From Emticicia sp. 21SJ11W-3 (GTDB lineage Bacteria > Bacteroidota > Bacteroidia > Cytophagales > Spirosomataceae), in the NCBI RefSeq assembly GCF_024138715.1, contig NZ_CP092074.1, positions 806,001 through 870,000 of the forward strand: DNA of 64,000 bases. The letters run 5' to 3'. Below the pieces are notes generated by a model. It had not been told where the DNA came from and did no database searches. It saw nothing but the letters and a program-made list of their open reading frames with translations. Numbering within the stretch: position 1 is the first letter of the stretch; every line of letters begins with the position of its first letter. The translations under genes were made by a program, and so were the position numbers. Below, piece after piece: positions 1 through 64,000 of this stretch.

Positions 1-168
1 TCCGTCTGCCAAGGTGGTATGCCCAATTTTTACGCCGGCCACATCTGTTATGGCATTGTTGATGCCGGGTTTCATAACCCCTGTTTTGATGCCCAGTTCT
101 CGAGGGCGTTTTTGTTGAGCTTCAACCGCTATGCTTAACAAAGGCAGAAAAAAGAGAAGTAGTTTCAT
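1..168 (-). CDS. P1 family (DmpA-like) peptidase, N-terminal fragment
   Basis: Only the first 56 codons lie in the window; the gene runs off the left edge. It starts at an ATG at 168 and begins with a short hydrophobic signal sequence (KLLLFFLPLLSIA) ending near AEAQ, so the product is probably exported. The segment that follows, RELGIKTGVMKPG then NAITDVAGVKIGHTTL, matches the start of the DmpA/P1 peptidase family (MEROPS S58, self-processing N-terminal nucleophile aminopeptidases; family knowledge). The catalytic serine lies outside the window. It is transcribed in the same direction as the next gene, 27 bases away, so the two could be cotranscribed. Confidence 0.75.
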   Translation of the reverse strand, partial: MKLLLFFLPLLSIAVEAQQKRPRELGIKTGVMKPGINNAITDVAGVKIGHTTLADG

Positions 169-194
169 ACATTTAATCTATTAATTGGAAAGGC

Positions 195-1505
195 CTAACG
201 GCCAAAAGTGTCTTCATAAATAACCTGGCCGTTGCCTCTTGAAAGTTTAACAGCATCTACAAGCCCTGCACCCTGAAACTGATACGTAAGGCCAATAATT
301 TTGCTACCTGCGCCTTTATGGGGGAAATCGAACGCCAGTTTATTGTCTACAAATATTTTTACATGGTTATTGACTGCCTCACACCGAACTGCTACAAAGT
401 GGTTGAAGTCAACCCCAAAACCTGATAAGTCGTTGGTTTTACCAGGTATTTCTTTGTCGATATAGAACAGGGTGTTTTCTGAAATACAACCTTTGGCCGA
501 CAGCCGGATGAGGATAGCCGAACCTTCGGTAAGCAGGCCTATTTCTGAATACTGGCAAACGGCTGCACCCTCTTTATAGGTGTTTTGTATGGTGGTTTCA
601 TAAATGAAACTATCAGTGCTGATGTCGCCGAAATCCTTCAGGTTCATGTATTGCACCGATGGCGCGGTGGGTTGCAGGTTGATATGCCGTGCCTCTATTT
701 TTTCAACTGTCAATCCCAGTTTTCCGTCTTGAATTGCCTCCTGCTGTTTGAAATATACCGGAACAGGCTCCTGGTTTATCAGCGGCAGCCAGCCGTTGGT
801 TTTTATAAAAAGCTGATGCTCTTTGATAACCTGATGGCCTACTACCAGCTTGGCCTGAAAAAAGCCCGGGTAATAATAGATAGAGGTATGCTGATGCTGA
901 TTGCGCGCAACACGGGTTCGTTTGGAGGAATCCCAGCTTTGTTGAATATACACCGAATCTTCAGGTGCTTTGGAGGCATCATAATCAAAAATAACTGAAT
1001 TAGGTACGCCCGATGCCACCACTTTTTTGCTGCTGAATTGGTAATCGGCAGGGTTCAGCTGCGCTGATGTGTTTACGTCTTTTTTTGCAAGCAACAACCA
1101 GCCTACAATGCCTGTTGCCAGTAAAATGGGCAGAATAAACGAGAAAAGATACGGGCGTTTGCGTACCTCGGGTTTGTTGGCAGGTATTTGAGCCGCTGTA
1201 ACGGCAGACGCCTGCTGTGGCATTTCGGCTGCCTGGTGCTGACGGAAATCCCGCCAGTTTTCAAAACCTGTGTACTGTGCCAGCGTGTTCAGGGTAGTGG
1301 CGGTAGGTGCAGACTCATACTTTACCTTGCCCCAGATGCGCTTCAACGTGGTGGGGCTGAGGGTTACAGAGGTAACATCAAATATCTGTTGTGATAACTC
1401 TTCAAAATCGCGGTTGCTCCATTGGGTGCTGTTTCCCCAGCCCAGTTTCTCTTCAATCAGGGTTTTGCATCGGGTTAGCAGTATGTCATCTGTATCGGTT
1501 TTCAA
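195..1505 (-). CDS. membrane-anchored protein with N-terminal putative DNA-binding domain and C-terminal lectin-like domain
   Basis: 436 residues. Residues 1-90 form a helical domain (LIEEKLGWGNSTQW, then SQQIFDVTSVTLSPTTLKRIWGK) of a type I associate with Bacteroidota helix-turn-helix-like regulators. One membrane helix lies near residues 120-140 (FILPILLATGIVGWLLLAKK). Residues 150-436 are beta-rich and end in a concanavalin/LamG-like segment (VKIFVDNKLAFDF, then EDTFGR). The predicted topology is a cytoplasmic putative DNA-binding head with a periplasmic sensor. The start is TTG at 1505: there is no in-frame ATG between the upstream stop and residue 90, and the N-terminal domain needs this start. 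Specific function is unknown; the sensor/regulator role is inference. Confidence 0.6.
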   Translation of the reverse strand: MKTDTDDILLTRCKTLIEEKLGWGNSTQWSNRDFEELSQQIFDVTSVTLSPTTLKRIWGKVKYESAPTATTLNTLAQYTGFENWRDFRQHQAAEMPQQASAVTAAQIPANKPEVRKRPYLFSFILPILLATGIVGWLLLAKKDVNTSAQLNPADYQFSSKKVVASGVPNSVIFDYDASKAPEDSVYIQQSWDSSKRTRVARNQHQHTSIYYYPGFFQAKLVVGHQVIKEHQLFIKTNGWLPLINQEPVPVYFKQQEAIQDGKLGLTVEKIEARHINLQPTAPSVQYMNLKDFGDISTDSFIYETTIQNTYKEGAAVCQYSEIGLLTEGSAILIRLSAKGCISENTLFYIDKEIPGKTNDLSGFGVDFNHFVAVRCEAVNNHVKIFVDNKLAFDFPHKGAGSKIIGLTYQFQGAGLVDAVKLSRGNGQVIYEDTFGR

Positions 1506-1645
1506 GCGTTTATGGGCTGTGGGGTGGTTTGAATAATCTTGAACAGACTTGAAAAGGCTATGAATAGAACCGTTGGCAGAGGCTTCATAAATTGTCAGGT
1601 CGATTCGGTGAATCAGTAATTAAATTCTAAAACACTAACAAAGCT

Positions 1646-2173
1646 ATGCAAAAGAACACAAAAACAGGGGTGCTGGCAGCAGTTTTTTTCGCCTTCTTAT
1701 TTCTTTCATTTGCTGCCTCTGCGCAGGACGACAAAGCCAAACGTCCGTCGCCGCCGGTTACGGCATCAGGCATTATCAATGGTAAAAGTGTAACTATTAA
1801 CTATGGCCAGCCCTCAGTAAAAGGCCGCGAGATTTGGGGTAACCTGGTGCCTTATGGTGAAGTATGGCGTGCAGGTGCCAATGAGGCCACAACCATTGCG
1901 TTTGCTAAAGATGTAACCATTGAGGGCAAGACGCTTCCGGCTGGCAAATATGGTTTCTTTACCATACCCGGTGCCAACGAATGGACCATCATATTTAATA
2001 AAGTGCCTAACCAATGGGGAGCCTTTAAGTATGATGCCGCACAGGATGCCCTGCGTGTAACCGTAAAGCCTAAGCAAGCAAAGGCATTCAGCGAAAAGCT
2101 GTGGTATGCAGTGAACAAGCACTCAGTAACCCTGGCATGGGCAAACACCGAGGTAGCATTTGGGGTGAAGTAG
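1646..2173 (+). CDS. DUF2911 domain-containing secreted protein
   Basis: 175 residues. A signal peptide (GVLAAVFFAFLFLSFAASA) with cleavage expected before QDDKAK is followed by a single DUF2911 domain filling the rest: RPSPPVTASG near the start, YGQPSVKGREIWG, VPYGEVWRAGANEATT and the LPAGKYGFFTIPG turn are the family hallmarks. The family is common in Bacteroidota and has no established biochemical role. The gene is monocistronic as far as the sequence shows: it diverges from the gene on its left, and downstream lies the long repeat array before the convergent mtgA. Confidence 0.85.
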   Translation: MQKNTKTGVLAAVFFAFLFLSFAASAQDDKAKRPSPPVTASGIINGKSVTINYGQPSVKGREIWGNLVPYGEVWRAGANEATTIAFAKDVTIEGKTLPAGKYGFFTIPGANEWTIIFNKVPNQWGAFKYDAAQDALRVTVKPKQAKAFSEKLWYAVNKHSVTLAWANTEVAFGVK

Positions 2174-2235
2174 GGTTGAGCCACTAAAGCGATCGAAACC
2201 AGTATTAGCCACCAGCGTAATTTACTTAGACCTGT

Positions 2236-2270
2236 ACTTTCCGCACTTTATGTACTAAAGTGCGGAAAGT
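2236..2270. repeat. hairpin in repeat block 1
   Basis: Bases 2236-2250 and 2256-2270 are perfectly complementary over 15 bases (core CCGCACTTTA / TAAAGTGCGG) around a five-base loop TGTAC. The next two pairs outward are a T-G wobble and a G-C pair. There is no T-run after it, so it does not look like a standard terminator. Confidence 0.85.
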
Positions 2271-2329
2271 GCGGATTCGCACACCTCGCACAAGAGTGCG
2301 AATAGTGCGAGTTAGTACGACCCTTATTT

Positions 2330-2650
2330 CTTCATCAAATAGATTGATATTTTTATAATTAATTGATAATCAATACATTAAATGTTATATTTATGATATT
2401 ATTGAAGATAGATTCTGTTTTGGAAGCCAATAACCGTACCAACCGCACACCTCGCACACCTCGCACAAGAGTACGAATAGTACGAGGCACTACATCATCA
2501 ATTAATATGGATGTTTATAATTAATTGATAATCAATATATTAATTAATTTATCTATAATATTATAGAAGATAGATTCTGTTTTGGAAGATGATAACCGTA
2601 CCAACCGTACTCTGGTACGGAAAGTACGGTTGGTACGGATTCGCACTAAT
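2330..2650. repeat. 162-base tandem duplication (spacer plus repeat block)
   Basis: Two successive modules share landmarks offset by exactly 162 bases: the palindrome ATTGATAATCAAT at 2362-2374 and 2524-2536, a 23-base identical stretch starting GAAGATAGATTC at 2404-2426 and 2566-2588, and the block start CGTACCAAC at 2435 and 2597. The 9-base units of the two blocks have diverged while the spacers have stayed similar. A third, degenerate spacer (2696-2842) keeps TTGATTATCAA (2758-2768) and a similar ending, ATTAACC. Confidence 0.8.
2596..2638. repeat. hairpin in repeat block 3
   Basis: CCGTACCAACCGTAC (2596-2610) pairs perfectly with 2624-2638 over 15 bases, leaving a 13-base loop. Here the cores are GTAC on both arms and the variable tetramers are CAAC/GTTG, in contrast to GCAC/GTGC and TTTC/GAAA in blocks 1 and 4, so both arms have changed together. 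A second small hairpin follows at 2657-2676 (AATCGCAC, loop CAGA, GTGCGATT). Confidence 0.85.
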
Positions 2651-2844
2651 CGCACCAATCGCACCAGAGTGCGATTCGTACGATTGGTACGATTATAATT
2701 TCTTAATTAGATAAATGAAATGAATTAAACTGAATTGGGTACTTTTTTTGTAACTATTTGATTATCAATAATTAATAATCAAAATAAATAATATAATTAT
2801 TAAAGATAAGAGTGAGTAGCCTTTGTTCAGAAAACCATTAACCA

Positions 2845-2890
2845 CACTTTCCGCACTTTCTGTACTCTGGTGCGGAAAGTGCGGAAAGTG
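2845..2890. repeat. hairpin in repeat block 4
   Basis: CACTTTCCGCACTTTC (2845-2860) pairs perfectly with 2875-2890 over 16 bases with a 14-base loop. The block then runs through further GTGCG-type units, six CGYAC-type units, and closes with a TCGCAC-AAGC-GTGCGA hairpin near 2959-2974. Confidence 0.85.
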
Positions 2891-3012
2891 CGATTAGTGC
2901 GATTAGTGCGGAATCGCACACCTCGTACACCTCGCACTATTCGCACACCTCGCACACCTCGCACAAGCGTGCGACTAGTGCGAGCTGCTTTGGCCGCTGA
3001 TGCTGACTTATA

Positions 3013-3792
3013 TCAAAACTGGCGTAGGTCTTTCAGATAAGATGGCCCACCCAAAGCCCGCATTTGCCGGGCAATTTGACTGGTTCGGCGAGCTACATAA
3101 GGCCCCGGATTCTGGATTGACCATTTCCTGGGGCTGGGCAATACGGCTGCTATCCGTGCGGCCTGTTCGCGGCTGATATTTTTGGCAGATTTATTAAAAT
3201 ACCGGTTAGAGGCCGCTTCAACGCCAAATGTCCTGTCGCCCATTTCTGCTACATTCAGATACACCTCCAGAATACGTTGTTTGCCCCAGATAAGCTCTAT
3301 CAGTACTGTAAAATATACCTCAATGGCTTTACGGATGTAGCTGCGGGTTTGCCATAGAAAAACGTTTTTGGCCACCTGTTGCGAAATCGTGCTGGCACCT
3401 CGTATCTTCCGGCCTTTCAGGTTACGGTTAAAGGCGGTTTTCATTGACCCGAAATCAAACCCGTAATGGTCAGGGAAAAGCTGGTCTTCGGCAGCCACCA
3501 CCGCTAAGGGCATTTCTTTTGATATTTTGTCATACGAAACCCACTGGTAATGTATCTCGCTGTCTTTTCCTTCGGCAATGGCTTCTATTTTTCTTGTCAG
3601 CATGGTAGCCGTAAAAGGCACAGGTACAAACTTGAAAAGCACTACGGCACTGATGCTTGAAACAAAGAAAAAGATAACAAACCTGACCAGCGTACGTTTC
3701 AGCCTTACCCATACGGAGGCGAGCCTGGGCCTGGCCGCAGCTTTTGATTTTTTAGGGGCCGGAGTTTTACTTCTGAATGTATTCTTAGCCAT
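3013..3792 (-). CDS. mtgA: monofunctional biosynthetic peptidoglycan transglycosylase
   Basis: 259 residues, GT51 family; polymerises lipid II into glycan strands at the outer face of the inner membrane. A basic N-terminus is followed by one membrane helix (about residues 34-56). The GT51 motifs are all present: AAEDQLFPDHYGFD with the catalytic glutamate, RGASTISQQVAKN, KRKAIEVYFT-type helix here RKAIEVYFTVLIEL, and GKQRILEVYLNVAEMG with the second glutamate region. There is no transpeptidase domain, and the length fits MtgA. It lies 63 bases downstream of the PhzF-like gene on the same strand, possibly cotranscribed. The 3' side is the repeat array. Confidence 0.93.
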   Translation of the reverse strand: MAKNTFRSKTPAPKKSKAAARPRLASVWVRLKRTLVRFVIFFFVSSISAVVLFKFVPVPFTATMLTRKIEAIAEGKDSEIHYQWVSYDKISKEMPLAVVAAEDQLFPDHYGFDFGSMKTAFNRNLKGRKIRGASTISQQVAKNVFLWQTRSYIRKAIEVYFTVLIELIWGKQRILEVYLNVAEMGDRTFGVEAASNRYFNKSAKNISREQAARIAAVLPSPRKWSIQNPGPYVARRTSQIARQMRALGGPSYLKDLRQF

Positions 3793-3855
3793 GTGTCAGG
3801 TTAAGTTTTGTAAGGGTATTGCACTTTTTTATGCAAAAATCGTAAAATTATGCGG

Positions 3856-4740
3856 TTACACAAACCATTTGCCCTGTGCAACCAGCTGCGCTTTGCCCCC
3901 TACCTGCAATTTATACTTTTCGTTGTCGGTTCGCTCGCCTTTAATACTGATTAACGACGGGCGGTTTATCTCGTACCCCTGTTCTACCAGTTTATGAATA
4001 ACAGGCAGCTCATGCTTAAGCAAATAGGCCAGCAGGCAACTATTGGCGCTGCCGGTGGCGGCATCTTCTACTATTTTCTGGTTTTCGAGGCAGAGCATCC
4101 GGGCATGCACATGATTTACCTCTGCGTGTGTTTCTGGCGAGAACACAAAGAAAGCAGTGGTAAGGCCATCGGCCGAATTACTTTTATGCAGCTGGTTGTC
4201 AATAAGCCATTGGGTAATGGCGGCGGCCTCTGGTTTTACCTGCTGCACGGCTTTCAGGGTTTTTAGCGGAACAATCAGATAAGGCAAACCGGTTGACACC
4301 AGCTGAACAGGCAGGGTATCGTCAACATCGGTGGGTTCAATGCCCAGCAGAGGCGGCAGGTCGGTGTAGAGGGTTTCACCAAAAACAGGGTTGTTCAATT
4401 CAAGCCAGAGTATTCCATCGGCTGGTTTTACAGGCACTTTACCTATTTTCAGGTTTAAGGTTATTTCAGACCCGGTATCGCCCATCAACACAAATGCCGT
4501 ACCCAGCGTAGGGTGGCCTGCAAAGGGTACTTCGTATTCGGGCGTAAAAATCCGAACGTTATAGCCACCGTCTGAGGGTTCATCAGAAAGAATAAAGGTG
4601 GTTTCCTGAAAATTGATTTCCCTGGCAATTTTCAGCATTTGCTCGTCTGTCAGTTCTCCGGCATTGCGGAATACAGCCAACTGATTACCCTGATATTTTT
4701 GCTCGGCAAAAACATCAACAATTGAAAAGTCTAGTTCCAT
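3856..4740 (-). CDS. PhzF family isomerase-like protein
   Basis: 294 residues, the usual length for the PhzF fold (two diaminopimelate-epimerase-like halves). Motifs: VDVFAEQKYQGNQLAVF at the start, INFQETTFIL carrying the conserved glutamate, FTPEYEVPFAGHPTLGTA in the first half, and VEDAATGSANSCL in the second half. Most members outside phenazine clusters have no known substrate, and no phenazine genes are near, so I assign only the family. Start ATG at 4740. The 300 bases upstream separate it from the divergent M61 peptidase gene. Confidence 0.88.
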   Translation of the reverse strand: MELDFSIVDVFAEQKYQGNQLAVFRNAGELTDEQMLKIAREINFQETTFILSDEPSDGGYNVRIFTPEYEVPFAGHPTLGTAFVLMGDTGSEITLNLKIGKVPVKPADGILWLELNNPVFGETLYTDLPPLLGIEPTDVDDTLPVQLVSTGLPYLIVPLKTLKAVQQVKPEAAAITQWLIDNQLHKSNSADGLTTAFFVFSPETHAEVNHVHARMLCLENQKIVEDAATGSANSCLLAYLLKHELPVIHKLVEQGYEINRPSLISIKGERTDNEKYKLQVGGKAQLVAQGKWFV

Positions 4741-5040
4741 CTTTTTCCAGTTTAAGATTTAGAATTGATACCCTTTCATGGCCCGGTATGGCAAATCCTG
4801 AAATCATGTTCCAACGTTTTGCTAAAAAACGAAATATCCCCCATAATGGGTGATGATGCACTCGTTTTTTTTTACTTATTTGCCGTGCATCATTGGTTTG
4901 CAGCACAGGTATGGTGTCTGACACCACGAGATACAGGTGGTAAATTGCTGTTCGGTATGTTTTTTGGTGTCATACGAATTAATAACTTTGTGCGTTTACA
5001 ATCCATCTGAGTTTATTAGACAAATTATAATCAATTATTT
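4741..5040. other. divergent intergenic region between PhzF-like gene and M61 peptidase gene
   Basis: No supported gene: a short minus-strand frame exists (to 4927) but overlaps the PhzF start and has no family features. The right end carries the promoter-like element for the M61 gene (4963-4990). I see no repeat or terminator in it. Confidence 0.5.
4963..4990 (+). promoter_or_regulatory. Bacteroidota-type promoter of the M61 peptidase gene
   Basis: TAACTTTG at 4983-4990 matches the Bacteroidota -7 consensus TAnnTTTG. TTTG at 4963-4966 may be the -33 element, though the 16-base gap is slightly short. The ATG is 50 bases downstream. Confidence 0.5.
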
Positions 5041-6921
5041 ATGAAAAGAATTGCATGTATGCTTCTGACAATGGCCGTTATGGCCGCCTGTACCAGAAGC
5101 GCCACGGTGAGCACCTCATCAACACAAAAAAATAACCTGTATCAGTTTTCGGTTGATTTAACCAAAGTGCAGAACGATAAACTGGAGGTTTCGCTGGTGG
5201 CACCTAAAATCAATGTCGACCAGATTACCTATTTTCTGCCTAAAATTGTGCCGGGTACTTATGCCAATTATGATTTTGGCCGTTATGTGTCTGGCTTTAA
5301 GGCTTATAATGCCAAGGGTGATACGCTGCCGGTTACTAAGGCAGATGTAAACAGCTGGACCATCAAAAATGCCAAAGACCTGCATAGAATCAGCTATAAA
5401 ATTGATGATACCTGGGATTCGCCCGAAATTAAAGGTGAAAAAATATTTGAGCCTGCCGGTAGCGATATTGATGCCAACAAAAAATTTGCCATTAATACTT
5501 TCTGCTTTTTTGGTTATTTTAATGGTTTAACAAAAGTGCCTTACCGGGTGTCATTCACCAAGCCTGATGGCTTTTATGGCGCTACTTCTATGAATTTTGT
5601 TTCAACCACAGCCAACCGTGATGTGTTTGAGGCCGATAACTACATGGATTTGTCTGATGCCCCGATACTGTACACCCGCCCGGACACCACCGTGCTGAAA
5701 GTAGGTGGTGCTGATATTCTGGTGTCGGTTTTTTCGCCCAATAAAAAAGCTAACTCAAAGGAAATTGCAGCCAATATCAACTCGTTGCTGAATGCCCAGA
5801 AAGATTACCTGGGTGGCAAATTGCCGATTCAGAAATATGCCTTCCTGATTGTGCTGTCAGATAACCCGAACCTGATGAGCTACGGTGCCTTAGAACACTC
5901 GTATTCGTCTTTCTATTATCTGCCCGAAGGTACTTCGAAGGAGCTTTCGCAGACAGTAAAAGACGTGGCTTCGCATGAGTTTTTTCATATCATTACGCCT
6001 TTGAGCATCCATTCAGAAGAAATCGGCGATTTTGATTTTAACCAGCCCAAGATGAGTAAACACCTTTGGATGTATGAAGGAGCTACCGAATATGCCGCCG
6101 GACACATGCAGATGAAGTATGGATTGATTGAAATGCCGCAGTATCTGGATATGCTGCAGGATAAAATCAATTTCATGAAGCGTGTGAACGACAAACTGCC
6201 GTTTACTGAAATGAGCAAGCAGGTGCTGGATAAATACAAAAACCAGTATCAGAACGTATATAATAAAGGCGCCTTGATTGCACTGTGTCTGGATATCAGA
6301 CTCCGTCAGTTATCAGACGGCAAGTATGGTACACAAAACCTGATGCGTGACCTGGCCAAAACCTACGGTAAAACCAAGTCGTTTAAAGATGATGAGTTGT
6401 TTGATAAAATAACGGCATTGACTTATCCTGAAATCCGCGAGTTTTTTACCAAATACGTTGAAGGCCCCGAGCCACTGCCATTGGTTGATGTTTTCAAGAG
6501 CGTAGGTATTGATTATTTGCCAGAGGCAACCGTGAAGAAAATCAGCCTTGGTGGCATTAACCTGGGCTATAGTGCGGCAACCAAGCGCATAAAAATAGCC
6601 AATGCCAGCAACATGAACGATTTTGGCAAGAAAATGGGGTATCAGCAGAATGATGAGATTATCTCGCTGAACGGCCAGCCATTTGAGTTAACCAAAGTGC
6701 AGCACCTGTTGGATGATTACAGCAACAACACCAAAGAAGGAGACCCGGTAGTGATGGAAGTAGCCCGTAAAAACAGCGAAGGTAAAGAAGAAATAGTGAA
6801 GCTGTCGGCACCGGCCATGCTGGTAGAGGTAGTAGAAAAGAATGTGTTGAAACCAGCCGACAACCCAACGCCTGCCCAGTTGAAGCTGAGAAAAGACTGG
6901 CTAAGCCCGGATAAAAACTGA
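5041..6921 (+). CDS. M61 family metallopeptidase with PDZ domain, lipoprotein
   Basis: 626 residues. The N-terminus has a lipobox (MAVMAAC), so the protein is probably a periplasmic or outer-membrane lipoprotein. Order: beta-rich N-terminal domain (about 30-230), catalytic domain with the zinc motif HEFFH at residues 312-316 and the downstream glutamate in YEGATEY (E346), then a C-terminal PDZ-like domain (about 500-590, GYQQNDEIISLNGQPF). This is the glycyl aminopeptidase (M61) layout; known members cleave N-terminal glycine or alanine. The gene stands alone, with its own promoter-like element and a hairpin downstream. Confidence 0.9.
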   Translation: MKRIACMLLTMAVMAACTRSATVSTSSTQKNNLYQFSVDLTKVQNDKLEVSLVAPKINVDQITYFLPKIVPGTYANYDFGRYVSGFKAYNAKGDTLPVTKADVNSWTIKNAKDLHRISYKIDDTWDSPEIKGEKIFEPAGSDIDANKKFAINTFCFFGYFNGLTKVPYRVSFTKPDGFYGATSMNFVSTTANRDVFEADNYMDLSDAPILYTRPDTTVLKVGGADILVSVFSPNKKANSKEIAANINSLLNAQKDYLGGKLPIQKYAFLIVLSDNPNLMSYGALEHSYSSFYYLPEGTSKELSQTVKDVASHEFFHIITPLSIHSEEIGDFDFNQPKMSKHLWMYEGATEYAAGHMQMKYGLIEMPQYLDMLQDKINFMKRVNDKLPFTEMSKQVLDKYKNQYQNVYNKGALIALCLDIRLRQLSDGKYGTQNLMRDLAKTYGKTKSFKDDELFDKITALTYPEIREFFTKYVEGPEPLPLVDVFKSVGIDYLPEATVKKISLGGINLGYSAATKRIKIANASNMNDFGKKMGYQQNDEIISLNGQPFELTKVQHLLDDYSNNTKEGDPVVMEVARKNSEGKEEIVKLSAPAMLVEVVEKNVLKPADNPTPAQLKLRKDWLSPDKN

Positions 6922-6956
6922 TTTTACCGCTTGAACATTCAGCTTGAAAAAAAAAG

Positions 6957-6991
6957 AAGCGCGGCCTTTGTAAACTAACAGGGCCGCGCTT
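6957..6991. terminator. bidirectional hairpin between M61 gene and hisC
   Basis: AAGCGCGGCC (6957-6966) pairs with GGCCGCGCTT (6982-6991), loop 15 bases. It lies between two convergent stops. The A-run on its left gives a U-tract for the minus-strand transcript of hisC. Confidence 0.75.
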
Positions 6992-7005
6992 GCTGTTTAT
7001 AATTT

Positions 7006-8052
7006 TCAGTAGGCTTTCAGGGCTTCTACCAAAGCGGCGTTCTCGGCATCGGTGCCTATCGATATACGGATACAACCTTCGCAAAGCTGTACATTAGAGC
7101 GGTCGCGGGTGATAATCTTCCGGTCAATCAGGTATCTGAAAACCGCTTTGGCATCTGCAAACTTAACCAGCAACTGGTTGGAGTCTGAAGGGTAAATGTG
7201 TTTTACAATTGCCAGCGTGCCCAGCATATCTGCCAGTGTCTGGCGTGCTTTCAGGATATCCTGTACGTAAGCGTTCTTTTTATCTTCGTTGTTCAGGGCA
7301 TCCAGTATCAGCAATTGCGTTACGGCATTGAGGTTATACGGATACTTGATTTTGTTCAGAATCTTAATCAGGTCTTCTGATGCAAAGGCCATCCCGAAGC
7401 GTAAGGCGGCCAATCCCCATGCTTTAGAGAATGTCTGCAATACTACCAGGTTCGGGTAGCTGTCTAACAATTTCGTGAAAGAATCAGCCTCTGCAAAATC
7501 AATATAAGCTTCATCCACTATTACCAGCCCGGTTGTAAATTTTTCAAGAATCTCCAAAACTGCCTCTCTGCTCACCAGATTCCCCGATGGGTTATTAGGC
7601 GAGCAAATCCATATCAGTTTGATATGGGGTGTAACCGCCGCCAGTACGGCTTCGGTATTTATCTCGAAGTCTGTGGTTAATGGCACCTGTATTACCGGGG
7701 TATTCTGTACATCGGCACATACCTTATACATACCGTAGGTTGGGGGCATTATCAGAATATTATCTTCCTTTGGCTCGCAGGTAGCACGAATCAGCAAATC
7801 AATGGCTTCGTCAGAGCCGTTGCCCAGAAAAATCTGCCCCGGTCGCACGCCTTTAATTACAGCCAGCTTGTCTTTTATGTCTGTCTGGTGAGGGTCCGGG
7901 TAGCGGTTATAATTTCCGTCTATTACCGAGCCGAAAGGGTTTTCGTTGGCATCAAGAAAGATACCTTCTTTGCCGGTGTATTCATCACGAGCCGACGAAT
8001 AGGGGGCAAGTGTAAGAATATGCTGGCGTATTATATTGTTCAGAGAAAACAT
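7006..8052 (-). CDS. hisC: histidinol-phosphate aminotransferase
   Basis: 348 residues; PLP-dependent fold-type I aminotransferase converting imidazole acetol phosphate to histidinol phosphate in histidine synthesis. Seen: IFLDANENPFG at the start, LGNGSDEAIDLL, SPNNPSGN, VDEAYIDFA and the PLP lysine in QTFSKAWGLA, then RFGMAF. The C-terminus has the substrate-phosphate arginine region RISIG. No other his gene is in the window. It follows the SDR gene by 44 bases on the same strand and may be cotranscribed with it. Confidence 0.92.
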   Translation of the reverse strand: MFSLNNIIRQHILTLAPYSSARDEYTGKEGIFLDANENPFGSVIDGNYNRYPDPHQTDIKDKLAVIKGVRPGQIFLGNGSDEAIDLLIRATCEPKEDNILIMPPTYGMYKVCADVQNTPVIQVPLTTDFEINTEAVLAAVTPHIKLIWICSPNNPSGNLVSREAVLEILEKFTTGLVIVDEAYIDFAEADSFTKLLDSYPNLVVLQTFSKAWGLAALRFGMAFASEDLIKILNKIKYPYNLNAVTQLLILDALNNEDKKNAYVQDILKARQTLADMLGTLAIVKHIYPSDSNQLLVKFADAKAVFRYLIDRKIITRDRSNVQLCEGCIRISIGTDAENAALVEALKAY

Positions 8053-8096
8053 AAGGGCGTATCTGATTTATTTTTAATGGTGGTTGGTTGTACTAA

Positions 8097-8864
8097 TTAT
8101 TTGGGAGCCATTCTGATGGCGCCATCCAGGCGAATCACTTCTCCGTTCAGCATGGTGTTTTCTACAATATGCTGGGCAAGCTGCGCGTATTCATCCGGCT
8201 GGCCCAAACGAGACGGGAACGGAACCTGCTGGCCTAATGAAAGCTGCGCTTCTTCGGGCAATGAGGCCATCAGCGGGGTTTTAAAAATACCCGGGGCAAT
8301 GGTCATTACCCTGATACCGTTTCTGGATAAGTCTCGGGCAATGGGTAAGGTCATAGACACGATGCCACCCTTTGAGGCCGCATAGGCTGCCTGCCCGATT
8401 TGCCCGTCATAAGCAGCTACCGAAGCCGTATTAATAATTACACCTCGTTCGCCTCCGTCATTGGCTTCATTTTGGGTCATTTCAAAAGCAGCCAGACGTA
8501 TCATATTGAATGAACCTATCAGATTAATATTGATGATTTTCTGGAAATGCGCCAGCGAATGAGGCCCTTCTTTACCAACTGTGCGTGCAGGCGGAGCAAT
8601 ACCCGCGCAATTTACCAGAATATGGATGGCTTTGAAACGGGCTATGGCCTGGGCCATCACTTTTTGTGCATCTTTCTCTGACGAAACATCACATTTTACA
8701 AACTTTGCCTTGCGGCCCAGGTCGGCTGCCAGCGCTTTGCCTTTCTCTTCGTTCAGGTCTGCTATTACGGCATTAGCGCCTGCTTTTACGAACCGCCTGA
8801 CAACGGCTTCGCCTAAACCCGATGCTCCGCCGGTTACTATGGCTGTGAGTCCTTTTAGCTGCAT
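8097..8864 (-). CDS. SDR family dehydrogenase, HSD10-like 3-hydroxyacyl-CoA dehydrogenase
   Basis: 255 residues, classical short-chain dehydrogenase. NAD-binding [10 protein letters not shown] near residue 11, DL at the end of beta-2 (favouring NAD), NCAGIAP, the catalytic serine in [14 protein letters not shown] and YAASKGG with catalytic tyrosine and lysine. The segments [22 protein letters not shown] and [15 protein letters not shown] resemble the type II 3-hydroxyacyl-CoA dehydrogenase (HSD17B10) branch, suggesting a fatty-acid or branched amino-acid oxidation step. Substrate is inferred from sequence likeness only. It heads a possible two-gene unit with hisC. Confidence 0.82.
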
Positions 8865-8942
8865 AAATTGATAAAAAAGAAAAATTATTATGGATACCTC
8901 TACCGGTGTCGCTAAATTGCCACAAAATTTGAAAAGAATCTT

Positions 8943-9839
8943 ATGTTATCCAAAGAAAATATTGCCGAATACTTCAGAACCCTGCAAGACCAGATATGTA
9001 CTGCCATAGAAAATACCGATGGCAAAGGCAGATTTCATGAAGACCAATGGCAACACCACAGTGGCGGCGGCGGGCGCACAAGGGTAATAACCGACGGCCA
9101 TATCATTGCCAAAGGGGGGGTGAACTTCTCGGCCGTATCCGGTGAAGTATCTGATGCACTACAGAAGCAATTGAAGTTATCGGAGAAGTCAGACTATTTT
9201 GCCACAGGGGTATCAATAGTGCAGCATCCGGTTAGCCCTATGGTGCCTATTATACACATGAACGTGCGGTATTTTGAACTGGGCAACGGTACGTGCTGGT
9301 TTGGTGGTGGTATTGACCTGACACCCCATTATGTGGTTGAGGATGATGCACGTTGGTTTCATGCCCAAATGAAAGCCGCCTGCGATAAACATGACCCGGC
9401 GTATTACCCAAAGTATAAAGAATGGGCAGATAACTACTTTTATTTGCCTCACAGAAACGAAACCCGCGGTGTAGGTGGGATATTCTTTGACTACCTGAAG
9501 CCAGCCGATGAACCTGCCAAAGCAGATTTGTTTGCCTTTGTGCAGTCGGTAGGCGAGAGCTTTGCACCTGTTTATACGCACCTGATGGCAAAAAACCATC
9601 TGCTGCCGTATGGCGAACGTGAAACCAACTGGCAGATGCTACGCCGGGGGCGATATGTTGAGTTTAATCTGGTTTGGGACAGAGGTACGAAATTCGGGCT
9701 GGAAACCAACGGACGTACGGAGTCTATCTTAATGAGCCTTCCGCCTGTAGCTAATTGGGTGTATGATTACCAGCCTGAGCCGGGTAGCGCAGAAGCGCAA
9801 ACGCTTGGCCTGCTAAAGAAAGACATTAATTGGGTGTAA
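8943..9839 (+). CDS. hemF: oxygen-dependent coproporphyrinogen III oxidase
   Basis: 298 residues. Catalyses oxidative decarboxylation of coproporphyrinogen III to protoporphyrinogen IX in haem synthesis, in the cytoplasm. Family signatures seen: [53 protein letters not shown] and [31 protein letters not shown], and ESILMSLPP near the C-terminus. Length is normal. Its presence implies aerobic or microaerobic growth. It is divergent from the SDR gene (78 bases) and followed by a hairpin before the CLC gene. hemL is also in the window but unlinked. Confidence 0.96.
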
Positions 9840-9869
9840 GGCCGCACAATGCACCAGCCTGCGGCTTTT
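9839..9869 (+). terminator. putative terminator after hemF
   Basis: GGCCGCA (9840-9846) faces TGCGGC (9860-9865), followed by TTTT. The hairpin begins right at the hemF stop codon. Confidence 0.55.
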
Positions 9870-9901
9870 AGAATTGCCAAATTACAACAGTCTTTGATGT
9901 T

Positions 9902-11302
9902 ATGAAATATACATTTGTCAGGAAACATCTGAGTACTATCAGAAGGATAAAGAAAGCCAAAGATGCAATAAAGGCCCTGTTAAAGGCAAGGGTAGATGCT
10001 ATTGCCAATAAAAAGTTAAAGCAGAGCCTGCTCAATGCCATACCTTTCTGGGTAGGGGCTTTTATTACGGGTGTGGTTGCCGTTATCTATGCCAAACTTT
10101 TTATGATAGCCGAGCGTGGCACTATCTATCTTTTTCACCTCAATAAATGGGTGTTTATGGGTATTACGCCGCTGTGCTTTATAGTGTCGTGGTGGCTGGT
10201 TCAGAAATATGCCCCTTTTGCCCGTGGCAGTGGTATTCCGCAGGTGAGTGCGGCCATTGAACTGGCAAACCCTAAAAAATACGGGCTGGTAAATAATTTA
10301 TTGAGTATCAGGGTACTGCTGATAAAAATAGTATCAAGCCTTATTATGGTGTTTGGCGGAGGTGCTGTCGGTCGGGAAGGCCCTACTATTCAGATAGCCG
10401 GTTCTATATTTAAGAAAATCAATGACTGGCTTCCGGAGTGGTACCCCAAGGTTTCTAAAAAAAACATGCTCATTACCGGAGCTGCCTCTGGCCTGGCTGC
10501 TGCTTTTAATACGCCGCTTGGTGGCATTGTATTTGCCATAGAAGAGCTTACCAAAACACATTTCAGTTATTTCAAGTCGGCTTTGCTTACAGGTGTAATT
10601 ATTGCCGGGCTAACCGCCCTGAATATACTGGGGCCGTATTTGTATCTGGGGTATCCAAAGGTAAATAATCTGGCATGGTGGGTTATCTTCCCGGTTATTG
10701 TTACAGCGGTGCTTTCGGGGTACCTTGGCTGCACCATGACCCGCATTATTTTGTATATATTAAAGAAGAAAAAGGCCTTGAAGACCAACCGGGCAAAATT
10801 GCTATATTGCATTGTTGCAGGTCTGGTAATAGCATCGGCGGGTATTTTTATTAGTTTTGAAACCTTCGGCACAGGCAAAGAACTGATGCAAACCCTGTTG
10901 CTGACCAACAACAAGTATCTTGAGTGGTACGTGCCTTTATTGAGGTTCTTCGGCCCGGTGGTTTCATTTACCAACGGCGGTGCAGGTGGTGTATTTGCCC
11001 CGTCGCTGAGCGCAGGCGCCAGTGTGGGTTCATGGGTGGCAGAATGGTTTCATCTGGTTAGTTCTAATGCCAATCTTATAGTGCTGTGTGGTATGGTCAG
11101 TTTTCTTACAGGCGTTACACGCAGCCCGTTTACATCTTCCATACTGGTACTGGAAATGACAACCGCCGAGAGTATCATATTTTATCTCATGATAGCCGGC
11201 CTGGCTGCCAATCTGGTATCATCATTCGTTAGCAAGCATTCGTTCTATGACCAGATGAAAGAACAGTATCTGGCTGAAATTGACACCGAAGAAAAGAACT
11301 GA
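9902..11302 (+). CDS. clcA: CLC-type chloride channel or H+/Cl- antiporter
   Basis: 466 residues with about ten or more membrane helices. The three anion-selectivity motifs are recognisable: GSGIPQV (GSGIPE in most members), GREGPTIQIAG with the gating glutamate, and GGAGGVFAPSLSAGA. FAIEEL carries the internal glutamate position associated with proton coupling in the E. coli exchanger, which favours an antiporter. There are no CBS domains at the C-terminus. The Q in GSGIPQ is a small departure from consensus. It starts 62 bases after hemF and ends 8 bases from the convergent DUF885 gene. Transport ion and direction are inferred from the family. Confidence 0.88.
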   Translation: MKYTFVRKHLSTIRRIKKAKDAIKALLKARVDAIANKKLKQSLLNAIPFWVGAFITGVVAVIYAKLFMIAERGTIYLFHLNKWVFMGITPLCFIVSWWLVQKYAPFARGSGIPQVSAAIELANPKKYGLVNNLLSIRVLLIKIVSSLIMVFGGGAVGREGPTIQIAGSIFKKINDWLPEWYPKVSKKNMLITGAASGLAAAFNTPLGGIVFAIEELTKTHFSYFKSALLTGVIIAGLTALNILGPYLYLGYPKVNNLAWWVIFPVIVTAVLSGYLGCTMTRIILYILKKKKALKTNRAKLLYCIVAGLVIASAGIFISFETFGTGKELMQTLLLTNNKYLEWYVPLLRFFGPVVSFTNGGAGGVFAPSLSAGASVGSWVAEWFHLVSSNANLIVLCGMVSFLTGVTRSPFTSSILVLEMTTAESIIFYLMIAGLAANLVSSFVSKHSFYDQMKEQYLAEIDTEEKN

Positions 11303-11309
11303 CCCGTCT

Positions 11310-13064
11310 TTACTTTGAGCCGTTCGGCCGGGCTAACTCTTCGGCAATGTATTTATCAACCATTTTTTCAAGTATGGCCATGGTTACAGTTCCCTGCGAT
11401 AGTATGAGGTCATGAAACACCCGAACATCAAATTTATCTTTCAGAGCCTCTTCTGCTTTTTTACGCTGATTCTTAATGGTTATTTCTCCGATTTTATAAG
11501 CCAGAGCCTGCCCAGGCCAGGAGATATACCGGTTGATTTCGGTATTGACTTCATGTAAAGAAAGCGCGGTGTTTTCAGCCAGAAAACTAACCGCCTGTTC
11601 ACGCGTCCAGTCTTTGTCATGGATACCCACATCAATTACCAGGCGGCAGGCACGCCACATTTCGTAAGTCAATCGGCCAAACCTGCTGTACGGGTCTTTG
11701 TAAAGGCCCAGTTCATAGCCCAGGTATTCGCTGTACAAGCCCCATCCTTCGCCATACGCATTCACATACAGGTTTCGTCTGAAATCAGGCAGGTAGTCCA
11801 GCTCCTGTGTCAACGCTATCTGCAAATGATGCCCCGGTACGGCCTCATGCAGTGTCAGGGCCTCAAGGGTATATAAAGTACGGCTGGGCAGGTTGTAGGT
11901 ATTTACCCAATAATTGCCTGCCTGTTTTGATTGGATAGAGGCACCACTATACCGCCCGGCTGTGTAGGTAGGTGCCAGGTAGTCTGGCACGGGTACTACT
12001 CCATAGGGCTGGCGTGGCAGCTTACCAAAAAGCAATGGTAGTTTTCCGTCTATCTTTTTAGCAATAAAAGAGGCTTCTTTAAGCAGTTGCTCACCCGTAG
12101 TAGGGTAAAACCTGGGTTCGGTGCGCAGGTAATCAATAAATGATTTAATTGAGCCTTTGAAGTTTACCTCGTCCAATACCAACTGCATTTCTTTCCTGAT
12201 GCGTTCTACTTCCTGCATGCCAATGGCATAAATCTCATCAGGCGTTTTATTGGTGGTGGTATAGTGTTTTACTTTTTCGGCATAGAATTTCCGGCCGTTC
12301 GGGAAATGCGAAGCACCAAGCGTGGTTCTGGTTTTAGGATGGTACTCTTTCTCAAAGAATGTCCTGATTTTTATGTAAGACGGTATCACGCTTTGTTCTA
12401 TCTGTTTTCTGCCCTCAGCTTGTAGTAATAACCAGTCGGCCTCAGAGATAGACTGCGGTTTTTTTATAAACGGTTTCCAGAAAACAGATTGTTCGTAGCT
12501 GTCAACAATATGGGCATTGTAGGTGGCTTCGTAGCCCTTTAGCGCAATGCTGGGTTGAGATATACCCGATGTAAGCCCTTTTCTTATTAAAGCCAGGTTG
12601 TCATCCACAAAACCCGGTATCCCTTTCAGTTTGGTCAGATAATGTTCAACCTGTTTTTTGGTTGAAAAGGCCGCAGGCGCAATTCTTGCTATGCCGGTAT
12701 GAAAGCCCTCGTCAGCCAGTATGGGGTTCAGGTATTCTTTGTATTCATAAGAAATCAGCTCGTCATTCAGCTGATATTTCAGCAGCACTATATTTATCTG
12801 GTCGTCAAAAGTAAGTGTTTGTTCATTTACGGCATTCAGCTTGTCAGCTTCCTTTTTAAAAAACTGATAACGGCGAAGGAAGTCTTCTTCGCGGTTTCTG
12901 CCAAAGGGAAAAGGTGAATTGACCGAGTCTGAGGCCGATTCAAGTCTATGAAATGCTTTTATTTCTTCTAATACATCAGTAATAACGGCATTTGGTTGGG
13001 GTTTTTGTGAAAAAGCAAAAGAACTATGCAGGCATATCAATAGCAGTAAAAAGTATTTTCTCAT
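11310..13064 (-). CDS. DUF885 family secreted metallopeptidase-like protein
   Basis: 584 residues with a signal peptide (FLLLLICLHSSFAFS). Family features: LTLHEAVPGHHLQIAL, containing an HExxxxHH-type putative zinc motif, GEGWGLYSEYLG, WRACRLVIDVGIH and WPGQALAYKIGE. These are the hallmarks of DUF885, related to gluzincin-type peptidases. Predicted to act in the periplasm; substrate unknown. It stands alone and faces the CLC gene end to end, with only 8 bases between stops and no obvious terminator. Confidence 0.85.
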   Translation of the reverse strand: MRKYFLLLLICLHSSFAFSQKPQPNAVITDVLEEIKAFHRLESASDSVNSPFPFGRNREEDFLRRYQFFKKEADKLNAVNEQTLTFDDQINIVLLKYQLNDELISYEYKEYLNPILADEGFHTGIARIAPAAFSTKKQVEHYLTKLKGIPGFVDDNLALIRKGLTSGISQPSIALKGYEATYNAHIVDSYEQSVFWKPFIKKPQSISEADWLLLQAEGRKQIEQSVIPSYIKIRTFFEKEYHPKTRTTLGASHFPNGRKFYAEKVKHYTTTNKTPDEIYAIGMQEVERIRKEMQLVLDEVNFKGSIKSFIDYLRTEPRFYPTTGEQLLKEASFIAKKIDGKLPLLFGKLPRQPYGVVPVPDYLAPTYTAGRYSGASIQSKQAGNYWVNTYNLPSRTLYTLEALTLHEAVPGHHLQIALTQELDYLPDFRRNLYVNAYGEGWGLYSEYLGYELGLYKDPYSRFGRLTYEMWRACRLVIDVGIHDKDWTREQAVSFLAENTALSLHEVNTEINRYISWPGQALAYKIGEITIKNQRKKAEEALKDKFDVRVFHDLILSQGTVTMAILEKMVDKYIAEELARPNGSK

Positions 13065-13152
13065 AGAAGAACGAGTGCGTTACGGTTACGGAATAAGAAT
13101 CCGAAGATAAGGAAAATTCAGAAACGTGCAGCAGTTTTTAGATACTTTGGCT

Positions 13153-13992
13153 TTAATCACGCTTCCTGAAAGCCGTTGGCGTGCTGCCGGTAAACTTTTT
13201 AAACTGTTTGCAGAAGTGGCTTTCGTCGGTATAGCCAAACTCATCAGCAATTTCAGAGATGGTCAGCCGGCTGAATAGCAACCGGGTTTCAATCAGTTTC
13301 ATTTTGTATTTGGTAATGTATTGTTTCAACGATTCTCCTGTGTGTTTTTTAAAAAATATACTGATGTAATCAGGGGCATAATTAAAAACATCTGCCAGAT
13401 GCTCAATGGTTAGTTCTGCCGGCTGATGGATATGTTTTTTTATATAGGTAAGAATTGCCTCTACAGAGTCTTTCAGCACAGGGCTGGCGGAAGCCTGACC
13501 AAACAGATTACGGGCAAGGATAATCATCATACTGCGCATAATGTTGTTTCTGATTAACTCAAAGTACTGCGATTGCTCATGCTCGTTTTCTTCTTCGAGC
13601 AGTTTAAGCAAGCTATGCAGTTTCTCTCTTTCGTGTTTGTCGTGCACAATGGTACCCCGGCTTTGCGACGAGGTATAAAGCAGCGTTTTCAGTATCTGCT
13701 GCCAGGTGCTGTCTTTATCTTCGGTATGTGGTGTATTGTAGATTGACTCATTGAAACGGATAAAACAAAACTCGGTTATTTCATTGATTTCAAAATGATG
13801 ATAATCTTCCGGCCCGAGAAGAAACACATCTCCGGCCAGGTACCTGAACTCATTGCCGTTGATATTATGGATGCCATTACCTTTCAGAATAAATATTATC
13901 TCAAAATAGGTATGCTTATGCACCGAGTGCACCCAGGTGGCCGCTTCAAAATGATAGATGCTGAAGGGTGTATGCAGTACGTATCTTTTCAT
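13153..13992 (-). CDS. AraC family transcriptional regulator
   Basis: 279 residues. N-terminal cupin sensor domain (about 1-90; HKHTYFEIIFILKGNG, LAGDVFLLGPEDYHHF). A C-terminal pair of helix-turn-helix motifs (about 185-279) contains IEHLADVFNYAPDYISIFFKKHTGE and ISEIADEFGYTDESHFCKQFKKFTGSTPTAFRK. The family usually responds to a small ligand, often a sugar. It is divergent from the DUF1080/Dabb gene pair, 117 bases away, which makes that pair its most likely target (inference). Confidence 0.9.
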   Translation of the reverse strand: MKRYVLHTPFSIYHFEAATWVHSVHKHTYFEIIFILKGNGIHNINGNEFRYLAGDVFLLGPEDYHHFEINEITEFCFIRFNESIYNTPHTEDKDSTWQQILKTLLYTSSQSRGTIVHDKHEREKLHSLLKLLEEENEHEQSQYFELIRNNIMRSMMIILARNLFGQASASPVLKDSVEAILTYIKKHIHQPAELTIEHLADVFNYAPDYISIFFKKHTGESLKQYITKYKMKLIETRLLFSRLTISEIADEFGYTDESHFCKQFKKFTGSTPTAFRKRD

Positions 13993-14062
13993 AAAGCAAA
14001 AGTAGTAAAGAAAGCACTAATATATGTTGGATTTTTACAATACATAAGCCTGCGTCATGGTG

Positions 14063-14070
14063 TAGCTTTG
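14063..14070 (+). promoter_or_regulatory. -7 type promoter element before the DUF1080 gene
   Basis: TAGCTTTG matches TAnnTTTG and sits 40 bases before the ATG at 14110. No convincing -33 element, which would fit dependence on an activator such as the divergent AraC protein (inference). Confidence 0.4.
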
Positions 14071-14109
14071 TAACTGCATACATCATTCTATCTTTACATT
14101 TATACGGCT

Positions 14110-14982
14110 ATGAAACACCTTTATCTGCTAATATCTTTATTTTTGCTTGTTTTGGGCTTGTCTTCATTACAGAAAGCGGATGAATGGACTATTCTTCTCG
14201 ACAAGGATTTAAGCCGGTGGGAAAACTACCTGAGTTATAGGCATACTAATAATTATAATGGAAAAATACCGAAGGATTCTCTTGGAACGGATATAAAGCC
14301 TATTGGCTATAATAATGATAAGTATGGGGTTTTTACGGTTCTGAATGAACCCGGTGGCCCGGTGCTTAAAGTAAGCGGAGAAATATATGGATGCTTGTTT
14401 ACACGTCAGGAGTATGAAAACTATCATCTGAAACTACAGGTGAAATGGGGCAAACGCAAATATGTACCCAGGCTTGAAAAACTGAAAGATTCTGGCATTC
14501 TCTATCATTCAACTGGTGAGGCAGGGGCAGAATATTTTCGTTCATGGATGCTCTCTCAGGAGTTTCAGATTATGGAAGGCCACATGGGCGACTTCTGGTG
14601 TCAGGCAAATTCTGCCATTGATATCCGTGCCTGGCAATCTGAAGGAATAATGAATTGCGTGGCTGATGCCAGAAGGCCGTTCAGAACTTTTAAAAGCCAG
14701 GGCGATTATTATTGTATGCGGTCGGCCGACTATGAGAGTCCGGCTGGTGAATGGACAACGCTGGAGCTTATCTGTTTTGAAGGCAAAAGTCTGCACATTG
14801 TAAACGGACACGTGGTAATGGTATTACAAAACAGCCGCTACATACAGCCAGACGGTAAGGAGGTGCCTATGACCAAAGGAAAATTACAATTGCAAAGCGA
14901 AGCAGCAGAGGTATTTTACCGAGACATACGCATTAAGCCCATTGCTGCAATGCCTGAGCTTTATAAGAAACTGTTTTTATAA
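14110..14982 (+). CDS. DUF1080 (3-keto-disaccharide hydrolase-like) secreted protein
   Basis: 290 residues. Signal peptide (LYLLISLFLLVLGLSS), then a concanavalin-like domain of the DUF1080 type: WTILLDKDLSRWENY, then GGPVLKVSGEIYGCLFTRQEYENYHLKLQVKWG, DSGILYHSTG, QEFQIMEGHMGDFWCQ, GEWTTLELICFEGKSLHIVNGHVV and GKLQLQSEAAEVFYRDIRIKPI. Some family members cleave 3-keto-glycosides; most are uncharacterised. Probably periplasmic. It precedes the Dabb gene by 43 bases and faces an AraC regulator, so it looks like a small inducible carbohydrate operon. Confidence 0.85.
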   Translation: MKHLYLLISLFLLVLGLSSLQKADEWTILLDKDLSRWENYLSYRHTNNYNGKIPKDSLGTDIKPIGYNNDKYGVFTVLNEPGGPVLKVSGEIYGCLFTRQEYENYHLKLQVKWGKRKYVPRLEKLKDSGILYHSTGEAGAEYFRSWMLSQEFQIMEGHMGDFWCQANSAIDIRAWQSEGIMNCVADARRPFRTFKSQGDYYCMRSADYESPAGEWTTLELICFEGKSLHIVNGHVVMVLQNSRYIQPDGKEVPMTKGKLQLQSEAAEVFYRDIRIKPIAAMPELYKKLFL

Positions 14983-15025
14983 GCCACATAAAGATTGAAA
15001 TTATTAAAGATTAAACAGCATAAGA

Positions 15026-15439
15026 ATGAACACCACAACACGCAGGAAATTCCTGAAAAACACGGCTTTGGCATCGGTTGCTACCTCATCTGCTTTTGCA
15101 GGCACTGAAACAAAAGCGGCCAAAGAGCTATTTGTGCATCATGTGTACTTCTGGTTGAAAAACCCGGGCAATGAGGCCGACAAAGCCAAACTGATAGAGG
15201 GTCTTGAAGGACTAACCAAAATAAAGGAAATCAAAATGGTGCATATTGGTGTGCCGGCCAGTACCAACAGAAGTGTAATAGAGCGCGGCTACGCGGTATC
15301 ATGGCTATTGTTTTTTGATAGCCTGGAAGAAGAAGAAATCTACCAGAAACACCCGGTTCATCTGAAATTTGTTGAGAACTACGCTCATCTATGGGAGAAA
15401 GTAATCGTGTATGATTCAATAGGAGCCAAAAGGTCTTGA
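15026..15439 (+). CDS. Dabb (stress-responsive A/B barrel) protein with Tat signal
   Basis: 137 residues. The N-terminus TTRRKFLKNTALASVATSSAFAG is a twin-arginine signal, so export of a folded protein is predicted. The rest is one ferredoxin-like Dabb domain: FVHHVYFWLKNPG, LIEGLEGL, IGVPA, VIERGYAVSWLLFFDSLEEEEIYQKHPVHLKFVE and WEKVIVYDS. Dabb domains dimerise and have mixed roles. It is second in a likely operon with the DUF1080 gene. A short hairpin (15475-15504) follows without a T-run. Confidence 0.87.
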   Translation: MNTTTRRKFLKNTALASVATSSAFAGTETKAAKELFVHHVYFWLKNPGNEADKAKLIEGLEGLTKIKEIKMVHIGVPASTNRSVIERGYAVSWLLFFDSLEEEEIYQKHPVHLKFVENYAHLWEKVIVYDSIGAKRS

Positions 15440-15515
15440 GTTGTGTTGGCAGATTTGCTGGCAATATGCGTGGTAATCCCTCCGGTTTTGCAGCCAGAGG
15501 GATTTACTATGCCTG

Positions 15516-17075
15516 TCAATGAGCGTTTTTTCCGCCCAGATACGGGCTGTCAAGCAGTTTCTGGAAACCTTCAAACTTTACAGGTGTTTTCTGATACTGG
15601 TAAGTGCTACGCAACGATTGCGTTTTGTTGGTATCTCCCATGGCCACATCTACGTCGTCCATCATAAACTGGCAGGGGTGTTCATAACCACAGGCGTGGC
15701 TTAGTTCCAGTATTTCCTTCGTCATGGTTTTCATGTAATTATAGAGGCGTTCGCTTTTCAGCGTAGGGTCAATGCCAGACTGCAGCCATTTGTTTTGTGT
15801 GGCCACACCAGTAGGGCAGGTATTATTGTGGCAAACCTGCGCCTGTATGCAGCCAATAGACATCATGGCTTCTCGTGCTACGTTAATCACATCAACACCC
15901 ATCGCAAATGCCATAACGGCTTTGTCTGGCAACCCCAGTTTACCGGCTCCGATAAACGTGATTTTATCGTTCAGGTCTCTTTTCTGAAATATTTTATAAA
16001 CCGACGAGAAGCCATAAACAAAAGGTAACGAGACGTGGTCGGCAAAGCTGGGTGGTGCAGCACCTGTGCCGCCTTCGCCACCGTCAATATTAATAAAATC
16101 AGGGCCTTTACCTGTTTTCTTCATCAGGTCGGCCAGTTCTTCCCACATTTCAAGCTTGCCAACTGCCGATTTTATACCAACTGGTAAACCTGTGGCTTCG
16201 GCCATTTTTTCAATGAAATCAACCATTTCCGGTATGTTAGAAAAAGCGCTGTGGCTGGCAGGAGAAATGACATCTTTGCCTAAAGGCACATGTCTTATTT
16301 CGGCTAATTCCTGAGTCAGCTTGGTAGCTGGCAGTACGCCTCCTTTACCGGGTTTGGCTCCCTGCGATAGCTTCAGCTCAATCATTTTTATACAAGGGTT
16401 GTTCTGGCAAAGTTTAATCAGTTTTTCCATTACAAAGTTGCCGTTGTCATCGCGCACACCAAAATAGGCGGTACCTATATTTACCACCACATCGGCACCT
16501 TTTTTGTGGTAGGCAGATACCCCGCCCTCACCTGTATTATGATAACACCCGAATTTATCGGCGCCTATGTTGAGTGATTCAATGGCTGGTGCAGACAACG
16601 AGCCGAAGCTCATACCCGAAATGTTGATAATTGATTTGGGCAGATATGGCTGCCGGCGATTGTGATATTCGCCTATTACTTTGGCCGACGGGCAAATATA
16701 AGGATTAGCGATATTCGGATGCCCAGATGGCAGCTTGTAGGGCAATAAGGCAGGTTTGATAAACGTGTAACCAGAGCTGTAAATATCCTGGTCGGTGCCA
16801 AAACCCTGAAAATTATTCTCTTTTTTTGAAGAAGCGTAAATCCAGGAACGTTGCCTGCGATTAAACGGTAGTTCTTCTCGGTTGTTGGCTACAATGTACT
16901 GGCGGAGCTCAGGCCCGATGCTCTCAATAAAATAGCGGAGATGCCCCAATACCGGAAAATTATGCTGGATTGTATGCTTTTTTTGTGAAATATCTCTGAT
17001 GGCAAGTAATGCTAAAAAAACCAAAGGATAAGCCCACCAGGGAATGCTGCTCAGAAACTGACCTATAACTGCCAT
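15516..17075 (-). CDS. FMN-binding glutamate synthase family protein
   Basis: 519 residues. One N-terminal membrane helix (SIPWWAYPLVFLALLAI) is followed by a GltB-type FMN-binding barrel: INISGMSFGSLSAPAIESL, GCYHNTGEGGVSAYH, QGAKPGKGGVLP, INIDGGEGGTGAAPPSFADHVSLP and GAGKLGLPDKAVMAFAMG. The 3Fe-4S cysteine cluster region is visible in CIQAQVCHNNTCPTGVAT. It lacks the amidotransferase domain of full glutamate synthase, so it belongs to the stand-alone membrane-tethered group, whose physiological substrate is not established. Confidence 0.88.
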   Translation of the reverse strand: MAVIGQFLSSIPWWAYPLVFLALLAIRDISQKKHTIQHNFPVLGHLRYFIESIGPELRQYIVANNREELPFNRRQRSWIYASSKKENNFQGFGTDQDIYSSGYTFIKPALLPYKLPSGHPNIANPYICPSAKVIGEYHNRRQPYLPKSIINISGMSFGSLSAPAIESLNIGADKFGCYHNTGEGGVSAYHKKGADVVVNIGTAYFGVRDDNGNFVMEKLIKLCQNNPCIKMIELKLSQGAKPGKGGVLPATKLTQELAEIRHVPLGKDVISPASHSAFSNIPEMVDFIEKMAEATGLPVGIKSAVGKLEMWEELADLMKKTGKGPDFINIDGGEGGTGAAPPSFADHVSLPFVYGFSSVYKIFQKRDLNDKITFIGAGKLGLPDKAVMAFAMGVDVINVAREAMMSIGCIQAQVCHNNTCPTGVATQNKWLQSGIDPTLKSERLYNYMKTMTKEILELSHACGYEHPCQFMMDDVDVAMGDTNKTQSLRSTYQYQKTPVKFEGFQKLLDSPYLGGKNAH

Positions 17076-17271
17076 AAGCTGAAATTTGATGTATAAATAG
17101 ATAGTAATGCTGGTTAATAAACAACCGGATATAAGTTTTCTTTTGATGAATAGTATTTAATAGTAGTAATTTCGTATTTATCTATGATATTTAACCAGCA
17201 TTTTCGTTTATGCTGCCTATGTCATTAATCTGAACAAATAAAAAAAAGTACATTCAAAACTATTGCATCCT

Positions 17272-18300
17272 ATGAAACTTCAACACCTGTTTATTCTTAT
17301 TTGTTTATTAACGTTTAAAAATAGTTTTTCGCAAAGCCCTATCTTAAAAAAAGAGAATATTTTTGAGAATCCACCCTTTGCCGAATGCCATGCGTCAAGC
17401 ATAGTTGAGCTATCAAAGGGCCAGATGATGGCCACCTGGTTTGGCGGTACGAGGGAGTCGAATCCTGATGTATGTATATGGATAGCCAGGTATGACGGCA
17501 GCAAATGGTCTAAGCCTGAAAAAGTTGCCGACGGCGTAATTAATGATAAACTGAGATACCCAACCTGGAACCCCGTATTGTTTAAAACCAAAGAAGGAAA
17601 ACTTTTTCTGTTCTATAAAGTAGGCAAGAACCCGAGAGAGTGGTGGGGCGAAATGAAAACATCAGCTGATAATGGTGCAACGTGGTCTGCAGCAGAAAAA
17701 CTACCGGAAGGAATGCTGGGGCCAATAAAAAACAAACCGGTTCAACTGGCTAACGGCGATATACTGTATCCTACCAGTACTGAAAGCGTAAAGGGCAATA
17801 AATGGCATATCCACCTTGAAAAATCTGATAAAAATGGCAGAAACTGGCAGAAAATAGAAATCGAGAACGATACCTTCGGCGTAATTCAGCCAAGTATTCT
17901 GCAGTATGCCGATGGACGAATGCAATTGCTTTGCCGCAGTAAGCAGAATTATGTGGTAGAGACGTGGTCAACCGATAACGGTAAAACCTGGGGGCCATTG
18001 AAGGTAACAAGCCTGCCAAACCCGAACTCGGGTACCGATGCAGTAACGCTGAAAAACGGATTGCAACTAATTGTTTATAATCCTTTGAAAAAGGGCAGAG
18101 AGTGGTCGAACGGGCGTCAGAAACTAAGTGTTGCTGCTTCAAGAGACGGAGTTAACTGGAAAGATATTTGTGTGTTAGAAGACGAACCTAAAGGCGAGTT
18201 CAGCTATCCGGCCATCATACAGTCGAGCGATGGTCTGGTTCATATTACTTACACCAACGACCGTAAAAACGTAAGATACGTAGTGCTTGACGTTAAATAG
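17272..18300 (+). CDS. secreted sialidase-like (BNR-repeat) exo-enzyme
   Basis: 342 residues from ATG 17272; a TTG three codons upstream is less likely. Signal peptide LFILICLLTFKNSFS. The mature part is a six-bladed propeller with BNR/Asp-box motifs (SADNGATWSAAE, STDNGKTWGPL, SRDGVNWKD) and the start PPFAECHASSIVEL, MMATWFGGTRES with an arginine, characteristic of the sialidase superfamily group common in Bacteroidota polysaccharide use. Whether it cleaves sialic acid is not clear: many of these act on other substrates. It is a single gene with a strong palindromic terminator. Confidence 0.82.
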   Translation: MKLQHLFILICLLTFKNSFSQSPILKKENIFENPPFAECHASSIVELSKGQMMATWFGGTRESNPDVCIWIARYDGSKWSKPEKVADGVINDKLRYPTWNPVLFKTKEGKLFLFYKVGKNPREWWGEMKTSADNGATWSAAEKLPEGMLGPIKNKPVQLANGDILYPTSTESVKGNKWHIHLEKSDKNGRNWQKIEIENDTFGVIQPSILQYADGRMQLLCRSKQNYVVETWSTDNGKTWGPLKVTSLPNPNSGTDAVTLKNGLQLIVYNPLKKGREWSNGRQKLSVAASRDGVNWKDICVLEDEPKGEFSYPAIIQSSDGLVHITYTNDRKNVRYVVLDVK

Positions 18301-18320
18301 TTTCTTTTAAACCTGGTATA

Positions 18321-18356
18321 AAAAAGCAGATAAGGCGCGCCTTATCTGCTTTTTTG
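18321..18356. terminator. palindromic terminator after the sialidase-like gene
   Basis: A perfect 26-base palindrome, arm AGCAGATAAGGCG, at 18325-18350 is flanked by A-run and T-run, so it can terminate in both directions. Confidence 0.85.
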
Positions 18357-18433
18357 TTTGTATAAATGATTGATTTACAAGTCTGTGAGTGTATAGCCTG
18401 GCTGCTTTGGGGCTTATGTAAGAGCCGCGAACC

Positions 18434-18589
18434 ATGAATACCGCCAAAAAAACTTCATTTTATGCATTTCATCGAAAAGGCGGGTCAATTATTAATCTAA
18501 ATCCTGACATTTGATTCAACAAAACGCAGCAGATAAAGCGTTGGGTTAAAGAAAATGAAAAGTTGATAGTACAATTGCTATTGAATTAA
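18434..18589 (+). pseudogene. possible decayed small gene
   Basis: Translating from ATG 18434 gives MNTAKKTSFYAFHRKGG, one in-frame TGA after about 26 codons, then a continuation including KTQQIKRWVKENEKLIVQLL to a TAA. The C-terminal part faintly resembles the end of small DUF4160-type toxin-antitoxin proteins (helix with W and ENxxL), but the likeness is too weak to name it. A chance frame is an equal possibility. Confidence 0.2.
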
Positions 18590-18672
18590 TTGCTCGGCGT
18601 TAAACTGCTGCTTTTGCGTAATCTCAAAAAGTAAAAAATACCTTTAGCTAACCGATAGTTAGGGGTATCTGT

Positions 18673-18706
18673 AAAAAAAGAAAAGTGGAGCTAAAGTTTG
18701 CTCCAC
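18673..18706 (-). terminator. minus-strand terminator in the gene-poor region
   Basis: GTGGAGC (18685-18691) pairs with GCTCCAC (18700-18706), loop TAAAGTTT. On the minus strand it is followed by TTTTCTTTTTTT, giving a classic intrinsic terminator. It lies 36 bases beyond the stop of the 44-codon frame at 18742-18876, suggesting a short minus-strand transcript. Confidence 0.6.
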
Positions 18707-18741
18707 GTTTACTGACAATTGCTATTGAGTGAATATTTTTA

Positions 18742-18876
18742 TTACGTTGATTTTATTAAGTCATCATGTAATTTCTTCCAGATAAAAAGGCTTTCTATAG
18801 TCATTTTCGGATACTTTGCTCGATTGGCAAAACAACTATAAAGAGTAACATCGAAGCCCAAAAAGTATTTAATCAC
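18742..18876 (-). CDS. 44-residue open frame, unidentified (possible gene remnant)
   Basis: Starts at GTG 18876, six bases after GGAGGAG on the minus strand, and ends at TAA 18742. The peptide (VIKYFLGFDVTLYSC, ending FIWKKLHDDLIKST) has natural-looking composition. The start KYFLGFDV recalls the first strand of IS110-type transposases (YFLGIDVSK), but the rest does not follow that family, so at most it is a scrambled remnant. Upstream sequence in frame is closed by a TAA. A terminator-like hairpin follows. Confidence 0.25.
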   Translation of the reverse strand: MIKYFLGFDVTLYSCFANRAKYPKMTIESLFIWKKLHDDLIKST

Positions 18877-18877
18877 A

Positions 18878-18954
18878 TCCAACTCCTCCCATTATTGAGC
18901 ATCTTTCATAATTAGGTAATCTATTAGAGATGCTCATTCAGGGGAGGGTTGGAG
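18878..18954. repeat. imperfect inverted repeat, REP-like
   Basis: Outer arms TCCAACTCCTCCC and GGGGAGGGTTGGA pair with a few mismatches. Inner arms TGAGCATCT and AGATGCTCA pair perfectly. The loop is AT-rich. G/C-rich outer arms of this kind are typical of dispersed palindromic elements or small non-autonomous transposons, but there is only one copy in the window. Confidence 0.5.
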
Positions 18955-19304
18955 TGACCATTACGATGTCCCTTCATCTTAATAGAAATAATCATACCAA
19001 AAATGATTACGATTGGATTTGAGTTTTTTTGCTGCGTATGGTCATTAGGTTAATTTTCAAACTTAAGGTTAAATATTTGCTTCATATTTAAGCCGTTCGA
19101 TAATAATATTTTTTATTTGATACCCCTTGATAATTTTTTGGATAGGATAGCAGTACGAAAATCCTGCTGAAAGTGGCTGTTTGTTTAAATTGAAAAATTA
19201 TTTAACGGATACAAAATAATAACAATAAAAAAATGGCATGGATTTTGTTGGCAAGGCCGCTTTGCCGCAAGATTTTGAAAATATCCATGCTTAATTCTTC
19301 TGAC

Positions 19305-19523
19305 ATGAAAAATCATTCGAAATCTACACTAAATACTATTGAAGAGGTACTGGCAGAATTAAACGAGTTGCTGGCGCAAAAAGAAAAGGAAGATTACGCA
19401 CGAATATTTATTAAGCGCCATAATATATCAACTACTTATCAGTCAGGCGACTATCTGACAATTATGGATATACGTTCAACGTCTTGCGGACAGAAAAACT
19501 GGGTGGCTCGTTTTACTTTATAA
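19305..19523 (+). CDS. small hypothetical protein
   Basis: 72 residues from ATG 19305. An in-frame ATG at 19233 would add 24 residues of doubtful sequence. The N-terminal half is a charged helix (LNTIEEVLAELNELLAQKEKEDYARIF) with coiled-coil character, followed by a short polar tail ending CGQKNWVARFTL. I recognise no family. It lies next to the gene-poor relic region and converges on the DUF4835 gene 26 bases away. It could be a genuine small gene or a fragment. Confidence 0.4.
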   Translation: MKNHSKSTLNTIEEVLAELNELLAQKEKEDYARIFIKRHNISTTYQSGDYLTIMDIRSTSCGQKNWVARFTL

Positions 19524-19549
19524 CCTTGCAGGCGGCCTGAAGTGCCGCA

Positions 19550-20455
19550 TTATTTAGTAAGTCTGCGGTATTGCTCAGTTTTTGATGGGTCTATTGATGA
19601 TAACACCTGAAAAGCCTTTTGTTTTTCTTCTTTTGTTGCTTCAGAAAACACATTTACCATTTCTTCACTTTTGGCGTCCAGAAAGCTATTCATAAGCACC
19701 GAGTTAGTTCTTGATTGCTGAAGGCTTTTAATAGTGCTTATAAAATCTAATATCAGTCGTCGGCTTCCTGCGGGGTCAGTGGTCAGGTTGTCAAGTGCCA
19801 ATCTGTGATAATTGTACACGCCTTCTCTGAAAGGCAGCAATTGCTGATTCTGCAGATTCTCAACCAGCCAGTACCTGTTTCTTACATCACCGGTTTGCTC
19901 CCAGCCGGCTTGCCCTGCACTGGCAGCCAGATTAGCCACGTTATATGCACGCGTAAGAAAGCGGTCTCCGCCGTTTTTTGAAAAACTGTCGTAATCAAGT
20001 GTCAGGGCTATTAATGAATAAAACCCCAGAATAGAGGTCAGGTTATTAGAGAAATTCTGTTCATTAAAAATCATCTGGCGGTCTTCCGGCGAGAATGATA
20101 TATTAAAGTTACGGTCTACGTATGTCAGCAGCAGGGTTTCGTAAGTGGTATTAAATACCGGCCTGATAACCTGAAACTGGGCATTGCCCTGAAACACATT
20201 CTGTTGCGGTGACTTCGTAAAGGTTATAATGAGATTGCACTTGATACGTTCGTTCTGAGCAAATAGGTCATTGGTCCAGCGTTTATTGTTCATAAACTCG
20301 CTGATGGCCAGTTTCATGTCTGTAAATACCTGTTTTTCAGAGGCCTGCTGCGCGTTAATCTGGTCTGATACAATGGTTACATTACAGTTTATTTCCTGGG
20401 CGTAGCTGCTTAAAAAAGCGCAGGCCAGCAGGCATGTCATTGCTATTTTTTTCAT
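19550..20455 (-). CDS. DUF4835 family protein (T9SS-associated, PorD-like)
   Basis: 301 residues. Signal peptide MTCLLACAFLSSYAQ, then the family pattern: EINCNVTIVSDQIN, FTDMKLAISEFMNNKRWTND, ERIKCNLIITF, GNAQFQVIRPVFNTTYETLLLTYVDRNF, SPEDRQMIFNEQNF and YSLIALTLDYDSFSKNGGD. From memory, this Bacteroidota family has been linked to the type IX secretion system under the name PorD; I treat that as family knowledge, not proven here. It follows coaBC by 15 bases, an arrangement conserved in Bacteroidota. Confidence 0.88.
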   Translation of the reverse strand: MKKIAMTCLLACAFLSSYAQEINCNVTIVSDQINAQQASEKQVFTDMKLAISEFMNNKRWTNDLFAQNERIKCNLIITFTKSPQQNVFQGNAQFQVIRPVFNTTYETLLLTYVDRNFNISFSPEDRQMIFNEQNFSNNLTSILGFYSLIALTLDYDSFSKNGGDRFLTRAYNVANLAASAGQAGWEQTGDVRNRYWLVENLQNQQLLPFREGVYNYHRLALDNLTTDPAGSRRLILDFISTIKSLQQSRTNSVLMNSFLDAKSEEMVNVFSEATKEEKQKAFQVLSSIDPSKTEQYRRLTK

Positions 20456-20470
20456 AGTTGTACCGTTATC

Positions 20471-21739
20471 TTATCCGGTAAATTTGTTCAGAACAATTTT
20501 CAGTATATCCACTGCTACTTCCTGTTTCGGTTTCAGATCAAAATCATACAGATTCCCCTCTTTGTCAAGAATTTTAATCTTGTTGGTATCATAACGAAAA
20601 CCAGCGCCTTTATCTTGTAAGGAGTTCAACACAATGAGGTCGAAGTTCTTTTTTTCCAGCTTGCCTTTGGCGTTTTCCAGTTCGTTATCTGTTTCTAACG
20701 CAAAGCCAATCAGCAGTTGCCCGTTTTTTTTCCTTGCACCCAATGTGGCCGCAATATCTATGGTTCTGGTTAGCTCAATATTAAAAACATCCTCTTTCTT
20801 TTTTATTTTTTTGTCGGCCACATGCACGGGGGTATAGTCTGCCACGGCCGCTGCCAGAATCACAATATCGTTGTCTAAGAAATGTTTTTCAACGGTTTCA
20901 TACATTTGCCGCGCAGAAAACACCTGCTCTGTTTTTACACCGGCAGGTGCAGGTACAGAAACCGGGCCACTTACTAACGTAACGTTTGCCCCGGCCATGC
21001 AAAAGGCCTCGGCAATGGCATAGCCCATTTTCCCTGACGAGTGATTGCTGATGAAACGTACCGGGTCTATGGGTTCCTGGGTTGGTCCGGCGGTAATCAG
21101 TACTTTTTTACCAGCAAGGGTGTGGTTCTTCAAAAAATGGCTGCTTAGTGCATGCACAATATTTTCAGGCTCTGCAAGGCGGCCTTCACCTGTCAGGCCG
21201 CTGGCGAGTTCGCCATGTTCGGCATTGATAATATAGTTCCCGTATGCCTTTAGTTTTTCCAGATTACCAAGGGTGCCTGGGTGCCGGTACATGTCCAGAT
21301 CCATGGCAGGCGCAAAGAAAACCGGGCATCTGGCCGATAAATAAGTAGCCACAAGCAGGTTGTCGGCCATTGCATTGGCGCATTTGGCCAGTGTATTGGC
21401 CGTGGCGGGCGCAATAATAAAGGCATCGGCCCACAAACCCAGTTCAACATGGTTGTTCCATTCGCCGGTTTCATTTTTTACAAAAGAAGACACAACCGGG
21501 TTTTTAGACAACGTGGCTAAAGTAAGCGGCGTAATAAAGGTTTTTGCGGCGTCGGTCATAATTACTCTTACCTCAGCTTCGGCTTTTACAAGCAGCCGTA
21601 TAAGCAATGCCGATTTATAGGCAGCTATACTGCCGCTTACCCCGAGTAGTATTTTTTTATCTTTTAAAATCAATGTCTTTGGTGCTTTGGTACACTTTTT
21701 TATATTGTATATGTATAACGCAACAAAAATAGAAAACAT
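20471..21739 (-). CDS. coaBC: bifunctional phosphopantothenoylcysteine decarboxylase / synthetase
   Basis: 422 residues from ATG 21739. The N-terminal flavoprotein (CoaC) half has KKILLGVSGSIAAYK, the histidine in NHVELGLWADAFIIAPATANTLAK, and ADNLLVATYLS. The C-terminal CoaB half has KVLITAGPTQEPIDPVRFISNHSSGKMGYAIAE and a late lysine-rich loop DKKIKKKED. It makes 4'-phosphopantetheine for coenzyme A. The first 31 residues (to TLILKDKK) are not part of the usual domain. A TTG at 21673 would give a protein of about 400 residues, closer to family length, so the start is uncertain. Confidence 0.93.
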   Translation of the reverse strand: MFSIFVALYIYNIKKCTKAPKTLILKDKKILLGVSGSIAAYKSALLIRLLVKAEAEVRVIMTDAAKTFITPLTLATLSKNPVVSSFVKNETGEWNNHVELGLWADAFIIAPATANTLAKCANAMADNLLVATYLSARCPVFFAPAMDLDMYRHPGTLGNLEKLKAYGNYIINAEHGELASGLTGEGRLAEPENIVHALSSHFLKNHTLAGKKVLITAGPTQEPIDPVRFISNHSSGKMGYAIAEAFCMAGANVTLVSGPVSVPAPAGVKTEQVFSARQMYETVEKHFLDNDIVILAAAVADYTPVHVADKKIKKKEDVFNIELTRTIDIAATLGARKKNGQLLIGFALETDNELENAKGKLEKKNFDLIVLNSLQDKGAGFRYDTNKIKILDKEGNLYDFDLKPKQEVAVDILKIVLNKFTG

Positions 21740-21809
21740 CAGATTAACTCATTGATAATTTCTTCAAAAGTGTATACATTTAAAAATTAAGTAGCCTGAA
21801 TAGAATTTA

Positions 21810-24800
21810 ATGAAAAAACTCTCACGCATTTTTATCTGGTTGATAGTTGGAGTCTTCGTTTTGTTGGGATTAGTCTTTCTGTTTGTTCAGTCGCCTACCG
21901 GGCAGGATTACATCACCATACAGGCAGCTTCGTTTCTTCGTAAAAAGCTGGGCACACCTGTTACCATTCAAAAGGTCAGATTCCGTATTCCTGACTGGGT
22001 ATTGCTAGAGGGAGTGTACGTGCCAGACCTGAAAAAAGATACACTTTTGGCCGGTAAAAGGTTGTATATCGACATAGATATGCTTGGCTTGCTGTCGAAC
22101 GATGTAAAGCTGAATCAGATTGAACTTGAAAACGTAAGGGTAAAAGTAAACCGTACTTTGCCTGATACCACCTTCAATTTTAATTATATTCTGAATGCAT
22201 TTATGTCGAAAGAGCCTGATACCACCTCTTCCAACAATCCTTTCGATATAAGCCTGAAACGTGTAAAGCTCAATAATGTTAAAATTACCTACAAAGATGC
22301 CGTAATAGGTACCGATGCCGATGTAGATATAAAAGATTTATCGACCCAGTTTGGTGAGTTTAACATCGCCAAGTCTCAATACCACGTCGACCAGCTGAAA
22401 GGAGACGGCGGAAGCGCCAGCTTAAGGCTCTATAAACCATTGAAAACCAGTACTTCAGCTCCGGAAACGGCGGCTAAAGTCAACGCTGCCGATACACTTG
22501 ATATAAATGTAGGTAATGTAGACCTGGCTAATTTTAAATGGTTGCTTGACAGCCAGGAAGATGGCCTTAAAAATGGTGTTAATCTGGGGCATTTGCAGCT
22601 GCAGGGCGATAAAATCTATCTGAACAGCCAAAAGGTGGTGTTCAGGAAAATAGCCCTGGCCAATACTACAGCGTTTGTAGAAATGGCCAAAATACCCAAG
22701 CAGGCACCCAAAGCTAAGGAAGCAGATAACGCATCAGGAGGCACGCCCGGCTGGGAGGCCATTATTGGTGATATTCAGCTAAGTAAAGTGGGCCTTCGGT
22801 ATGACGACAATAATTCTACTCGCCTGACAAGGGGGCTGGATTATGCCCACCTTGATGTAAAAGACCTGGGTTTGCTGCTGAAAAACTTTATTTACAGCTC
22901 CGACAAAATTGCAGGCCAGCTTTCAAAAGGAACATTTGCCGAACGAAGCGGGCTGGTGTTGCAAAATCTTACCACAAATTTTAATTACACAAACCAAGAG
23001 ATTGGGCTGAGGAATTTTTTCCTCAAAACTCCCCAAACTGTCATTCGTGATGAGATGGTAATGCGATATGATGACATTGCCGATCTTTCAAAAAATTTAG
23101 GTAGTGTGCGTGTGAAGGCCAGCATTAAAAAAAGCCAGCTTGCCATGCGCGACTTGCTGATACTTATGCCTGAGCTGGCAAAAAATGCTACCTTTAAGAA
23201 TAACCAGAACGATATAATTAAAGCCGACGGACAAATTACAGGCAGGGTAAATAACCTGGCCATATCAAAGTTAGACATCAGTGGCTTTGGCGCTACCAAG
23301 GTAAAAGCTAGAGGCAGCATTACGGGGCTTCCTGATGTAAACAGACTGGGTTTCAATCTGGATATCAATGAGGTAAGCACAACTAAAAAGGATATTATAA
23401 AACTGGCTGGCCCCGGCACGCTGCCAGAATCGATTGAAATACCGGAGAAACTGACCCTGAGAGGTAAACTGAAAGGGAAAGCAGACGACCTACAGGTTGA
23501 TGCCACCCTTAATTCAGACTTTGGAGTTGCCATTGTTACAGGCAAACTGCAGAATTTTGTAAAAGGCCGTAATCAGGCCTATGATGCCCGGCTTACTTTG
23601 CAGGATTTTGACGCCGGCAAACTGATTAAACAGCCTCAGAATGTAGGCAAACTAACGCTGGAAGTAAACGCCAGGGGCACAGGTATTGACCCCAAAACCA
23701 TGAACGCCAGCATTTCAGGTGCGGCCAGAAGTGCGGTTCTGAATGGTTATGAGTATAATGACATTGTTCTGAAAGGCGATATTCACAATCAGATTGCTAA
23801 CATTCAGACCTCATTAGATGACCCCAATGCTGATTTCAAACTCATTTCAACCATCGATTTGTCAAAGCCTTATCCGGCAGTAAAAGGGGAAGTTGACATC
23901 AGGAATATTGATTTGAAAAAGTTAAACCTGTATGCTGAAAACCTGAAATTAAAAGGGGATATAAGAGTAGACATGGCCTCCACCGATCCTAAGAATCCGG
24001 TTGGGAGTATCTGGATCAACGAAACCGTTGTAGAAGCAGGCGGGAAGGTGATTCCGCTTGATACCACCAGCCTTGTTATAAAGGATTTGCCGGATGGCCA
24101 TGATATTGCCGTTAAGTCGCCGATTCTGAATGCCCATGTAAGCGGTGAGTTTGATTATATTCGTCTGTTGGATATCCTCCTTACCGAAATAAGCAAGTAT
24201 TTTGTTATACCTAATCTGGCCTATACACCTGTTACAGAGCCTTATAACCTGAAGATTGATGCTAAGTTTAATCAGCATCCGCTTGTGCAGAGTTTCGTTC
24301 CTGCATTAACCAAAATGGATACCATGCGGCTTTCGGCCACGCTCGACAGCCGGAAAGATACAACCATGCAGGTATCGTTGTCAGTGCCTCTGGTTGAGTA
24401 CGATTCGTCAGTTGTACGTAACGCTGGCCTGAAACTATTTGCCGTGGGCGATAAAGCTACCTACAGCGGGGGCGTAGGGCTTATCAATGTTTCAGACATG
24501 ATTATCAGACGCACCAGTCTTGGAGGAGAAATAGCCGATAATGCGCTTACAGCCAAGGTTGTTCTGAAAGACTCATTAAATAAAGACAGATTTGTTATAC
24601 CTGCCCGCTTGCAGTCTGTTGAAAACCAGTATCGACTAAATTTAAGTAACTCAGGTACACTGATAGATTATAAAGAGTGGCGGTCTGATTCGCTGGGTTA
24701 TGTGCAATACGGAGCCGGGGGCTTAACGGTAAAGAAGTTTTTGCTTGAGCAAAACGGCCAGCGGCTGCTGGTAAACAGCACTACCGATGAGCCTAATGCC

Positions 24801-26747
24801 CCCATTGAAGTAAATATAGACAGCCTTCATATCAAACCTTTTGTTACCCTTGTAACGCAAGACTCTACCACCGCCGGAGGTACCATGAATGGCGATTTTA
24901 GAATTGCCGATTACATGACCGGAACGCCTGCTTTTTCGGGCGATTTAATTATCAGAAATTTTACTTTCTCGCAAAATCCGATAGGTAACCTGACACTCAA
25001 TGCTAGAAATGAATCTGCTGACGTGATTTCTGCCAGGGCTTCGGTTATCAGCAATACGAATGACATTCAGCTCAGTGGTAATTACCTGTTGAATGAAAAG
25101 AATTCGCTTGATTTCAATATTGATATCAATAAATTAAGTGCGCAAACGGTTCAGGCATTCAGTTTTGGTCAGCTAAAAAACTCCAGTGGTAACCTGAGTG
25201 GTAAACTGAGCGTGAAAGGAGAGCCAGTTAAGCCGTCAATATCAGGTAATCTTAAATTTGATAATGTGGGTCTGGCATTAACCCAACTGGGTTCTAAGTA
25301 TCTGCTCAATAACCAGACAATTGTGTTCGATAACAGTAACATTAAGTTCAATAATCTGGTAATAGCCGATACCCTGGGGCAAAAACTACAGGTAAATGGA
25401 AATGTAAACATTCAGAACATCCCTGATTTTGCCTATAATCTGGATGTGAAAGCCAAAAATTTTATGGTATTGAATGGCAGCCGTAAAGATAACGACTTCT
25501 TCTATGGCAAAGGATTTGTTGATGCAGACCTGAATGTGCGCGGAGTAGGAGCCAAGCCCTCTATTGAAGGCGGGGTAAAACTGAAAGAAGGAAGCGACAT
25601 AACCGTTATTCTGCCTGATGACTCAATTGGTGAAACCGAAACTGATGGTGTGATTGAGTTTGTGAATATGAAAAATCCGGTTACTGAACTTCCGGCAGAT
25701 ACGTCAAAGGCTGCATCCAACTACGATTTTGCATCTGAAATGGCGCTGAATATTGAGGTAGACGACAAGTCACAGCTTAATATCATCATAGATGAGGTTA
25801 ACGGCGATAATCTGAAAATTAAAGGAAATGCCCAGCTAAATACGGGTATAACCCCCGGTGGCGAATTTTATATATTTGGTTTGTACGAACTTTCGTCGGG
25901 GCAGTATGACCTTACGTTTCAGGTGTTGAAAAGACAATTTACCATAGAAAAAGGTAGTACTCTTTTGTGGACCGGCGACCCGATGAAAGCGCAGATTGAT
26001 ATAACAGCTGCTTACCCGATTGACGTGGAGCTTACCTCATTGAGCGACGAGGCCAAAAACTATGGTAAGGTTCCGGTTAAGGTGTTATTGAAAATGCAGG
26101 GTAGTTTGTCGAGCCCGAATATCAGCTTTGATATTGTACTTGATGACAGGAGAGCAACCGGCGACATGAAGAATTTTGTTGAAAACAATGCCGTCTTTTC
26201 AGCTTTCAGAGATGACCCGGTGGCCATGAACAAGCAGGTTTTCTCGCTGCTGATTCTCAATCGTTTTTCAGGCGAACAATCTTCTGATTTCTTTTCTGGA
26301 ATCAATGCTGAGGCAATGGCTCGCCAGAGTGTAAGTAAAATCCTGACAGACCAGCTGAATGTACTGGCCGGAGACCTCATTAAAGGCGTAAAACTTGATT
26401 TCAACCTTAACTCCGATATCCTCACGGGGCAAACCGGTTCGGTGGTGGGTAACAGAACAGACCTGAACGTTGGCCTGAGCAAAGCCTTCCTTAACGACAG
26501 GCTGACGGTATCTGTCGGCAGAAATTTCCAGCTTGAGAACACCACAGGTATTCAGAAAAGCTCAACTGAAATTTTCGATAACATTGCCTTAAACTATGCG
26601 CTTACTAAAGACGGGCAGTATATGTTCAGGGCGTTTCGTAAAAATGAATTTTTTATTCTGGACGGATACGTTCAGGAAACCGGGGTAAGCTTTCTGATAA
26701 CCTTAAGTTATGATCAATTAAAAGAATTATTGGGTAAAAAGAAATGA
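21810..26747 (+). CDS. tamB: TamB-type translocation and assembly module protein
   Basis: 1645 residues. An N-terminal membrane anchor (FIWLIVGVFVLLGLVFLFVQ) is followed by an AsmA-like start (VTIQKVRFRIPDWVLLEGVYVPD) and then more than 1300 residues of repeating beta-strands (periplasmic beta-helical groove). The C-terminal TamB/DUF490 domain occupies about 1280-1645 (EFYIFGLYELSSGQYDLTFQVLKRQFTIEKGSTLLWTGDP, then FSLLILNRF). The family spans the periplasm and is implicated in outer-membrane protein insertion or lipid transfer. Its stop overlaps the start of tamL by four bases (ATGA), so the two are translationally coupled. Both are opposite in strand to the coaBC and rpoZ genes around them. 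Confidence 0.92.
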   Translation: MKKLSRIFIWLIVGVFVLLGLVFLFVQSPTGQDYITIQAASFLRKKLGTPVTIQKVRFRIPDWVLLEGVYVPDLKKDTLLAGKRLYIDIDMLGLLSNDVKLNQIELENVRVKVNRTLPDTTFNFNYILNAFMSKEPDTTSSNNPFDISLKRVKLNNVKITYKDAVIGTDADVDIKDLSTQFGEFNIAKSQYHVDQLKGDGGSASLRLYKPLKTSTSAPETAAKVNAADTLDINVGNVDLANFKWLLDSQEDGLKNGVNLGHLQLQGDKIYLNSQKVVFRKIALANTTAFVEMAKIPKQAPKAKEADNASGGTPGWEAIIGDIQLSKVGLRYDDNNSTRLTRGLDYAHLDVKDLGLLLKNFIYSSDKIAGQLSKGTFAERSGLVLQNLTTNFNYTNQEIGLRNFFLKTPQTVIRDEMVMRYDDIADLSKNLGSVRVKASIKKSQLAMRDLLILMPELAKNATFKNNQNDIIKADGQITGRVNNLAISKLDISGFGATKVKARGSITGLPDVNRLGFNLDINEVSTTKKDIIKLAGPGTLPESIEIPEKLTLRGKLKGKADDLQVDATLNSDFGVAIVTGKLQNFVKGRNQAYDARLTLQDFDAGKLIKQPQNVGKLTLEVNARGTGIDPKTMNASISGAARSAVLNGYEYNDIVLKGDIHNQIANIQTSLDDPNADFKLISTIDLSKPYPAVKGEVDIRNIDLKKLNLYAENLKLKGDIRVDMASTDPKNPVGSIWINETVVEAGGKVIPLDTTSLVIKDLPDGHDIAVKSPILNAHVSGEFDYIRLLDILLTEISKYFVIPNLAYTPVTEPYNLKIDAKFNQHPLVQSFVPALTKMDTMRLSATLDSRKDTTMQVSLSVPLVEYDSSVVRNAGLKLFAVGDKATYSGGVGLINVSDMIIRRTSLGGEIADNALTAKVVLKDSLNKDRFVIPARLQSVENQYRLNLSNSGTLIDYKEWRSDSLGYVQYGAGGLTVKKFLLEQNGQRLLVNSTTDEPNAPIEVNIDSLHIKPFVTLVTQDSTTAGGTMNGDFRIADYMTGTPAFSGDLIIRNFTFSQNPIGNLTLNARNESADVISARASVISNTNDIQLSGNYLLNEKNSLDFNIDINKLSAQTVQAFSFGQLKNSSGNLSGKLSVKGEPVKPSISGNLKFDNVGLALTQLGSKYLLNNQTIVFDNSNIKFNNLVIADTLGQKLQVNGNVNIQNIPDFAYNLDVKAKNFMVLNGSRKDNDFFYGKGFVDADLNVRGVGAKPSIEGGVKLKEGSDITVILPDDSIGETETDGVIEFVNMKNPVTELPADTSKAASNYDFASEMALNIEVDDKSQLNIIIDEVNGDNLKIKGNAQLNTGITPGGEFYIFGLYELSSGQYDLTFQVLKRQFTIEKGSTLLWTGDPMKAQIDITAAYPIDVELTSLSDEAKNYGKVPVKVLLKMQGSLSSPNISFDIVLDDRRATGDMKNFVENNAVFSAFRDDPVAMNKQVFSLLILNRFSGEQSSDFFSGINAEAMARQSVSKILTDQLNVLAGDLIKGVKLDFNLNSDILTGQTGSVVGNRTDLNVGLSKAFLNDRLTVSVGRNFQLENTTGIQKSSTEIFDNIALNYALTKDGQYMFRAFRKNEFFILDGYVQETGVSFLITLSYDQLKELLGKKK

Positions 26748-29107
26748 AAAGAACAGCAATATATATACTAATTATAGTGGCAATTAGCTTATCTGGCTGT
26801 TCGGTTACCAAGCATATACCGCCAGGCGAAAGCCTTTACACCGGAGCCGAAATTAAAATTCAGGCCGATAGCCTGGTAAGCAGGTCTCAGATTAAGGAGG
26901 TGCGCAATCAGACTTCTGAGCTGATACGGCCCAAGCCCAATAGTACACTCTTCGGGTTTCCTTACAAAGTTTGGTTTTATTATTTATTCGGCGAACCTAA
27001 AAAACAAAAGGGATTCAAGAATTTTATAAGAAAAAGATTCGGAGAAGCCCCGGTGCTGGCCAACAAAAGGTCGGTTACCACCAGTGCGGCTATTATTACC
27101 AGTATGGCAAACAATGAAGGGTACTTCAGGTCGTCTACAAATGGCGAGCTGGTGGTAAAAGGAAAAAAAGCCAAAGGGGTGTACACGGTATTTCTTAAAC
27201 CCCGATACTTTATTAACGAAACCCGCTTTCTTATAAAAGACAGTAGCATTTTTCAGAAAAACTTCAAGTTGGCCGCGACGCGTACCCTCCTGAGAAAAGG
27301 AGACCCCTACCGTTTTGAAGTAGTAAAGATGGAACGCGAACGGGTTGACCAACTACTGAAACGCCGTGGTTTTTATTTTTTCAGACCAGACCACCTCATC
27401 ATAAAAGTTGATACCAACCAGAGTAACCATCTGGTGAACCTGTATGTTGATTTGAAACCCACGGTTAACCAAACGTCAATCAAACAGTATCGTATCGGCA
27501 ACATTTACGTCAATACAGACGCCACTGATTCACTGAGTGCAGATTTTGAACAAAAAGGAGGAATTAAAATATCTGACGTACGCAGAACTTATAAACCCAG
27601 GGTTTTTAACGATGCCATCGGTTTTCGCTCCGGAATGATATACAGTAGCATTGTACACGATGCCTCTTTGTCAAGACTGATTAACCTCCGTAACTTTAAA
27701 TTTGTAAAGAACCGTTTTGAGTTGGTGCCCAGGTCTGACTCCGCGCTGATTGACGTGCATTATGAAATGACACCGATGCGAAAAAAGGCTTTGCGGTCTG
27801 AAGTAACCGGTTCATCAAAATCTAATGGTCTGGTTGGGTTTCAGTTTGGTTTGAACTGGTCTAACAAAAATATGTTCAGAGGCGCTGAGCTGCTTAACAT
27901 TGGCGTAAATGCCGGTACAGATATTCAGATAAGTGGCCGTAAAAATGATAATATCAATAGCTATAATAAATATAATGTAACACTCGATTTATCATTCCCC
28001 AGGTTTGTTCTCCCTTTTTACAGGGTTAACCCAACAAGGAATCAGTCATTGCCAAAAACCAATCTTAATCTGGCGTATAACTGGCTGCAGCAAAGAGGAT
28101 TGGCACTGAATGACGACAGCACGACTTTTCCTTATACCCAATATGTGCTTACGTCGGCCACCGCATCATGGGGTTATGAATGGAGGCCAAACCCGAGAGT
28201 GATACATACCTTAACGCCGTTTTCGGTCAATTTTCTTAAGCCACGTAACATCAGCCAGCTATTTGTTGAGAAAATCTTTGAAAGTAACAACCCGGCAGAT
28301 TTACTTAGGTACGTAAGGGTGCTTGATACCCGCCTCATTCTTGGTGGCCAGTATACCGTTTCTTATACACCCCAGAGGCGAAACAGCAGGCATTATCTGA
28401 ACTTATCGGGCGGTATTGATATTGCAGGTAATATCGGGAGTCTGTTTGCAAAAAAAGGAGCAGACGCTACCTCACCTGCCTTATTGTTTGGTGTAGCTTA
28501 CGAACAGTATACACGCTTTGATGGAGAAGTAAGGTATTATTATGATATTTCGCCTAGCCTGCGTCTTGCCAACAGAATTGTGCTGGGTTATGGTATTCCT
28601 TACGGAAACTCAAAACAACTGCCACAGATTAAGCAATATTTTGTGGGGGGTAGCAATAGTATGAGGGCATTCAGGGCACGTTCGATTGGCCCGGGTCTTT
28701 ATCGTGCCGACTCAGTTACGGTTTCTATTTTTGGTTATTCGTCTTATGGAGATATAAAAATGGAAGGCAACACAGAGTTACGTTACAAGGCTACCAATTA
28801 TATTAATCTGGCTGCTTTTTTAGATGTCGGCAACGTGTGGATGAAGAAGGTTGACCCAATGGTTTCGGAATATGATGTTTCTTCTGAGTTTTCAAAGGAT
28901 TTTTATAAACAACTGGCCGTAGGAGGGGGGATAGGCCTTCGGCTGGATTTCAGCTACATAAAACTGCGGTTTGACCTGGCTACTCCGTTCAGAAAACCCT
29001 GGCTGCCTGACGGCGAGCGATGGGTATTAAAAGAAATTGATTTTTCAAGGAAAGCCTGGCGACAGGAGAACCTTATTCTGAATATCGCTGTCGACTACCC
29101 CTTCTGA
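26744..29107 (+). CDS. tamL: Omp85 family outer-membrane lipoprotein, TamL-type
   Basis: 787 residues. The start MKRTAIYILIIVAISLSGCSV has a clear lipobox (LSGC), the feature separating Bacteroidota TamL from TamA. POTRA-like domains cover about residues 30-400, and a 16-strand barrel the C-terminus. In the barrel, VGGSNSMRAFRARSIGPG is the Omp85 substrate loop motif ([VI]RGF-like) and the final strand ends in YPF. It works with TamB in outer-membrane assembly. Four-base overlap with tamB. A bidirectional terminator follows. Confidence 0.9.
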   Translation: MKRTAIYILIIVAISLSGCSVTKHIPPGESLYTGAEIKIQADSLVSRSQIKEVRNQTSELIRPKPNSTLFGFPYKVWFYYLFGEPKKQKGFKNFIRKRFGEAPVLANKRSVTTSAAIITSMANNEGYFRSSTNGELVVKGKKAKGVYTVFLKPRYFINETRFLIKDSSIFQKNFKLAATRTLLRKGDPYRFEVVKMERERVDQLLKRRGFYFFRPDHLIIKVDTNQSNHLVNLYVDLKPTVNQTSIKQYRIGNIYVNTDATDSLSADFEQKGGIKISDVRRTYKPRVFNDAIGFRSGMIYSSIVHDASLSRLINLRNFKFVKNRFELVPRSDSALIDVHYEMTPMRKKALRSEVTGSSKSNGLVGFQFGLNWSNKNMFRGAELLNIGVNAGTDIQISGRKNDNINSYNKYNVTLDLSFPRFVLPFYRVNPTRNQSLPKTNLNLAYNWLQQRGLALNDDSTTFPYTQYVLTSATASWGYEWRPNPRVIHTLTPFSVNFLKPRNISQLFVEKIFESNNPADLLRYVRVLDTRLILGGQYTVSYTPQRRNSRHYLNLSGGIDIAGNIGSLFAKKGADATSPALLFGVAYEQYTRFDGEVRYYYDISPSLRLANRIVLGYGIPYGNSKQLPQIKQYFVGGSNSMRAFRARSIGPGLYRADSVTVSIFGYSSYGDIKMEGNTELRYKATNYINLAAFLDVGNVWMKKVDPMVSEYDVSSEFSKDFYKQLAVGGGIGLRLDFSYIKLRFDLATPFRKPWLPDGERWVLKEIDFSRKAWRQENLILNIAVDYPF

Positions 29108-29127
29108 CAGAACAGAAACGAACGCAT

Positions 29128-29162
29128 AAAAGGGTGTACCTCAAAAAGAAGTACACCCTTTT
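29128..29162. terminator. bidirectional terminator between tamL and rpoZ
   Basis: AAAAGGGTGTAC (29128-29139) pairs with GTACACCCTTTT (29151-29162). A-run and T-run on either side serve both convergent transcripts. Confidence 0.85.
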
Positions 29163-29183
29163 TATTTCTGAAATACAAAGTTA

Positions 29184-29489
29184 TTATTCTTCGTCTTTTA
29201 CACGAAACTCTACTCTGTCTTCAGCAAATTCGTCAAGCGCTATTGAAGTTGGCTTTGGCTGACGCTCATAGAATCTTGAGATTTCTATTTGCTCACGGTT
29301 TTCGAAAATTTCTTCAAGGTTATCGATATTCGAAGCAAACTCCGCCAGTTTCTGTGTCAATTCTTCTTTGGTCTTTACAGCCACCTGTTTCGCACGTTGC
29401 GAAACAATGAATACAGACTCATAAACATTGCCTGTTTTTGCAGCAAGTTTATCTACGTCTCTGGTTACTATTGAAGGATTTACTGCCAT
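29184..29489 (-). CDS. rpoZ: RNA polymerase omega-like subunit
   Basis: 101 residues. It matches the Bacteroidota omega-like protein: SIVTRDVDKLAAKTGNVYESVFIVSQRAKQVAV near the start, then an acidic C-terminus (DEFAEDRVEFRVKDEE). Omega helps assemble the beta-prime subunit. Position supports the call: it lies 86 bases downstream of bamD on the same strand, the usual bamD-rpoZ-coaBC order in this phylum. Here the next gene of that order, coaBC, is 7.4 kb further on, beyond tamL and tamB. Confidence 0.85.
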   Translation of the reverse strand: MAVNPSIVTRDVDKLAAKTGNVYESVFIVSQRAKQVAVKTKEELTQKLAEFASNIDNLEEIFENREQIEISRFYERQPKPTSIALDEFAEDRVEFRVKDEE

Positions 29490-29575
29490 AATATAAAAAC
29501 CCCTGCCTCTGAGGGGTGCTTGATTTTGTGTAATGATATAAGATAAGAATGCCTTTTGAGGCCCCGGGCAATGCC

Positions 29576-30475
29576 TTATCCTTTTTTTGCAGTTTCTGCC
29601 TTCTGGGCTTCAGCTGCCTGTTTAGCTTTCAGTTCTTTTATTTCCTGCTCAATTTTAGCAATGCGCTCCAGTTCTTTATTAGCTCCGTCATACGCTTTTT
29701 GCGCCTGCTTCATATACTTGCTTTTAGGATACGCATCTATAAATTCTTCATAGAATTTAAGTACATCCAGAAAACGTTCTTTTTGTTTGTTTTCAAAACT
29801 TACCACAGCCAATTCATATTGAGACTGCACTTTCAGAAAGGCCAGTTCTTCGTTATACTCAGAGTCAGGGAAATCTCTCTGAAAATTATCAATAGCTACA
29901 ACCGCCGCTTTAAAATTGGCAATTGTTACACCACTGGTTTTATAATAGAGTTTTGCCTTCTCATAGGCTTTTTCTTCCAGCCTGTGTCTGAGGTCAATCA
30001 GGTTCTGATTGGCGCTTTCGGCATATTTACTGCCCGGAAAACTATTGATAAACGTTTGAAGGGCATCAATAGCCGTAAGCGTGTTGGTCTGGTCAAGGTT
30101 GAAGTTCGGCGAATCTTTGTACATCGAAAAGGCGTACATATAAAAAGCTTCTTCTGCAAGCGGGCTATTGGCATAAGTTGAGTAAAAACTCTTGAACAAA
30201 TAAGAGCTCATACTATACTGCTTCTGCTGATACTGCGAATAAGCATTAAAAAACTGCGCCTGTTCCGCCAGTGAATCTCCCTTCAACAACGGTATTATCT
30301 CTTCAAAAAGTAAACCGGCTTTATAATAGTCTCCCTTTTTGTAGTATTGGTTAGCCGCTTTGTATTTTTCTTCGGTTGTACCTTTTTTCTGTAACCGGGC
30401 AAACTTGGCCGAGCACGCTGAAGATAATACAATTACGACAAATAAAAGGGCGGTATATGGTCTTTTCAAAAACAT
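29576..30475 (-). CDS. bamD: outer membrane protein assembly factor BamD
   Basis: 299 residues. Lipoprotein signal with lipobox (VIVLSSAC), then TPR-like helical repeats: EKYKAANQYYKKGDYYKAGLLFEEIIPLLKG, QAQFFNAYSQYQQKQYSMSSYLFKSFYSTYANSPLAEEAFYMYAFS, FINSFPGSKYAESAN and KFYEEFIDAYPKSKYMKQAQKAYD. The C-terminus is a charged coiled coil rich in K, E and A. It is the lipoprotein partner of BamA in the beta-barrel assembly machine. First in the split bamD-rpoZ unit. Confidence 0.92.
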   Translation of the reverse strand: MFLKRPYTALLFVVIVLSSACSAKFARLQKKGTTEEKYKAANQYYKKGDYYKAGLLFEEIIPLLKGDSLAEQAQFFNAYSQYQQKQYSMSSYLFKSFYSTYANSPLAEEAFYMYAFSMYKDSPNFNLDQTNTLTAIDALQTFINSFPGSKYAESANQNLIDLRHRLEEKAYEKAKLYYKTSGVTIANFKAAVVAIDNFQRDFPDSEYNEELAFLKVQSQYELAVVSFENKQKERFLDVLKFYEEFIDAYPKSKYMKQAQKAYDGANKELERIAKIEQEIKELKAKQAAEAQKAETAKKG

Positions 30476-30547
30476 GGGTGCAAAGATAATAAAAATTGTA
30501 TGCTTTCAGAACGAAAAATCAAGCATAATTATTTTTATCACAGCCAA

Positions 30548-31840
30548 TTAAGCCATAACTTCTTTCAGGCTGGCTTCGTTGGCCTCAAGAATAGCGCTCA
30601 CATGGGCGTCAGTCAGGGCTGTTGATAAGAAAAGTGCTTCATACTGAGACGGCGCCAGATAAATGCCTCTGTTAAGCATGGCATGAAAATACCTGCCGAA
30701 GCGAGGGATATCTGAGGTTTTAGCCGACTCAAAATCAACCACAGGCTGGTCGGTAAAAAACAGGCTGTACATAGAGCCAATGTGGTTAATCTGGTAGTTT
30801 AAGCCAAGCTTTTTAAGTATTTCTTTAATACCCCCAACAATTTTACTACCGGTGTTTTCCAGTTGTGTGTAAACTTCAGGGTGTTCGTTCAGGTAAGTAA
30901 GCATGGTGTAACCAGCAGCCATGGCTATGGGGTTGCCCGACAAAGTGCCTGCCTGATACACAGGGCCTTGCGGAGATACACAGTCCATGATTTCCTTGCG
31001 GCCACCGTAAGCCCCTACCGGCATACCCCCGCCAATTATTTTGCCCAGGGTAGTCAGGTCTGGTTTGATATTGAAACGCTCTTGCGCACCTCCTTTGGCT
31101 AAACGGAAGCCTGTCATTACCTCATCAAAAATCAATACAATGCCTTCTTTGGTACACAGGTCTCTCAAGCCCTGCAAAAAGCCCTCTTTAGGTAACACAC
31201 AACCCATGTTTCCTACAACCGGTTCCAGTATCAGCGCTGCCACCTGATTCTTATTAGCATCTACCAATTGCTGCACGGCTTCCAGATTATTAAATGGAGC
31301 CGTAAGGGTATCATTAGCCACACCTTTGGTTACACCCGGGCTGTCTGGTACACCCATGGTTACAGCACCGCTGCCTGCGGCAATCAGAAAAGAGTCGCCG
31401 TGTCCATGATAACAACCTTCAAATTTGATGATTTTATCTCTACCTGTAAAGCCTCTTGCCACCCGGATAGCCGCCATAGTAGCTTCAGTACCCGAGTTAA
31501 CCATGCGTACTTTTTCAATAGAAGGCACCATATCAATAATCAGTTCGGCCATTTCTACCTCGCGGCGGGTGGGTGCGCCAAACGAAAATGAGTTTTTGAT
31601 GGCTTCGCGCACGGCTTCTTCTACCGGCTCATAGGCATGGCCGAGAATCATAGGCCCCCATGAGTTGATTAATTCTATATATTGATTGTCGTCTTCGTCA
31701 TAGATGTAGGCACCTTTGGCTTTTTTTATAAAAATAGGATTACCACCTACCGATTTAAAGGCTCTTACAGGAGAGTTAACTCCACCGGGAATAAAATTTT
31801 TAGCTCTGGCAAAAAGTGCCTCGCTTGTATGGGTTATCAT
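30548..31840 (-). CDS. hemL: glutamate-1-semialdehyde 2,1-aminomutase
   Basis: 430 residues, usual length. It converts glutamate-1-semialdehyde to 5-aminolevulinate in the C5 haem route. Seen: [18 protein letters not shown] at the start, [38 protein letters not shown], the PLP lysine in [16 protein letters not shown] and [16 protein letters not shown]. It indicates the glutamyl-tRNA route to haem, consistent with hemF elsewhere in the window. It runs in the same direction as bamD, 72 bases away, but no conserved link is known to me. Confidence 0.96.
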
Positions 31841-32015
31841 TAGCCGATTTATTTTAATTCAAGTTGGGTACAAAGGTCGTTAAGAAATGGATATGAAGAA
31901 AGTTTTTTGCAATTTTAGGTAATCTTAACTGCTACGTCTTGGGCTGACCAGGGTTTACTTCATTGCAAATATGCATGCTTTCTTTTATCAGTACTCTGCA
32001 TTTTTTTTATAACAA

Positions 32016-32471
32016 TTATATCGGCAGCACCGTAGTACTCTTCACCTCCGACATTACAAAAAAACTATGGATGAGCGATACACTGGGTAGCACTGATAAC
32101 TTCTGCTGGTGAAACTGGTGATAGCTTTCCATGTCTGGCACTACAATTTTCAGCAGGTAATCGAAACTGCCGGAAACGAAATCACAACTGGTTACTTCGG
32201 GCAGGTCAAGTATTGACTGATTGAAATCTTCAGAGGTATCATGCGTTTGTTTGATGAGCGTTACCTGGCAATAGACGGTCAGGTGCTTGCCCAGTTTCTT
32301 TTTATTAAGTATTGATACGTATTTTTCAATGATGCCTTCCTGTTCCATTCGCTTAATGCGGTCATGCACGGGCGTAAGCGATAGGTTTATCTGGCGGGCT
32401 ATCTCTTTAAAAGTAAGGTGGGCGTTCCCCTGCAATAGCCTCAATATCTTTCTGTCGGTTTCGTCTATCAT
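32016..32471 (-). CDS. Lrp/AsnC family transcriptional regulator
   Basis: 151 residues. N-terminal helix-turn-helix (DRKILRLLQGNAHLTFKEIARQINLSLTPVHDRIKRMEQEGIIEKYVSILN) and C-terminal RAM ligand-binding domain (FDYLLKIVVPDMESYHQFHQQKL). Lrp-type proteins sense amino acids. It is divergent from alanine dehydrogenase, a frequent pairing, so it probably controls ald in response to alanine or another amino acid (inference). Confidence 0.92.
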   Translation of the reverse strand: MIDETDRKILRLLQGNAHLTFKEIARQINLSLTPVHDRIKRMEQEGIIEKYVSILNKKKLGKHLTVYCQVTLIKQTHDTSEDFNQSILDLPEVTSCDFVSGSFDYLLKIVVPDMESYHQFHQQKLSVLPSVSLIHSFFVMSEVKSTTVLPI

Positions 32472-32651
32472 GGTGTTTATATTGCGTTTGTTTCAATTTC
32501 TTTTTTCCGGTTTAAAAACAAGTTGCCGAAAATTTTTCTTTCAGCTTATGAAATTCCTTATCGGTAAAAGAAGAAATTTATGTAAATATAGTCAATGAAA
32601 GAATTAATTTCTTATTTTTTGTTAATTAGAAAAAATATTTTCTTCGTTTGC

Positions 32652-32659
32652 TAACTTTG
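32652..32659 (+). promoter_or_regulatory. -7 type promoter element of ald
   Basis: TAACTTTG matches TAnnTTTG, 105 bases before the ald start. The 292-base lrp-ald intergenic region is AT-rich with runs such as AATTAATTTC and AAAAAATATTTT, compatible with Lrp-type binding, but I see no well-defined operator. Confidence 0.45.
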
Positions 32660-32763
32660 TTGTGCAATTACACTTCATCAAGAAAGAAAAAACAACCAAT
32701 AACGCTACAGGTACTTACCTTGTAACTTTATTGAACACTTCATCAACAAACTTTTCATAGAGA

Positions 32764-33876
32764 ATGATAATCGGGGTACCAAAGGAAATTAAAAACAACG
32801 AGAACAGAGTTGCACTTACACCAGCAGGCGTAGCAGAATTTAAAAAACACGGGCACTCAGTATATGTGCAGTCAACGGCAGGCGAAGGCAGCGGTTTTTC
32901 TGACGAAGAATACACCAAAGCCGGTGCCACATTGCTTCCAACTATTGAAGAGGTGTATGGCATTGCCGAAATGATTGTGAAGGTGAAAGAACCTATTGCT
33001 TCAGAGTATAACCTTATCAAAAAAGATCAGCTGCTATTTACTTATTTCCATTTTGCGTCTTCAGAAGAACTGACTCATGCCATGATTAAACAACAGGCGG
33101 TGTGTCTGGCTTATGAAACGGTAGAAAAAGCAGACAGAAGCCTGCCTTTGCTGGTGCCGATGTCTGAAGTTGCGGGCCGTATGGCTATTCAGGAAGGAGC
33201 CAAATATCTGGAGAAACCATTAAAAGGTAAAGGAATATTGTTAGGGGGTGTACCGGGTGTTCCACCGGCCAAAGTATTGGTTTTAGGTGGTGGTATAGTT
33301 GGTACACAGGCAGCCAAAATGGCCGCAGGCCTTGGCGCAAGAGTAGTGATAATGGATGTGAGCCTGCCGCGTTTAAGATATCTGTCAGACATAATGCCGC
33401 AGAACGTGGTAACGATTATGTCTAACGAATACAATATCCGTGAGGCTATCCGCGAAGCAGATTTAATAGTTGGAGCAGTTTTGATACCAGGTGCTAAAGC
33501 GCCTCATCTCATTACCAGAGATATGCTTAAAACCATGCGTGCAGGTACTGTTGTGGTTGACGTAGCCGTTGACCAGGGCGGTTGTATAGAAACCTGTACA
33601 CCTACCACGCATGAGAACCCGACGTTCATTATTGATGATGTTGTACATTACTGTGTGGCCAACATGCCGGGTGCGGTGCCATATACATCAACTTTGGCTT
33701 TAACAAACGCAACCTTACCATACGCCATTCAGCTGGCTAATAAGGGCTGGAAAAAAGCATGTACCGAAAATGATGAATTAAAGAAAGGACTTAACGTTGT
33801 AAACGGAAAAGTGGTTTACAAGGGTGTTGCCGATGCGTGGGGACTGGAATTTGAAGAGGTTGCAACAGTTTTGTAA
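32764..33876 (+). CDS. ald: alanine dehydrogenase
   Basis: 370 residues, the standard length. NAD-dependent interconversion of L-alanine and pyruvate with ammonia. Seen: IGVPKEIKNNENRVALTPAGV at the start with the substrate arginine, VKVKEP with the catalytic lysine, YFHFASS with the histidine, the nucleotide-binding loop LVLGGGIVGTQAA, and VDVAVDQGGCIETC with the aspartate. A terminator follows, so it is a single-gene unit facing lrp. Confidence 0.96.
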   Translation: MIIGVPKEIKNNENRVALTPAGVAEFKKHGHSVYVQSTAGEGSGFSDEEYTKAGATLLPTIEEVYGIAEMIVKVKEPIASEYNLIKKDQLLFTYFHFASSEELTHAMIKQQAVCLAYETVEKADRSLPLLVPMSEVAGRMAIQEGAKYLEKPLKGKGILLGGVPGVPPAKVLVLGGGIVGTQAAKMAAGLGARVVIMDVSLPRLRYLSDIMPQNVVTIMSNEYNIREAIREADLIVGAVLIPGAKAPHLITRDMLKTMRAGTVVVDVAVDQGGCIETCTPTTHENPTFIIDDVVHYCVANMPGAVPYTSTLALTNATLPYAIQLANKGWKKACTENDELKKGLNVVNGKVVYKGVADAWGLEFEEVATVL

Positions 33877-33901
33877 GATAACGATTGTTTTGTGCCATAA
33901 A

Positions 33902-33930
33902 GCCTCTTCCCTTTAGGAAGAGGTTTTTTT
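33902..33930 (+). terminator. terminator after ald
   Basis: CCTCTTCC (33903-33910), loop CTTTA, GGAAGAGG (33916-33923), then a T-run. Confidence 0.9.
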
Positions 33931-33957
33931 TATGTCTAAAAAAATGCAATTTGCAGC

Positions 33958-34587
33958 ATGGAAAAGAAACAGAAATACTATACCGTTTGGGAGGGCCGGA
34001 AGAGTGGCGTTTATGCATCATGGGATGAATGCAAAAAACAGGTAGAGGGGTTTCAGGGAGCCAAGTATAAATCTTTCGACAGCCGTGCAGAGGCCGAAAA
34101 GGCTTTGAAAGAAAACTATTGGAAACATACCCAGAGTGGTGGCCAGAAGCAGACCAAGATACCAGCATCGGCTTTTCCTCCGCCTATTCTTGAGTCTATC
34201 GTTGTTGATGCGGCGTGGAATTCGGTAAAAAAAGACATGGAGTATCAGGGGTTTTATCTGAAAACAAAAGAAAGAATTTTTCATAAAGGCCCGTTTCCGA
34301 AGGCAACCAATAATATTGGCGAATTTCTGGCGATTGTGCATGCGCTGGCATACCTGAAAAAAATGAATTCGCCATTACCCGTTTACTCTGATTCGCGAAC
34401 GGCCATCAGTTGGGTGCGCAATAAAAAAGCCAATACTAAACTGGAAGAAGCCGGCGGCAATGAAGAAGTTTTTGACCTGCTTGACCGGGCCGAGAAATGG
34501 CTGCAAAGTAATACCTACCCCAATAAAGTTCTGAAATGGGAAACGGATTACTGGGGTGAGAATCCGGCAGATTTTGGTAGAAAATAA
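33958..34587 (+). CDS. rnhA: ribonuclease H with N-terminal viroplasmin (hybrid-binding) domain
   Basis: 209 residues. Residues 4-50 form a viroplasmin-like domain (YYTVWEGRKSGVYASWDECKKQVEGFQGAKYKSF), found in eukaryotic-type RNase H1 and in Bacteroidota proteins. It binds RNA/DNA hybrids. The RNase H domain follows, with acidic positions in VVDAAWN, NIGEFLAIVHAL, VYSDSRTA and NPADFG. The usual TDGSC-type first motif is VDAAWN here. The enzyme removes RNA from RNA/DNA hybrids. Single gene after the ald terminator. Confidence 0.9.
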   Translation: MEKKQKYYTVWEGRKSGVYASWDECKKQVEGFQGAKYKSFDSRAEAEKALKENYWKHTQSGGQKQTKIPASAFPPPILESIVVDAAWNSVKKDMEYQGFYLKTKERIFHKGPFPKATNNIGEFLAIVHALAYLKKMNSPLPVYSDSRTAISWVRNKKANTKLEEAGGNEEVFDLLDRAEKWLQSNTYPNKVLKWETDYWGENPADFGRK

Positions 34588-34599
34588 AGGAATAAAAAA

Positions 34600-34625
34600 C
34601 AGGCTGCCCGATACCGAACAGCCTG
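34600..34625 (-). terminator. hairpin between rnhA and the PfkB kinase gene
   Basis: CAGGCTG (34600-34606) pairs with CAGCCTG (34619-34625). On the minus strand it is followed by TTTTTTATT, serving the kinase transcript. Confidence 0.65.
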
Positions 34626-34657
34626 CCAGAAAACATGTATAGTGGTTAGATTAAAGC

Positions 34658-35575
34658 TTAATTCAGATTAAAGCTTGCCAGCTTTTTAAATTCTCCGAGA
34701 CGCGCGTTAATTTCTTCCTGCGTAAGATTCTGGATTCTTTCAGAGCCAAACTGTTCAACACAGAAAGAAGCCATAGCCGACCCATAGATTATGGCACGTT
34801 TCATGTTTTCAAAACTCAGGTCATCGGTTTGTGCCAGATACGAAATAAAACCTCCTGCAAAAGTATCACCTGCACCGGTTGGGTCAAACACCTCTTCTAA
34901 TGGCAGGGCAGGGCAGAAGAAAATGTTATCGTCCTGAAACAACAAAGCGCCATGCTCTCCTTTTTTTATGATAAGCGTTTTAGGCCCCATAGCCATAATG
35001 GTTTTGGCTGCTCTGCGAAGCGAGTAATCGCCAGACAACATTCTTGCTTCTTCGTCATTTATGGTTAAACAATCAACGTGTTTCAACAAAGCCTTTAAAT
35101 CAACATTGGCAATTTCAATCCAGAGGTTCATGGTATCAACCATAACAAATTTAGGCCGGTTATGCAGGCGGGTCAGCACACGCATCTGAATTTCAGGCGA
35201 GGTATTACCCAGCATCAGGTATTTACAATCCTGGTAGGCTTCCGGAATTTTAGGGTCAAAATCACCCATTACATTTAGTTGAGTTTCCAGGCTGTCGCGA
35301 GAATTCATGTCGTTGTGATAACGGCCATGCCAGAAAAACGTTTTTCCGCCTTCTACAATTTCAAGTCCGCGGGTATCTACTCCGTGCGTTTCCAGCACGT
35401 TTATCATGCTTTGAGGGAAATCTTCGCCTACAACGGCAACCAGGTTGTTCTCTTTTACAAAATAAGAGGCAGTAAGCGTAATAAAAGTAGCAGCACCGCC
35501 AATGATTTTATCTGTTTTTCCGAACGGTGTTTCGAGTTTATCGAATGCCACCGAGCCAACTGTAAGTAAAGACAT
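34658..35575 (-). CDS. PfkB (ribokinase) family sugar kinase
   Basis: 305 residues. Glycine-rich start with GGAATFITLTASYF, phosphate-acceptor side motifs, and the PfkB signature near the C-terminus, EEVFDPTGAGDTFAGGFISYLA, where the catalytic aspartate is in GAGD. CLTINDEEARMLSGD marks the middle of the fold. It phosphorylates a sugar or nucleoside; the substrate cannot be read from the sequence, and there are no sugar-pathway genes next to it. Single gene. Confidence 0.88.
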   Translation of the reverse strand: MSLLTVGSVAFDKLETPFGKTDKIIGGAATFITLTASYFVKENNLVAVVGEDFPQSMINVLETHGVDTRGLEIVEGGKTFFWHGRYHNDMNSRDSLETQLNVMGDFDPKIPEAYQDCKYLMLGNTSPEIQMRVLTRLHNRPKFVMVDTMNLWIEIANVDLKALLKHVDCLTINDEEARMLSGDYSLRRAAKTIMAMGPKTLIIKKGEHGALLFQDDNIFFCPALPLEEVFDPTGAGDTFAGGFISYLAQTDDLSFENMKRAIIYGSAMASFCVEQFGSERIQNLTQEEINARLGEFKKLASFNLN

Positions 35576-35709
35576 ATATTGATGTGTCCCTTTAGATATT
35601 GGGTAAACGTTTATTTAGTGAAAAATAGAATATTAAATGTGTGTTTTGAAGCAAAAAACGCCACAAAATTAGTAAAAAACCTGATACTTTTTGTATTAAT
35701 GGTCTACGA

Positions 35710-36894
35710 TTAAATAACCGGATGCCTTTTGAAGGCACGGGTGTGGTCGAACAGGTAACGATAGGTGATATAAGTTTTAAATTTTCTGGCGCCCAGCAGT
35801 TGGGTTACTTTCAGCATTTTAGGGTTAAAGTCGGCTATCCAGTTTAGCTCCAGCGTGGTATACTGGTAGCCGGGTTTCCAGCAGGCCCGCGAGAAAGCCA
35901 GCGCAATGGCGGATTCAATGCCTCTGCCCTGGTATTCGGGTATAACGCCAAATATAACCCCACGTGCTTTATGATTGGTTTTCATCAGCCGGTGATAAAC
36001 CCATTTCAGTTTCCCGATTATATCAAGCTTGCCATTCAGGTGCTTGATAATCTGATTCAGTTCAGGAATCATGATAAAAAAGGCTATGGGCTTGTTGTTG
36101 TGGTATCCAAACCACATCAGTTCTTCAACCAGAATTGGCTTCATCTGGTGCATAATAGCTTCGGCACGCTCGGCGGTCATTTCACCGGCGGCCATATTTT
36201 TCGACCACGCCAGATTATAGATGGTCCGGAAATCCTGGGCAAATATTGAAAGCTCTTTTTTGTTTATGTGCCTGAAATCATATCCGGGCGAGTTATAAAC
36301 TCTGTTGGCAATTTCAAACAGTGCCGGGCGTAGCACTTTTCTGGCTTCTTTTTCTTCAAGGGGCAAAAGGAAAGTATATTGCCGGAAATAATCCTGAAAA
36401 CCATATTCCTCAAAAAATGTACGGTAATATTCATGATGATAAAACATAGACCAGGTCGGTTCGGCATCATAAGGGTCTACCAGCAGCCCCCACCAGTTGT
36501 CTCTTTCACCAAAGTTAACAGGCCCATCCATTGCCTCCATGCCTCTGGCTTTCAGCCACGCCTTACAAGTATCAAATAAAGCAAATGCTACGTGTTTATC
36601 ATTAATGCATTCAAAGAAACCTATTCCGCCTGTTGGCTGGTCGTTGCTGTAAACCACAGTGTTTGGGTTAACAAACGCTGCCACACGGGCTATGGTATCT
36701 CCGTTTTCATTCAGGGCCAGCCACCGTATGCAATTATTGTTTTCATGAAGCGGGTTTTTTGTGGGGTCAAAGATGCGTTCAATATCATTATCAAGCGGTC
36801 TTATCCAATAAGGGTTGCCGTTATACAGCCGTACCGGAAACTCAAGAAACTCTTTTCTGAAATGCTTATTGTTACCAACTTCTACTATTTTCAT
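35710..36894 (-). CDS. GNAT-fold acetyltransferase-like protein
   Basis: 394 residues from ATG 36894, which I prefer to an ATG 18 codons upstream (36948) because the conserved part starts at MKIVEVGNNKHFRKEFLEFP. The N-terminal half (PFWIRP-like NPYWIRPLDNDIERIFDPTKNPLHE, then GPVNFGERDNWWGLLVD) is typical of a Bacteroidota family of unknown substrate. The C-terminal part has the acetyl-CoA loop EYQGRGIESAIALAF and the ending NPKMLKVTQLLGARKFKTYITYRY, a GNAT fold. Cytoplasmic. Biological role unknown. Confidence 0.75.
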   Translation of the reverse strand: MKIVEVGNNKHFRKEFLEFPVRLYNGNPYWIRPLDNDIERIFDPTKNPLHENNNCIRWLALNENGDTIARVAAFVNPNTVVYSNDQPTGGIGFFECINDKHVAFALFDTCKAWLKARGMEAMDGPVNFGERDNWWGLLVDPYDAEPTWSMFYHHEYYRTFFEEYGFQDYFRQYTFLLPLEEKEARKVLRPALFEIANRVYNSPGYDFRHINKKELSIFAQDFRTIYNLAWSKNMAAGEMTAERAEAIMHQMKPILVEELMWFGYHNNKPIAFFIMIPELNQIIKHLNGKLDIIGKLKWVYHRLMKTNHKARGVIFGVIPEYQGRGIESAIALAFSRACWKPGYQYTTLELNWIADFNPKMLKVTQLLGARKFKTYITYRYLFDHTRAFKRHPVI

Positions 36895-37114
36895 ACTAGT
36901 TTTTTCATTTTGCCTTACAAATGTAAAGCAAGAAACAGGTTTGCCCAAGTACGCAATACCTATATTCAGAATTGGATTGAAATGGGAAGTTGTAGAAGAA
37001 ACAAAGGTATTCGTCGTGTATTATGCGTGTTTGAGAGTGGTTTATATTTTTAATTGTTAAATTCGCACTACCCAATAACCATAATTATTCTAAAAAGTAA
37101 ATCCGGTAATTGAA

Positions 37115-37705
37115 ATGAAAAAGTTAATTCACATTGCTTTAGTTTTATCTTTTTGTTTGCTGCTTATAAATGTGGCAGTTGCGCAGCGCATAACACTTGA
37201 AAACGTACTTGATGAAACAGTAAAACTTTTGGATAGCGGTAAAACAGCCGAATTGGCAGAGTCTTTAAAAACCAGCAGTATTGCTGTGCAAAGCGAAGCC
37301 AATACACGCGGTAATGAAATGAAGGAAAAACTGCTGGAGCAATCAAAGACACTTAAAAGTTATATTCCGATGGCCACCAGCGGAACCCTGAAAAAAGATG
37401 TGGTTGAACACACCATTGCTACCATAAGACTCACAGTGGCGGCCAATAATATTAATAACCTGTTGAGCGAAGGGAAAGAAGGGCTACTGGGCAATGCCAA
37501 AATACTTACCAGAAGTCTGGGAATGTTGAAGGCAGGTATGTATACACTTGATACCAAACAGCAAAGTAAATTAAACAACCTGATTAGCTCGGCAGCTGAA
37601 AATGTAACCAGGCTGGACGAAAAAAATGGGGTAGCACAGAATGCGGCATCGTCGGCCAAAAAGACCCTGAGTAAAATTGTAGACCTGGTAAAAGAAGCTA
37701 TTTAA
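37115..37705 (+). CDS. secreted helical hypothetical protein
   Basis: 196 residues. Signal peptide (LIHIALVLSFCLLLINVAVAQ), then an almost entirely helical mature protein without cysteines, built of amphipathic stretches such as ENVLDETVKLLDSGKTAELAESL, VAANNINNLLSEGKEGLLG and AASSAKKTLSKIVDLVKEAI. I recognise no family. It lies between the GNAT gene (divergent) and the NIPSNAP gene (same strand, 133 bases). Confidence 0.7.
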   Translation: MKKLIHIALVLSFCLLLINVAVAQRITLENVLDETVKLLDSGKTAELAESLKTSSIAVQSEANTRGNEMKEKLLEQSKTLKSYIPMATSGTLKKDVVEHTIATIRLTVAANNINNLLSEGKEGLLGNAKILTRSLGMLKAGMYTLDTKQQSKLNNLISSAAENVTRLDEKNGVAQNAASSAKKTLSKIVDLVKEAI

Positions 37706-37809
37706 GTGTATTGTTAAAGGCATCATTCAAAACTGCCTCAGTAATTAAAGATAGTTTTGCGGCAGCAAAAAATATAATTCACTTGGGCGGGTTTGTTCAT
37801 GCATTAAAA

Positions 37810-37817
37810 TAACTTTG
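37810..37817 (+). promoter_or_regulatory. -7 type promoter element of the NIPSNAP gene
   Basis: TAACTTTG, a match to TAnnTTTG, 22 bases before the ATG at 37839. Possible -33 elements TTTG (37792) and TTG (37783) are not ideally spaced. Confidence 0.4.
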
Positions 37818-37838
37818 TAGTCTAATCAATCTCAATCT

Positions 37839-38585
37839 ATGAAATCAATACTTTACCTGCTTATTATTACATTTTTTTCAATGGCCGCCTATGCCAGAAA
37901 ACAAGATACGCGTTACTATGAAATGCGGATATATTATTGCGAACCAGGCAAACTGCCCGATTTGCTGAACCGGTTCCGGAATCATACCACCAAGCTTTTT
38001 GAAAAACATGGAATGACCAACGTTGGCTATTGGGTGCCTATAACAAATGAAAAAAATGCACTTTATTATGTGCTGTCGTATCCTGATAAAGAAGCCAGAG
38101 ATGCATCATGGAAAGCTTTTGGGGCAGACCCCGAATGGAAAAAAGTAAGAGAGGAGTCGGAAAAGAATGGTAAAATTGTAGCTAAAGTTGAATCAATTTT
38201 CATGAACACAACAGATTTTTCGCCTGCGGTGAAAACCCGGAAGAAAAACCCTGAGCGAGTTTTTGAACTAAGAATTTATACGGCTGATAACGGTAAACTG
38301 GACGACCTGCTGGCGCGTTTCAGAAATCATACCTTAAAGCTGTTTAAAAAACATGGAATGGAAAATGTGGTGTATTGGAAAAGTATTGAAAAAGAAGGTA
38401 CGCAACCAAGACTTGTTTATTTGTTAGCACATAAGAGCGAGGCAGCCGGAAAGGCGTCATTTGATGCGTTCAGAAATGACCCTAAATGGGTTAAAGCCCG
38501 CGATGAGTCGGAGAAAAACGGGAAACTGGCTATCAAGGTAGAATCGATTTATATGACACCCACAGATTTTTCTGAAATCAGATAA
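37839..38585 (+). CDS. secreted protein with two NIPSNAP domains
   Basis: 248 residues with signal peptide (ILYLLIITFFSMAAYA). Two tandem NIPSNAP (ferredoxin-like) domains, about residues 25-125 and 138-245, repeat the same pattern: YYEMRIYYCEPGKLPDLLNRF then FELRIYTADNGKLDDLLARF; NHTTKLFEKHGM then NHTLKLFKKHGM; WKKVREESEKNGKIVAKVESIFM then WVKARDESEKNGKLAIKVESIYM. The two copies clearly arose by duplication. The function of bacterial NIPSNAP proteins is largely unknown; the exported location is notable. Confidence 0.9.
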   Translation: MKSILYLLIITFFSMAAYARKQDTRYYEMRIYYCEPGKLPDLLNRFRNHTTKLFEKHGMTNVGYWVPITNEKNALYYVLSYPDKEARDASWKAFGADPEWKKVREESEKNGKIVAKVESIFMNTTDFSPAVKTRKKNPERVFELRIYTADNGKLDDLLARFRNHTLKLFKKHGMENVVYWKSIEKEGTQPRLVYLLAHKSEAAGKASFDAFRNDPKWVKARDESEKNGKLAIKVESIYMTPTDFSEIR

Positions 38586-38601
38586 ATCCGGGTTAATCTA
38601 T

Positions 38602-38638
38602 AAAAAATGAGCTGAGGGCAAACTCAGCTCATTTTTTT
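38602..38638. terminator. bidirectional terminator between the NIPSNAP and M20 peptidase genes
   Basis: TGAGCTGAG (38608-38616) pairs with CTCAGCTCA (38623-38631), flanked by A6 and T7. Confidence 0.9.
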
Positions 38639-38641
38639 GTG

Positions 38642-40264
38642 TTACTTTTTCTCTTTATCTTCTCTCACCGTCGGATACTTGATGCCCAGTTGCTCCAGAT
38701 ACGTTTTGTATTTGGTGGGGTCATAATAATATTTACTTAGTTCCGGACGATACTTCTCCATAATCTCTTGGTTCAGGTGTATGGCTGGTTTATCGTCTTT
38801 TGATATCAGCGGAGTATATTTTATTTCCTTTGTTTGTTCTTTGTTATAATAGTCCCACGCTTTCCGGATAATTTCGGGCTTAAAAAGCATATCTAATACC
38901 GTTAATGCCTCAACTTTGGCGCCGGCGGTGCAGCCCTTATGCGCAATAGGTGTAGCCATAGTAATGGCATTGGCCCAATGGTGCCCAGGCATACCTGGCA
39001 TATTAGAAGGGTAACGAAGCACAACGGTTGGCAAAGACCACGCAATGTCGGCAATGTCGTCAGACCCTCCCTGGCGTATAATATTCGGGGTGTACACCGG
39101 CTCGGCAACGGTATCCAGTTTTACTGCTAATCCATCTGTTTTGGGCGACTTCAACTCTTTTTGTGCCGCTTTGGCCAGTAGCTGGTCTTCTTCCGACCAT
39201 TGTGGCAAACCAACACGCCTGATATTATGATACATCGTTTCGGCAATGGGTTTATTAAAATGACCCGGCCAGGCGCTACCCAGAATCTCATAAGTAAACC
39301 TGGTATCAGTCATAATGGCCGCTCCCTGTGCCATTTTAAGGCCGTTATCAAACAGATTCTTGATCCGGGGGTAAGTACGCTCCCTGAAATAGTACCACAC
39401 TGTTGCTTTTGAGGGTACAACGTTTGGCTGGTCTCCGCCGTCAGATATCACATAATGCGAACGCTGGGTTGTTTCCAGGTGTTCACGTTTATAGTTCCAC
39501 GCAATGTTCATCAATTCTACGGCATCAAGGGCACTTCTGCCTCTCCAGGGGGCGCCCGCCGCATGAGCTGCTTCTCCTTCAAAATGAAATTTAACCGAAA
39601 CCAACCCTACATTGCCTACGTCTCCCCATGCTACAGACAGGTTGTCGCCCACATGAGTAAATATACAGGCATCTACATCTTTAAAATATCCCTCTCTTAC
39701 ATACACAGCTTTGGCGCCTACCTGTTCTTCGGCTATACCCGGCCATAGCATTAATGTTCCCGGAATCTTCTCGCGTTCCATTATCTCTTTCAGTGCCAGC
39801 ACAGCCGTTATATTCAGTGCTTGTCCTGAATTGTGGCCTTCGCCATGCCCCGGCGCACCCTCAACAATAGGGTCTTTATAAGCCACACCGGGTTTTTGTG
39901 AGGCTTTCGGGATACAGTCAACGTCAGAGCCTATGGCGATAACAGGCTTGCCTGAACCCCACCTGGCTATCCAGGCGGTTGGCATGCCGGCTACACCTCT
40001 TTCAACAGTAAAACCATTTTTCTCTAATAGGCTTGTAAGGTATTTAGAGGTCTCAAACTCCTGAAAGCCTAGTTCTGCAAAGCTGAAAATCTGGTCGTTT
40101 ACCTCTTGCGTAAATTTCTGGCGTTCATCAATTTTTTTAATAACCTCCTGTTTCAGTAATTCAAGTTTGTCAGGAGCCGGCGTAACTGCTTTTTTCTTTT
40201 TCTGAGCGTACGCCAAGCCGCTGCTCAGCAACAATGCCAGCGCAAGCATGAAGTGTTTTTTCAT
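38642..40264 (-). CDS. M20-family amidohydrolase, AbgB-like, secreted
   Basis: 540 residues from ATG 40264 (a TTG two codons upstream is not needed). Signal peptide FMLALALLLSSGLAYAQ. M20 features: AIGSDVDCIP in the first metal site, GHGEGHNSGQA, GIAEEQVGAKA with the catalytic glutamate, and the lid domain FEGEAAHAAGAPWRGRSALDAVELM. The extra C-terminal length and the segment PNVVPSKATVWYYFRERTYP point to the aminobenzoyl-glutamate utilisation (AbgB) branch, but export suggests a different amide or dipeptide substrate. It follows the TIM-barrel amidohydrolase by 18 bases and is probably cotranscribed. Confidence 0.86.
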   Translation of the reverse strand: MKKHFMLALALLLSSGLAYAQKKKKAVTPAPDKLELLKQEVIKKIDERQKFTQEVNDQIFSFAELGFQEFETSKYLTSLLEKNGFTVERGVAGMPTAWIARWGSGKPVIAIGSDVDCIPKASQKPGVAYKDPIVEGAPGHGEGHNSGQALNITAVLALKEIMEREKIPGTLMLWPGIAEEQVGAKAVYVREGYFKDVDACIFTHVGDNLSVAWGDVGNVGLVSVKFHFEGEAAHAAGAPWRGRSALDAVELMNIAWNYKREHLETTQRSHYVISDGGDQPNVVPSKATVWYYFRERTYPRIKNLFDNGLKMAQGAAIMTDTRFTYEILGSAWPGHFNKPIAETMYHNIRRVGLPQWSEEDQLLAKAAQKELKSPKTDGLAVKLDTVAEPVYTPNIIRQGGSDDIADIAWSLPTVVLRYPSNMPGMPGHHWANAITMATPIAHKGCTAGAKVEALTVLDMLFKPEIIRKAWDYYNKEQTKEIKYTPLISKDDKPAIHLNQEIMEKYRPELSKYYYDPTKYKTYLEQLGIKYPTVREDKEKK

Positions 40265-40282
40265 AAACAAAGTAGTTAGGGT

Positions 40283-41425
40283 TTATTTAGGAAACTGGCT
40301 TTTGTCAAGACCAGGTACAATTTTAAGGGCATTTTTATAATATACTTTCTTTAACACCTCGTCTGGCAGGCCTAATCCGTACATTTTCCAGTAAGCGTGG
40401 TATTTTTTATGGTACGGGAAATACTCATCTTCAGACTCCAGCACACGGAAATACGTCTGGTACTCGTCTGGTACCCAGGAGTCTTTTCCAAACAAAATTC
40501 TGTCTTGTCGTTTAATGAAGAATTTCTGCGCATTGCGTGGCTGGCGGCCTAATTCTGCTATAACCGCGCCAATTTCCACATACATATTCGGAAACGCATC
40601 CATTAGGCTATCCAGCTTGGCCAGGTTGTTCGGAAACCAGCCCATGTGCGCATTTATAAAAATGGTCTTCGGGTTTTTTCTGAATACATTATGTTGCTGT
40701 TCAATGAGCTGCTCCCAGGTAAAGTCTTTACCGCCTGAGGCGTCACGCTTACGGCCAGGGTGGGTTTTCAGTTCAAGCCAGCGTTCATTTTGGGCATTGA
40801 CAGGGTCCCAGAAAGACGAAGGGTCTGCTGTATGAATCAGTACCGGAATCCCCAATTCTCCGGCTTTTTTCCAGATTGGGTCAATGCGGGGGTCATCAAC
40901 AGCCACTACTTTTCCGTTATCGGTAACATTAAAGCCCAGGCTTTTATAAATTTTTAAACCCTTGGCACCACGCAGTTTTACGTCGTCTTCAAGTGTTTTT
41001 ACCGCATTGGTTGTCCAGCCGGGCTCACTGATTTTCGAAAAATCAATATTGGTAAAAACTGCAAAACGGGTAGGGTAATTAGTTTTTACGGCGTCAATCT
41101 GTTTTACCAGTCCTGCGGTACTTTTAGCTTCATCCTGATTAAACCCACGCCCACTCAGATTAACCATTATACCCATATTCATTTTGTCCATTTCAGTAAT
41201 GAGCTTCCGGAGGTCTTCTTTACTGCCCATATCCCATTGGTGATTATGGATATCAATAAAAGGGAATTTGGCGCGCGTAATAACCTTGCCGGGAACAACC
41301 AGTGTAGATTTGGGCTCGTATTCCTCAAAGGTTACGGCACCTGCGTTATCTCCGATTTTTATCTGCTGTGCAAACAGGGGGCTGGTGGCCAGTAGTGTGG
41401 TAACGGCCAGTGCAAATTTTTTCAT
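40283..41425 (-). CDS. secreted TIM-barrel metal-dependent hydrolase (amidohydrolase family)
   Basis: 380 residues. Signal peptide LAVTTLLATSPLFAQ. Barrel motifs: FPFIDIHNHQWDMG (metal-binding HNH in place of HxH), GLKIYKSLGF, VLIHTADPSSFWDP, IFINAHMGWFPN and RILFGKDSWVP (GKD where many members have GTD or GSD). Amidohydrolase_2-type proteins include decarboxylases and lactonases; I cannot name the substrate. It is first in a likely two-gene unit with the AbgB-like peptidase, suggesting a joint periplasmic degradation step. Confidence 0.84.
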   Translation of the reverse strand: MKKFALAVTTLLATSPLFAQQIKIGDNAGAVTFEEYEPKSTLVVPGKVITRAKFPFIDIHNHQWDMGSKEDLRKLITEMDKMNMGIMVNLSGRGFNQDEAKSTAGLVKQIDAVKTNYPTRFAVFTNIDFSKISEPGWTTNAVKTLEDDVKLRGAKGLKIYKSLGFNVTDNGKVVAVDDPRIDPIWKKAGELGIPVLIHTADPSSFWDPVNAQNERWLELKTHPGRKRDASGGKDFTWEQLIEQQHNVFRKNPKTIFINAHMGWFPNNLAKLDSLMDAFPNMYVEIGAVIAELGRQPRNAQKFFIKRQDRILFGKDSWVPDEYQTYFRVLESEDEYFPYHKKYHAYWKMYGLGLPDEVLKKVYYKNALKIVPGLDKSQFPK

Positions 41426-41625
41426 TAATTCTTACAGGAGGTTAATGTTTTTATATTGCAATATAATGAAAAAGATAAAATTATGGCAGAAGAATATACC
41501 ATTGAGGGTAATATTACATAATTTAGTAATAAAGTTGTTATTCCATCAGTTGGTTGTATAGCCGGTGGTTAACGGTGCCGGGTTTGCTTTAACGATATTA
41601 TATTTCAATTCTTGGTTAAGCTATT

Positions 41626-42264
41626 ATGAAAAAGAAAAAGCTGATTAGTCTGTTTTTGCTGGCAGTTATTACCCTGGCAATTATATCTATATACGTATGT
41701 GATTCAGTAATCAAAACCCAGGCAAAAGGAAGGCTCTTTTCAAAAGTAGATGAGGTTCCGTATAACAGAGTAGGTCTGCTTTTAGGAACCGGCAAGTTTA
41801 TCAAAAGAGAAGGGTGGCTTAACCCGTATTACACAAAAAGAATTGCGGCTGCTGCCAGTTTGTTAAAGGCTGGTAAAGTGAGGTATCTGATTATTAGTGG
41901 CGATAATAGTAGAAAGGATTATAACGAACCAGAAATGATGCGTGAAGATTTGGTAAAGGCCGGTGTTGATTCTACCCGCATATATCTTGATTATGCCGGA
42001 TTCAGAACCTTTGATTCTATGGTAAGGCTTAAAAAAATATTCGGACAGGATTCTGTAACGGTTATTTCACAATTATTTCATAACGAAAGAGCCATTTACA
42101 TTGCGTCAAAAGAGGGTATTGTAGCTTATGGTTTTAATGCAAAGGATGTAATAGCAGAGGGAGTAATGGCCAGAGAAAAACTGGCCAGAGTAAAAGTATT
42201 TGTAGACTACCTGATGGCCAAGGAGCCAAAGTTTTTGGGTGAAAAAGTAAATTTGCCGGATTAA
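41626..42264 (+). CDS. SanA/ElyC-like DUF218 membrane protein
   Basis: 212 residues. One N-terminal membrane helix (LISLFLLAVITLAIISIYVC), then a DUF218 domain: VGLLLGTGKFI, YYTKRIAAAASLLKAGKVRYLIISGDNSRKDYNEPEMMREDLVKAGVDSTRIYLDYAGFRTFDSMVRLKKIFG and ISQLFHNERAIYIA. The pattern, including YAGFRT, follows SanA, linked in enterobacteria to envelope barrier function and vancomycin exclusion. Periplasmic face predicted. Single gene with its own terminator. Confidence 0.87.
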   Translation: MKKKKLISLFLLAVITLAIISIYVCDSVIKTQAKGRLFSKVDEVPYNRVGLLLGTGKFIKREGWLNPYYTKRIAAAASLLKAGKVRYLIISGDNSRKDYNEPEMMREDLVKAGVDSTRIYLDYAGFRTFDSMVRLKKIFGQDSVTVISQLFHNERAIYIASKEGIVAYGFNAKDVIAEGVMAREKLARVKVFVDYLMAKEPKFLGEKVNLPD

Positions 42265-42295
42265 GGCATCAAATGCAGTTGTTTTGTTGGTTAAA

Positions 42296-42337
42296 AAAAG
42301 AACTCAGTACTAAGCGGAACTATTCCTGAGTTCTTTT
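42296..42337 (+). terminator. terminator after the SanA-like gene
   Basis: AAAAGAACTCAG (42296-42307) pairs with CTGAGTTCTTTT (42326-42337), loop 18 bases. Confidence 0.75.
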
Positions 42338-42358
42338 GAAGAGGGTCTACATTAAATG

Positions 42359-42841
42359 TTAAGCATTTTTATAGATTAGGGCAATTGCGTGGGCTTCCAG
42401 CCCTTCTTTTCTGCCTACAAAGCCCATTTCTTCAGTAGTTGTAGCTTTTATTGATATGCGGTCTTCTGATAGTCTGGTAACATCAGCAATGGCCTTTACC
42501 ATTTCTGGAATATACTTCCCGATTTTGGGTTCCTGCAGGCAAACTGTTGAATCAATGTTGCCAATCAGATAACCCTCTTTGTTGAGCATTTCTGTTACAA
42601 TTTTAAGTAAAATCTTGCTGTCTATTCCTTTCCAGCGGGGGTCGGTGTTTTTAAAGTGTTTGCCAATGTCGCCCATAGCTGCGGCGCCTAAAAGTGCATC
42701 ACAGATGGCATGCAAAAGCACATCAGCATCTGAATGCCCAACCGAACCTACACTATGTGGTATTTTAACTCCTCCGAGCCATAAATCGTAGCCTTCACCC
42801 AGCTGATGCACGTCATAACCTTGCCCTACTCTTATATTCAT
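42359..42841 (-). CDS. ispF: 2-C-methyl-D-erythritol 2,4-cyclodiphosphate synthase
   Basis: 160 residues from ATG 42841 (a TTG two codons upstream is unnecessary). IspF of the non-mevalonate isoprenoid route. Seen: GQGYDVHQL with metal ligands D10 and H12, GHSDADVLLHAICDALLGAAAMGDIGKHF, the nucleotide-side segment LQEPKIGKYIPEM, and SIKATTTEEMGFVGRKEG. Length and motifs are typical. No other isoprenoid gene in the window. Confidence 0.96.
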   Translation of the reverse strand: MNIRVGQGYDVHQLGEGYDLWLGGVKIPHSVGSVGHSDADVLLHAICDALLGAAAMGDIGKHFKNTDPRWKGIDSKILLKIVTEMLNKEGYLIGNIDSTVCLQEPKIGKYIPEMVKAIADVTRLSEDRISIKATTTEEMGFVGRKEGLEAHAIALIYKNA

Positions 42842-42963
42842 ATTCAATGTTTTAAATAATGCGGTCTTATAAATTGCCGTAAAACTACTAATTTATCTAT
42901 TAACCGGCTAATCTGAATCAAATTTGGCTTCTTTCAGTCAGCAACCGGCAAGCGGGTATAAAA

Positions 42964-43006
42964 AAAACATATCAGGCAACTGACTTAGCGTTGCCTGATA
43001 TGTTTT
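42964..43006 (-). terminator. terminator of the sigma/anti-sigma unit
   Basis: AAAACATATCAGGCAAC (42964-42980) pairs with 42990-43006 over 17 bases, loop nine bases, and lies 21 bases beyond the stop of the anti-sigma-like gene. On the minus strand it is followed by TTTT. Confidence 0.85.
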
Positions 43007-43026
43007 GTATGTCTTAACTACGATTG

Positions 43027-43656
43027 TCAGATAATCTTACCCCAGAATATTTGCCAGTGAATTTTGGTTATTTCCCAGGTAGAGAATGGTCTTCCGGTGT
43101 CTTCCCACTTAACCTCGTCAAATATCTTCTCGGCTTTTTCTGCCTCACCTGTTTGTAGATAGGCCACCACAAGCATCCATTTAGATTCGTTCTGGAAGTT
43201 TTTGCTAACGTTTTCATCAACCCTCAGGTGTTCAAGAATCTTGATTGCTTCAGAAAGGTTCTTACCATTTTCTACCATTGCCGATGCTCTTTCATAGTCA
43301 TTGGCTCTGGTCTGGGTTTCAACATTTACGATTTCTTCGTCACCGCGATAATCGAATTTTTTTGAAGAAAAAGTAACAGAAGTAGAAAGCAAAAAGAAAA
43401 GAATAGCCGCAGCCGCACTGAAAGAGCCAAAAACATAGGCCAAACCTTTTTTAGGTTTGTGTACATCTTGACGAACCTGGCTTACTGTGGCCCTTACACT
43501 AGCTCTTAAAAGGCTTTCTTTCACACGTTTCAGTTCCTGAACCTGTTCGTAAAGGGCTTGATTAATCTTCAGCTGGTTTTCAAATGCCTGTTTTTCTTTC
43601 TCCGCCATCGTGCCCGTCACATAATCTTCAATCTGATTTTGCAGCATACCATCCAT
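43027..43656 (-). CDS. putative anti-sigma factor with periplasmic TPR-like domain
   Basis: 209 residues. Residues 1-70 are a cytoplasmic helical domain resembling zinc-free anti-sigma N-termini (QIEDYVTGTMAEKEKQAFENQLKINQALYEQVQEL). One membrane helix follows at about 75-96 (YVFGSFSAAAAILFFLLSTSV). The periplasmic part ends in paired helices like a TPR (NLSEAIKILEHLRVDENVSK, WMLVVAYLQTGEAEKAEKIFDEV). It is 15 bases downstream of the sigma gene, the standard sigma/anti-sigma order. The anti-sigma role is inferred from position and topology. Confidence 0.7.
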   Translation of the reverse strand: MDGMLQNQIEDYVTGTMAEKEKQAFENQLKINQALYEQVQELKRVKESLLRASVRATVSQVRQDVHKPKKGLAYVFGSFSAAAAILFFLLSTSVTFSSKKFDYRGDEEIVNVETQTRANDYERASAMVENGKNLSEAIKILEHLRVDENVSKNFQNESKWMLVVAYLQTGEAEKAEKIFDEVKWEDTGRPFSTWEITKIHWQIFWGKII

Positions 43657-43671
43657 AGTTTTTAAAGAAAT

Positions 43672-44277
43672 TTATTGATGATTAGAGGATATCATTTCCA
43701 TAATTTTTTTCAGACACTTACTTTTTGCGTTGCGTACTGTCTGGTCATTTTCAAAAGTACCATTTTCTATTAGTTTTTTTGATACTTCCTGCATTGACAA
43801 GCCGTCTACTAAACGCATTTCAAGAATCTGACGACAATTTTTGCCGAGCTTATTAACAAGGCTTATATAGTATTCCCAATTTTCTTTTTCAATCAACATA
43901 TCGTTTACGTCATCTTCCAGCTTGTCCCATTCAGCCATATAACGGTTATGACGTTCTTCTCTGGAGGTTTCCTGCGATACGTATCTGAACCATAAATTTT
44001 TACAAATACTTTTAAGATAAGTCTCTAAAGTAGCATCTTTTAGAGTAAATGACCCTTTTTTTACGTTCACAACAAAAGCTTCAATTGCTTCCCAAATTAT
44101 GTCTTCCGGTTGTTTAGCATAATCCCTTCCAGTGCTTCGGTGGACAATAAACCTTTCCAGCGAAACATGAAATTTCTTATATAGTGCTATTAACGCCTCA
44201 TGTTCTTTGCGTCCACCTGCCAGAATCCCCTCAACTATCGATTCATCTGACGGGTGTTTAGGTAAACCAAGAATCAT
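43672..44277 (-). CDS. sigma-70 family (ECF-like) RNA polymerase sigma factor
   Basis: 201 residues. Region 2: EALIALYKKFHVSLERFIVHR, then PEDIIWEAIEAFVVNVKKGSF and TLETYLKSICKNLWFRYVSQ. Region 4: LGKNCRQILEMRLVDGLSMQEVSKKL followed by NDQTVRNAKSKCLKKIMEM. No region 1 or 3, as in ECF factors. It leads a two-gene unit with the anti-sigma gene and is divergent from the secreted-protein/CHAT pair. A run of eight G on its coding strand lies 22 bases before the ATG. Confidence 0.88.
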   Translation of the reverse strand: MILGLPKHPSDESIVEGILAGGRKEHEALIALYKKFHVSLERFIVHRSTGRDYAKQPEDIIWEAIEAFVVNVKKGSFTLKDATLETYLKSICKNLWFRYVSQETSREERHNRYMAEWDKLEDDVNDMLIEKENWEYYISLVNKLGKNCRQILEMRLVDGLSMQEVSKKLIENGTFENDQTVRNAKSKCLKKIMEMISSNHQ

Positions 44278-44877
44278 ATTTCAGTTATTAATATCAATCC
44301 CCCCCCTTAATGTAACCATAGCCGAGAGTTTTTTTAAAGGCTTGTGTTTAAGTAAAGCGATCACTCAATGATATTGTTTACTTTGATAGCTTCTGACAAA
44401 TTGATTTCGACCTAAATTTAAGGCTAAAATTATATAAAACAATTCACTATCTATCAAAGAAATAAAAAAATAAAAAATAAAGTTACAAAATCCCGGTCTG
44501 CTTATATTAAAGACCAAAGTTTATGAAGTACTAAATCTACACATAGTACTTTACCAGTTTTGCATAATGGCTAAAAAATTGAAAAAAAATAAAATCTATG
44601 GTTACAAATCCACCCACTGCTGATATTAAAACATACAAATACTCTATAGCCATTAAAACCATCCCCTCACCCAAAATTTTACTAGGGTTAGGGTTAATTA
44701 GTTCAAGAATCCCCCTTATTTCGTCTCGAAATGGGGGGACATTGACTTTGTTCAAAGTTATATGTAAAAAAAGTGGCAACAAAGTTTTCCTTCCAACAAA
44801 AATTGAAGATATTTGTTTCAATACCTGTATAATTGCCAAATCCTTAACTTTGTAAACATTTTAATTAATAAGATGTA
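44278..44877. other. 600-base divergent intergenic region between sigma gene and CHAT locus
   Basis: AT-rich and without a supported gene. Notable contents: a C8 tract at 44299-44306 (G8 upstream of the sigma gene), a short TAGGGTTAGGGTTA stretch near 44683-44697, and a -7 type element (44845-44852) for the rightward genes. An unusual 100-codon minus-strand frame (44537-44839) has no family features and I do not count it. Regulatory sites for the sigma factor itself are likely here but cannot be defined. Confidence 0.5.
44845..44852 (+). promoter_or_regulatory. -7 type promoter element of the secreted-protein/CHAT operon
   Basis: TAACTTTG matches TAnnTTTG and lies 25 bases before the ATG at 44878. 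No clear -33 element. Confidence 0.45.
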
Positions 44878-46017
44878 ATGAAAAATACTATACCTTTTTT
44901 GTTTTTGCTGCTTGCTATTCACTTTAATAGTTTTTCTCAAGCTACCGTTATTACTGCTGGCCCGATGGCTAACGTACAGCTGCCCGTGTTGAAAAACAGC
45001 GACATCATGGTGATGGAGTCTCCACGGTCGGGCATGATGGTTTTTGATGTTACTTATGGCGTTGTGAGAGTATTTGACGGAACAACCTGGCGGTGTGTGG
45101 GTTGCGGAGACGAAGGATACACAAGTGCGCAGCTAGCTACTGTGGAATCTTTTACTTTGGGAGCCTCTAAATCTGTTTCAGGTACTTTGTTTTCGGCGAT
45201 GAGCCCCGGAACTTTCAAACCGGCTGATAACGGAATCGGAACTATCAAGATCGGGGGTAAGCAACCCAACGGATTTATACTGGATAATCAGGATGTGGTA
45301 GTTTTTGATTCTCCGCTGCCCTTAAAACTTCAGTTGCTTCCTCAGAACGAGCTTTTGAACCTTATTAACCGTTGCCAATGGGAAAAACCAACAACGTACA
45401 CCCAGCCGGTTGATATCATAACAGAGTCTAACGACACTGACCTGACTTATAACGTAAGAGAAGCCGGTGATTTTGAGCGCAAGGAAGGAACTATCCTGGG
45501 CATGAAGGCCTATAAGTTCCAGAACAAGGTTTTTATTGAAAAATATAATGGCTTTGCCAATTTTCTTGACGACCTCGTTACGCCAAAATCGTCTGTTAAC
45601 CTATATACGGCTATGAACCTGAACCCTAAGTTGTATACTGTGGTTAGTTCGTCTCCTTGGTTTGCTGTTAACGATGGCATATTGACATTCCCTTCAGGGA
45701 AAAGACCAGAAAGTAATTACGGGATCATTTATTTTATTGCCAAGTCTAAAGACCTTCCTAATTACCGCATCAGAATTTTTACGCATCGCCCAAGCAAGGC
45801 CAATGTAAAGAAATATTACGATGCTAATGGTAAAGTGCGCAACCGCAATTCTTACCTGAGCGAATATTACATGAAAGCCTTGAATGCCAATATTCCTTCA
45901 ACCTTAGATTTCTCGGCTACATCAGCTGCTACTTCCAAGTTAAGGGCATCTGACCCGCCTCCAAAAGTACCGCCTCCAACAGCAGGTACAGAAGACGGTT
46001 TTGATACTACTAATTGA
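44878..46017 (+). CDS. secreted hypothetical protein of the CHAT locus
   Basis: 379 residues. Signal peptide (IPFLFLLLAIHFNSFSQ). Residues 40-75 (MVMESPRSGMMVFDVTYGVVRVFDGTTWRC) resemble the short Bacteroidota motif in which a value is tied to a displayed or wrapped domain (GMxVYDxx..VRxFxGxxW). The middle part is beta-rich without a recognised family, and the C-terminus is a proline-rich tail (DPPPKVPPPTAG). There is no T9SS sorting domain. It is 41 bases upstream of the CHAT gene on the same strand, so cotranscription is likely. Function unknown; a surface or periplasmic partner of the CHAT protein is a guess. Confidence 0.65.
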   Translation: MKNTIPFLFLLLAIHFNSFSQATVITAGPMANVQLPVLKNSDIMVMESPRSGMMVFDVTYGVVRVFDGTTWRCVGCGDEGYTSAQLATVESFTLGASKSVSGTLFSAMSPGTFKPADNGIGTIKIGGKQPNGFILDNQDVVVFDSPLPLKLQLLPQNELLNLINRCQWEKPTTYTQPVDIITESNDTDLTYNVREAGDFERKEGTILGMKAYKFQNKVFIEKYNGFANFLDDLVTPKSSVNLYTAMNLNPKLYTVVSSSPWFAVNDGILTFPSGKRPESNYGIIYFIAKSKDLPNYRIRIFTHRPSKANVKKYYDANGKVRNRNSYLSEYYMKALNANIPSTLDFSATSAATSKLRASDPPPKVPPPTAGTEDGFDTTN

Positions 46018-46058
46018 TGTGTATTATAGTTGGAAATTTGGAAATAATTTAGTTTAAT

Positions 46059-48839
46059 ATGAGAAAGTATATTCTTATATCAGTATTTGCTGTATCTATA
46101 CTGACCGCCTTGGCGCAGCCTCAAGGGAACGCAGGGCAGATTCAGAAGCTAAGATATGAGGTGTCTTCTAAGCTGAATAACCAACAAATTACCCCGGCTA
46201 AAGCCAGACAAGTGTACAAAAACCTTCAGAAAAAATTATTTACTGATAAAGACTTTAAGAATTACATAGACCTTTACTTGTTCACTGCTGTAGACATCTA
46301 CGTAATTAACGATGATTACGAAGAAGCTGCAAAGGTAATTCTTGAAGGTTTAGATGATCTGAAATATATTAATGGACAGAAGCGGAACGTACTCTTTTTT
46401 GAGTTAAATGCCGAGTTGTCGGAGTATTACCGCCGAATACCTACCAAACTTGGTCTGGCCGAAAAGCATTTCAAAAAAGGGTACGATTTTTTTTTACAGC
46501 ACAAAAATCTTCAGAAAGAAATACCTGCATTTATTATTACCTTTCTCAGTAACTATGGCCGTTTAATTGATGACTTGGGCGATACCGAACAAAGCTTCTA
46601 CTATTTTCAGCAGGCAAGGCAAATTGCTCTTCAGGAGAAAATTACACTTAACCAATATGCCGTGCTTAGCAATATGGCTAAGTATTACAGAGAAAAAAAG
46701 CAATACGAAAATGCACTGAGCCTGTTAAAAGAGGCGCTTCCGTTAGCTGAAAGTAATGACCGGACCTCTATTGTTTACGTGTCTATCGGCCGTTGTTACA
46801 ACCAGATGGATAAACCAGCCGAGGCCCTTCAGGCTTTTGCCGATGCCGAAAAATTCTACAGAAATTCTACTGAAAAGCAACCCCGGCTTTGGGTAAATAT
46901 CCAGATTAACCGTGCCGAGTCTTACTTTAAATTGAATGAACTTGACAAAACAGAAAGAACCTACAAAAGTGCACTGAGAGATTTTGAGCGCATTTTTCAT
47001 CATAAACAAGGCATGCAGGTTGCCCGCATTGAGAATGGCTTAAGCGAGGTATATCAAAAAAAAGGAAATGTAGAGCTTGCGCTTTACCATACCTCTAATG
47101 CCCTGCTAGCAGCCGATACTTCTTATGCGCAGCCAAATAAAAAAAGGTATACCGAGTTTGATGCCGTCAATGCCCCACAAGAGTTTTTTATAGCGCTTGA
47201 CCAACGTGCTGACCTGCTGGCCGCGTCGAAACCAGCGTTATCGGCCGACACTTATCTGGAGGCCATTAAGTTTGCGGCACATCTCAGAAAAACCTTCGAC
47301 ATGCCGGAGTCAAAGTTGTTTTATACCGAAAAGGTGTATCCTATCTATGAAAAAGCACTGGCTAAAATTTATGAGCAATGGCGTTTGTCGAGGTCAGATG
47401 AGTGGGCCGAGAAATTCTTTTTTGCTATGGAAGCCAGTAAATCTGCAGCTTTATGGGATGCCCTGAAAAGCCAGAAAATACGGCCCAAAGAAATTGATGA
47501 AGATTTGTTGAACCAGGAAGCCACCTTAAGGCAGAAAATTGTAAAGTTGCAAATCAGACTTTTGGAGTCAGGCAATGAAAAAACATTGTCTGATTTGTCA
47601 GATACAAAAATTCAACTGAATCACCTGACCAAGAAAATTGAGCAGACATCAAAGAATTACTATAAGCTCAAGTATGACGACTACCTGATTTCGCTCAAAG
47701 AAACCCAACAGAAAATAGATAACAGCACAGCTTTTATTAGTTATTTTCTTGGCGAAAACGCTCTTTATTATCTGGTAGCAGACAGAAATTCATACGCTAT
47801 CATTAAAAACAACAATTCCTTCAAAATTAGCAATGATGTACTTGACCTGTACAAAAAAGTAAATACCCCACCTAATATTGATGCCTATAAGGGCCATGCA
47901 CTTGCCAGACAGGTTTATAATGACCTGCTTGCACCTGTAGAAGTAATGCTCAGAAAATCGAAGAAACTCATTGTAGCAAGGCATGATATTCTGGGTTTTT
48001 TGCCATTTGAGATTCTTGAGAAAAAGGGGAAAGGAGATTACCTGTTGTTTGACTATACCATATCTTATGCTAACTCTGCCTCGCTTCAGTTTGATGGCAC
48101 CATCAGAAAATCAAAAGCTGATATTATTGCCTATGCCCCTTTTAGCGATGGAGGGCAGGCCGGTGACTACCGTGACAAAGGATTCAAGACTTTGTCGGCC
48201 TCTGCCGATGAAATAGGTGGCATTAGCGGCCAGATATACCGCGATAACAAAGCAACCAAGCTTAATTTTGAAGAAACTTACAGAAATAAGGGCATCATCC
48301 ACTTTGCAACCCATGCGCAGGTTGACGACGCCGAACCCCTGAAATCGTTTATCGCCTTGTATCCTGAGGGAAAAGATTTCAAGCTTTATACACCAGAGCT
48401 GTATAACCTTTCGCTTGACAATACCCAACTTGTGGTGTTAAGCGCCTGCGAAACCGGCAAAGGAAAAATAAGAAAAGGAGAGGGTATAATCAGTCTGGCA
48501 AGGGCTTTTCAGTTTGCGGGGTGCCCATCTGTAATAACTACCTTGTGGAATGCCCATGATGAGAGCATTGCCCAATTGTCTAAAAGATTTTATTATTATC
48601 TGAAACAGGGGTATCCTACTGATGAGGCTGTCAGATTATCAAAAATAGATTTGATAAAAACCGAATCAGACCATCCTTTTTACTGGTCTAATTTTATATT
48701 GATTGGTAAATCTTCAGTTATTCATATCTCATCAGACTACGTCTTTTACCTATGGCTGGGTTCATTTGGTGTTATTATGATAGCCATGTATTGGCTAAGA
48801 CGCCCGATAGCGGCCTTTTTCTCAAATCTATCCAGATAA
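46059..48839 (+). CDS. periplasmic TPR-CHAT caspase-like protease, membrane-anchored
   Basis: 926 residues. N-terminal signal peptide (YILISVFAVSILTALAQ), then TPR-like repeats over about 30-420 (for example ALSLLKEALPLAESND, YVSIGRCYNQMDKPAEALQAFADAEKFY). A linker coiled coil follows at about 480-560. The CHAT domain (about 560-890) has the dyad His752 in IIHFATHAQ and Cys797 in VVLSACETGKG, plus ARAFQFAGCPSVITTLWNAHD. A C-terminal helix (YLWLGSFGVIMIAMYWL) then RR predicts a tail in the cytoplasm and the protease in the periplasm. CHAT enzymes are caspase relatives, often in signalling or cell-death circuits. Substrate unknown. Confidence 0.88.
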   Translation: MRKYILISVFAVSILTALAQPQGNAGQIQKLRYEVSSKLNNQQITPAKARQVYKNLQKKLFTDKDFKNYIDLYLFTAVDIYVINDDYEEAAKVILEGLDDLKYINGQKRNVLFFELNAELSEYYRRIPTKLGLAEKHFKKGYDFFLQHKNLQKEIPAFIITFLSNYGRLIDDLGDTEQSFYYFQQARQIALQEKITLNQYAVLSNMAKYYREKKQYENALSLLKEALPLAESNDRTSIVYVSIGRCYNQMDKPAEALQAFADAEKFYRNSTEKQPRLWVNIQINRAESYFKLNELDKTERTYKSALRDFERIFHHKQGMQVARIENGLSEVYQKKGNVELALYHTSNALLAADTSYAQPNKKRYTEFDAVNAPQEFFIALDQRADLLAASKPALSADTYLEAIKFAAHLRKTFDMPESKLFYTEKVYPIYEKALAKIYEQWRLSRSDEWAEKFFFAMEASKSAALWDALKSQKIRPKEIDEDLLNQEATLRQKIVKLQIRLLESGNEKTLSDLSDTKIQLNHLTKKIEQTSKNYYKLKYDDYLISLKETQQKIDNSTAFISYFLGENALYYLVADRNSYAIIKNNNSFKISNDVLDLYKKVNTPPNIDAYKGHALARQVYNDLLAPVEVMLRKSKKLIVARHDILGFLPFEILEKKGKGDYLLFDYTISYANSASLQFDGTIRKSKADIIAYAPFSDGGQAGDYRDKGFKTLSASADEIGGISGQIYRDNKATKLNFEETYRNKGIIHFATHAQVDDAEPLKSFIALYPEGKDFKLYTPELYNLSLDNTQLVVLSACETGKGKIRKGEGIISLARAFQFAGCPSVITTLWNAHDESIAQLSKRFYYYLKQGYPTDEAVRLSKIDLIKTESDHPFYWSNFILIGKSSVIHISSDYVFYLWLGSFGVIMIAMYWLRRPIAAFFSNLSR

Positions 48840-48854
48840 ATAGTCATTCTGCAT

Positions 48855-48884
48855 TTTGAACCTGCATCAGAAACCTTACATTTG
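48855..48884 (+). promoter_or_regulatory. promoter of the M16 peptidase gene
   Basis: TTTG (48855-48858), an 18-base gap, and TACATTTG (48877-48884): both Bacteroidota elements at good spacing. The ATG is 55 bases downstream. Confidence 0.6.
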
Positions 48885-48939
48885 TGATTGATGTTATATA
48901 CCATATCGTGATTGATATGTTCAAATAAAACGCAACCGA

Positions 48940-50175
48940 ATGATAAGCTACGAGCATTTTACCCTGAAGAACGGTCTGGAAGTATACGTGCATGAAGATC
49001 ACACCACCCCAATGGCGGCTGTGAATATTCTTTACAATGTAGGGTCGAGGGATGAAGATGAAAATAAAACCGGCTTTGCTCATCTTTTTGAGCATCTGAT
49101 GTTTGGTGGGTCAAAGAATATTCCGGCCTATGACGAGCCACTTCAAAAAGTAGGCGGAGAAAACAACGCTTTTACGTCGCCAGATATAACCAATTATTAC
49201 ATCACATTGCCTGCCAAGAATATCGAGACGGCCTTCTGGCTGGAGTCGGACCGTATGATGAGTCTCTCTTTCGATGAAAAAGTGCTTGAGGTGCAACGTA
49301 AAGTGGTTATTGAAGAGTTTAAACAGAGATACCTTAATCAGCCTTACGGAGACGTTTGGTTGAAATTGCGCCCACTGGTTTACGAAAAGCATCCCTACAG
49401 ATGGGCAACCATCGGAAAAGAGATTAGCCATATTGAAGAAGCCACCATGGAAGATGTAAAGGCTTTCTTTTTTAAATATTACCTGCCTAACAACGCCATA
49501 TTGGTAGTAGCAGGCGATATAACAGTGGCACAAGTGAAGTATTTATGCGAAAAGTGGTTTGAGCCGATACCGGCAGGAGAGAAGTATAATAGAAATTTAC
49601 CACAGGAGACTTTACAGACCCGGCATAAGTTTGTTGAAACTTCGGCCAAGGTACCTTTAGATGCTATTTACAAGGCTTATCACATGCCGGGGCGTTTTGA
49701 CCCTGACTTTTATAATGCCGACTTGCTGAGCGATATATTGGGCAGAGGCAAGTCTTCAAGGCTTTATACAACACTTGTAAAGGAAAAACAGTTGTTTAAT
49801 AATGTTTCTGCATACATAACAGCGTCGCTTGACCCTGGTTTGCTGATTATTCAGGGGAATCTGAATGAAGGAGTAGCTATGGAAGCAGCAGATGCTGCCA
49901 TTGAAGAAATACTTGGTGAGCTGATAGATAATAAGGTTGATGCGGGTGAGTTGCAGAAAGTAAAGAACCAGAGCGAGTCAACATTGGCTTTTGCAGAGGT
50001 AGAATTACTTAACAGAGCTATGAACCTGGCTTTTGCAGCCAACGCAGGCAATGCCGATTGGTGTAATCAGGATGCAGATAAAATTGCAGCCGTAACGCCT
50101 GAGTCGCTGCAAACCATGGCAAAGCACATACTTAGAAAAGAAAACTGCTCTACCATGTATTACAGAGCCAATTGA
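48940..50175 (+). CDS. M16 family zinc peptidase (pitrilysin-like)
   Basis: 411 residues. The inverted zinc motif HLFEH at residues 48-52 (GFAHLFEHLMFGG) is followed by KVGGENNAFTSPDITNYYITLP and by a downstream glutamate in VQRKVVIEEFKQRY. The second M16 half (about 200-400) lacks a zinc site, as usual for the paired-domain layout. No signal peptide is obvious, so the protein is probably cytoplasmic. Family members degrade peptides or process proteins. Single gene with promoter and terminator of its own. Confidence 0.92.
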   Translation: MISYEHFTLKNGLEVYVHEDHTTPMAAVNILYNVGSRDEDENKTGFAHLFEHLMFGGSKNIPAYDEPLQKVGGENNAFTSPDITNYYITLPAKNIETAFWLESDRMMSLSFDEKVLEVQRKVVIEEFKQRYLNQPYGDVWLKLRPLVYEKHPYRWATIGKEISHIEEATMEDVKAFFFKYYLPNNAILVVAGDITVAQVKYLCEKWFEPIPAGEKYNRNLPQETLQTRHKFVETSAKVPLDAIYKAYHMPGRFDPDFYNADLLSDILGRGKSSRLYTTLVKEKQLFNNVSAYITASLDPGLLIIQGNLNEGVAMEAADAAIEEILGELIDNKVDAGELQKVKNQSESTLAFAEVELLNRAMNLAFAANAGNADWCNQDADKIAAVTPESLQTMAKHILRKENCSTMYYRAN

Positions 50176-50189
50176 TATACTAAATAAAA

Positions 50190-50238
50190 CAATTGCGCCA
50201 TGCTATACCCAAAGGTAAAAAGCATGGCGCAATTTTAT
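50190..50238. terminator. bidirectional terminator between M16 gene and Fe-S carrier gene
   Basis: AATTGCGCCATGCT (50191-50204) pairs with AGCATGGCGCAATT (50221-50234), T-rich on the right and A-rich on the left. Confidence 0.85.
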
Positions 50239-50256
50239 TTATCGTTCAGTAGCCTG

Positions 50257-50583
50257 TCAGACAGCGAAACTTTCGCCACAGCCACAGGTGCGTGAGGCAT
50301 TAGGGTTTTTAAACTGAAACCCTTTACCATTAAGGCCATCAGAATAATCCAGTTCGGTACCTACCAGATACAAAAGGCTTTTTTTATCTACAAATACTTT
50401 AATACCGTTGTTTTCAAAAATATGGTCGTTAGGGCGGATTTCAAAATCAAATTTCAGGTCATACATTAAACCTGAGCAGCCGCCACCTTCTACTGCCACT
50501 CTCACACCATGGTTATCATTTAAGCCATCTTTTTGTCTTAGCTCAATAATCTTGTTTTTTGCTATTTCTGTTACAGTTACCAT
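50257..50583 (-). CDS. A-type iron-sulfur cluster carrier (HesB/IscA family)
   Basis: 108 residues. The three conserved cysteines are present: one in VEGGGCSGLMYDLKFD and two in RTCGCGESF at the C-terminus. The start VTVTEIAKNKIIELRQK and FVDKKSLLYLVGTELDY are typical. The protein receives and passes Fe-S clusters to target proteins. It could be called IscA, SufA or ErpA; there is no suf or isc neighbour to decide. Single gene. Confidence 0.93.
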   Translation of the reverse strand: MVTVTEIAKNKIIELRQKDGLNDNHGVRVAVEGGGCSGLMYDLKFDFEIRPNDHIFENNGIKVFVDKKSLLYLVGTELDYSDGLNGKGFQFKNPNASRTCGCGESFAV

Positions 50584-50659
50584 ACCTTTTCAAAGGTTAA
50601 TTGTTTTAATGCTGTCTTAAAAACGACACCGGGCATCGAAAAGTTTCGTAAATATACAA

Positions 50660-52195
50660 TTAATGGAACGGACTTTCTATTTCTTTTACACGCTTGTTCC
50701 AGAATTGGCTGAAGCTGGTGCGTGGGTTTCGGCATAAATATACCTGTGTGCCGTATTCGCGCGCCAGCGGGTTGCTTATTTTACCAACCAGTTGTATATC
50801 AGTAAAAAGTTGCCCGATATCCTCTCCCGGTTCGTCATTTATATAAATAAAAGTATCTGTTGTGGCAGGTATGTTTCTTGGAGCCCAGAAATAATAATTA
50901 TCAGAAAAACTTACAGGTTCCGGTAATCCGTATTTTTTGCCTAAAATGTTAACAGCTGAAGCCTGCCCGTAGTTTTCGCAATAAATAAGTATACGGCTTT
51001 TGTCATTAATCCGGGCATACCCATCGGCAGTAATCTTTGTCAATTCCTCCCAGCCCAGCATATCTGAGTAGTCCTGAGGTAATGCATGAATTTTACCGTC
51101 TTCATGCCTCAGTAGGCCTTCCATACCATATTTGCTGGTAAAATTTTTAAAGTACACGGCCAGATTCTCAGGCGTATCAGTGGGTATTCCCATAGGTATC
51201 AGAAAAACACTGAGGCCTGCAAGTACAGTGGTAAATGCTGCTCTTAAATACCATTGTTTAAGGTGGTTTTCCCACCAAACGGCTCCGGCGGCCAGGCATA
51301 GCGGGAAAACGCCCGCGGTATAATAACCTTTGCCTTTGGCTAGCAGCAAAACAATAATTACCACCAATATGGCAACAGCCAACAGGCGATATTTTTTTAG
51401 TTGTTTATAGAAAAGCAAGGCTCCAAAGCCTGCACAGGTAATCAGAAAAAAGATACCCGGCATGAGTAGCTGCTCTTTTAAGAAGTTGGCGCGGTCTACG
51501 TACACCAACTGGTGTTTGTTAAGTGCACTCAGGTGCTTTATGCCTGAAAGCCCGTTACTTAATTGCCAGACAATATTGGGCGAGGCAATGGCGATACATA
51601 AGAGCATGGCAAACAGGAATGTCTTTTTGCTTAAAAGCTTTCTTTCATTGCTTACTAAAAAGGCAATTATCAGGCTGATAAGCAAAAGCACAATGAGGTG
51701 TTTATTCAGAATACCCAGGCCGGCAGTTATTCCAATCAGAATCAGAAATTTATCCTGTTTTGACTTCAGGTAAAGAATGGTAAAATAAAACAGGAGTGTC
51801 CAGAAAAAAATATCAAAACAAACCGGTTGATAGAGGTAAAAAGGGCGTACAAAGACCGGCGCAAGAAAAATACCCAATACTGTTAACAACTGCGCAAAAG
51901 TTTTGCCGCCCAGCTCTTTACAGATTCTGGCACTCAGCCAAAGTATGGCCCCACCTAATATAGCCGGTATAATTTTAATAGCCAGTGCAGAGAAACCAAT
52001 GGTTTTCATGAGTAAAAATGCAAGCAGGCCAACCAAGGGTGGCACAGATGCATAACCTGCCGCAGGATGCGTACCTAAAGAGAAATACAGGAGTTCGTCC
52101 CGGTGAGGTTCAAGGCTATCATAAAACCATAAGTGAAAACATATTTTAAGCAGGGCAAGGGCTGGTATCAGCCAGTTCATGTATCTGGGTTGCAT
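50660..52195 (-). CDS. glycosyltransferase family 39 (ArnT/PMT-like) membrane protein
   Basis: 511 residues with about ten to eleven membrane helices in the first 370 and a soluble periplasmic C-terminal domain. The first periplasmic loop has HRDELLYFSLGTHPAAGYASVPPLVGLLAF with the acidic DE pair of the PMT/ArnT catalytic loop. GT39 enzymes move a sugar from a polyprenyl phosphate to lipid or protein; the acceptor is unknown. It follows the M42 gene on the same strand with a hairpin between. Confidence 0.86.
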   Translation of the reverse strand: MQPRYMNWLIPALALLKICFHLWFYDSLEPHRDELLYFSLGTHPAAGYASVPPLVGLLAFLLMKTIGFSALAIKIIPAILGGAILWLSARICKELGGKTFAQLLTVLGIFLAPVFVRPFYLYQPVCFDIFFWTLLFYFTILYLKSKQDKFLILIGITAGLGILNKHLIVLLLISLIIAFLVSNERKLLSKKTFLFAMLLCIAIASPNIVWQLSNGLSGIKHLSALNKHQLVYVDRANFLKEQLLMPGIFFLITCAGFGALLFYKQLKKYRLLAVAILVVIIVLLLAKGKGYYTAGVFPLCLAAGAVWWENHLKQWYLRAAFTTVLAGLSVFLIPMGIPTDTPENLAVYFKNFTSKYGMEGLLRHEDGKIHALPQDYSDMLGWEELTKITADGYARINDKSRILIYCENYGQASAVNILGKKYGLPEPVSFSDNYYFWAPRNIPATTDTFIYINDEPGEDIGQLFTDIQLVGKISNPLAREYGTQVYLCRNPRTSFSQFWNKRVKEIESPFH

Positions 52196-52232
52196 AAGTA
52201 TAGCTTTTTCAGTAGCAAGTTAAAAAAATTAC

Positions 52233-52267
52233 ATAAAAAAAGCCACCCTTTTATGAAGAGCGGCTTT
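52233..52267 (-). terminator. putative terminator after the M42 peptidase gene
   Basis: On the minus strand AAAGCCGC and GTGGCTTT pair (one G-T) across 52239-52267, then a T-run. It would separate the M42 gene from GT39. Confidence 0.6.
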
Positions 52268-52283
52268 CTTGCGGTATCAGCAG

Positions 52284-53354
52284 TTATTTGATATAGCTGA
52301 AATCCTGTCCTGCTTCCAGTTTCAGCAGAATCTCATAATACAAATCAATACAAGCCTGAATGTCATCTTTATGGCACATTTCTACCGTTGTGTGCATATA
52401 CTTTTGCGGCAGAGAAATAAGCGCCGAAGCTACCCCTTCAGACGAATACGCGAAAGCATCGGTATCAGTGCCGGTAGAGCGGCTTGCCGCAGCTCTCTGG
52501 AAAGAGATAGACTTTTCTGTGGCTACGTCAATCATGAAGTTCAGCAGATTGTTCTGTACTGCCGGGCCATAGGTTAAAACGGGGCCACGGCCGCAGGCAA
52601 TGTCACCATCCATTTTTTTGTTATACATCGGCGACTGCGTATCATGCGTTACATCGCAACAAATAGCTACATCGGGTTTCAGTCTGCGCGAAATCATTTC
52701 AGCGCCCCGAAGGCCGATTTCTTCCTGCACCGAGTTAACAATATATAGTGTGTAAGGTAACTGAATGTTATTTTCTTTCAGCCTGCGTGCTACCTCTGCT
52801 ATGATATAACCACCCATGCGGTTGTCTAAGGCACGGCCTACATAAAACTTATTATTCAGTTCCATCAGGGTGTCTTCAAAAGTAATTACACAACCTACAT
52901 GGATGCCCATTTCTTCTACTTCTGCTTTTTTGGCTGCACCTACATCAATAAAGATGTTTTTCAGCGATGGTCTTTCCTCTGTAGCTGAGTCACGCACATG
53001 AATAGCCGGCCAGCCGAAAATACCCTTTACAATACCCTTGCGTGTATGAATGTTTACTCTTTTAGATGGCGCAATCTGGTGGTCGGACCCACCGTTACGG
53101 CGCACATAAATGTAACCGTCTTCTGTTATGAAATTCACAAACCACGATATCTCGTCTGAATGCCCCTCTATAACCACCTTGTATGGTTGGCCGGGGTTAA
53201 TAACGCCCACTGCCGTTCCGTAAACATCAATTAGTTGCGTATCAATGTAAGGCTTTACGTAGTCAAGCCAGATTTGTTGTCCTGATGCTTCAAAACCGGT
53301 AGGTGAAGCATTGTTTAAATATTTGTAAAGAAATTCAATATTTGGTTCTGCCAT
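52284..53354 (-). CDS. M42 family metallopeptidase
   Basis: 356 residues, normal for the family. Metal and catalytic positions seen: VIEGHSDEISWFV, GRALDNRMGGY, VQEEIGLRGAEM with the catalytic glutamate, CCDVTHDTQSP and a late histidine in MHTTVEMCHKDD. TET-like dodecameric aminopeptidases and cellulosome-linked endoglucanase-type entries share this family; an aminopeptidase role in the cytoplasm is likely. A -7 type promoter element lies upstream. Confidence 0.93.
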   Translation of the reverse strand: MAEPNIEFLYKYLNNASPTGFEASGQQIWLDYVKPYIDTQLIDVYGTAVGVINPGQPYKVVIEGHSDEISWFVNFITEDGYIYVRRNGGSDHQIAPSKRVNIHTRKGIVKGIFGWPAIHVRDSATEERPSLKNIFIDVGAAKKAEVEEMGIHVGCVITFEDTLMELNNKFYVGRALDNRMGGYIIAEVARRLKENNIQLPYTLYIVNSVQEEIGLRGAEMISRRLKPDVAICCDVTHDTQSPMYNKKMDGDIACGRGPVLTYGPAVQNNLLNFMIDVATEKSISFQRAAASRSTGTDTDAFAYSSEGVASALISLPQKYMHTTVEMCHKDDIQACIDLYYEILLKLEAGQDFSYIK

Positions 53355-53384
53355 AATTTTTAACCCTTTGGTGTAAAATTTTCA

Positions 53385-53392
53385 CAAAGGTA
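53385..53392 (-). promoter_or_regulatory. -7 type promoter element of the M42 gene
   Basis: On the minus strand TACCTTTG matches TAnnTTTG, 30 bases before the ATG at 53354. Confidence 0.4.
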
Positions 53393-53468
53393 TAGAATAT
53401 TGTGAATTTACCTCAGGACAAAATGCATTTTGGAACGCCAAATTACTGGTTGCTCCACTCATTATAGA

Positions 53469-54329
53469 TTAACTGCCAGGTTGTTTATAAAAGCTTTGCA
53501 GTGCTTTTATATAGGTAATGAGGGCTGTATCCATGTGGTCAAGGTCATTATAAATGCTGTATTGCAGATTGACATTGGTTAGTTTGGATTCAGCGATATT
53601 CTGCGACAGTTTTTTCACGGGTTCGATGTTCCATTGCCGGTCTTCTTTGCCACCTGCCGATATAAATATACTCAATTGATTTTTAGTTTTTCTGTCTTTG
53701 AGGGCATCAGTAAGTTGATTAAGGTAGTAGTTATTATACCATAAACTTGGGCTTGCTGATGCAATGTTATCAAAAGCAGTGGTATTGGCGCTCAATTGAT
53801 TCAACAGTGCATATAATGTAAAATACCCTCCGAACGAATGCCCCAATAATGCCCGGTGCTTCGTTTGGGTTCGGAAACGGGTATCAATGTGAGGTATCAA
53901 CTGTTTTGTGATGAAAGTGTTGAAATTTTTGCCGCCACCCGGACTCTTCATTTCGTCGGATGGTATAGCTGCCGGATATAAGTAATCTCTTTCCCGCAGA
54001 GAATCCATAGCTGCAAAAGATTTGTATCCAATGCCCACCAGTATCATGGGTGGTAACAAACCGGCGGTTTCATATTGTTTTACTACTTCTGCCAGCATCG
54101 GGAAATAGAAGTTGGCATCCAGCACATAAACTGTAGGATACTTTTCATCCGGCTTTTTATAGTATTTTTCCGGTAACTGAATTGATATATTGAAGGTGTC
54201 TTTTACGGCTTCGGCATATACGCGGTGTTCGTGTTTAAGCGGTTTAGGATTGTTGTTATCAGCCTTGTCTGTAACTGAACAGGCATGTAAAGTGATTGTG
54301 ACTACTAAAACTAAAGGGAAGAGTTTCAT
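53469..54329 (-). CDS. alpha/beta-hydrolase esterase, lipoprotein (IroE/esterase D-like)
   Basis: 286 residues. A lipobox (TITLHAC) puts it in the envelope. Esterase features: YPTVYVLDANFYFPMLAEVV, MILVGIGY, the nucleophile serine in RALLGHSFGGYFTLYAL, and a histidine near LDHMDTALI. RERDYLYPAAIP and the overall pattern resemble IroE-type trilactone and related carbohydrate esterases. It is the last gene of the second sigma/anti-sigma operon (21 bases after the preceding gene), so its expression is probably under that sigma factor. Confidence 0.83.
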   Translation of the reverse strand: MKLFPLVLVVTITLHACSVTDKADNNNPKPLKHEHRVYAEAVKDTFNISIQLPEKYYKKPDEKYPTVYVLDANFYFPMLAEVVKQYETAGLLPPMILVGIGYKSFAAMDSLRERDYLYPAAIPSDEMKSPGGGKNFNTFITKQLIPHIDTRFRTQTKHRALLGHSFGGYFTLYALLNQLSANTTAFDNIASASPSLWYNNYYLNQLTDALKDRKTKNQLSIFISAGGKEDRQWNIEPVKKLSQNIAESKLTNVNLQYSIYNDLDHMDTALITYIKALQSFYKQPGS

Positions 54330-54350
54330 GAGTTTTTAAGTTTATTTACA

Positions 54351-55496
54351 TTAAAATCCTACAGCCACACGCAGCCCCACGGGTGATTGATTACTAAAAA
54401 GATTGATTTCAGGCTGTAGTTTAAGATATGAATTGACCTGATACCAGGCGAATAGCTTAAGCGATTTTTCGGCATAGCCGGCAAATATTCCGGCTTTCAG
54501 GTCTAAATCATTCTTTTTACCCTTGTTCGTAAAAAACGTCATACCCACAAAAGGCATATATCTGGTGCTGAACTGATAGGTATTGTCTGCTTTGCGCTCA
54601 TGAGGAAAGTAGGCCTGAGCGCCAAGAACAAACCCTTTTTTAAGGTACCTGCTTGACACCAGGCTTATACCCAAAGTGGCTGAAGGAACAATTTTATCCT
54701 GATAGGTGCCTACGCCTATGTCTCCATGAAATTCCAGAAAATCTAATAGTGCAGCCCCCACTACGTCTGACTTGATTTTCTGATTCACCACATCGTTTTC
54801 TACTTTTACTGTTTTCCACGGGTAAGCATCTTTTCTTTCATTTTGCGCTCTTTCAACGGCTTCTATTATGGCCTGATTGAGATTAATCTCCAGGATGTCC
54901 CCTATATCATCCAGGCTGTTCAGAACAAAAACAAATTGCTGATGAGGATATGTTTTAAAAACCCTGTTATGAGACTTTACCAGTTCAGATGCCGCCTTGT
55001 TGAGATAATTGACCAGCACCAGCGTATCCTGCAACAACTGCACCTGATGCACTTCTTTGTCTGGCGCTATTTGCAGCACCTCTTTTTGCGTATAGTAAAG
55101 CACATCAATTAGCGGCCGACCACTTACAAACTGATTCTGTCCGTAATAAGTAATTTTCTTAACGGCGTCTTTCCTGAAACTGCCTTTTACCAATTGGTAG
55201 TCTGCCCAGAAATTCCTTAAAAGTGAATCGGCATTCAGCTTTAAGTCAAATTCTTTTCCTTGAAAATCAATCAGCAACCTGTTTTTATGGCCAAAATGAA
55301 TGGTTACTTTATTGTTATTTTTAATCACATCCTGCTGCTGAAATACATCTGAACGTTTACCGAAGTCTTGCAGCAGAACAGGAGGGCGGATGCCTTCCAG
55401 CACTGTCATTGTATCATATCGGGCTTTTGTCTGGCAAATGCCTCCGGCAGCAATGCCCGTGAGAAGCATTGAGAGAATAATGAGTGTTCGAAACAT
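54351..55496 (-). CDS. envelope protein of the second sigma operon, C-terminal barrel-like
   Basis: 381 residues. Signal peptide (LIILSMLLTGIAAGGICQ). Residues 25-230 are mixed with a histidine-containing segment (KVTIHFGHKNRLLIDFQG) and helices. From about 240 on, short alternating strands (GDIGVGTYQDKIVPSATLGISLVS, FVLGAQAYFP, YMPFVGMTFFTN, LKAGIFAGYAEKSLKLFAWYQVN) end in a final aromatic (VAVGF), the pattern of a small outer-membrane barrel. No family recognised. It is third in the sigma/anti-sigma/esterase unit. Confidence 0.65.
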   Translation of the reverse strand: MFRTLIILSMLLTGIAAGGICQTKARYDTMTVLEGIRPPVLLQDFGKRSDVFQQQDVIKNNNKVTIHFGHKNRLLIDFQGKEFDLKLNADSLLRNFWADYQLVKGSFRKDAVKKITYYGQNQFVSGRPLIDVLYYTQKEVLQIAPDKEVHQVQLLQDTLVLVNYLNKAASELVKSHNRVFKTYPHQQFVFVLNSLDDIGDILEINLNQAIIEAVERAQNERKDAYPWKTVKVENDVVNQKIKSDVVGAALLDFLEFHGDIGVGTYQDKIVPSATLGISLVSSRYLKKGFVLGAQAYFPHERKADNTYQFSTRYMPFVGMTFFTNKGKKNDLDLKAGIFAGYAEKSLKLFAWYQVNSYLKLQPEINLFSNQSPVGLRVAVGF

Positions 55497-55525
55497 GATG
55501 GTTTGTTTTTAAATATATGAATTAA

Positions 55526-56101
55526 TCAGGGCAGGTTTCTGGCTGCGAATCTTACTTTGAATTTAGGTTGCGGAATAGCTTCGTTTTCGGTATTGGATAT
55601 TTCGTTGACATGAACCGTCTTGAATTTAGGCTTGGTGCCGGCCATAACAGGTAGCTGAAAATGAATAGAATCTTGCCTGTTAGCATGAGTAGCCATAACA
55701 GGCTCCGGCATCCTGACTGTCATCACTTCGATTTCAGGCTTTATCTCTTTTACAGGTGCTGTAATTGATTTCTTAGTCAGATTTTGTTGAAGCGTTTTTG
55801 GTTTGGGGGCAATAGTCTTTGCAATTGTTTGCGGCTGCACAATTGATTTTGGTGGTTTTATTGCAGCATTGTATTCAATAGGTTGAACAACAGGTTTTTT
55901 AAAGATTAAAGCCCAAACAACCAAACCTGCCATACAGGCAGCTATGGCAACCCATTTTAACCAGCCAAAGGGTTGGGGTTTGTGCATGTTTTTTTGTAAT
56001 TCTCCCCAGAACAGACCCTCGTCGAAACCTGAGTCTTTGGGGAGATTGTCTTCCGTATCTGCTATTTTCTTACGGAAGAACTCATCTAGTTTATGTTCCA
56101 T
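55526..56101 (-). CDS. putative anti-sigma factor of the second sigma unit
   Basis: 191 residues. A charged cytoplasmic N-terminus (about 1-45) is followed by one membrane helix (about 46-66, KWVAIAACMAGLVVWALIF) and a proline- and lysine-rich periplasmic part with no recognised fold. It overlaps the sigma gene by 11 bases, so the two are translationally coupled. Size, topology and position fit an anti-sigma regulator; sequence alone does not prove it. Confidence 0.65.
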   Translation of the reverse strand: MEHKLDEFFRKKIADTEDNLPKDSGFDEGLFWGELQKNMHKPQPFGWLKWVAIAACMAGLVVWALIFKKPVVQPIEYNAAIKPPKSIVQPQTIAKTIAPKPKTLQQNLTKKSITAPVKEIKPEIEVMTVRMPEPVMATHANRQDSIHFQLPVMAGTKPKFKTVHVNEISNTENEAIPQPKFKVRFAARNLP

Positions 56102-56636
56102 AATGATAGCCTAATTTTGAGAGTCCGTCCTGTAAAATTCCACGGGCTTTATGTAATTGCGTTTTAGATGTGTTCTCGCTGATGTTCAGTTTCTCAGCTA
56201 TTTCTTTATGGCTGAAACCCTCAATGGCATAGAGGTTGAAAACCGTACGGTAGCCGTCTGGCAACTTTAGCACCAACTGATAAATCTCTTCTTCGGCAAA
56301 ACTTTCAAATGCAGAAAAATCGGTGTGCGGTTCTTCATCGTTTATTTCTTCCATTGCTACCCAGTTCATTTTTCTTTGTCTGATAAACATGAGGCACTCA
56401 TTTATCATCAGTTTTTTAAGGTAGGGTTCCAACGTGTTTTCGCCGCGGTACTCAATTCTACCCACAGCATTAAAAAATTTCAGAAAGCCGTTCATCAGTA
56501 ATTCCTGTGCATCTGCCTCTACTTGCACGTACCTTACACACAACCGGAACATCCGCTTCACGAAACGGTCATACACACGTTTTTGTACAAACGGGTTATG
56601 TTTTTTCAGTTCCTGTATTATTATGGTTTCCTGCAT
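56091..56636 (-). CDS. sigma-70 family ECF sigma factor
   Basis: 181 residues. Region 2: FVQKRVYDRFVKRMFRLCVRYV, then DAQELLMNGFLKFFNAVGRIEYRGENTLEPYLKKLMINECLMFIRQR. Region 4: LPDGYRTVFNLYAIEGFSHKEIAEKLNISENTSKTQLHKARGILQ. Standard ECF layout. It leads a four-gene unit: sigma, anti-sigma, barrel-like protein, esterase. Probable role is envelope-linked gene control. Confidence 0.93.
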   Translation of the reverse strand: MQETIIIQELKKHNPFVQKRVYDRFVKRMFRLCVRYVQVEADAQELLMNGFLKFFNAVGRIEYRGENTLEPYLKKLMINECLMFIRQRKMNWVAMEEINDEEPHTDFSAFESFAEEEIYQLVLKLPDGYRTVFNLYAIEGFSHKEIAEKLNISENTSKTQLHKARGILQDGLSKLGYHYGT

Positions 56637-56737
56637 CAGGTAGTATTAAGTAATGCTTTCAATAGTATATATGCAGTTATAGATGCAGAAGTTGCCCGGT
56701 GTAGAATTTTTTTGAAAACAATGTATAATACCGGTGT

Positions 56738-58075
56738 TTACTGACCGATTTCGATTTTCAAAAATGATTGTGTGGCAGGGGTAATTTTAAATCGGTCGTC
56801 GGGTCTGTGGCCCACCAGCCAGACGATAAGGCTTCCGGAAGTCAGCACAAGGGTAGTTTTCTTCTGAGGCAGGGGTACTTTTTTGTCTACCAAGAAATCG
56901 CTCACTTTCTTTTGGCCTTTCATGCCCAATGGAATAAACCGGTCGCCATCCTGCCAGCGGCGGATACTCAGCGGGAATGCCAGTTTGTCGGCATCCAGCC
57001 ATAATACATCAGGGCTTTTTTCAGAAACCAGATAAGCCCGCCATTCTTCAGCAGTTACTTTGCTAATTCTAAATTGCCAACCATGGTATTCAATAACAGA
57101 AGCATCTTTTTGAATCTGAACTTCTTCAAAATCGGTAGTTATGTTTGCCGTAATAATAAGATGCACACGGTCTTTTACCAGTGTGTGGGTGTCTGAATAA
57201 AAGATTTTGCCTGAAGGTTTATCTAAAGCCTGATATATTTCTTTTGATTGGAAATAATTAAAGCCAAACTCTTTGAGTAGTTCTTCCAGCAAATAGGCGG
57301 CTGATTGTTGCGTTTGAATTGCACTGATGTTTAAAAGAATAGAATCGCCCTGGGTACTTAAAACGGCTTTTCTGAAGGCATCAAGGCTACCAAGAAAAAT
57401 ACCTTCAAGCGCTTGCAGGCGTTCAATATTACGGGCAAAGGTTTGCTCCAGATTGGGGTTGATTTGCTTTAGAAGCGGTACCACCTCATTGCGCAACAGA
57501 TTACGTTGGTAATCGTTTGAGCCATTGCTGCTGTCTTCTCGCCATTTTAAATCCTTGCCAGATATATACTGTTCAATATCTGCCCGCGAAGCAAAAAGCA
57601 AAGGTCTGATGAGGTATTGCTTTTTTGCCTGTATACCTCTTAAACCAGCTATGCCTGTACCTTTGGTAAGATTGAGCAGAATGGTTTCAATGCTGTCATT
57701 TAAATGATGTGCCGTGGCAATATATTGGCTTCCGGTTTGTAGTCTTATCTGTTCAAACCATTCATAGCGCATTTGTCGCGCCGCCATTTCAATAGATAAT
57801 TTATTTGCTTTGGCAAAAGCCCGGGTATCAAATGCAACAGTATAGAATGGCACGCTTTTTTGCTCACATAATTGCTGCACAAATAAGGCGTCTTTGTCTG
57901 AGTCTTCGCCACGCAACCTGAAATTGCAATGGGCAACGGCAAAATTAAACTTTGCTTCAAGAAACAAATCAAATAGCAGCACAGAGTCTTTGCCGCCGCT
58001 TACAGCCAGCAGCACTTTATCGGTGGGTTCGAAAAGACTTTGTGAGTTAATATATGTTAAGAAAGCATGAAGCAT
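56738..58075 (-). CDS. tilS: tRNA(Ile)-lysidine synthetase
   Basis: 445 residues. The PP-loop SGGKDS is at residues 26-31; HCNFRLRGEDSDKDALFV, TAHHLNDSIETILLNLTKGTGIAGLRGI and RPLL follow in the catalytic domain. The C-terminal TilS domain ends with RRWQDGDRFIPLGMKGQKKVSDFLVDKKVPL. It modifies the CAU anticodon of an isoleucine tRNA. A -7 type element on the minus strand (TAATTTTG at 58101-58108) lies upstream, back to back with one for the OstA-like gene. Confidence 0.96.
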   Translation of the reverse strand: MLHAFLTYINSQSLFEPTDKVLLAVSGGKDSVLLFDLFLEAKFNFAVAHCNFRLRGEDSDKDALFVQQLCEQKSVPFYTVAFDTRAFAKANKLSIEMAARQMRYEWFEQIRLQTGSQYIATAHHLNDSIETILLNLTKGTGIAGLRGIQAKKQYLIRPLLFASRADIEQYISGKDLKWREDSSNGSNDYQRNLLRNEVVPLLKQINPNLEQTFARNIERLQALEGIFLGSLDAFRKAVLSTQGDSILLNISAIQTQQSAAYLLEELLKEFGFNYFQSKEIYQALDKPSGKIFYSDTHTLVKDRVHLIITANITTDFEEVQIQKDASVIEYHGWQFRISKVTAEEWRAYLVSEKSPDVLWLDADKLAFPLSIRRWQDGDRFIPLGMKGQKKVSDFLVDKKVPLPQKKTTLVLTSGSLIVWLVGHRPDDRFKITPATQSFLKIEIGQ

Positions 58076-58088
58076 AAACCTATTTAAG

Positions 58089-58108
58089 TACTTTTGCAGA
58101 CAAAATTA
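58089..58108. promoter_or_regulatory. back-to-back -7 type promoter elements for tilS and the OstA-like gene
   Basis: Plus strand TACTTTTG (58089-58096), minus strand TAATTTTG (58101-58108). Both match TAnnTTTG and lie in the 49-base gap between divergent starts. Confidence 0.45.
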
Positions 58109-58124
58109 GAATATTGCATACAAG

Positions 58125-59780
58125 ATGTTGAATATTGGTCGGAAAAATATGAGATTAATTAAGTTGAACAAATCGGGCAGTGTATTACTGTTAACGTTTT
58201 TCTGTTTGTTCGGCGCCATTGTATCTTATGCCCAGAAGCCACTCAACCCGCCAGCGCCTACTGCCCCGAAAGCGCGTATTACATTACAACATGCCGACTC
58301 CGTGATGCTTTCTAAACAGGAGCCCTCAGATACCCGCCAGTTTATGGGGCATGTGGCGTTTCAGCACAAAGGCTCTGTTTTGTATTGCGACCTGGCCACT
58401 CAATATGAAGCTACCAACACAATTGAGGCTTTTGGCAACGTGAAAATAGTGCAGGGAGACACCCTGACCATAACAGGCGATTCGCTTTTTTATGATGGCA
58501 ACACACGTTTTGCCAGAGTTACAGGTAGAAAAGTAGTGCTTACAGACTCTAAAGTTTCACTCACTACCCGAATTATGGAGTACGAAATGGCACGGAACAG
58601 GGCGTATTATCCGGTTTGGGGGGTAATCGTGCAGGATTCCAGTACGCTTACCAGTCAAAAGGGCTTTTATAATACCCGTTCTAAAATTTTTAATTATAAA
58701 GACAACGTAAGGATAGACAACCCCAAATATACCATTACTACCGACAGCCTGCAGTATAACGCCAGAACAAAAATGGCGCTTTTTAAAGCCCCCACACTCA
58801 TAAAGAGTAAAGATGGTGATATTATGGCCAACAGCGGCAGTACTTACAATACCCAAACGCAGAAGTCGAACCTGAAGGGGAGGTCTAAGGTGGTAAATGA
58901 AAATTATACATTGGTAGGCGATACACTGATGTTTGACCAGAAGACGGAGTCTGGCGTGGCCAGAGGCAATGTAGAGTTGGTGTCAAAAAAAGACAAAGTG
59001 GTTTTAACAGGCAATAAAGCAGATAGAAACGGGCAAACCGGTTTTACCAAAATAACCGGCAATGCTATTATGCGCAACGGCTCTGAGAAAGACACACTTT
59101 ACCTGAGAGCAGATACTTTGTATGCTTATGAAGCGGTAGACCAAAAGGCTAAAATCAGAAAAGATACTGCCCGCCGCGAGAAAAAGATGGAAAAGCTGAT
59201 TGCCAGCGGTAATGTGCAGGTTTACAGAACGGATATTCAGAGCAAGAGCGATTCTTTGTTATATGACCTTAAAGATTCGGTAATTCATTTCTTTACCAAA
59301 CCGATATTATGGAGCCCGCAGAATCAGTCGGAAGCAGATACCATTCACGTGCACATGAAGAACGGAAAAGTAAGCAAGATGTTTATGGTTAACCAGGGAT
59401 TTGTGATTGCCAAAGATACGTCTCAGAATTTTAATCAGGTAAAGGGTAGAAAAATTACAGCCTTGTTTAATAACGAAACCCGCATTGAGCAGGTAATTGT
59501 AGAGGGCAACGGACAAAGTATTTATTATGCATTAGACGACAAGAATAAACTAATTGGTGTCAATCATGTCGAATGTAGTAAAATGAATATCAGGTTTAGA
59601 GAGAATCAGGTAAAACGAATCACCTTTGTAGGTAAACCCGATGCAAAACTGGTGCCGCCCAAAGAACTGACCAACAGCGCCAACCGGCTGGACGGGTTCA
59701 ATTGGAGAGAGAGTGAAAAGCCTACCAAGGCGGCTGTTTTATGCGAAATACCCAAGGCAAAACAGGTACCGAATCCTTAA
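58125..59780 (+). CDS. OstA/LptA-like lipopolysaccharide transport protein
   Basis: 551 residues from ATG 58125; ATG 58149 is an alternative that starts right before the signal sequence (SVLLLTFFCLFGAIVSYAQ). The body is a series of short beta repeats of the OstA/LptA type, such as FMGHVAFQHKGSVLYCDLATQYEATNTIEAFGNVKIVQGDTLTITGDSLFYDGNTRFARVTG and ARGNVELVSKKDKVVLTGNKADRNGQTGFTKITGNAIM. The long form is typical of Bacteroidota, where it is thought to bridge the periplasm for LPS transport. Divergent from tilS. Confidence 0.85.
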   Translation: MLNIGRKNMRLIKLNKSGSVLLLTFFCLFGAIVSYAQKPLNPPAPTAPKARITLQHADSVMLSKQEPSDTRQFMGHVAFQHKGSVLYCDLATQYEATNTIEAFGNVKIVQGDTLTITGDSLFYDGNTRFARVTGRKVVLTDSKVSLTTRIMEYEMARNRAYYPVWGVIVQDSSTLTSQKGFYNTRSKIFNYKDNVRIDNPKYTITTDSLQYNARTKMALFKAPTLIKSKDGDIMANSGSTYNTQTQKSNLKGRSKVVNENYTLVGDTLMFDQKTESGVARGNVELVSKKDKVVLTGNKADRNGQTGFTKITGNAIMRNGSEKDTLYLRADTLYAYEAVDQKAKIRKDTARREKKMEKLIASGNVQVYRTDIQSKSDSLLYDLKDSVIHFFTKPILWSPQNQSEADTIHVHMKNGKVSKMFMVNQGFVIAKDTSQNFNQVKGRKITALFNNETRIEQVIVEGNGQSIYYALDDKNKLIGVNHVECSKMNIRFRENQVKRITFVGKPDAKLVPPKELTNSANRLDGFNWRESEKPTKAAVLCEIPKAKQVPNP

Positions 59781-59867
59781 AAAATGTTAAAATAAGTGTT
59801 AAACGTTAAAGTTTAAAACTTATTGCAACCATTTGATCATAAAAATCGTCCTTATATCAAAAATCTG

Positions 59868-59898
59868 TTGGTTTTTTTTACGGCCTTGTTTACATTTG
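59868..59898 (+). promoter_or_regulatory. promoter of the T9SS cargo gene
   Basis: TTG (59868-59870), a 20-base gap, and TACATTTG (59891-59898): good Bacteroidota spacing. The ATG is 54 bases downstream. A second possible -7 element (TAATTTTG) is at 59923-59930. Confidence 0.55.
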
Positions 59899-59952
59899 TA
59901 TAATACCACTCCGTCACATAACTAATTTTGTAATAGGTTTCTAATTTTAAGT

Positions 59953-60555
59953 ATGGTAAAAGTTTTACGGAAATATATATTTGTGTTGATTGGTTTAGCC
60001 CTGCTATCAAACGACGCCCTTGCTCAGGTTGAGAAAGGGAAGTCTCGTTTGGATATCGGTAAAAAACCAGCCGCCAAAGTGAATGCCCAGAAACTGAGCT
60101 TTGTGGCTAAACCCATGCCAAAAGAAGTTAGACTGGACAAACCTGCTGCGGTTAATCAATACTTCAGGAATGCACTTTTGAACGGCTCGTCGAAGCCGGG
60201 GGCTAAAGCAGCCACAATAGAAGCCGTTACCTTTAATACTGATAAAACCCTTGCCAATGGTACCGAGCATAGTGATAAATTGTTTGCCAACGAAAAAATT
60301 TCGGTTTCAAATATTTATCCTAATCCGGCTAATGATTTTGCCGTTTTTGATTACTCAATAACCGGCAACCTTAATAATGCCAGCATGGCTTTTTATAACT
60401 TGTTAGGTAACGAAATAGCCAGTTTTGAATTAGATAAAAGCGACCGCAAATTGAAAGTTAACACTACCAATTGGGACTCGGGCGTTTACCTTTATCAGCT
60501 GGTGGTAGATAATAAAAAAGTGGTTACCAAAAAACTACTGGTAAGACACAATTAA
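59953..60555 (+). CDS. T9SS type A sorting-domain cargo protein
   Basis: 200 residues. Signal peptide (YIFVLIGLALLSNDALA). The C-terminal ~85 residues are a type A sorting domain: VSNIYPNPANDFAVFDYSI, FYNLLGNEIASFEL, WDSGVYLYQLVVDNKKVVTKKLLV. The protein is therefore predicted to cross the outer membrane by the type IX system. The remaining ~90 residues are lysine- and alanine-rich with no recognised domain. It has its own promoter and terminator. The domain directly shows that the cell carries T9SS machinery, although none of its core genes is in the window. Confidence 0.92.
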   Translation: MVKVLRKYIFVLIGLALLSNDALAQVEKGKSRLDIGKKPAAKVNAQKLSFVAKPMPKEVRLDKPAAVNQYFRNALLNGSSKPGAKAATIEAVTFNTDKTLANGTEHSDKLFANEKISVSNIYPNPANDFAVFDYSITGNLNNASMAFYNLLGNEIASFELDKSDRKLKVNTTNWDSGVYLYQLVVDNKKVVTKKLLVRHN

Positions 60556-60576
60556 GCATTATTGAAAGATATATTG

Positions 60577-60609
60577 ATAGGGAAGCGTTTGCCGCTTCCC
60601 TATTTTTTT
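60577..60609 (+). terminator. terminator after the T9SS cargo gene
   Basis: ATAGGGAAGCG (60577-60587), loop TTTGC, CGCTTCCCTAT (60593-60603), then T7. Confidence 0.92.
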
Positions 60610-60687
60610 GGAAAAGCAAACAGAATGTAGCTTTTTTGCAGAAATATTATCGGCAACAGTTACTTCATAAATTTCTAATACCCCTGC

Positions 60688-61662
60688 ATGTTAAGATATT
60701 CCGTTATTACGCCTGTTTATAACCGCCCTGATGAGGTAAAAGAATTGCTGGAAAGCCTTACCCGGCAGACCTACAAAAACTTTGAGGTAATAATAATTGA
60801 AGACGGCTCGACATTAAAATGCGATGAGGTATGCAGGAGTTTTGAAAACAGACTGGATATCCAATACTTTTTTAAGCCCAATTCAGGGCAGGGATTCTCT
60901 CGTAATTATGGGTTTGAAAGGGCCTCCGGCGATTACTTTGTGCAGCTAGATTCTGATGCCATTATACCTGACCGTTATTTTGAAGTGGTAGATACTACCC
61001 TGCAAAGCCAGTGGCTGGATGCCTATGGTGGGCCTGATGCAGCACATGAAAGCTTTACTGATATACAAAAGGCAATAAATTATGCCATGACCTCGGTATT
61101 TACAACAGGAGGCATACGAGGTAAAAAAAATAATGCCGGTGGGCAGTTTCACCCGCGCAGCTTCAATTTCGGTATCTCTCGTAAAGTATGGGAGGCTACC
61201 GGTGGATACACCATGACCCGCATGGCTGAAGACATTGAGTTCAGTATCAGAATCATCGAAAATGGCTTTAAAGTAGGGCTGATAGAAGAAGCATTCATTT
61301 ACCATAAAAGACGCACCGACTTCGGGCAGTTTTATAAGCAACTGCACTTCTTCGGCCGTGGGCGTATCAATCTGGCGCGTATGTTTCCGTCAGAATTAAA
61401 GGCGGTTCATTTCTTCCCGGCAGTATTTACACTGGGTTGCCTTTCAATACCGTTGCAACTGGCTCTTAGCTTTATAATTCCTTTTTTTTGTTATACCTTT
61501 TGGCTTTCAGCGGGGGTACTGCTGCTTTACTTCTTACTCATATTTATTGATTCAACCCTGAAAAACAAAAGCCTGAAGGTTGGCCTGCTGAGTATTATTG
61601 CCTGTTTTATACAATTGTTTGCCTATGGTATAGGTTTTATGCAGGAGAAACGGAACAGCTAA
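60688..61662 (+). CDS. glycosyltransferase family 2 with C-terminal membrane helices
   Basis: 324 residues. GT-A fold from the start: YSVITPVYNRPDEVKELLESLTRQTYKNFEVIIIEDGS, GFSRNYGFERASGDYFVQLDSDAI with the DSD metal site, and FGISRKVWEATGGYTMTRMAEDIEFSIRI with the ED pair. Two to three hydrophobic helices lie near the C-terminus (250-315). It probably adds a sugar to a lipid-linked or surface glycan; the acceptor is unknown. Its stop overlaps the stop of the convergent MFS gene. Confidence 0.88.
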   Translation: MLRYSVITPVYNRPDEVKELLESLTRQTYKNFEVIIIEDGSTLKCDEVCRSFENRLDIQYFFKPNSGQGFSRNYGFERASGDYFVQLDSDAIIPDRYFEVVDTTLQSQWLDAYGGPDAAHESFTDIQKAINYAMTSVFTTGGIRGKKNNAGGQFHPRSFNFGISRKVWEATGGYTMTRMAEDIEFSIRIIENGFKVGLIEEAFIYHKRRTDFGQFYKQLHFFGRGRINLARMFPSELKAVHFFPAVFTLGCLSIPLQLALSFIIPFFCYTFWLSAGVLLLYFLLIFIDSTLKNKSLKVGLLSIIACFIQLFAYGIGFMQEKRNS

Positions 61663-62981
61663 GCATCGGCCAGATGCTTTTTCAGGTAACTCGTGCTTTT
61701 TGCAAAAGGACTAAGGCCGATATACAACAAAAGCGACGAAATAATGCAACCGCCAAACTGTGCAATAAAGATAGAATAATTGATTTTCTGAGGGTCGGCA
61801 AAAACCGTATCGTTGAAAAATCCTACCGATAAAGGCCCCAGACCCAGGCCAATCAGATTAACCACAAATAAGAAAAAGGCCGAAAAGATGGCTCTCATGT
61901 TATTGGGTACAATCTCTTGTATGGCCGCAGTAGCCGAGCCGTACGAAAAGGATGATGCAAAACAGAAAAGCGCAATAAATACCAGGGTTATATCAGGGTT
62001 GGCAAATAGTAAGCCGGCTGTTGAAATCACGGCCACCGACATACCCATAAAACTGGTTCTCATGCGTGCGGTAGCAATGCCCTTTTTAAGCAGGTGGTCG
62101 GCGTACCTTCCGCCCAGCACCACACCCAATGTAGAGAAAACACTTACCAGCACCCCAAAAGTTACCCCGGCCTTGGTGTCTGTCCAGCCATGTACCCGGT
62201 TCAGGAAAGTCGGAATCCAGTAGGTACCGGCAAAAGAAGCAAATGACATAAAGGCCATTCCGAAGTTCAGTGATAGAAAAGTAGATTTATTGGCTTTAAA
62301 ATAGGCAATAATTTCACTAAAACTGGCCTTATTAGCAGACTCCTTACCGCTATCCAGTTCTTTGCGTTTCGGTTCTTTAATGGTTTGCAATAATAATACT
62401 ATCAGAAAGCCCGGCAGGCCTATGTAAAAGAAAACCACCTGCCATGAGAAAATCTCGCCCACAAAAGGTAAGTGAATGTTCTCTTGCCCGACCATTGAGC
62501 GGATGGCCGCGCCTATCAGAATTGATAGCCCCGACCCCAGAAAAACACCCATGTTGTAAATGCCCAACGCAGTGCCCAGTTTTTTCTTGGGAAAATAGTC
62601 TGATATCATTGAGTATGCAGCCGGAGACAAGGCTGCTTCGCCAATACCCACGCCTACACGAGCCAGAAACAGCATGGAGAAACTACCTGCCACACCACAT
62701 AAGGCTGTCATCAGGCTCCAGATGGCAATACCCCAGCCAATTATTTTCTTGCGGCTCATTCTATCGGCCATTACTCCGATAGGGATACCCAATACCGTGT
62801 AAAATAAGGCAAAGCTAAGCCCCATAAGCAGCCCCATCTGGGTATCAGAAATACCAAAAGATGCTTTTATGGGTTTTACCAGCAGCGCCAGAATCTGGCG
62901 GTCAATGAACGATGAAATATACGCAAGCAAAAGAATGCCCAATACATACCAGGCATAGCGGAGTGAAGGTTGCTCTTTCAT
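61659..62981 (-). CDS. MFS transporter, spinster-like
   Basis: 440 residues, about 12 membrane helices. MFS signatures: GIPIGVMADRMSRKKIIGWGIAIWS between helices 2 and 3, RVGVGIGEAALSPAAYSMISDYFPKKKLGTALGIYNMG, and LGGRYADHLLKKG in the second half. The start RYAWYVLGILLLAYISSFIDRQILALLVKPIKASFGISDTQMG is typical of the Spinster branch. Substrate unknown. Convergent with the GT2 gene, with overlapping stop codons. Confidence 0.88.
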   Translation of the reverse strand: MKEQPSLRYAWYVLGILLLAYISSFIDRQILALLVKPIKASFGISDTQMGLLMGLSFALFYTVLGIPIGVMADRMSRKKIIGWGIAIWSLMTALCGVAGSFSMLFLARVGVGIGEAALSPAAYSMISDYFPKKKLGTALGIYNMGVFLGSGLSILIGAAIRSMVGQENIHLPFVGEIFSWQVVFFYIGLPGFLIVLLLQTIKEPKRKELDSGKESANKASFSEIIAYFKANKSTFLSLNFGMAFMSFASFAGTYWIPTFLNRVHGWTDTKAGVTFGVLVSVFSTLGVVLGGRYADHLLKKGIATARMRTSFMGMSVAVISTAGLLFANPDITLVFIALFCFASSFSYGSATAAIQEIVPNNMRAIFSAFFLFVVNLIGLGLGPLSVGFFNDTVFADPQKINYSIFIAQFGGCIISSLLLYIGLSPFAKSTSYLKKHLADA

Positions 62982-63151
62982 AGATTGGCTATTGAAAAGA
63001 GAAAGGGTTAAGGTGATAGAATGGGAGGTAAGTTAAGTATAATTTGGTAAAATTGGTATTATTCTAATAAGTAATTTTACTTTTTATGGGTGGGTTGATA
63101 TTGGTGGTTGAGAAGAAAGCTGAACGGATGACATAAAAGTATAAAAATAGT

Positions 63152-63186
63152 AAAGCCTGATGCGGAACAAATCAGCATCAGGCTTT
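63152..63186. terminator. terminator at the end of the partial MFS gene
   Basis: AAAGCCTGATGC (63152-63163) pairs with GCATCAGGCTTT (63175-63186). On the minus strand a weak T-rich stretch follows (ACTATTTTTA). Confidence 0.7.
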
Positions 63187-63209
63187 AATGTATGGGTTAT
63201 TTTTTAAGT

Positions 63210-64000
63210 TTATATAGTTTTATTTTTAGGGTCTATTTTGTGTTTCACTATTAGGTTTACTCTATAAACCAGCCAAATACATAAAAGAATTATAACGGCT
63301 GATATATAGCCTAGCACCGGGTAGTTTTCTAACGGACTGTATTTGTCTTTTTGCACAATAATGTAACCTGCAAATACAGAGGCAATGCCTCCGGCTATTT
63401 GCTGTAGCGAAGAGGTAATGCTCATAAACGCGCCTCTGTCCTGCATTTGTGGTATGGCTGTCATCAATGATGTTGATGGAATCATTCTTGACATAATGCC
63501 CGCAAACAGCAAAATATTGAGTATCAGTACCACCCAAAGCGGAACGGGTGTCAGATTCGTATAAATGATTATCATAACCATTGCCCATAATGAACCGATG
63601 GTAAATACCTTGAATTTATCAAACCTGTCGCTCAATCGCCCAACAATGGGCATTATGAATAATGAAGATATACCGGTTACCATAAACAGGATGGGCAGCT
63701 GGTCTTGCGAAAAATGAAGATTATTAATGGCAAAAGCACTGCCAAAAGGCATCATTAAAAACCCGCCTACCGAAAGCAGCGCCGTGCCCAGAAAAGCTAC
63801 CTGATAGTTACTGGTAGCCAGCACATGGCGGAAGTGCTCATATACATTACGGTCGGTTTTTAATGCCAGGTGTTTGGTCAGTGGCTTAAGGCCTTTCAGT
63901 ATGGCCAGGGCTATAATAACACTCAATAATACTATCATCAGAAAAGGCGCATGCCAGCCCCATATATTGGCAAAATACAGACCAATTGGAATACCCAGAA
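63210..64000 (-). CDS. MFS transporter, C-terminal part (gene continues past window)
   Basis: The visible reading frame covers 263 residues and is open to the window end; the N-terminal helices lie outside. Internal ATG 63938 is not the real start, because the frame upstream still encodes membrane sequence (GIPIGLYFANIWGWHAPFLM). Helices continue with LGTALLSVGGFLMMPFGSAF and MVTGISSLFIMPIVGRLSDRFDKFKVFTIGSLWAM, the standard loop between helices 8 and 9 of MFS proteins. It resembles drug or sugar efflux members (AraJ-like), but the substrate cannot be assigned. Confidence 0.8.
   Translation of the reverse strand, partial: LGIPIGLYFANIWGWHAPFLMIVLLSVIIALAILKGLKPLTKHLALKTDRNVYEHFRHVLATSNYQVAFLGTALLSVGGFLMMPFGSAFAINNLHFSQDQLPILFMVTGISSLFIMPIVGRLSDRFDKFKVFTIGSLWAMVMIIIYTNLTPVPLWVVLILNILLFAGIMSRMIPSTSLMTAIPQMQDRGAFMSITSSLQQIAGGIASVFAGYIIVQKDKYSPLENYPVLGYISAVIILLCIWLVYRVNLIVKHKIDPKNKTI

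Follow-up and report, generated by a model that had tools for sequence, protein, structure and literature searches.

A phased nine-base repeat array in Emticicia sp. 21SJ11W-3 as a probable orphan iteron cluster of a helicase-primase module

The window analysed in this study, 64,000 nucleotides of the Emticicia sp. 21SJ11W-3 genome (NZ_CP092074.1, positions 806,001 to 870,000), contains an array of phased nine-base units between two host genes. Judged from sequence comparison, this array is probably, though by no means certainly, an orphan iteron cluster that is likely bound by the HTH of the strain's own helicase, and arrays of this kind are probably the origins of integrated elements. The evidence lies in the regularity of the array, in a second array beside a helicase gene and a primase-like gene in the same genome, and in an association between the repeated core and the helicase HTH across related loci.

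The array in the window and its surroundings

Forty exact CGYAC or GTRCG cores were found in positions 2200-3000 (50 per kb, versus 1.6 per kb in the remaining window), a count that includes 2677 as an overlapping reading of 2678. Four further units are degenerate and in phase (TGTAC at 2233, 2251 and 2861; CACAC at 2843), and the estimate of about 42 units made in the sequence-only reading agrees with this tally. Phased short direct repeats are one feature of iteron origins, and 31 of the 39 successive spacings were 9. Two spacings of 18 each span one degenerate unit, those of 8 and 1 both come from the overlapping reading 2677/2678, the single spacing of 10 (2305 to 2315) marks a shifted unit, and the remaining three are block gaps. 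The earlier observation of a nine-base phase with one unit displaced by one base was borne out, the displaced unit being that at 2315. TRF detected period 9 in five stretches of the array. The pair GTRCGN4GTRCG occurred 24 times in the window, always within 2260-2982, against 0.16 expected (0 of 100 shuffles), which rules out a chance origin of the array.

The cores are arranged in four blocks separated by three spacers of 81-82% AT, compared with 57.6% for the whole window. Block A (2233..2322) consists of two palindromes with 8 exact cores in the order LRRLLRRR, in a single phase except for the last unit, which is shifted by one base. It is followed by spacer 1 (2326..2432, 81% AT) and by block B (2433..2490), one palindrome of 6 cores (LLLLRR) in one phase. 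Spacer 2 (2489..2592, 82% AT) is a direct repeat of spacer 1; the repeated stretch is 100 bases long, reaches from each spacer into the block behind it (B and C, respectively) and is 87% identical between the two copies. Block C (2593..2695) has two palindromes (LLRRR and LLLRRR) with 11 cores plus the overlapping reading, which is its only core out of phase. Spacer 3 (2694..2838, 81% AT) repeats a segment of spacers 1 and 2 in inverted orientation over 21-24 bases, and block D (2840..2986) comprises two palindromes with 14 cores in one phase throughout, LRRRRRLLLLLLRR. Single nine-base units are not palindromes themselves; the oppositely oriented units form seven palindromes with 1+2, 2+3, 4+2, 2+3, 3+3, 1+5 and 6+2 exact cores, only one of which has the 3+3 layout. 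The former description of palindromic units is therefore loose.

As had been stated, the array lies between convergent genes, namely a DUF2911 gene on its left, outside the array (1646..2173, plus strand), and a transglycosylase gene (PF00912; 3013..3792, minus strand) on its right. The transglycosylase is regarded as a host gene because relatives at least 68% identical were present in all 11 Emticicia genomes searched. The neighbours to 8 kb encode DUF2911, transglycosylase, PhzF-like, M61 peptidase and aminotransferase proteins and one protein without a Pfam family, with no integrase, excisionase or mobilization gene among them. No helicase or primase gene was found in positions 1-9000 of the window, and no remnants of either were seen at the array. 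An adjacent initiator gene, a further feature of iteron origins, is thus lacking here; it is present at the second array of this genome and at 48 of 64 helicase loci, although those loci had been selected by helicase. DUF2911 lay 3' of the transglycosylase in none of the ten other Emticicia genomes (1.5-kb flanks), and weak DUF2911 matches were located 5' of it in four (L134-L136, L139). Since the DUF2911-transglycosylase pairing is absent from these 1.5-kb flanks, they do not decide between insertion and loss of the array.

All 17 matches of the three-unit pattern in the 5.18-Mb genome fall at one of two places, the window array or 1,675,874-1,676,121. The search for many intergenic copies that had been proposed thus yielded one other locus only, and two loci for this pattern in 5.18 Mb rule out a REP/BIME element or another genome-wide repeat. 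The second array sits between an AAA_25 (RecA-fold) helicase gene, whose 371-aa product has a C terminus resembling HTH families, and a primase-like gene, whose product contains Zn_ribbon_16 and DUF6371 domains. This cassette is flanked by valyl-tRNA synthetase and MoxR/Mg-chelatase-like ATPase genes, and DUF2807 and Ldh_2 proteins are encoded nearby. The window array and the helicase-locus array match at the level of DNA units, and they are alike in core type and in AT-rich partition, with 82% AT between the two palindromes of the second array.

Helicase, primase and the proposed code of the core

Genes for DUF6371 were present in 70 of 222 genomes of the family. Pooled 6-mer repeats from the 350 bases preceding 43 DUF6371 genes (40 chosen among the best matches, plus 3 loci examined before) were most frequent at lag 9 (112); the counts at lags 7, 8, 10 and 18 were 35, 61, 9 and 53, respectively. 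Many of these loci contain a palindromic array with a core of its own, and several do not. Scanning named genomes with the helicase profile gave 262 loci, the best 80 of which, mostly Bacteroidota by title with a few other labels (Azovibrio, Geobacteraceae, Bacillota bins), were combined with 8 earlier ones; removal of three duplicates and one locus without a stop left 84 of these 88, and dereplication at 90% identity or above left 64. In 48 of the 64, a lag-9 array was found in the interval between 40 bp ahead of the helicase stop and 300 bp past it, and 46 of these 48 arrays scored higher than every one of 100 first-order resamplings. Lag 9 was the best in the same 48 loci, lags 7, 8 and 11 were each the best in one, and 13 loci had none. 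Both Tn4555-type loci, with repeats spaced 8-10, are among the 16 loci that missed the lag-9 score; arrays were seen by eye in some of the misses (L087, L126, L128 and L232) and not in others. The nine-base phase, which had been supposed to be preserved, is kept in related arrays across many genera, and the design is not confined to one site and recurs with other cores as well. The tetramer, formerly described as free, is nearly so, with the core-adjacent position also biased in related arrays. A family-wide scan for the pattern itself matched 23 of 222 genomes, outside Emticicia mostly with isolated matches; its reversed control also matched in many genomes, and by eye several matches were coding or single.

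Three classes of C-terminal HTH were distinguished by patterns that were defined after viewing the data, and the classes were checked by a Mantel test and by a second set of loci. With the class A HTH (SE[GS]xVR[KR]), the best repeated 5-mer was CGTAC, CGCAC or the shifted reading TACGA in 18 of 18 loci; class B (MKVxR-like) was accompanied by a GTAAC/TGTAA core in 12 of 12, and class C (S[LV]GAVNKY-like) by a GTTCA/GAACA core in 14 of 14. The three classes thus corresponded to three cores in 44 of 44 loci, and the remaining four loci have other HTHs and other cores. The 3+3 layout was the commonest among the class A-C loci (27 of 44), and the innermost cores were 3-5 bases apart in 39 of the 44. 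In the label-free Mantel test on all 48 loci, the similarity of the repeated 5-mer was compared with the identity of the HTH and of the helicase body, giving r=0.657 for the HTH and 0.094 for the body. The partial correlation of core with HTH given body was 0.654 (0 of 2000 permutations as high), and that of core with body given HTH was -0.042 (1671 of 2000 permutations). The core follows the HTH and not the helicase body.

The second set consisted of 14 viral-contig loci. Nine fell into classes A-C, and the predicted core was found in nine of nine, including the poorly phased L303; two of the nine (L296 and L297) are 99% identical to a first-set helicase, the other seven at 60-85%. The five unclassed loci comprise two HQxAKR HTHs with GTAAC, one FNSFKV HTH with a GTAAC/GTTAC-type core and two loci with GTCCC; L290, read in a wrong or short frame, was not counted. 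The helicase of L295 is 84% identical to that of class-B L156 (GTAAC) and the helicase of L299 is 85% identical to that of class-B-type L168 (GTAAC), yet both carry a class-C HTH and GTTCA arrays, so that natural exchanges of the HTH are visible. The helicase of the strain studied here belongs to class A (SESGVRR), which predicts a CGYAC core. Among the 11 Emticicia genomes, the array pattern was found in this genome and in that of E. agri, the same two that have a class-A helicase, and Emticicia sp. BO119 has a class-B helicase with a GTAAC array. E. agri possesses two helicase-array-DUF6371 cassettes. A third array, next to a DDE transposase fragment, lies 0.6 kb short of a contig end, and the 6.9 kb examined there contained neither a helicase gene nor a DUF6371 gene.

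Structure models were taken from the E. agri proteins, the helicase being 72% identical to that of the strain. The C-terminal part of the helicase model (mean pLDDT 85.5) is a confident three-helix domain at residues 327-372, and the core of the model aligned with KaiC (Z 20.6), T7 gp4 (20.3), RSF1010 RepA (19.2) and DnaB (19.2), all of which form hexameric rings. The DUF6371 model (92.7) matched T7 primase (E 1.7e-5) and DnaG, with modest TM-scores of 0.3-0.5. On the strength of these models, the module looks like a T7-gp4-like helicase and primase split into two proteins, in which the helicase bears a predicted DNA-reading tail and commonly has six matching sites beside it. When the PDB was searched by sequence, the helicase profile gave one marginal match (8vd6, E 8.4e-5), in which no individual stretch passed by itself, and the primase profile gave none; PADLOC had no match for either protein.

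The tetramers between the cores were examined in opposite arms of related arrays. Their complementarity was 1.79 of 4, compared with 1.93 after permutation (73 pairs), and 955 of 1000 within-class permutations were at least as high as the observed value. Pairing did not exceed chance. The palindromes thus stem from sites that face one another, not from selection for a hairpin, and the units resemble sites at which a protein would bind double-stranded DNA. A hairpin as the main constraint is unsupported by this permutation, although some window palindromes, such as 2596-2638, are perfect hairpins. Among the roles proposed in the sequence-only reading, a protein-binding array is favoured by the evidence, and the 73 pairs speak against RNA structure as the main constraint.

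The origin reading and its alternatives

The computations establish the array with its period and genomic context, the 3+3 layout, the association of core and HTH, the lack of pairing between spacers and the predicted folds of a close relative; from these we infer binding, ring stoichiometry, origin function and activity of the orphan as follows. Each iteron (CGYAC plus four bases) is likely a double-stranded site for the C-terminal HTH of the strain's helicase, a putative ring-type RecA-fold enzyme encoded at 1.675 Mb beside the gene for the DnaG/T7-like primase. Six sites in the 3+3 layout directly 3' of the helicase gene, the commonest form in the integrated elements of many Bacteroidota, would seat the HTHs of one ring or of two half-rings. 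The array would be the replication origin of the excised element, on which the helicase may load and at which the neighbouring primase would start synthesis. The window copy is most likely a duplicated or left-over origin module, which would still be bindable in trans. A wider version, which we put forward tentatively and with more doubt than belief, would make such arrays mobile-element origins throughout the phylum, with each helicase ring reading its own six-site 9-bp array through an exchangeable HTH code and the orphans serving as extra loading sites (ectopic origins or decoys).

The origin reading is supported by two small circular plasmid-database records, of 10.1 and 11.6 kb, that carry the helicase and DUF6371. 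The smaller one (10,057 bp) shows the gene order of Tn4555. Of its 9 annotated proteins 7 were scanned, and no replication gene other than the helicase and DUF6371 was recognised; one of the 7 had no family, and the mob protein gave only a weak match. The small circular plasmid records L126 (CP103138) and L127 (CP103131) contain integrase or excisionase genes, hinting that these circles are excised Tn4555-like elements and that the circle is maintained. A weak point of the origin reading concerns unwinding. An AT-rich gap (81-82%) separates the blocks at both sites of the strain, and the corresponding AT content in E. agri was 75% in L049 and 68% in L048, versus locus means of 62% and 60%. In most elements the array is compact, with a gap of mostly about 50-120 bp; compact arrays have no such AT-rich gap beside them and leave little room for an AT-rich unwinding region.

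The HTH-core association would suit a repressor equally well. In that case the helicase HTH on the array would control the downstream primase gene, and the orphan would be a stray operator or decoy. The array is directly upstream of the primase start in most loci in which a primase was found. The sites, however, lie 3' of the helicase's own gene, hence classical autoregulation does not apply; six phased sites matched to a ring-type helicase would be unusual for an operator, and the window array is placed where two host genes converge with their 3' ends. An operator is on this evidence unlikely.

Orphan arrays in other genomes bear on the question of whether the window copy could be a self-spreading repeat. 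An order-wide scan matched 17 of 390 genomes, whereas its reversed control matched about fifty, mostly in family f12, and 1 of 23 genomes of another genus of the order, g67; given these control matches, only palindromic clusters were followed up. A helicase was found within 1.5 kb in 1 of the 28 loci fetched; some of these loci (L233, L239, L244-L247) contain so few cores that they are probably chance matches. In g67, about one to four helicase-less arrays per genome were seen with up to one mismatch allowed. The exact three-unit match was present in 10 of 23 g67 genomes (that in G450 probably by chance) and the helicase in 7, and four genomes (G438, G466, G492 and G529) have arrays and no helicase match, which indicates that arrays can occur without the helicase. 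Several orphan CGTAC arrays of g67 (L275-L282, also L234-L243) have common flanks on opposite sides, one CAGCAAAAAGAAAAA-like and one TTCGAGGAT-GAAATTCGAAA-like, as if they were part of a larger repeat. When 198 genomes from the whole phylum were scanned for three class-C units, 9 places in 6 genomes matched, with 0 control matches; at these nine loci a primase gene lay beside the half-array in two (L315 and L316) and a helicase match in none. In two genomes of family f35, G576 (L311, L315) and G711 (L312, L316, L317), three-unit GTTCAC half-arrays in inverted orientation were observed on the same contig at a distance of about 1.7 kb. Orphans are thus recurrent, whether as a by-product or as an accessory of the helicase-array system.

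A passenger or MITE-like repeat that spreads by itself, with binding irrelevant to the orphan, would explain the common flanks and the copy number of the g67 orphans, and the direct repetition of window spacers 1 and 2 would fit it as well. The strain's own genome, however, holds a single orphan locus, and the orphan core type matches the array of the resident helicase. No convincing target-site duplications or terminal repeats were found in the window flanks by eye or in two cassettes by repeat search. With two mismatches allowed, the counts in six g67 genomes did not exceed those of the reversed control, which leaves a large dispersed family in that genus unsupported. We therefore regard this explanation as distinctly unlikely.

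Assembly of helicase and primase on the array for excision or transfer of the element, which would make the array a recombination site, is suggested by the integrase and excisionase genes of several elements. It is nevertheless improbable, with the array internal to the element and away from its ends and with the cassettes of this genome and of E. agri keeping the array in the absence of a recognised adjacent integrase. A structured RNA or a transcription terminator serving the two convergent genes is highly improbable. The position between convergent genes would suit it, and each block folds better than its mononucleotide-shuffled counterpart on one strand or both (for block C, -63.5 versus -25.3 on the minus strand). 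Against it, the opposed tetramers of related arrays pair no better than permuted ones, the core tracks the HTH of a protein, and the 20 Rfam 15 matches listed at E up to 5, mostly to microRNA models, were all below gathering scores with no family near its own, which agrees with the sequence-only reading.

Relation to known systems and further observations

The origin reading places the arrays among iteron-type systems of known kinds. The SaPI rep-ori has an initiator-helicase with a C-terminal origin-binding part and short iterons around AT-rich DNA, and initiator and origin co-vary. The likeness to the present arrays lies in the C-terminal origin-binding helicase, the short iterons and the co-variation with the origin; the SaPI helicase is of a different class, whereas here a RecA-fold T7/RepA-like helicase is combined with a 9-bp phase and commonly six sites. 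The IncQ plasmid RSF1010, with its RepA/RepC/RepB' set, is similar in having a RecA-fold hexameric helicase, a dedicated primase and an iteron origin. In RSF1010, RepC and not the helicase binds the iterons, whereas the HTH is fused to the helicase here. REP/BIME and CRISPR arrays are likewise palindromic or phased intergenic repeats; the window array differs from them in its 9-bp unit, its two genome loci, its link to a helicase family and the absence of a CRISPR-like long repeat.

A likeness in gene content was found with the Tn4555-type mobilizable transposons of Bacteroides. Tn4555 contains a DUF6371 gene as listed in PMC13183296, and the gene order of the 10.1-kb record fits that listing. 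Helicases of this type (GKSTVNR) are associated with DUF6371 and have a 3+3 GTCCC/GGGAC array inside the 3' end of the reading frame, and in other KST-type loci (L217, L228) GTCCC repeats lie just downstream. They differ from the arrays described above in the spacing of 8-10, the HTH class and the core. The cassette of the strain, for its part, departs from the Tn4555 type in that no integrase, excisionase or mob gene was recognised beside it. A precedent for a rep gene with a downstream iteron origin in a mobilizable island is SGI1, an integrative mobilizable element of Salmonella (PMC7433901); SGI1 differs in its RepA_C-domain initiator and its control by a helper plasmid, and it is likened here by origin type. 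Among titles and abstracts of the open literature on Tn4555/NBU1, iterons of integrative elements, RSF1010-like helicases and SaPI origins, none described such arrays; an earlier description elsewhere in the literature may nevertheless exist. A specialist would be surprised by the 9-bp 3+3 design, the helicase-fused HTH and the legible, exchangeable code, the rest being of a known iteron-type kind. In a 2017 review, the part on how excised mobilizable elements are maintained is headed 'An Unexplored World', and their replication is described as never studied (PMC5704250); for SGI1, replication was demonstrated later (PMC7433901). What the present analysis offers for elements of the Bacteroidota, relatives of Tn4555 included, is a concrete proposal of origin, initiator and specificity code. 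If the proposal is true, about ten residues would suffice to read the specificity and compatibility of an origin, and a seemingly meaningless intergenic repeat would become a testable landing site for a helicase.

Several variants of the module were observed in passing. Helicase-array-primase cassettes of about 2.5 kb lie between host genes with no adjacent integrase in L046 (3746-6472, between valyl-tRNA synthetase and MoxR-like genes) and L087 (2717-5164, between TMEM260-like and dnaJ genes), as if the module moved or persisted alone. In these two Emticicia cassettes a different, TCCCGTAGGGACGGTATATT-like repeat occurs between or after the arrays (L046, 5173-5481; L087, about 3970-4090), and eight core variants of it were absent from the window. 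DUF6371 genes with no adjoining AAA_25 helicase were seen in L090, L097, L100, L105, L112 and L118; short palindromes are common upstream of them, with a shared CCTATATAGG-like centre. Two cores occur in one element in L168, where a GTAAC array follows the helicase (downstream of 4972) and a second array, of CGTAC type, is located where the primase reading frame begins. Expanded arrays were found downstream of the helicase in L196 (13 units) and L221 (8-10 units), which suggests that units are gained by slippage or unequal exchange.
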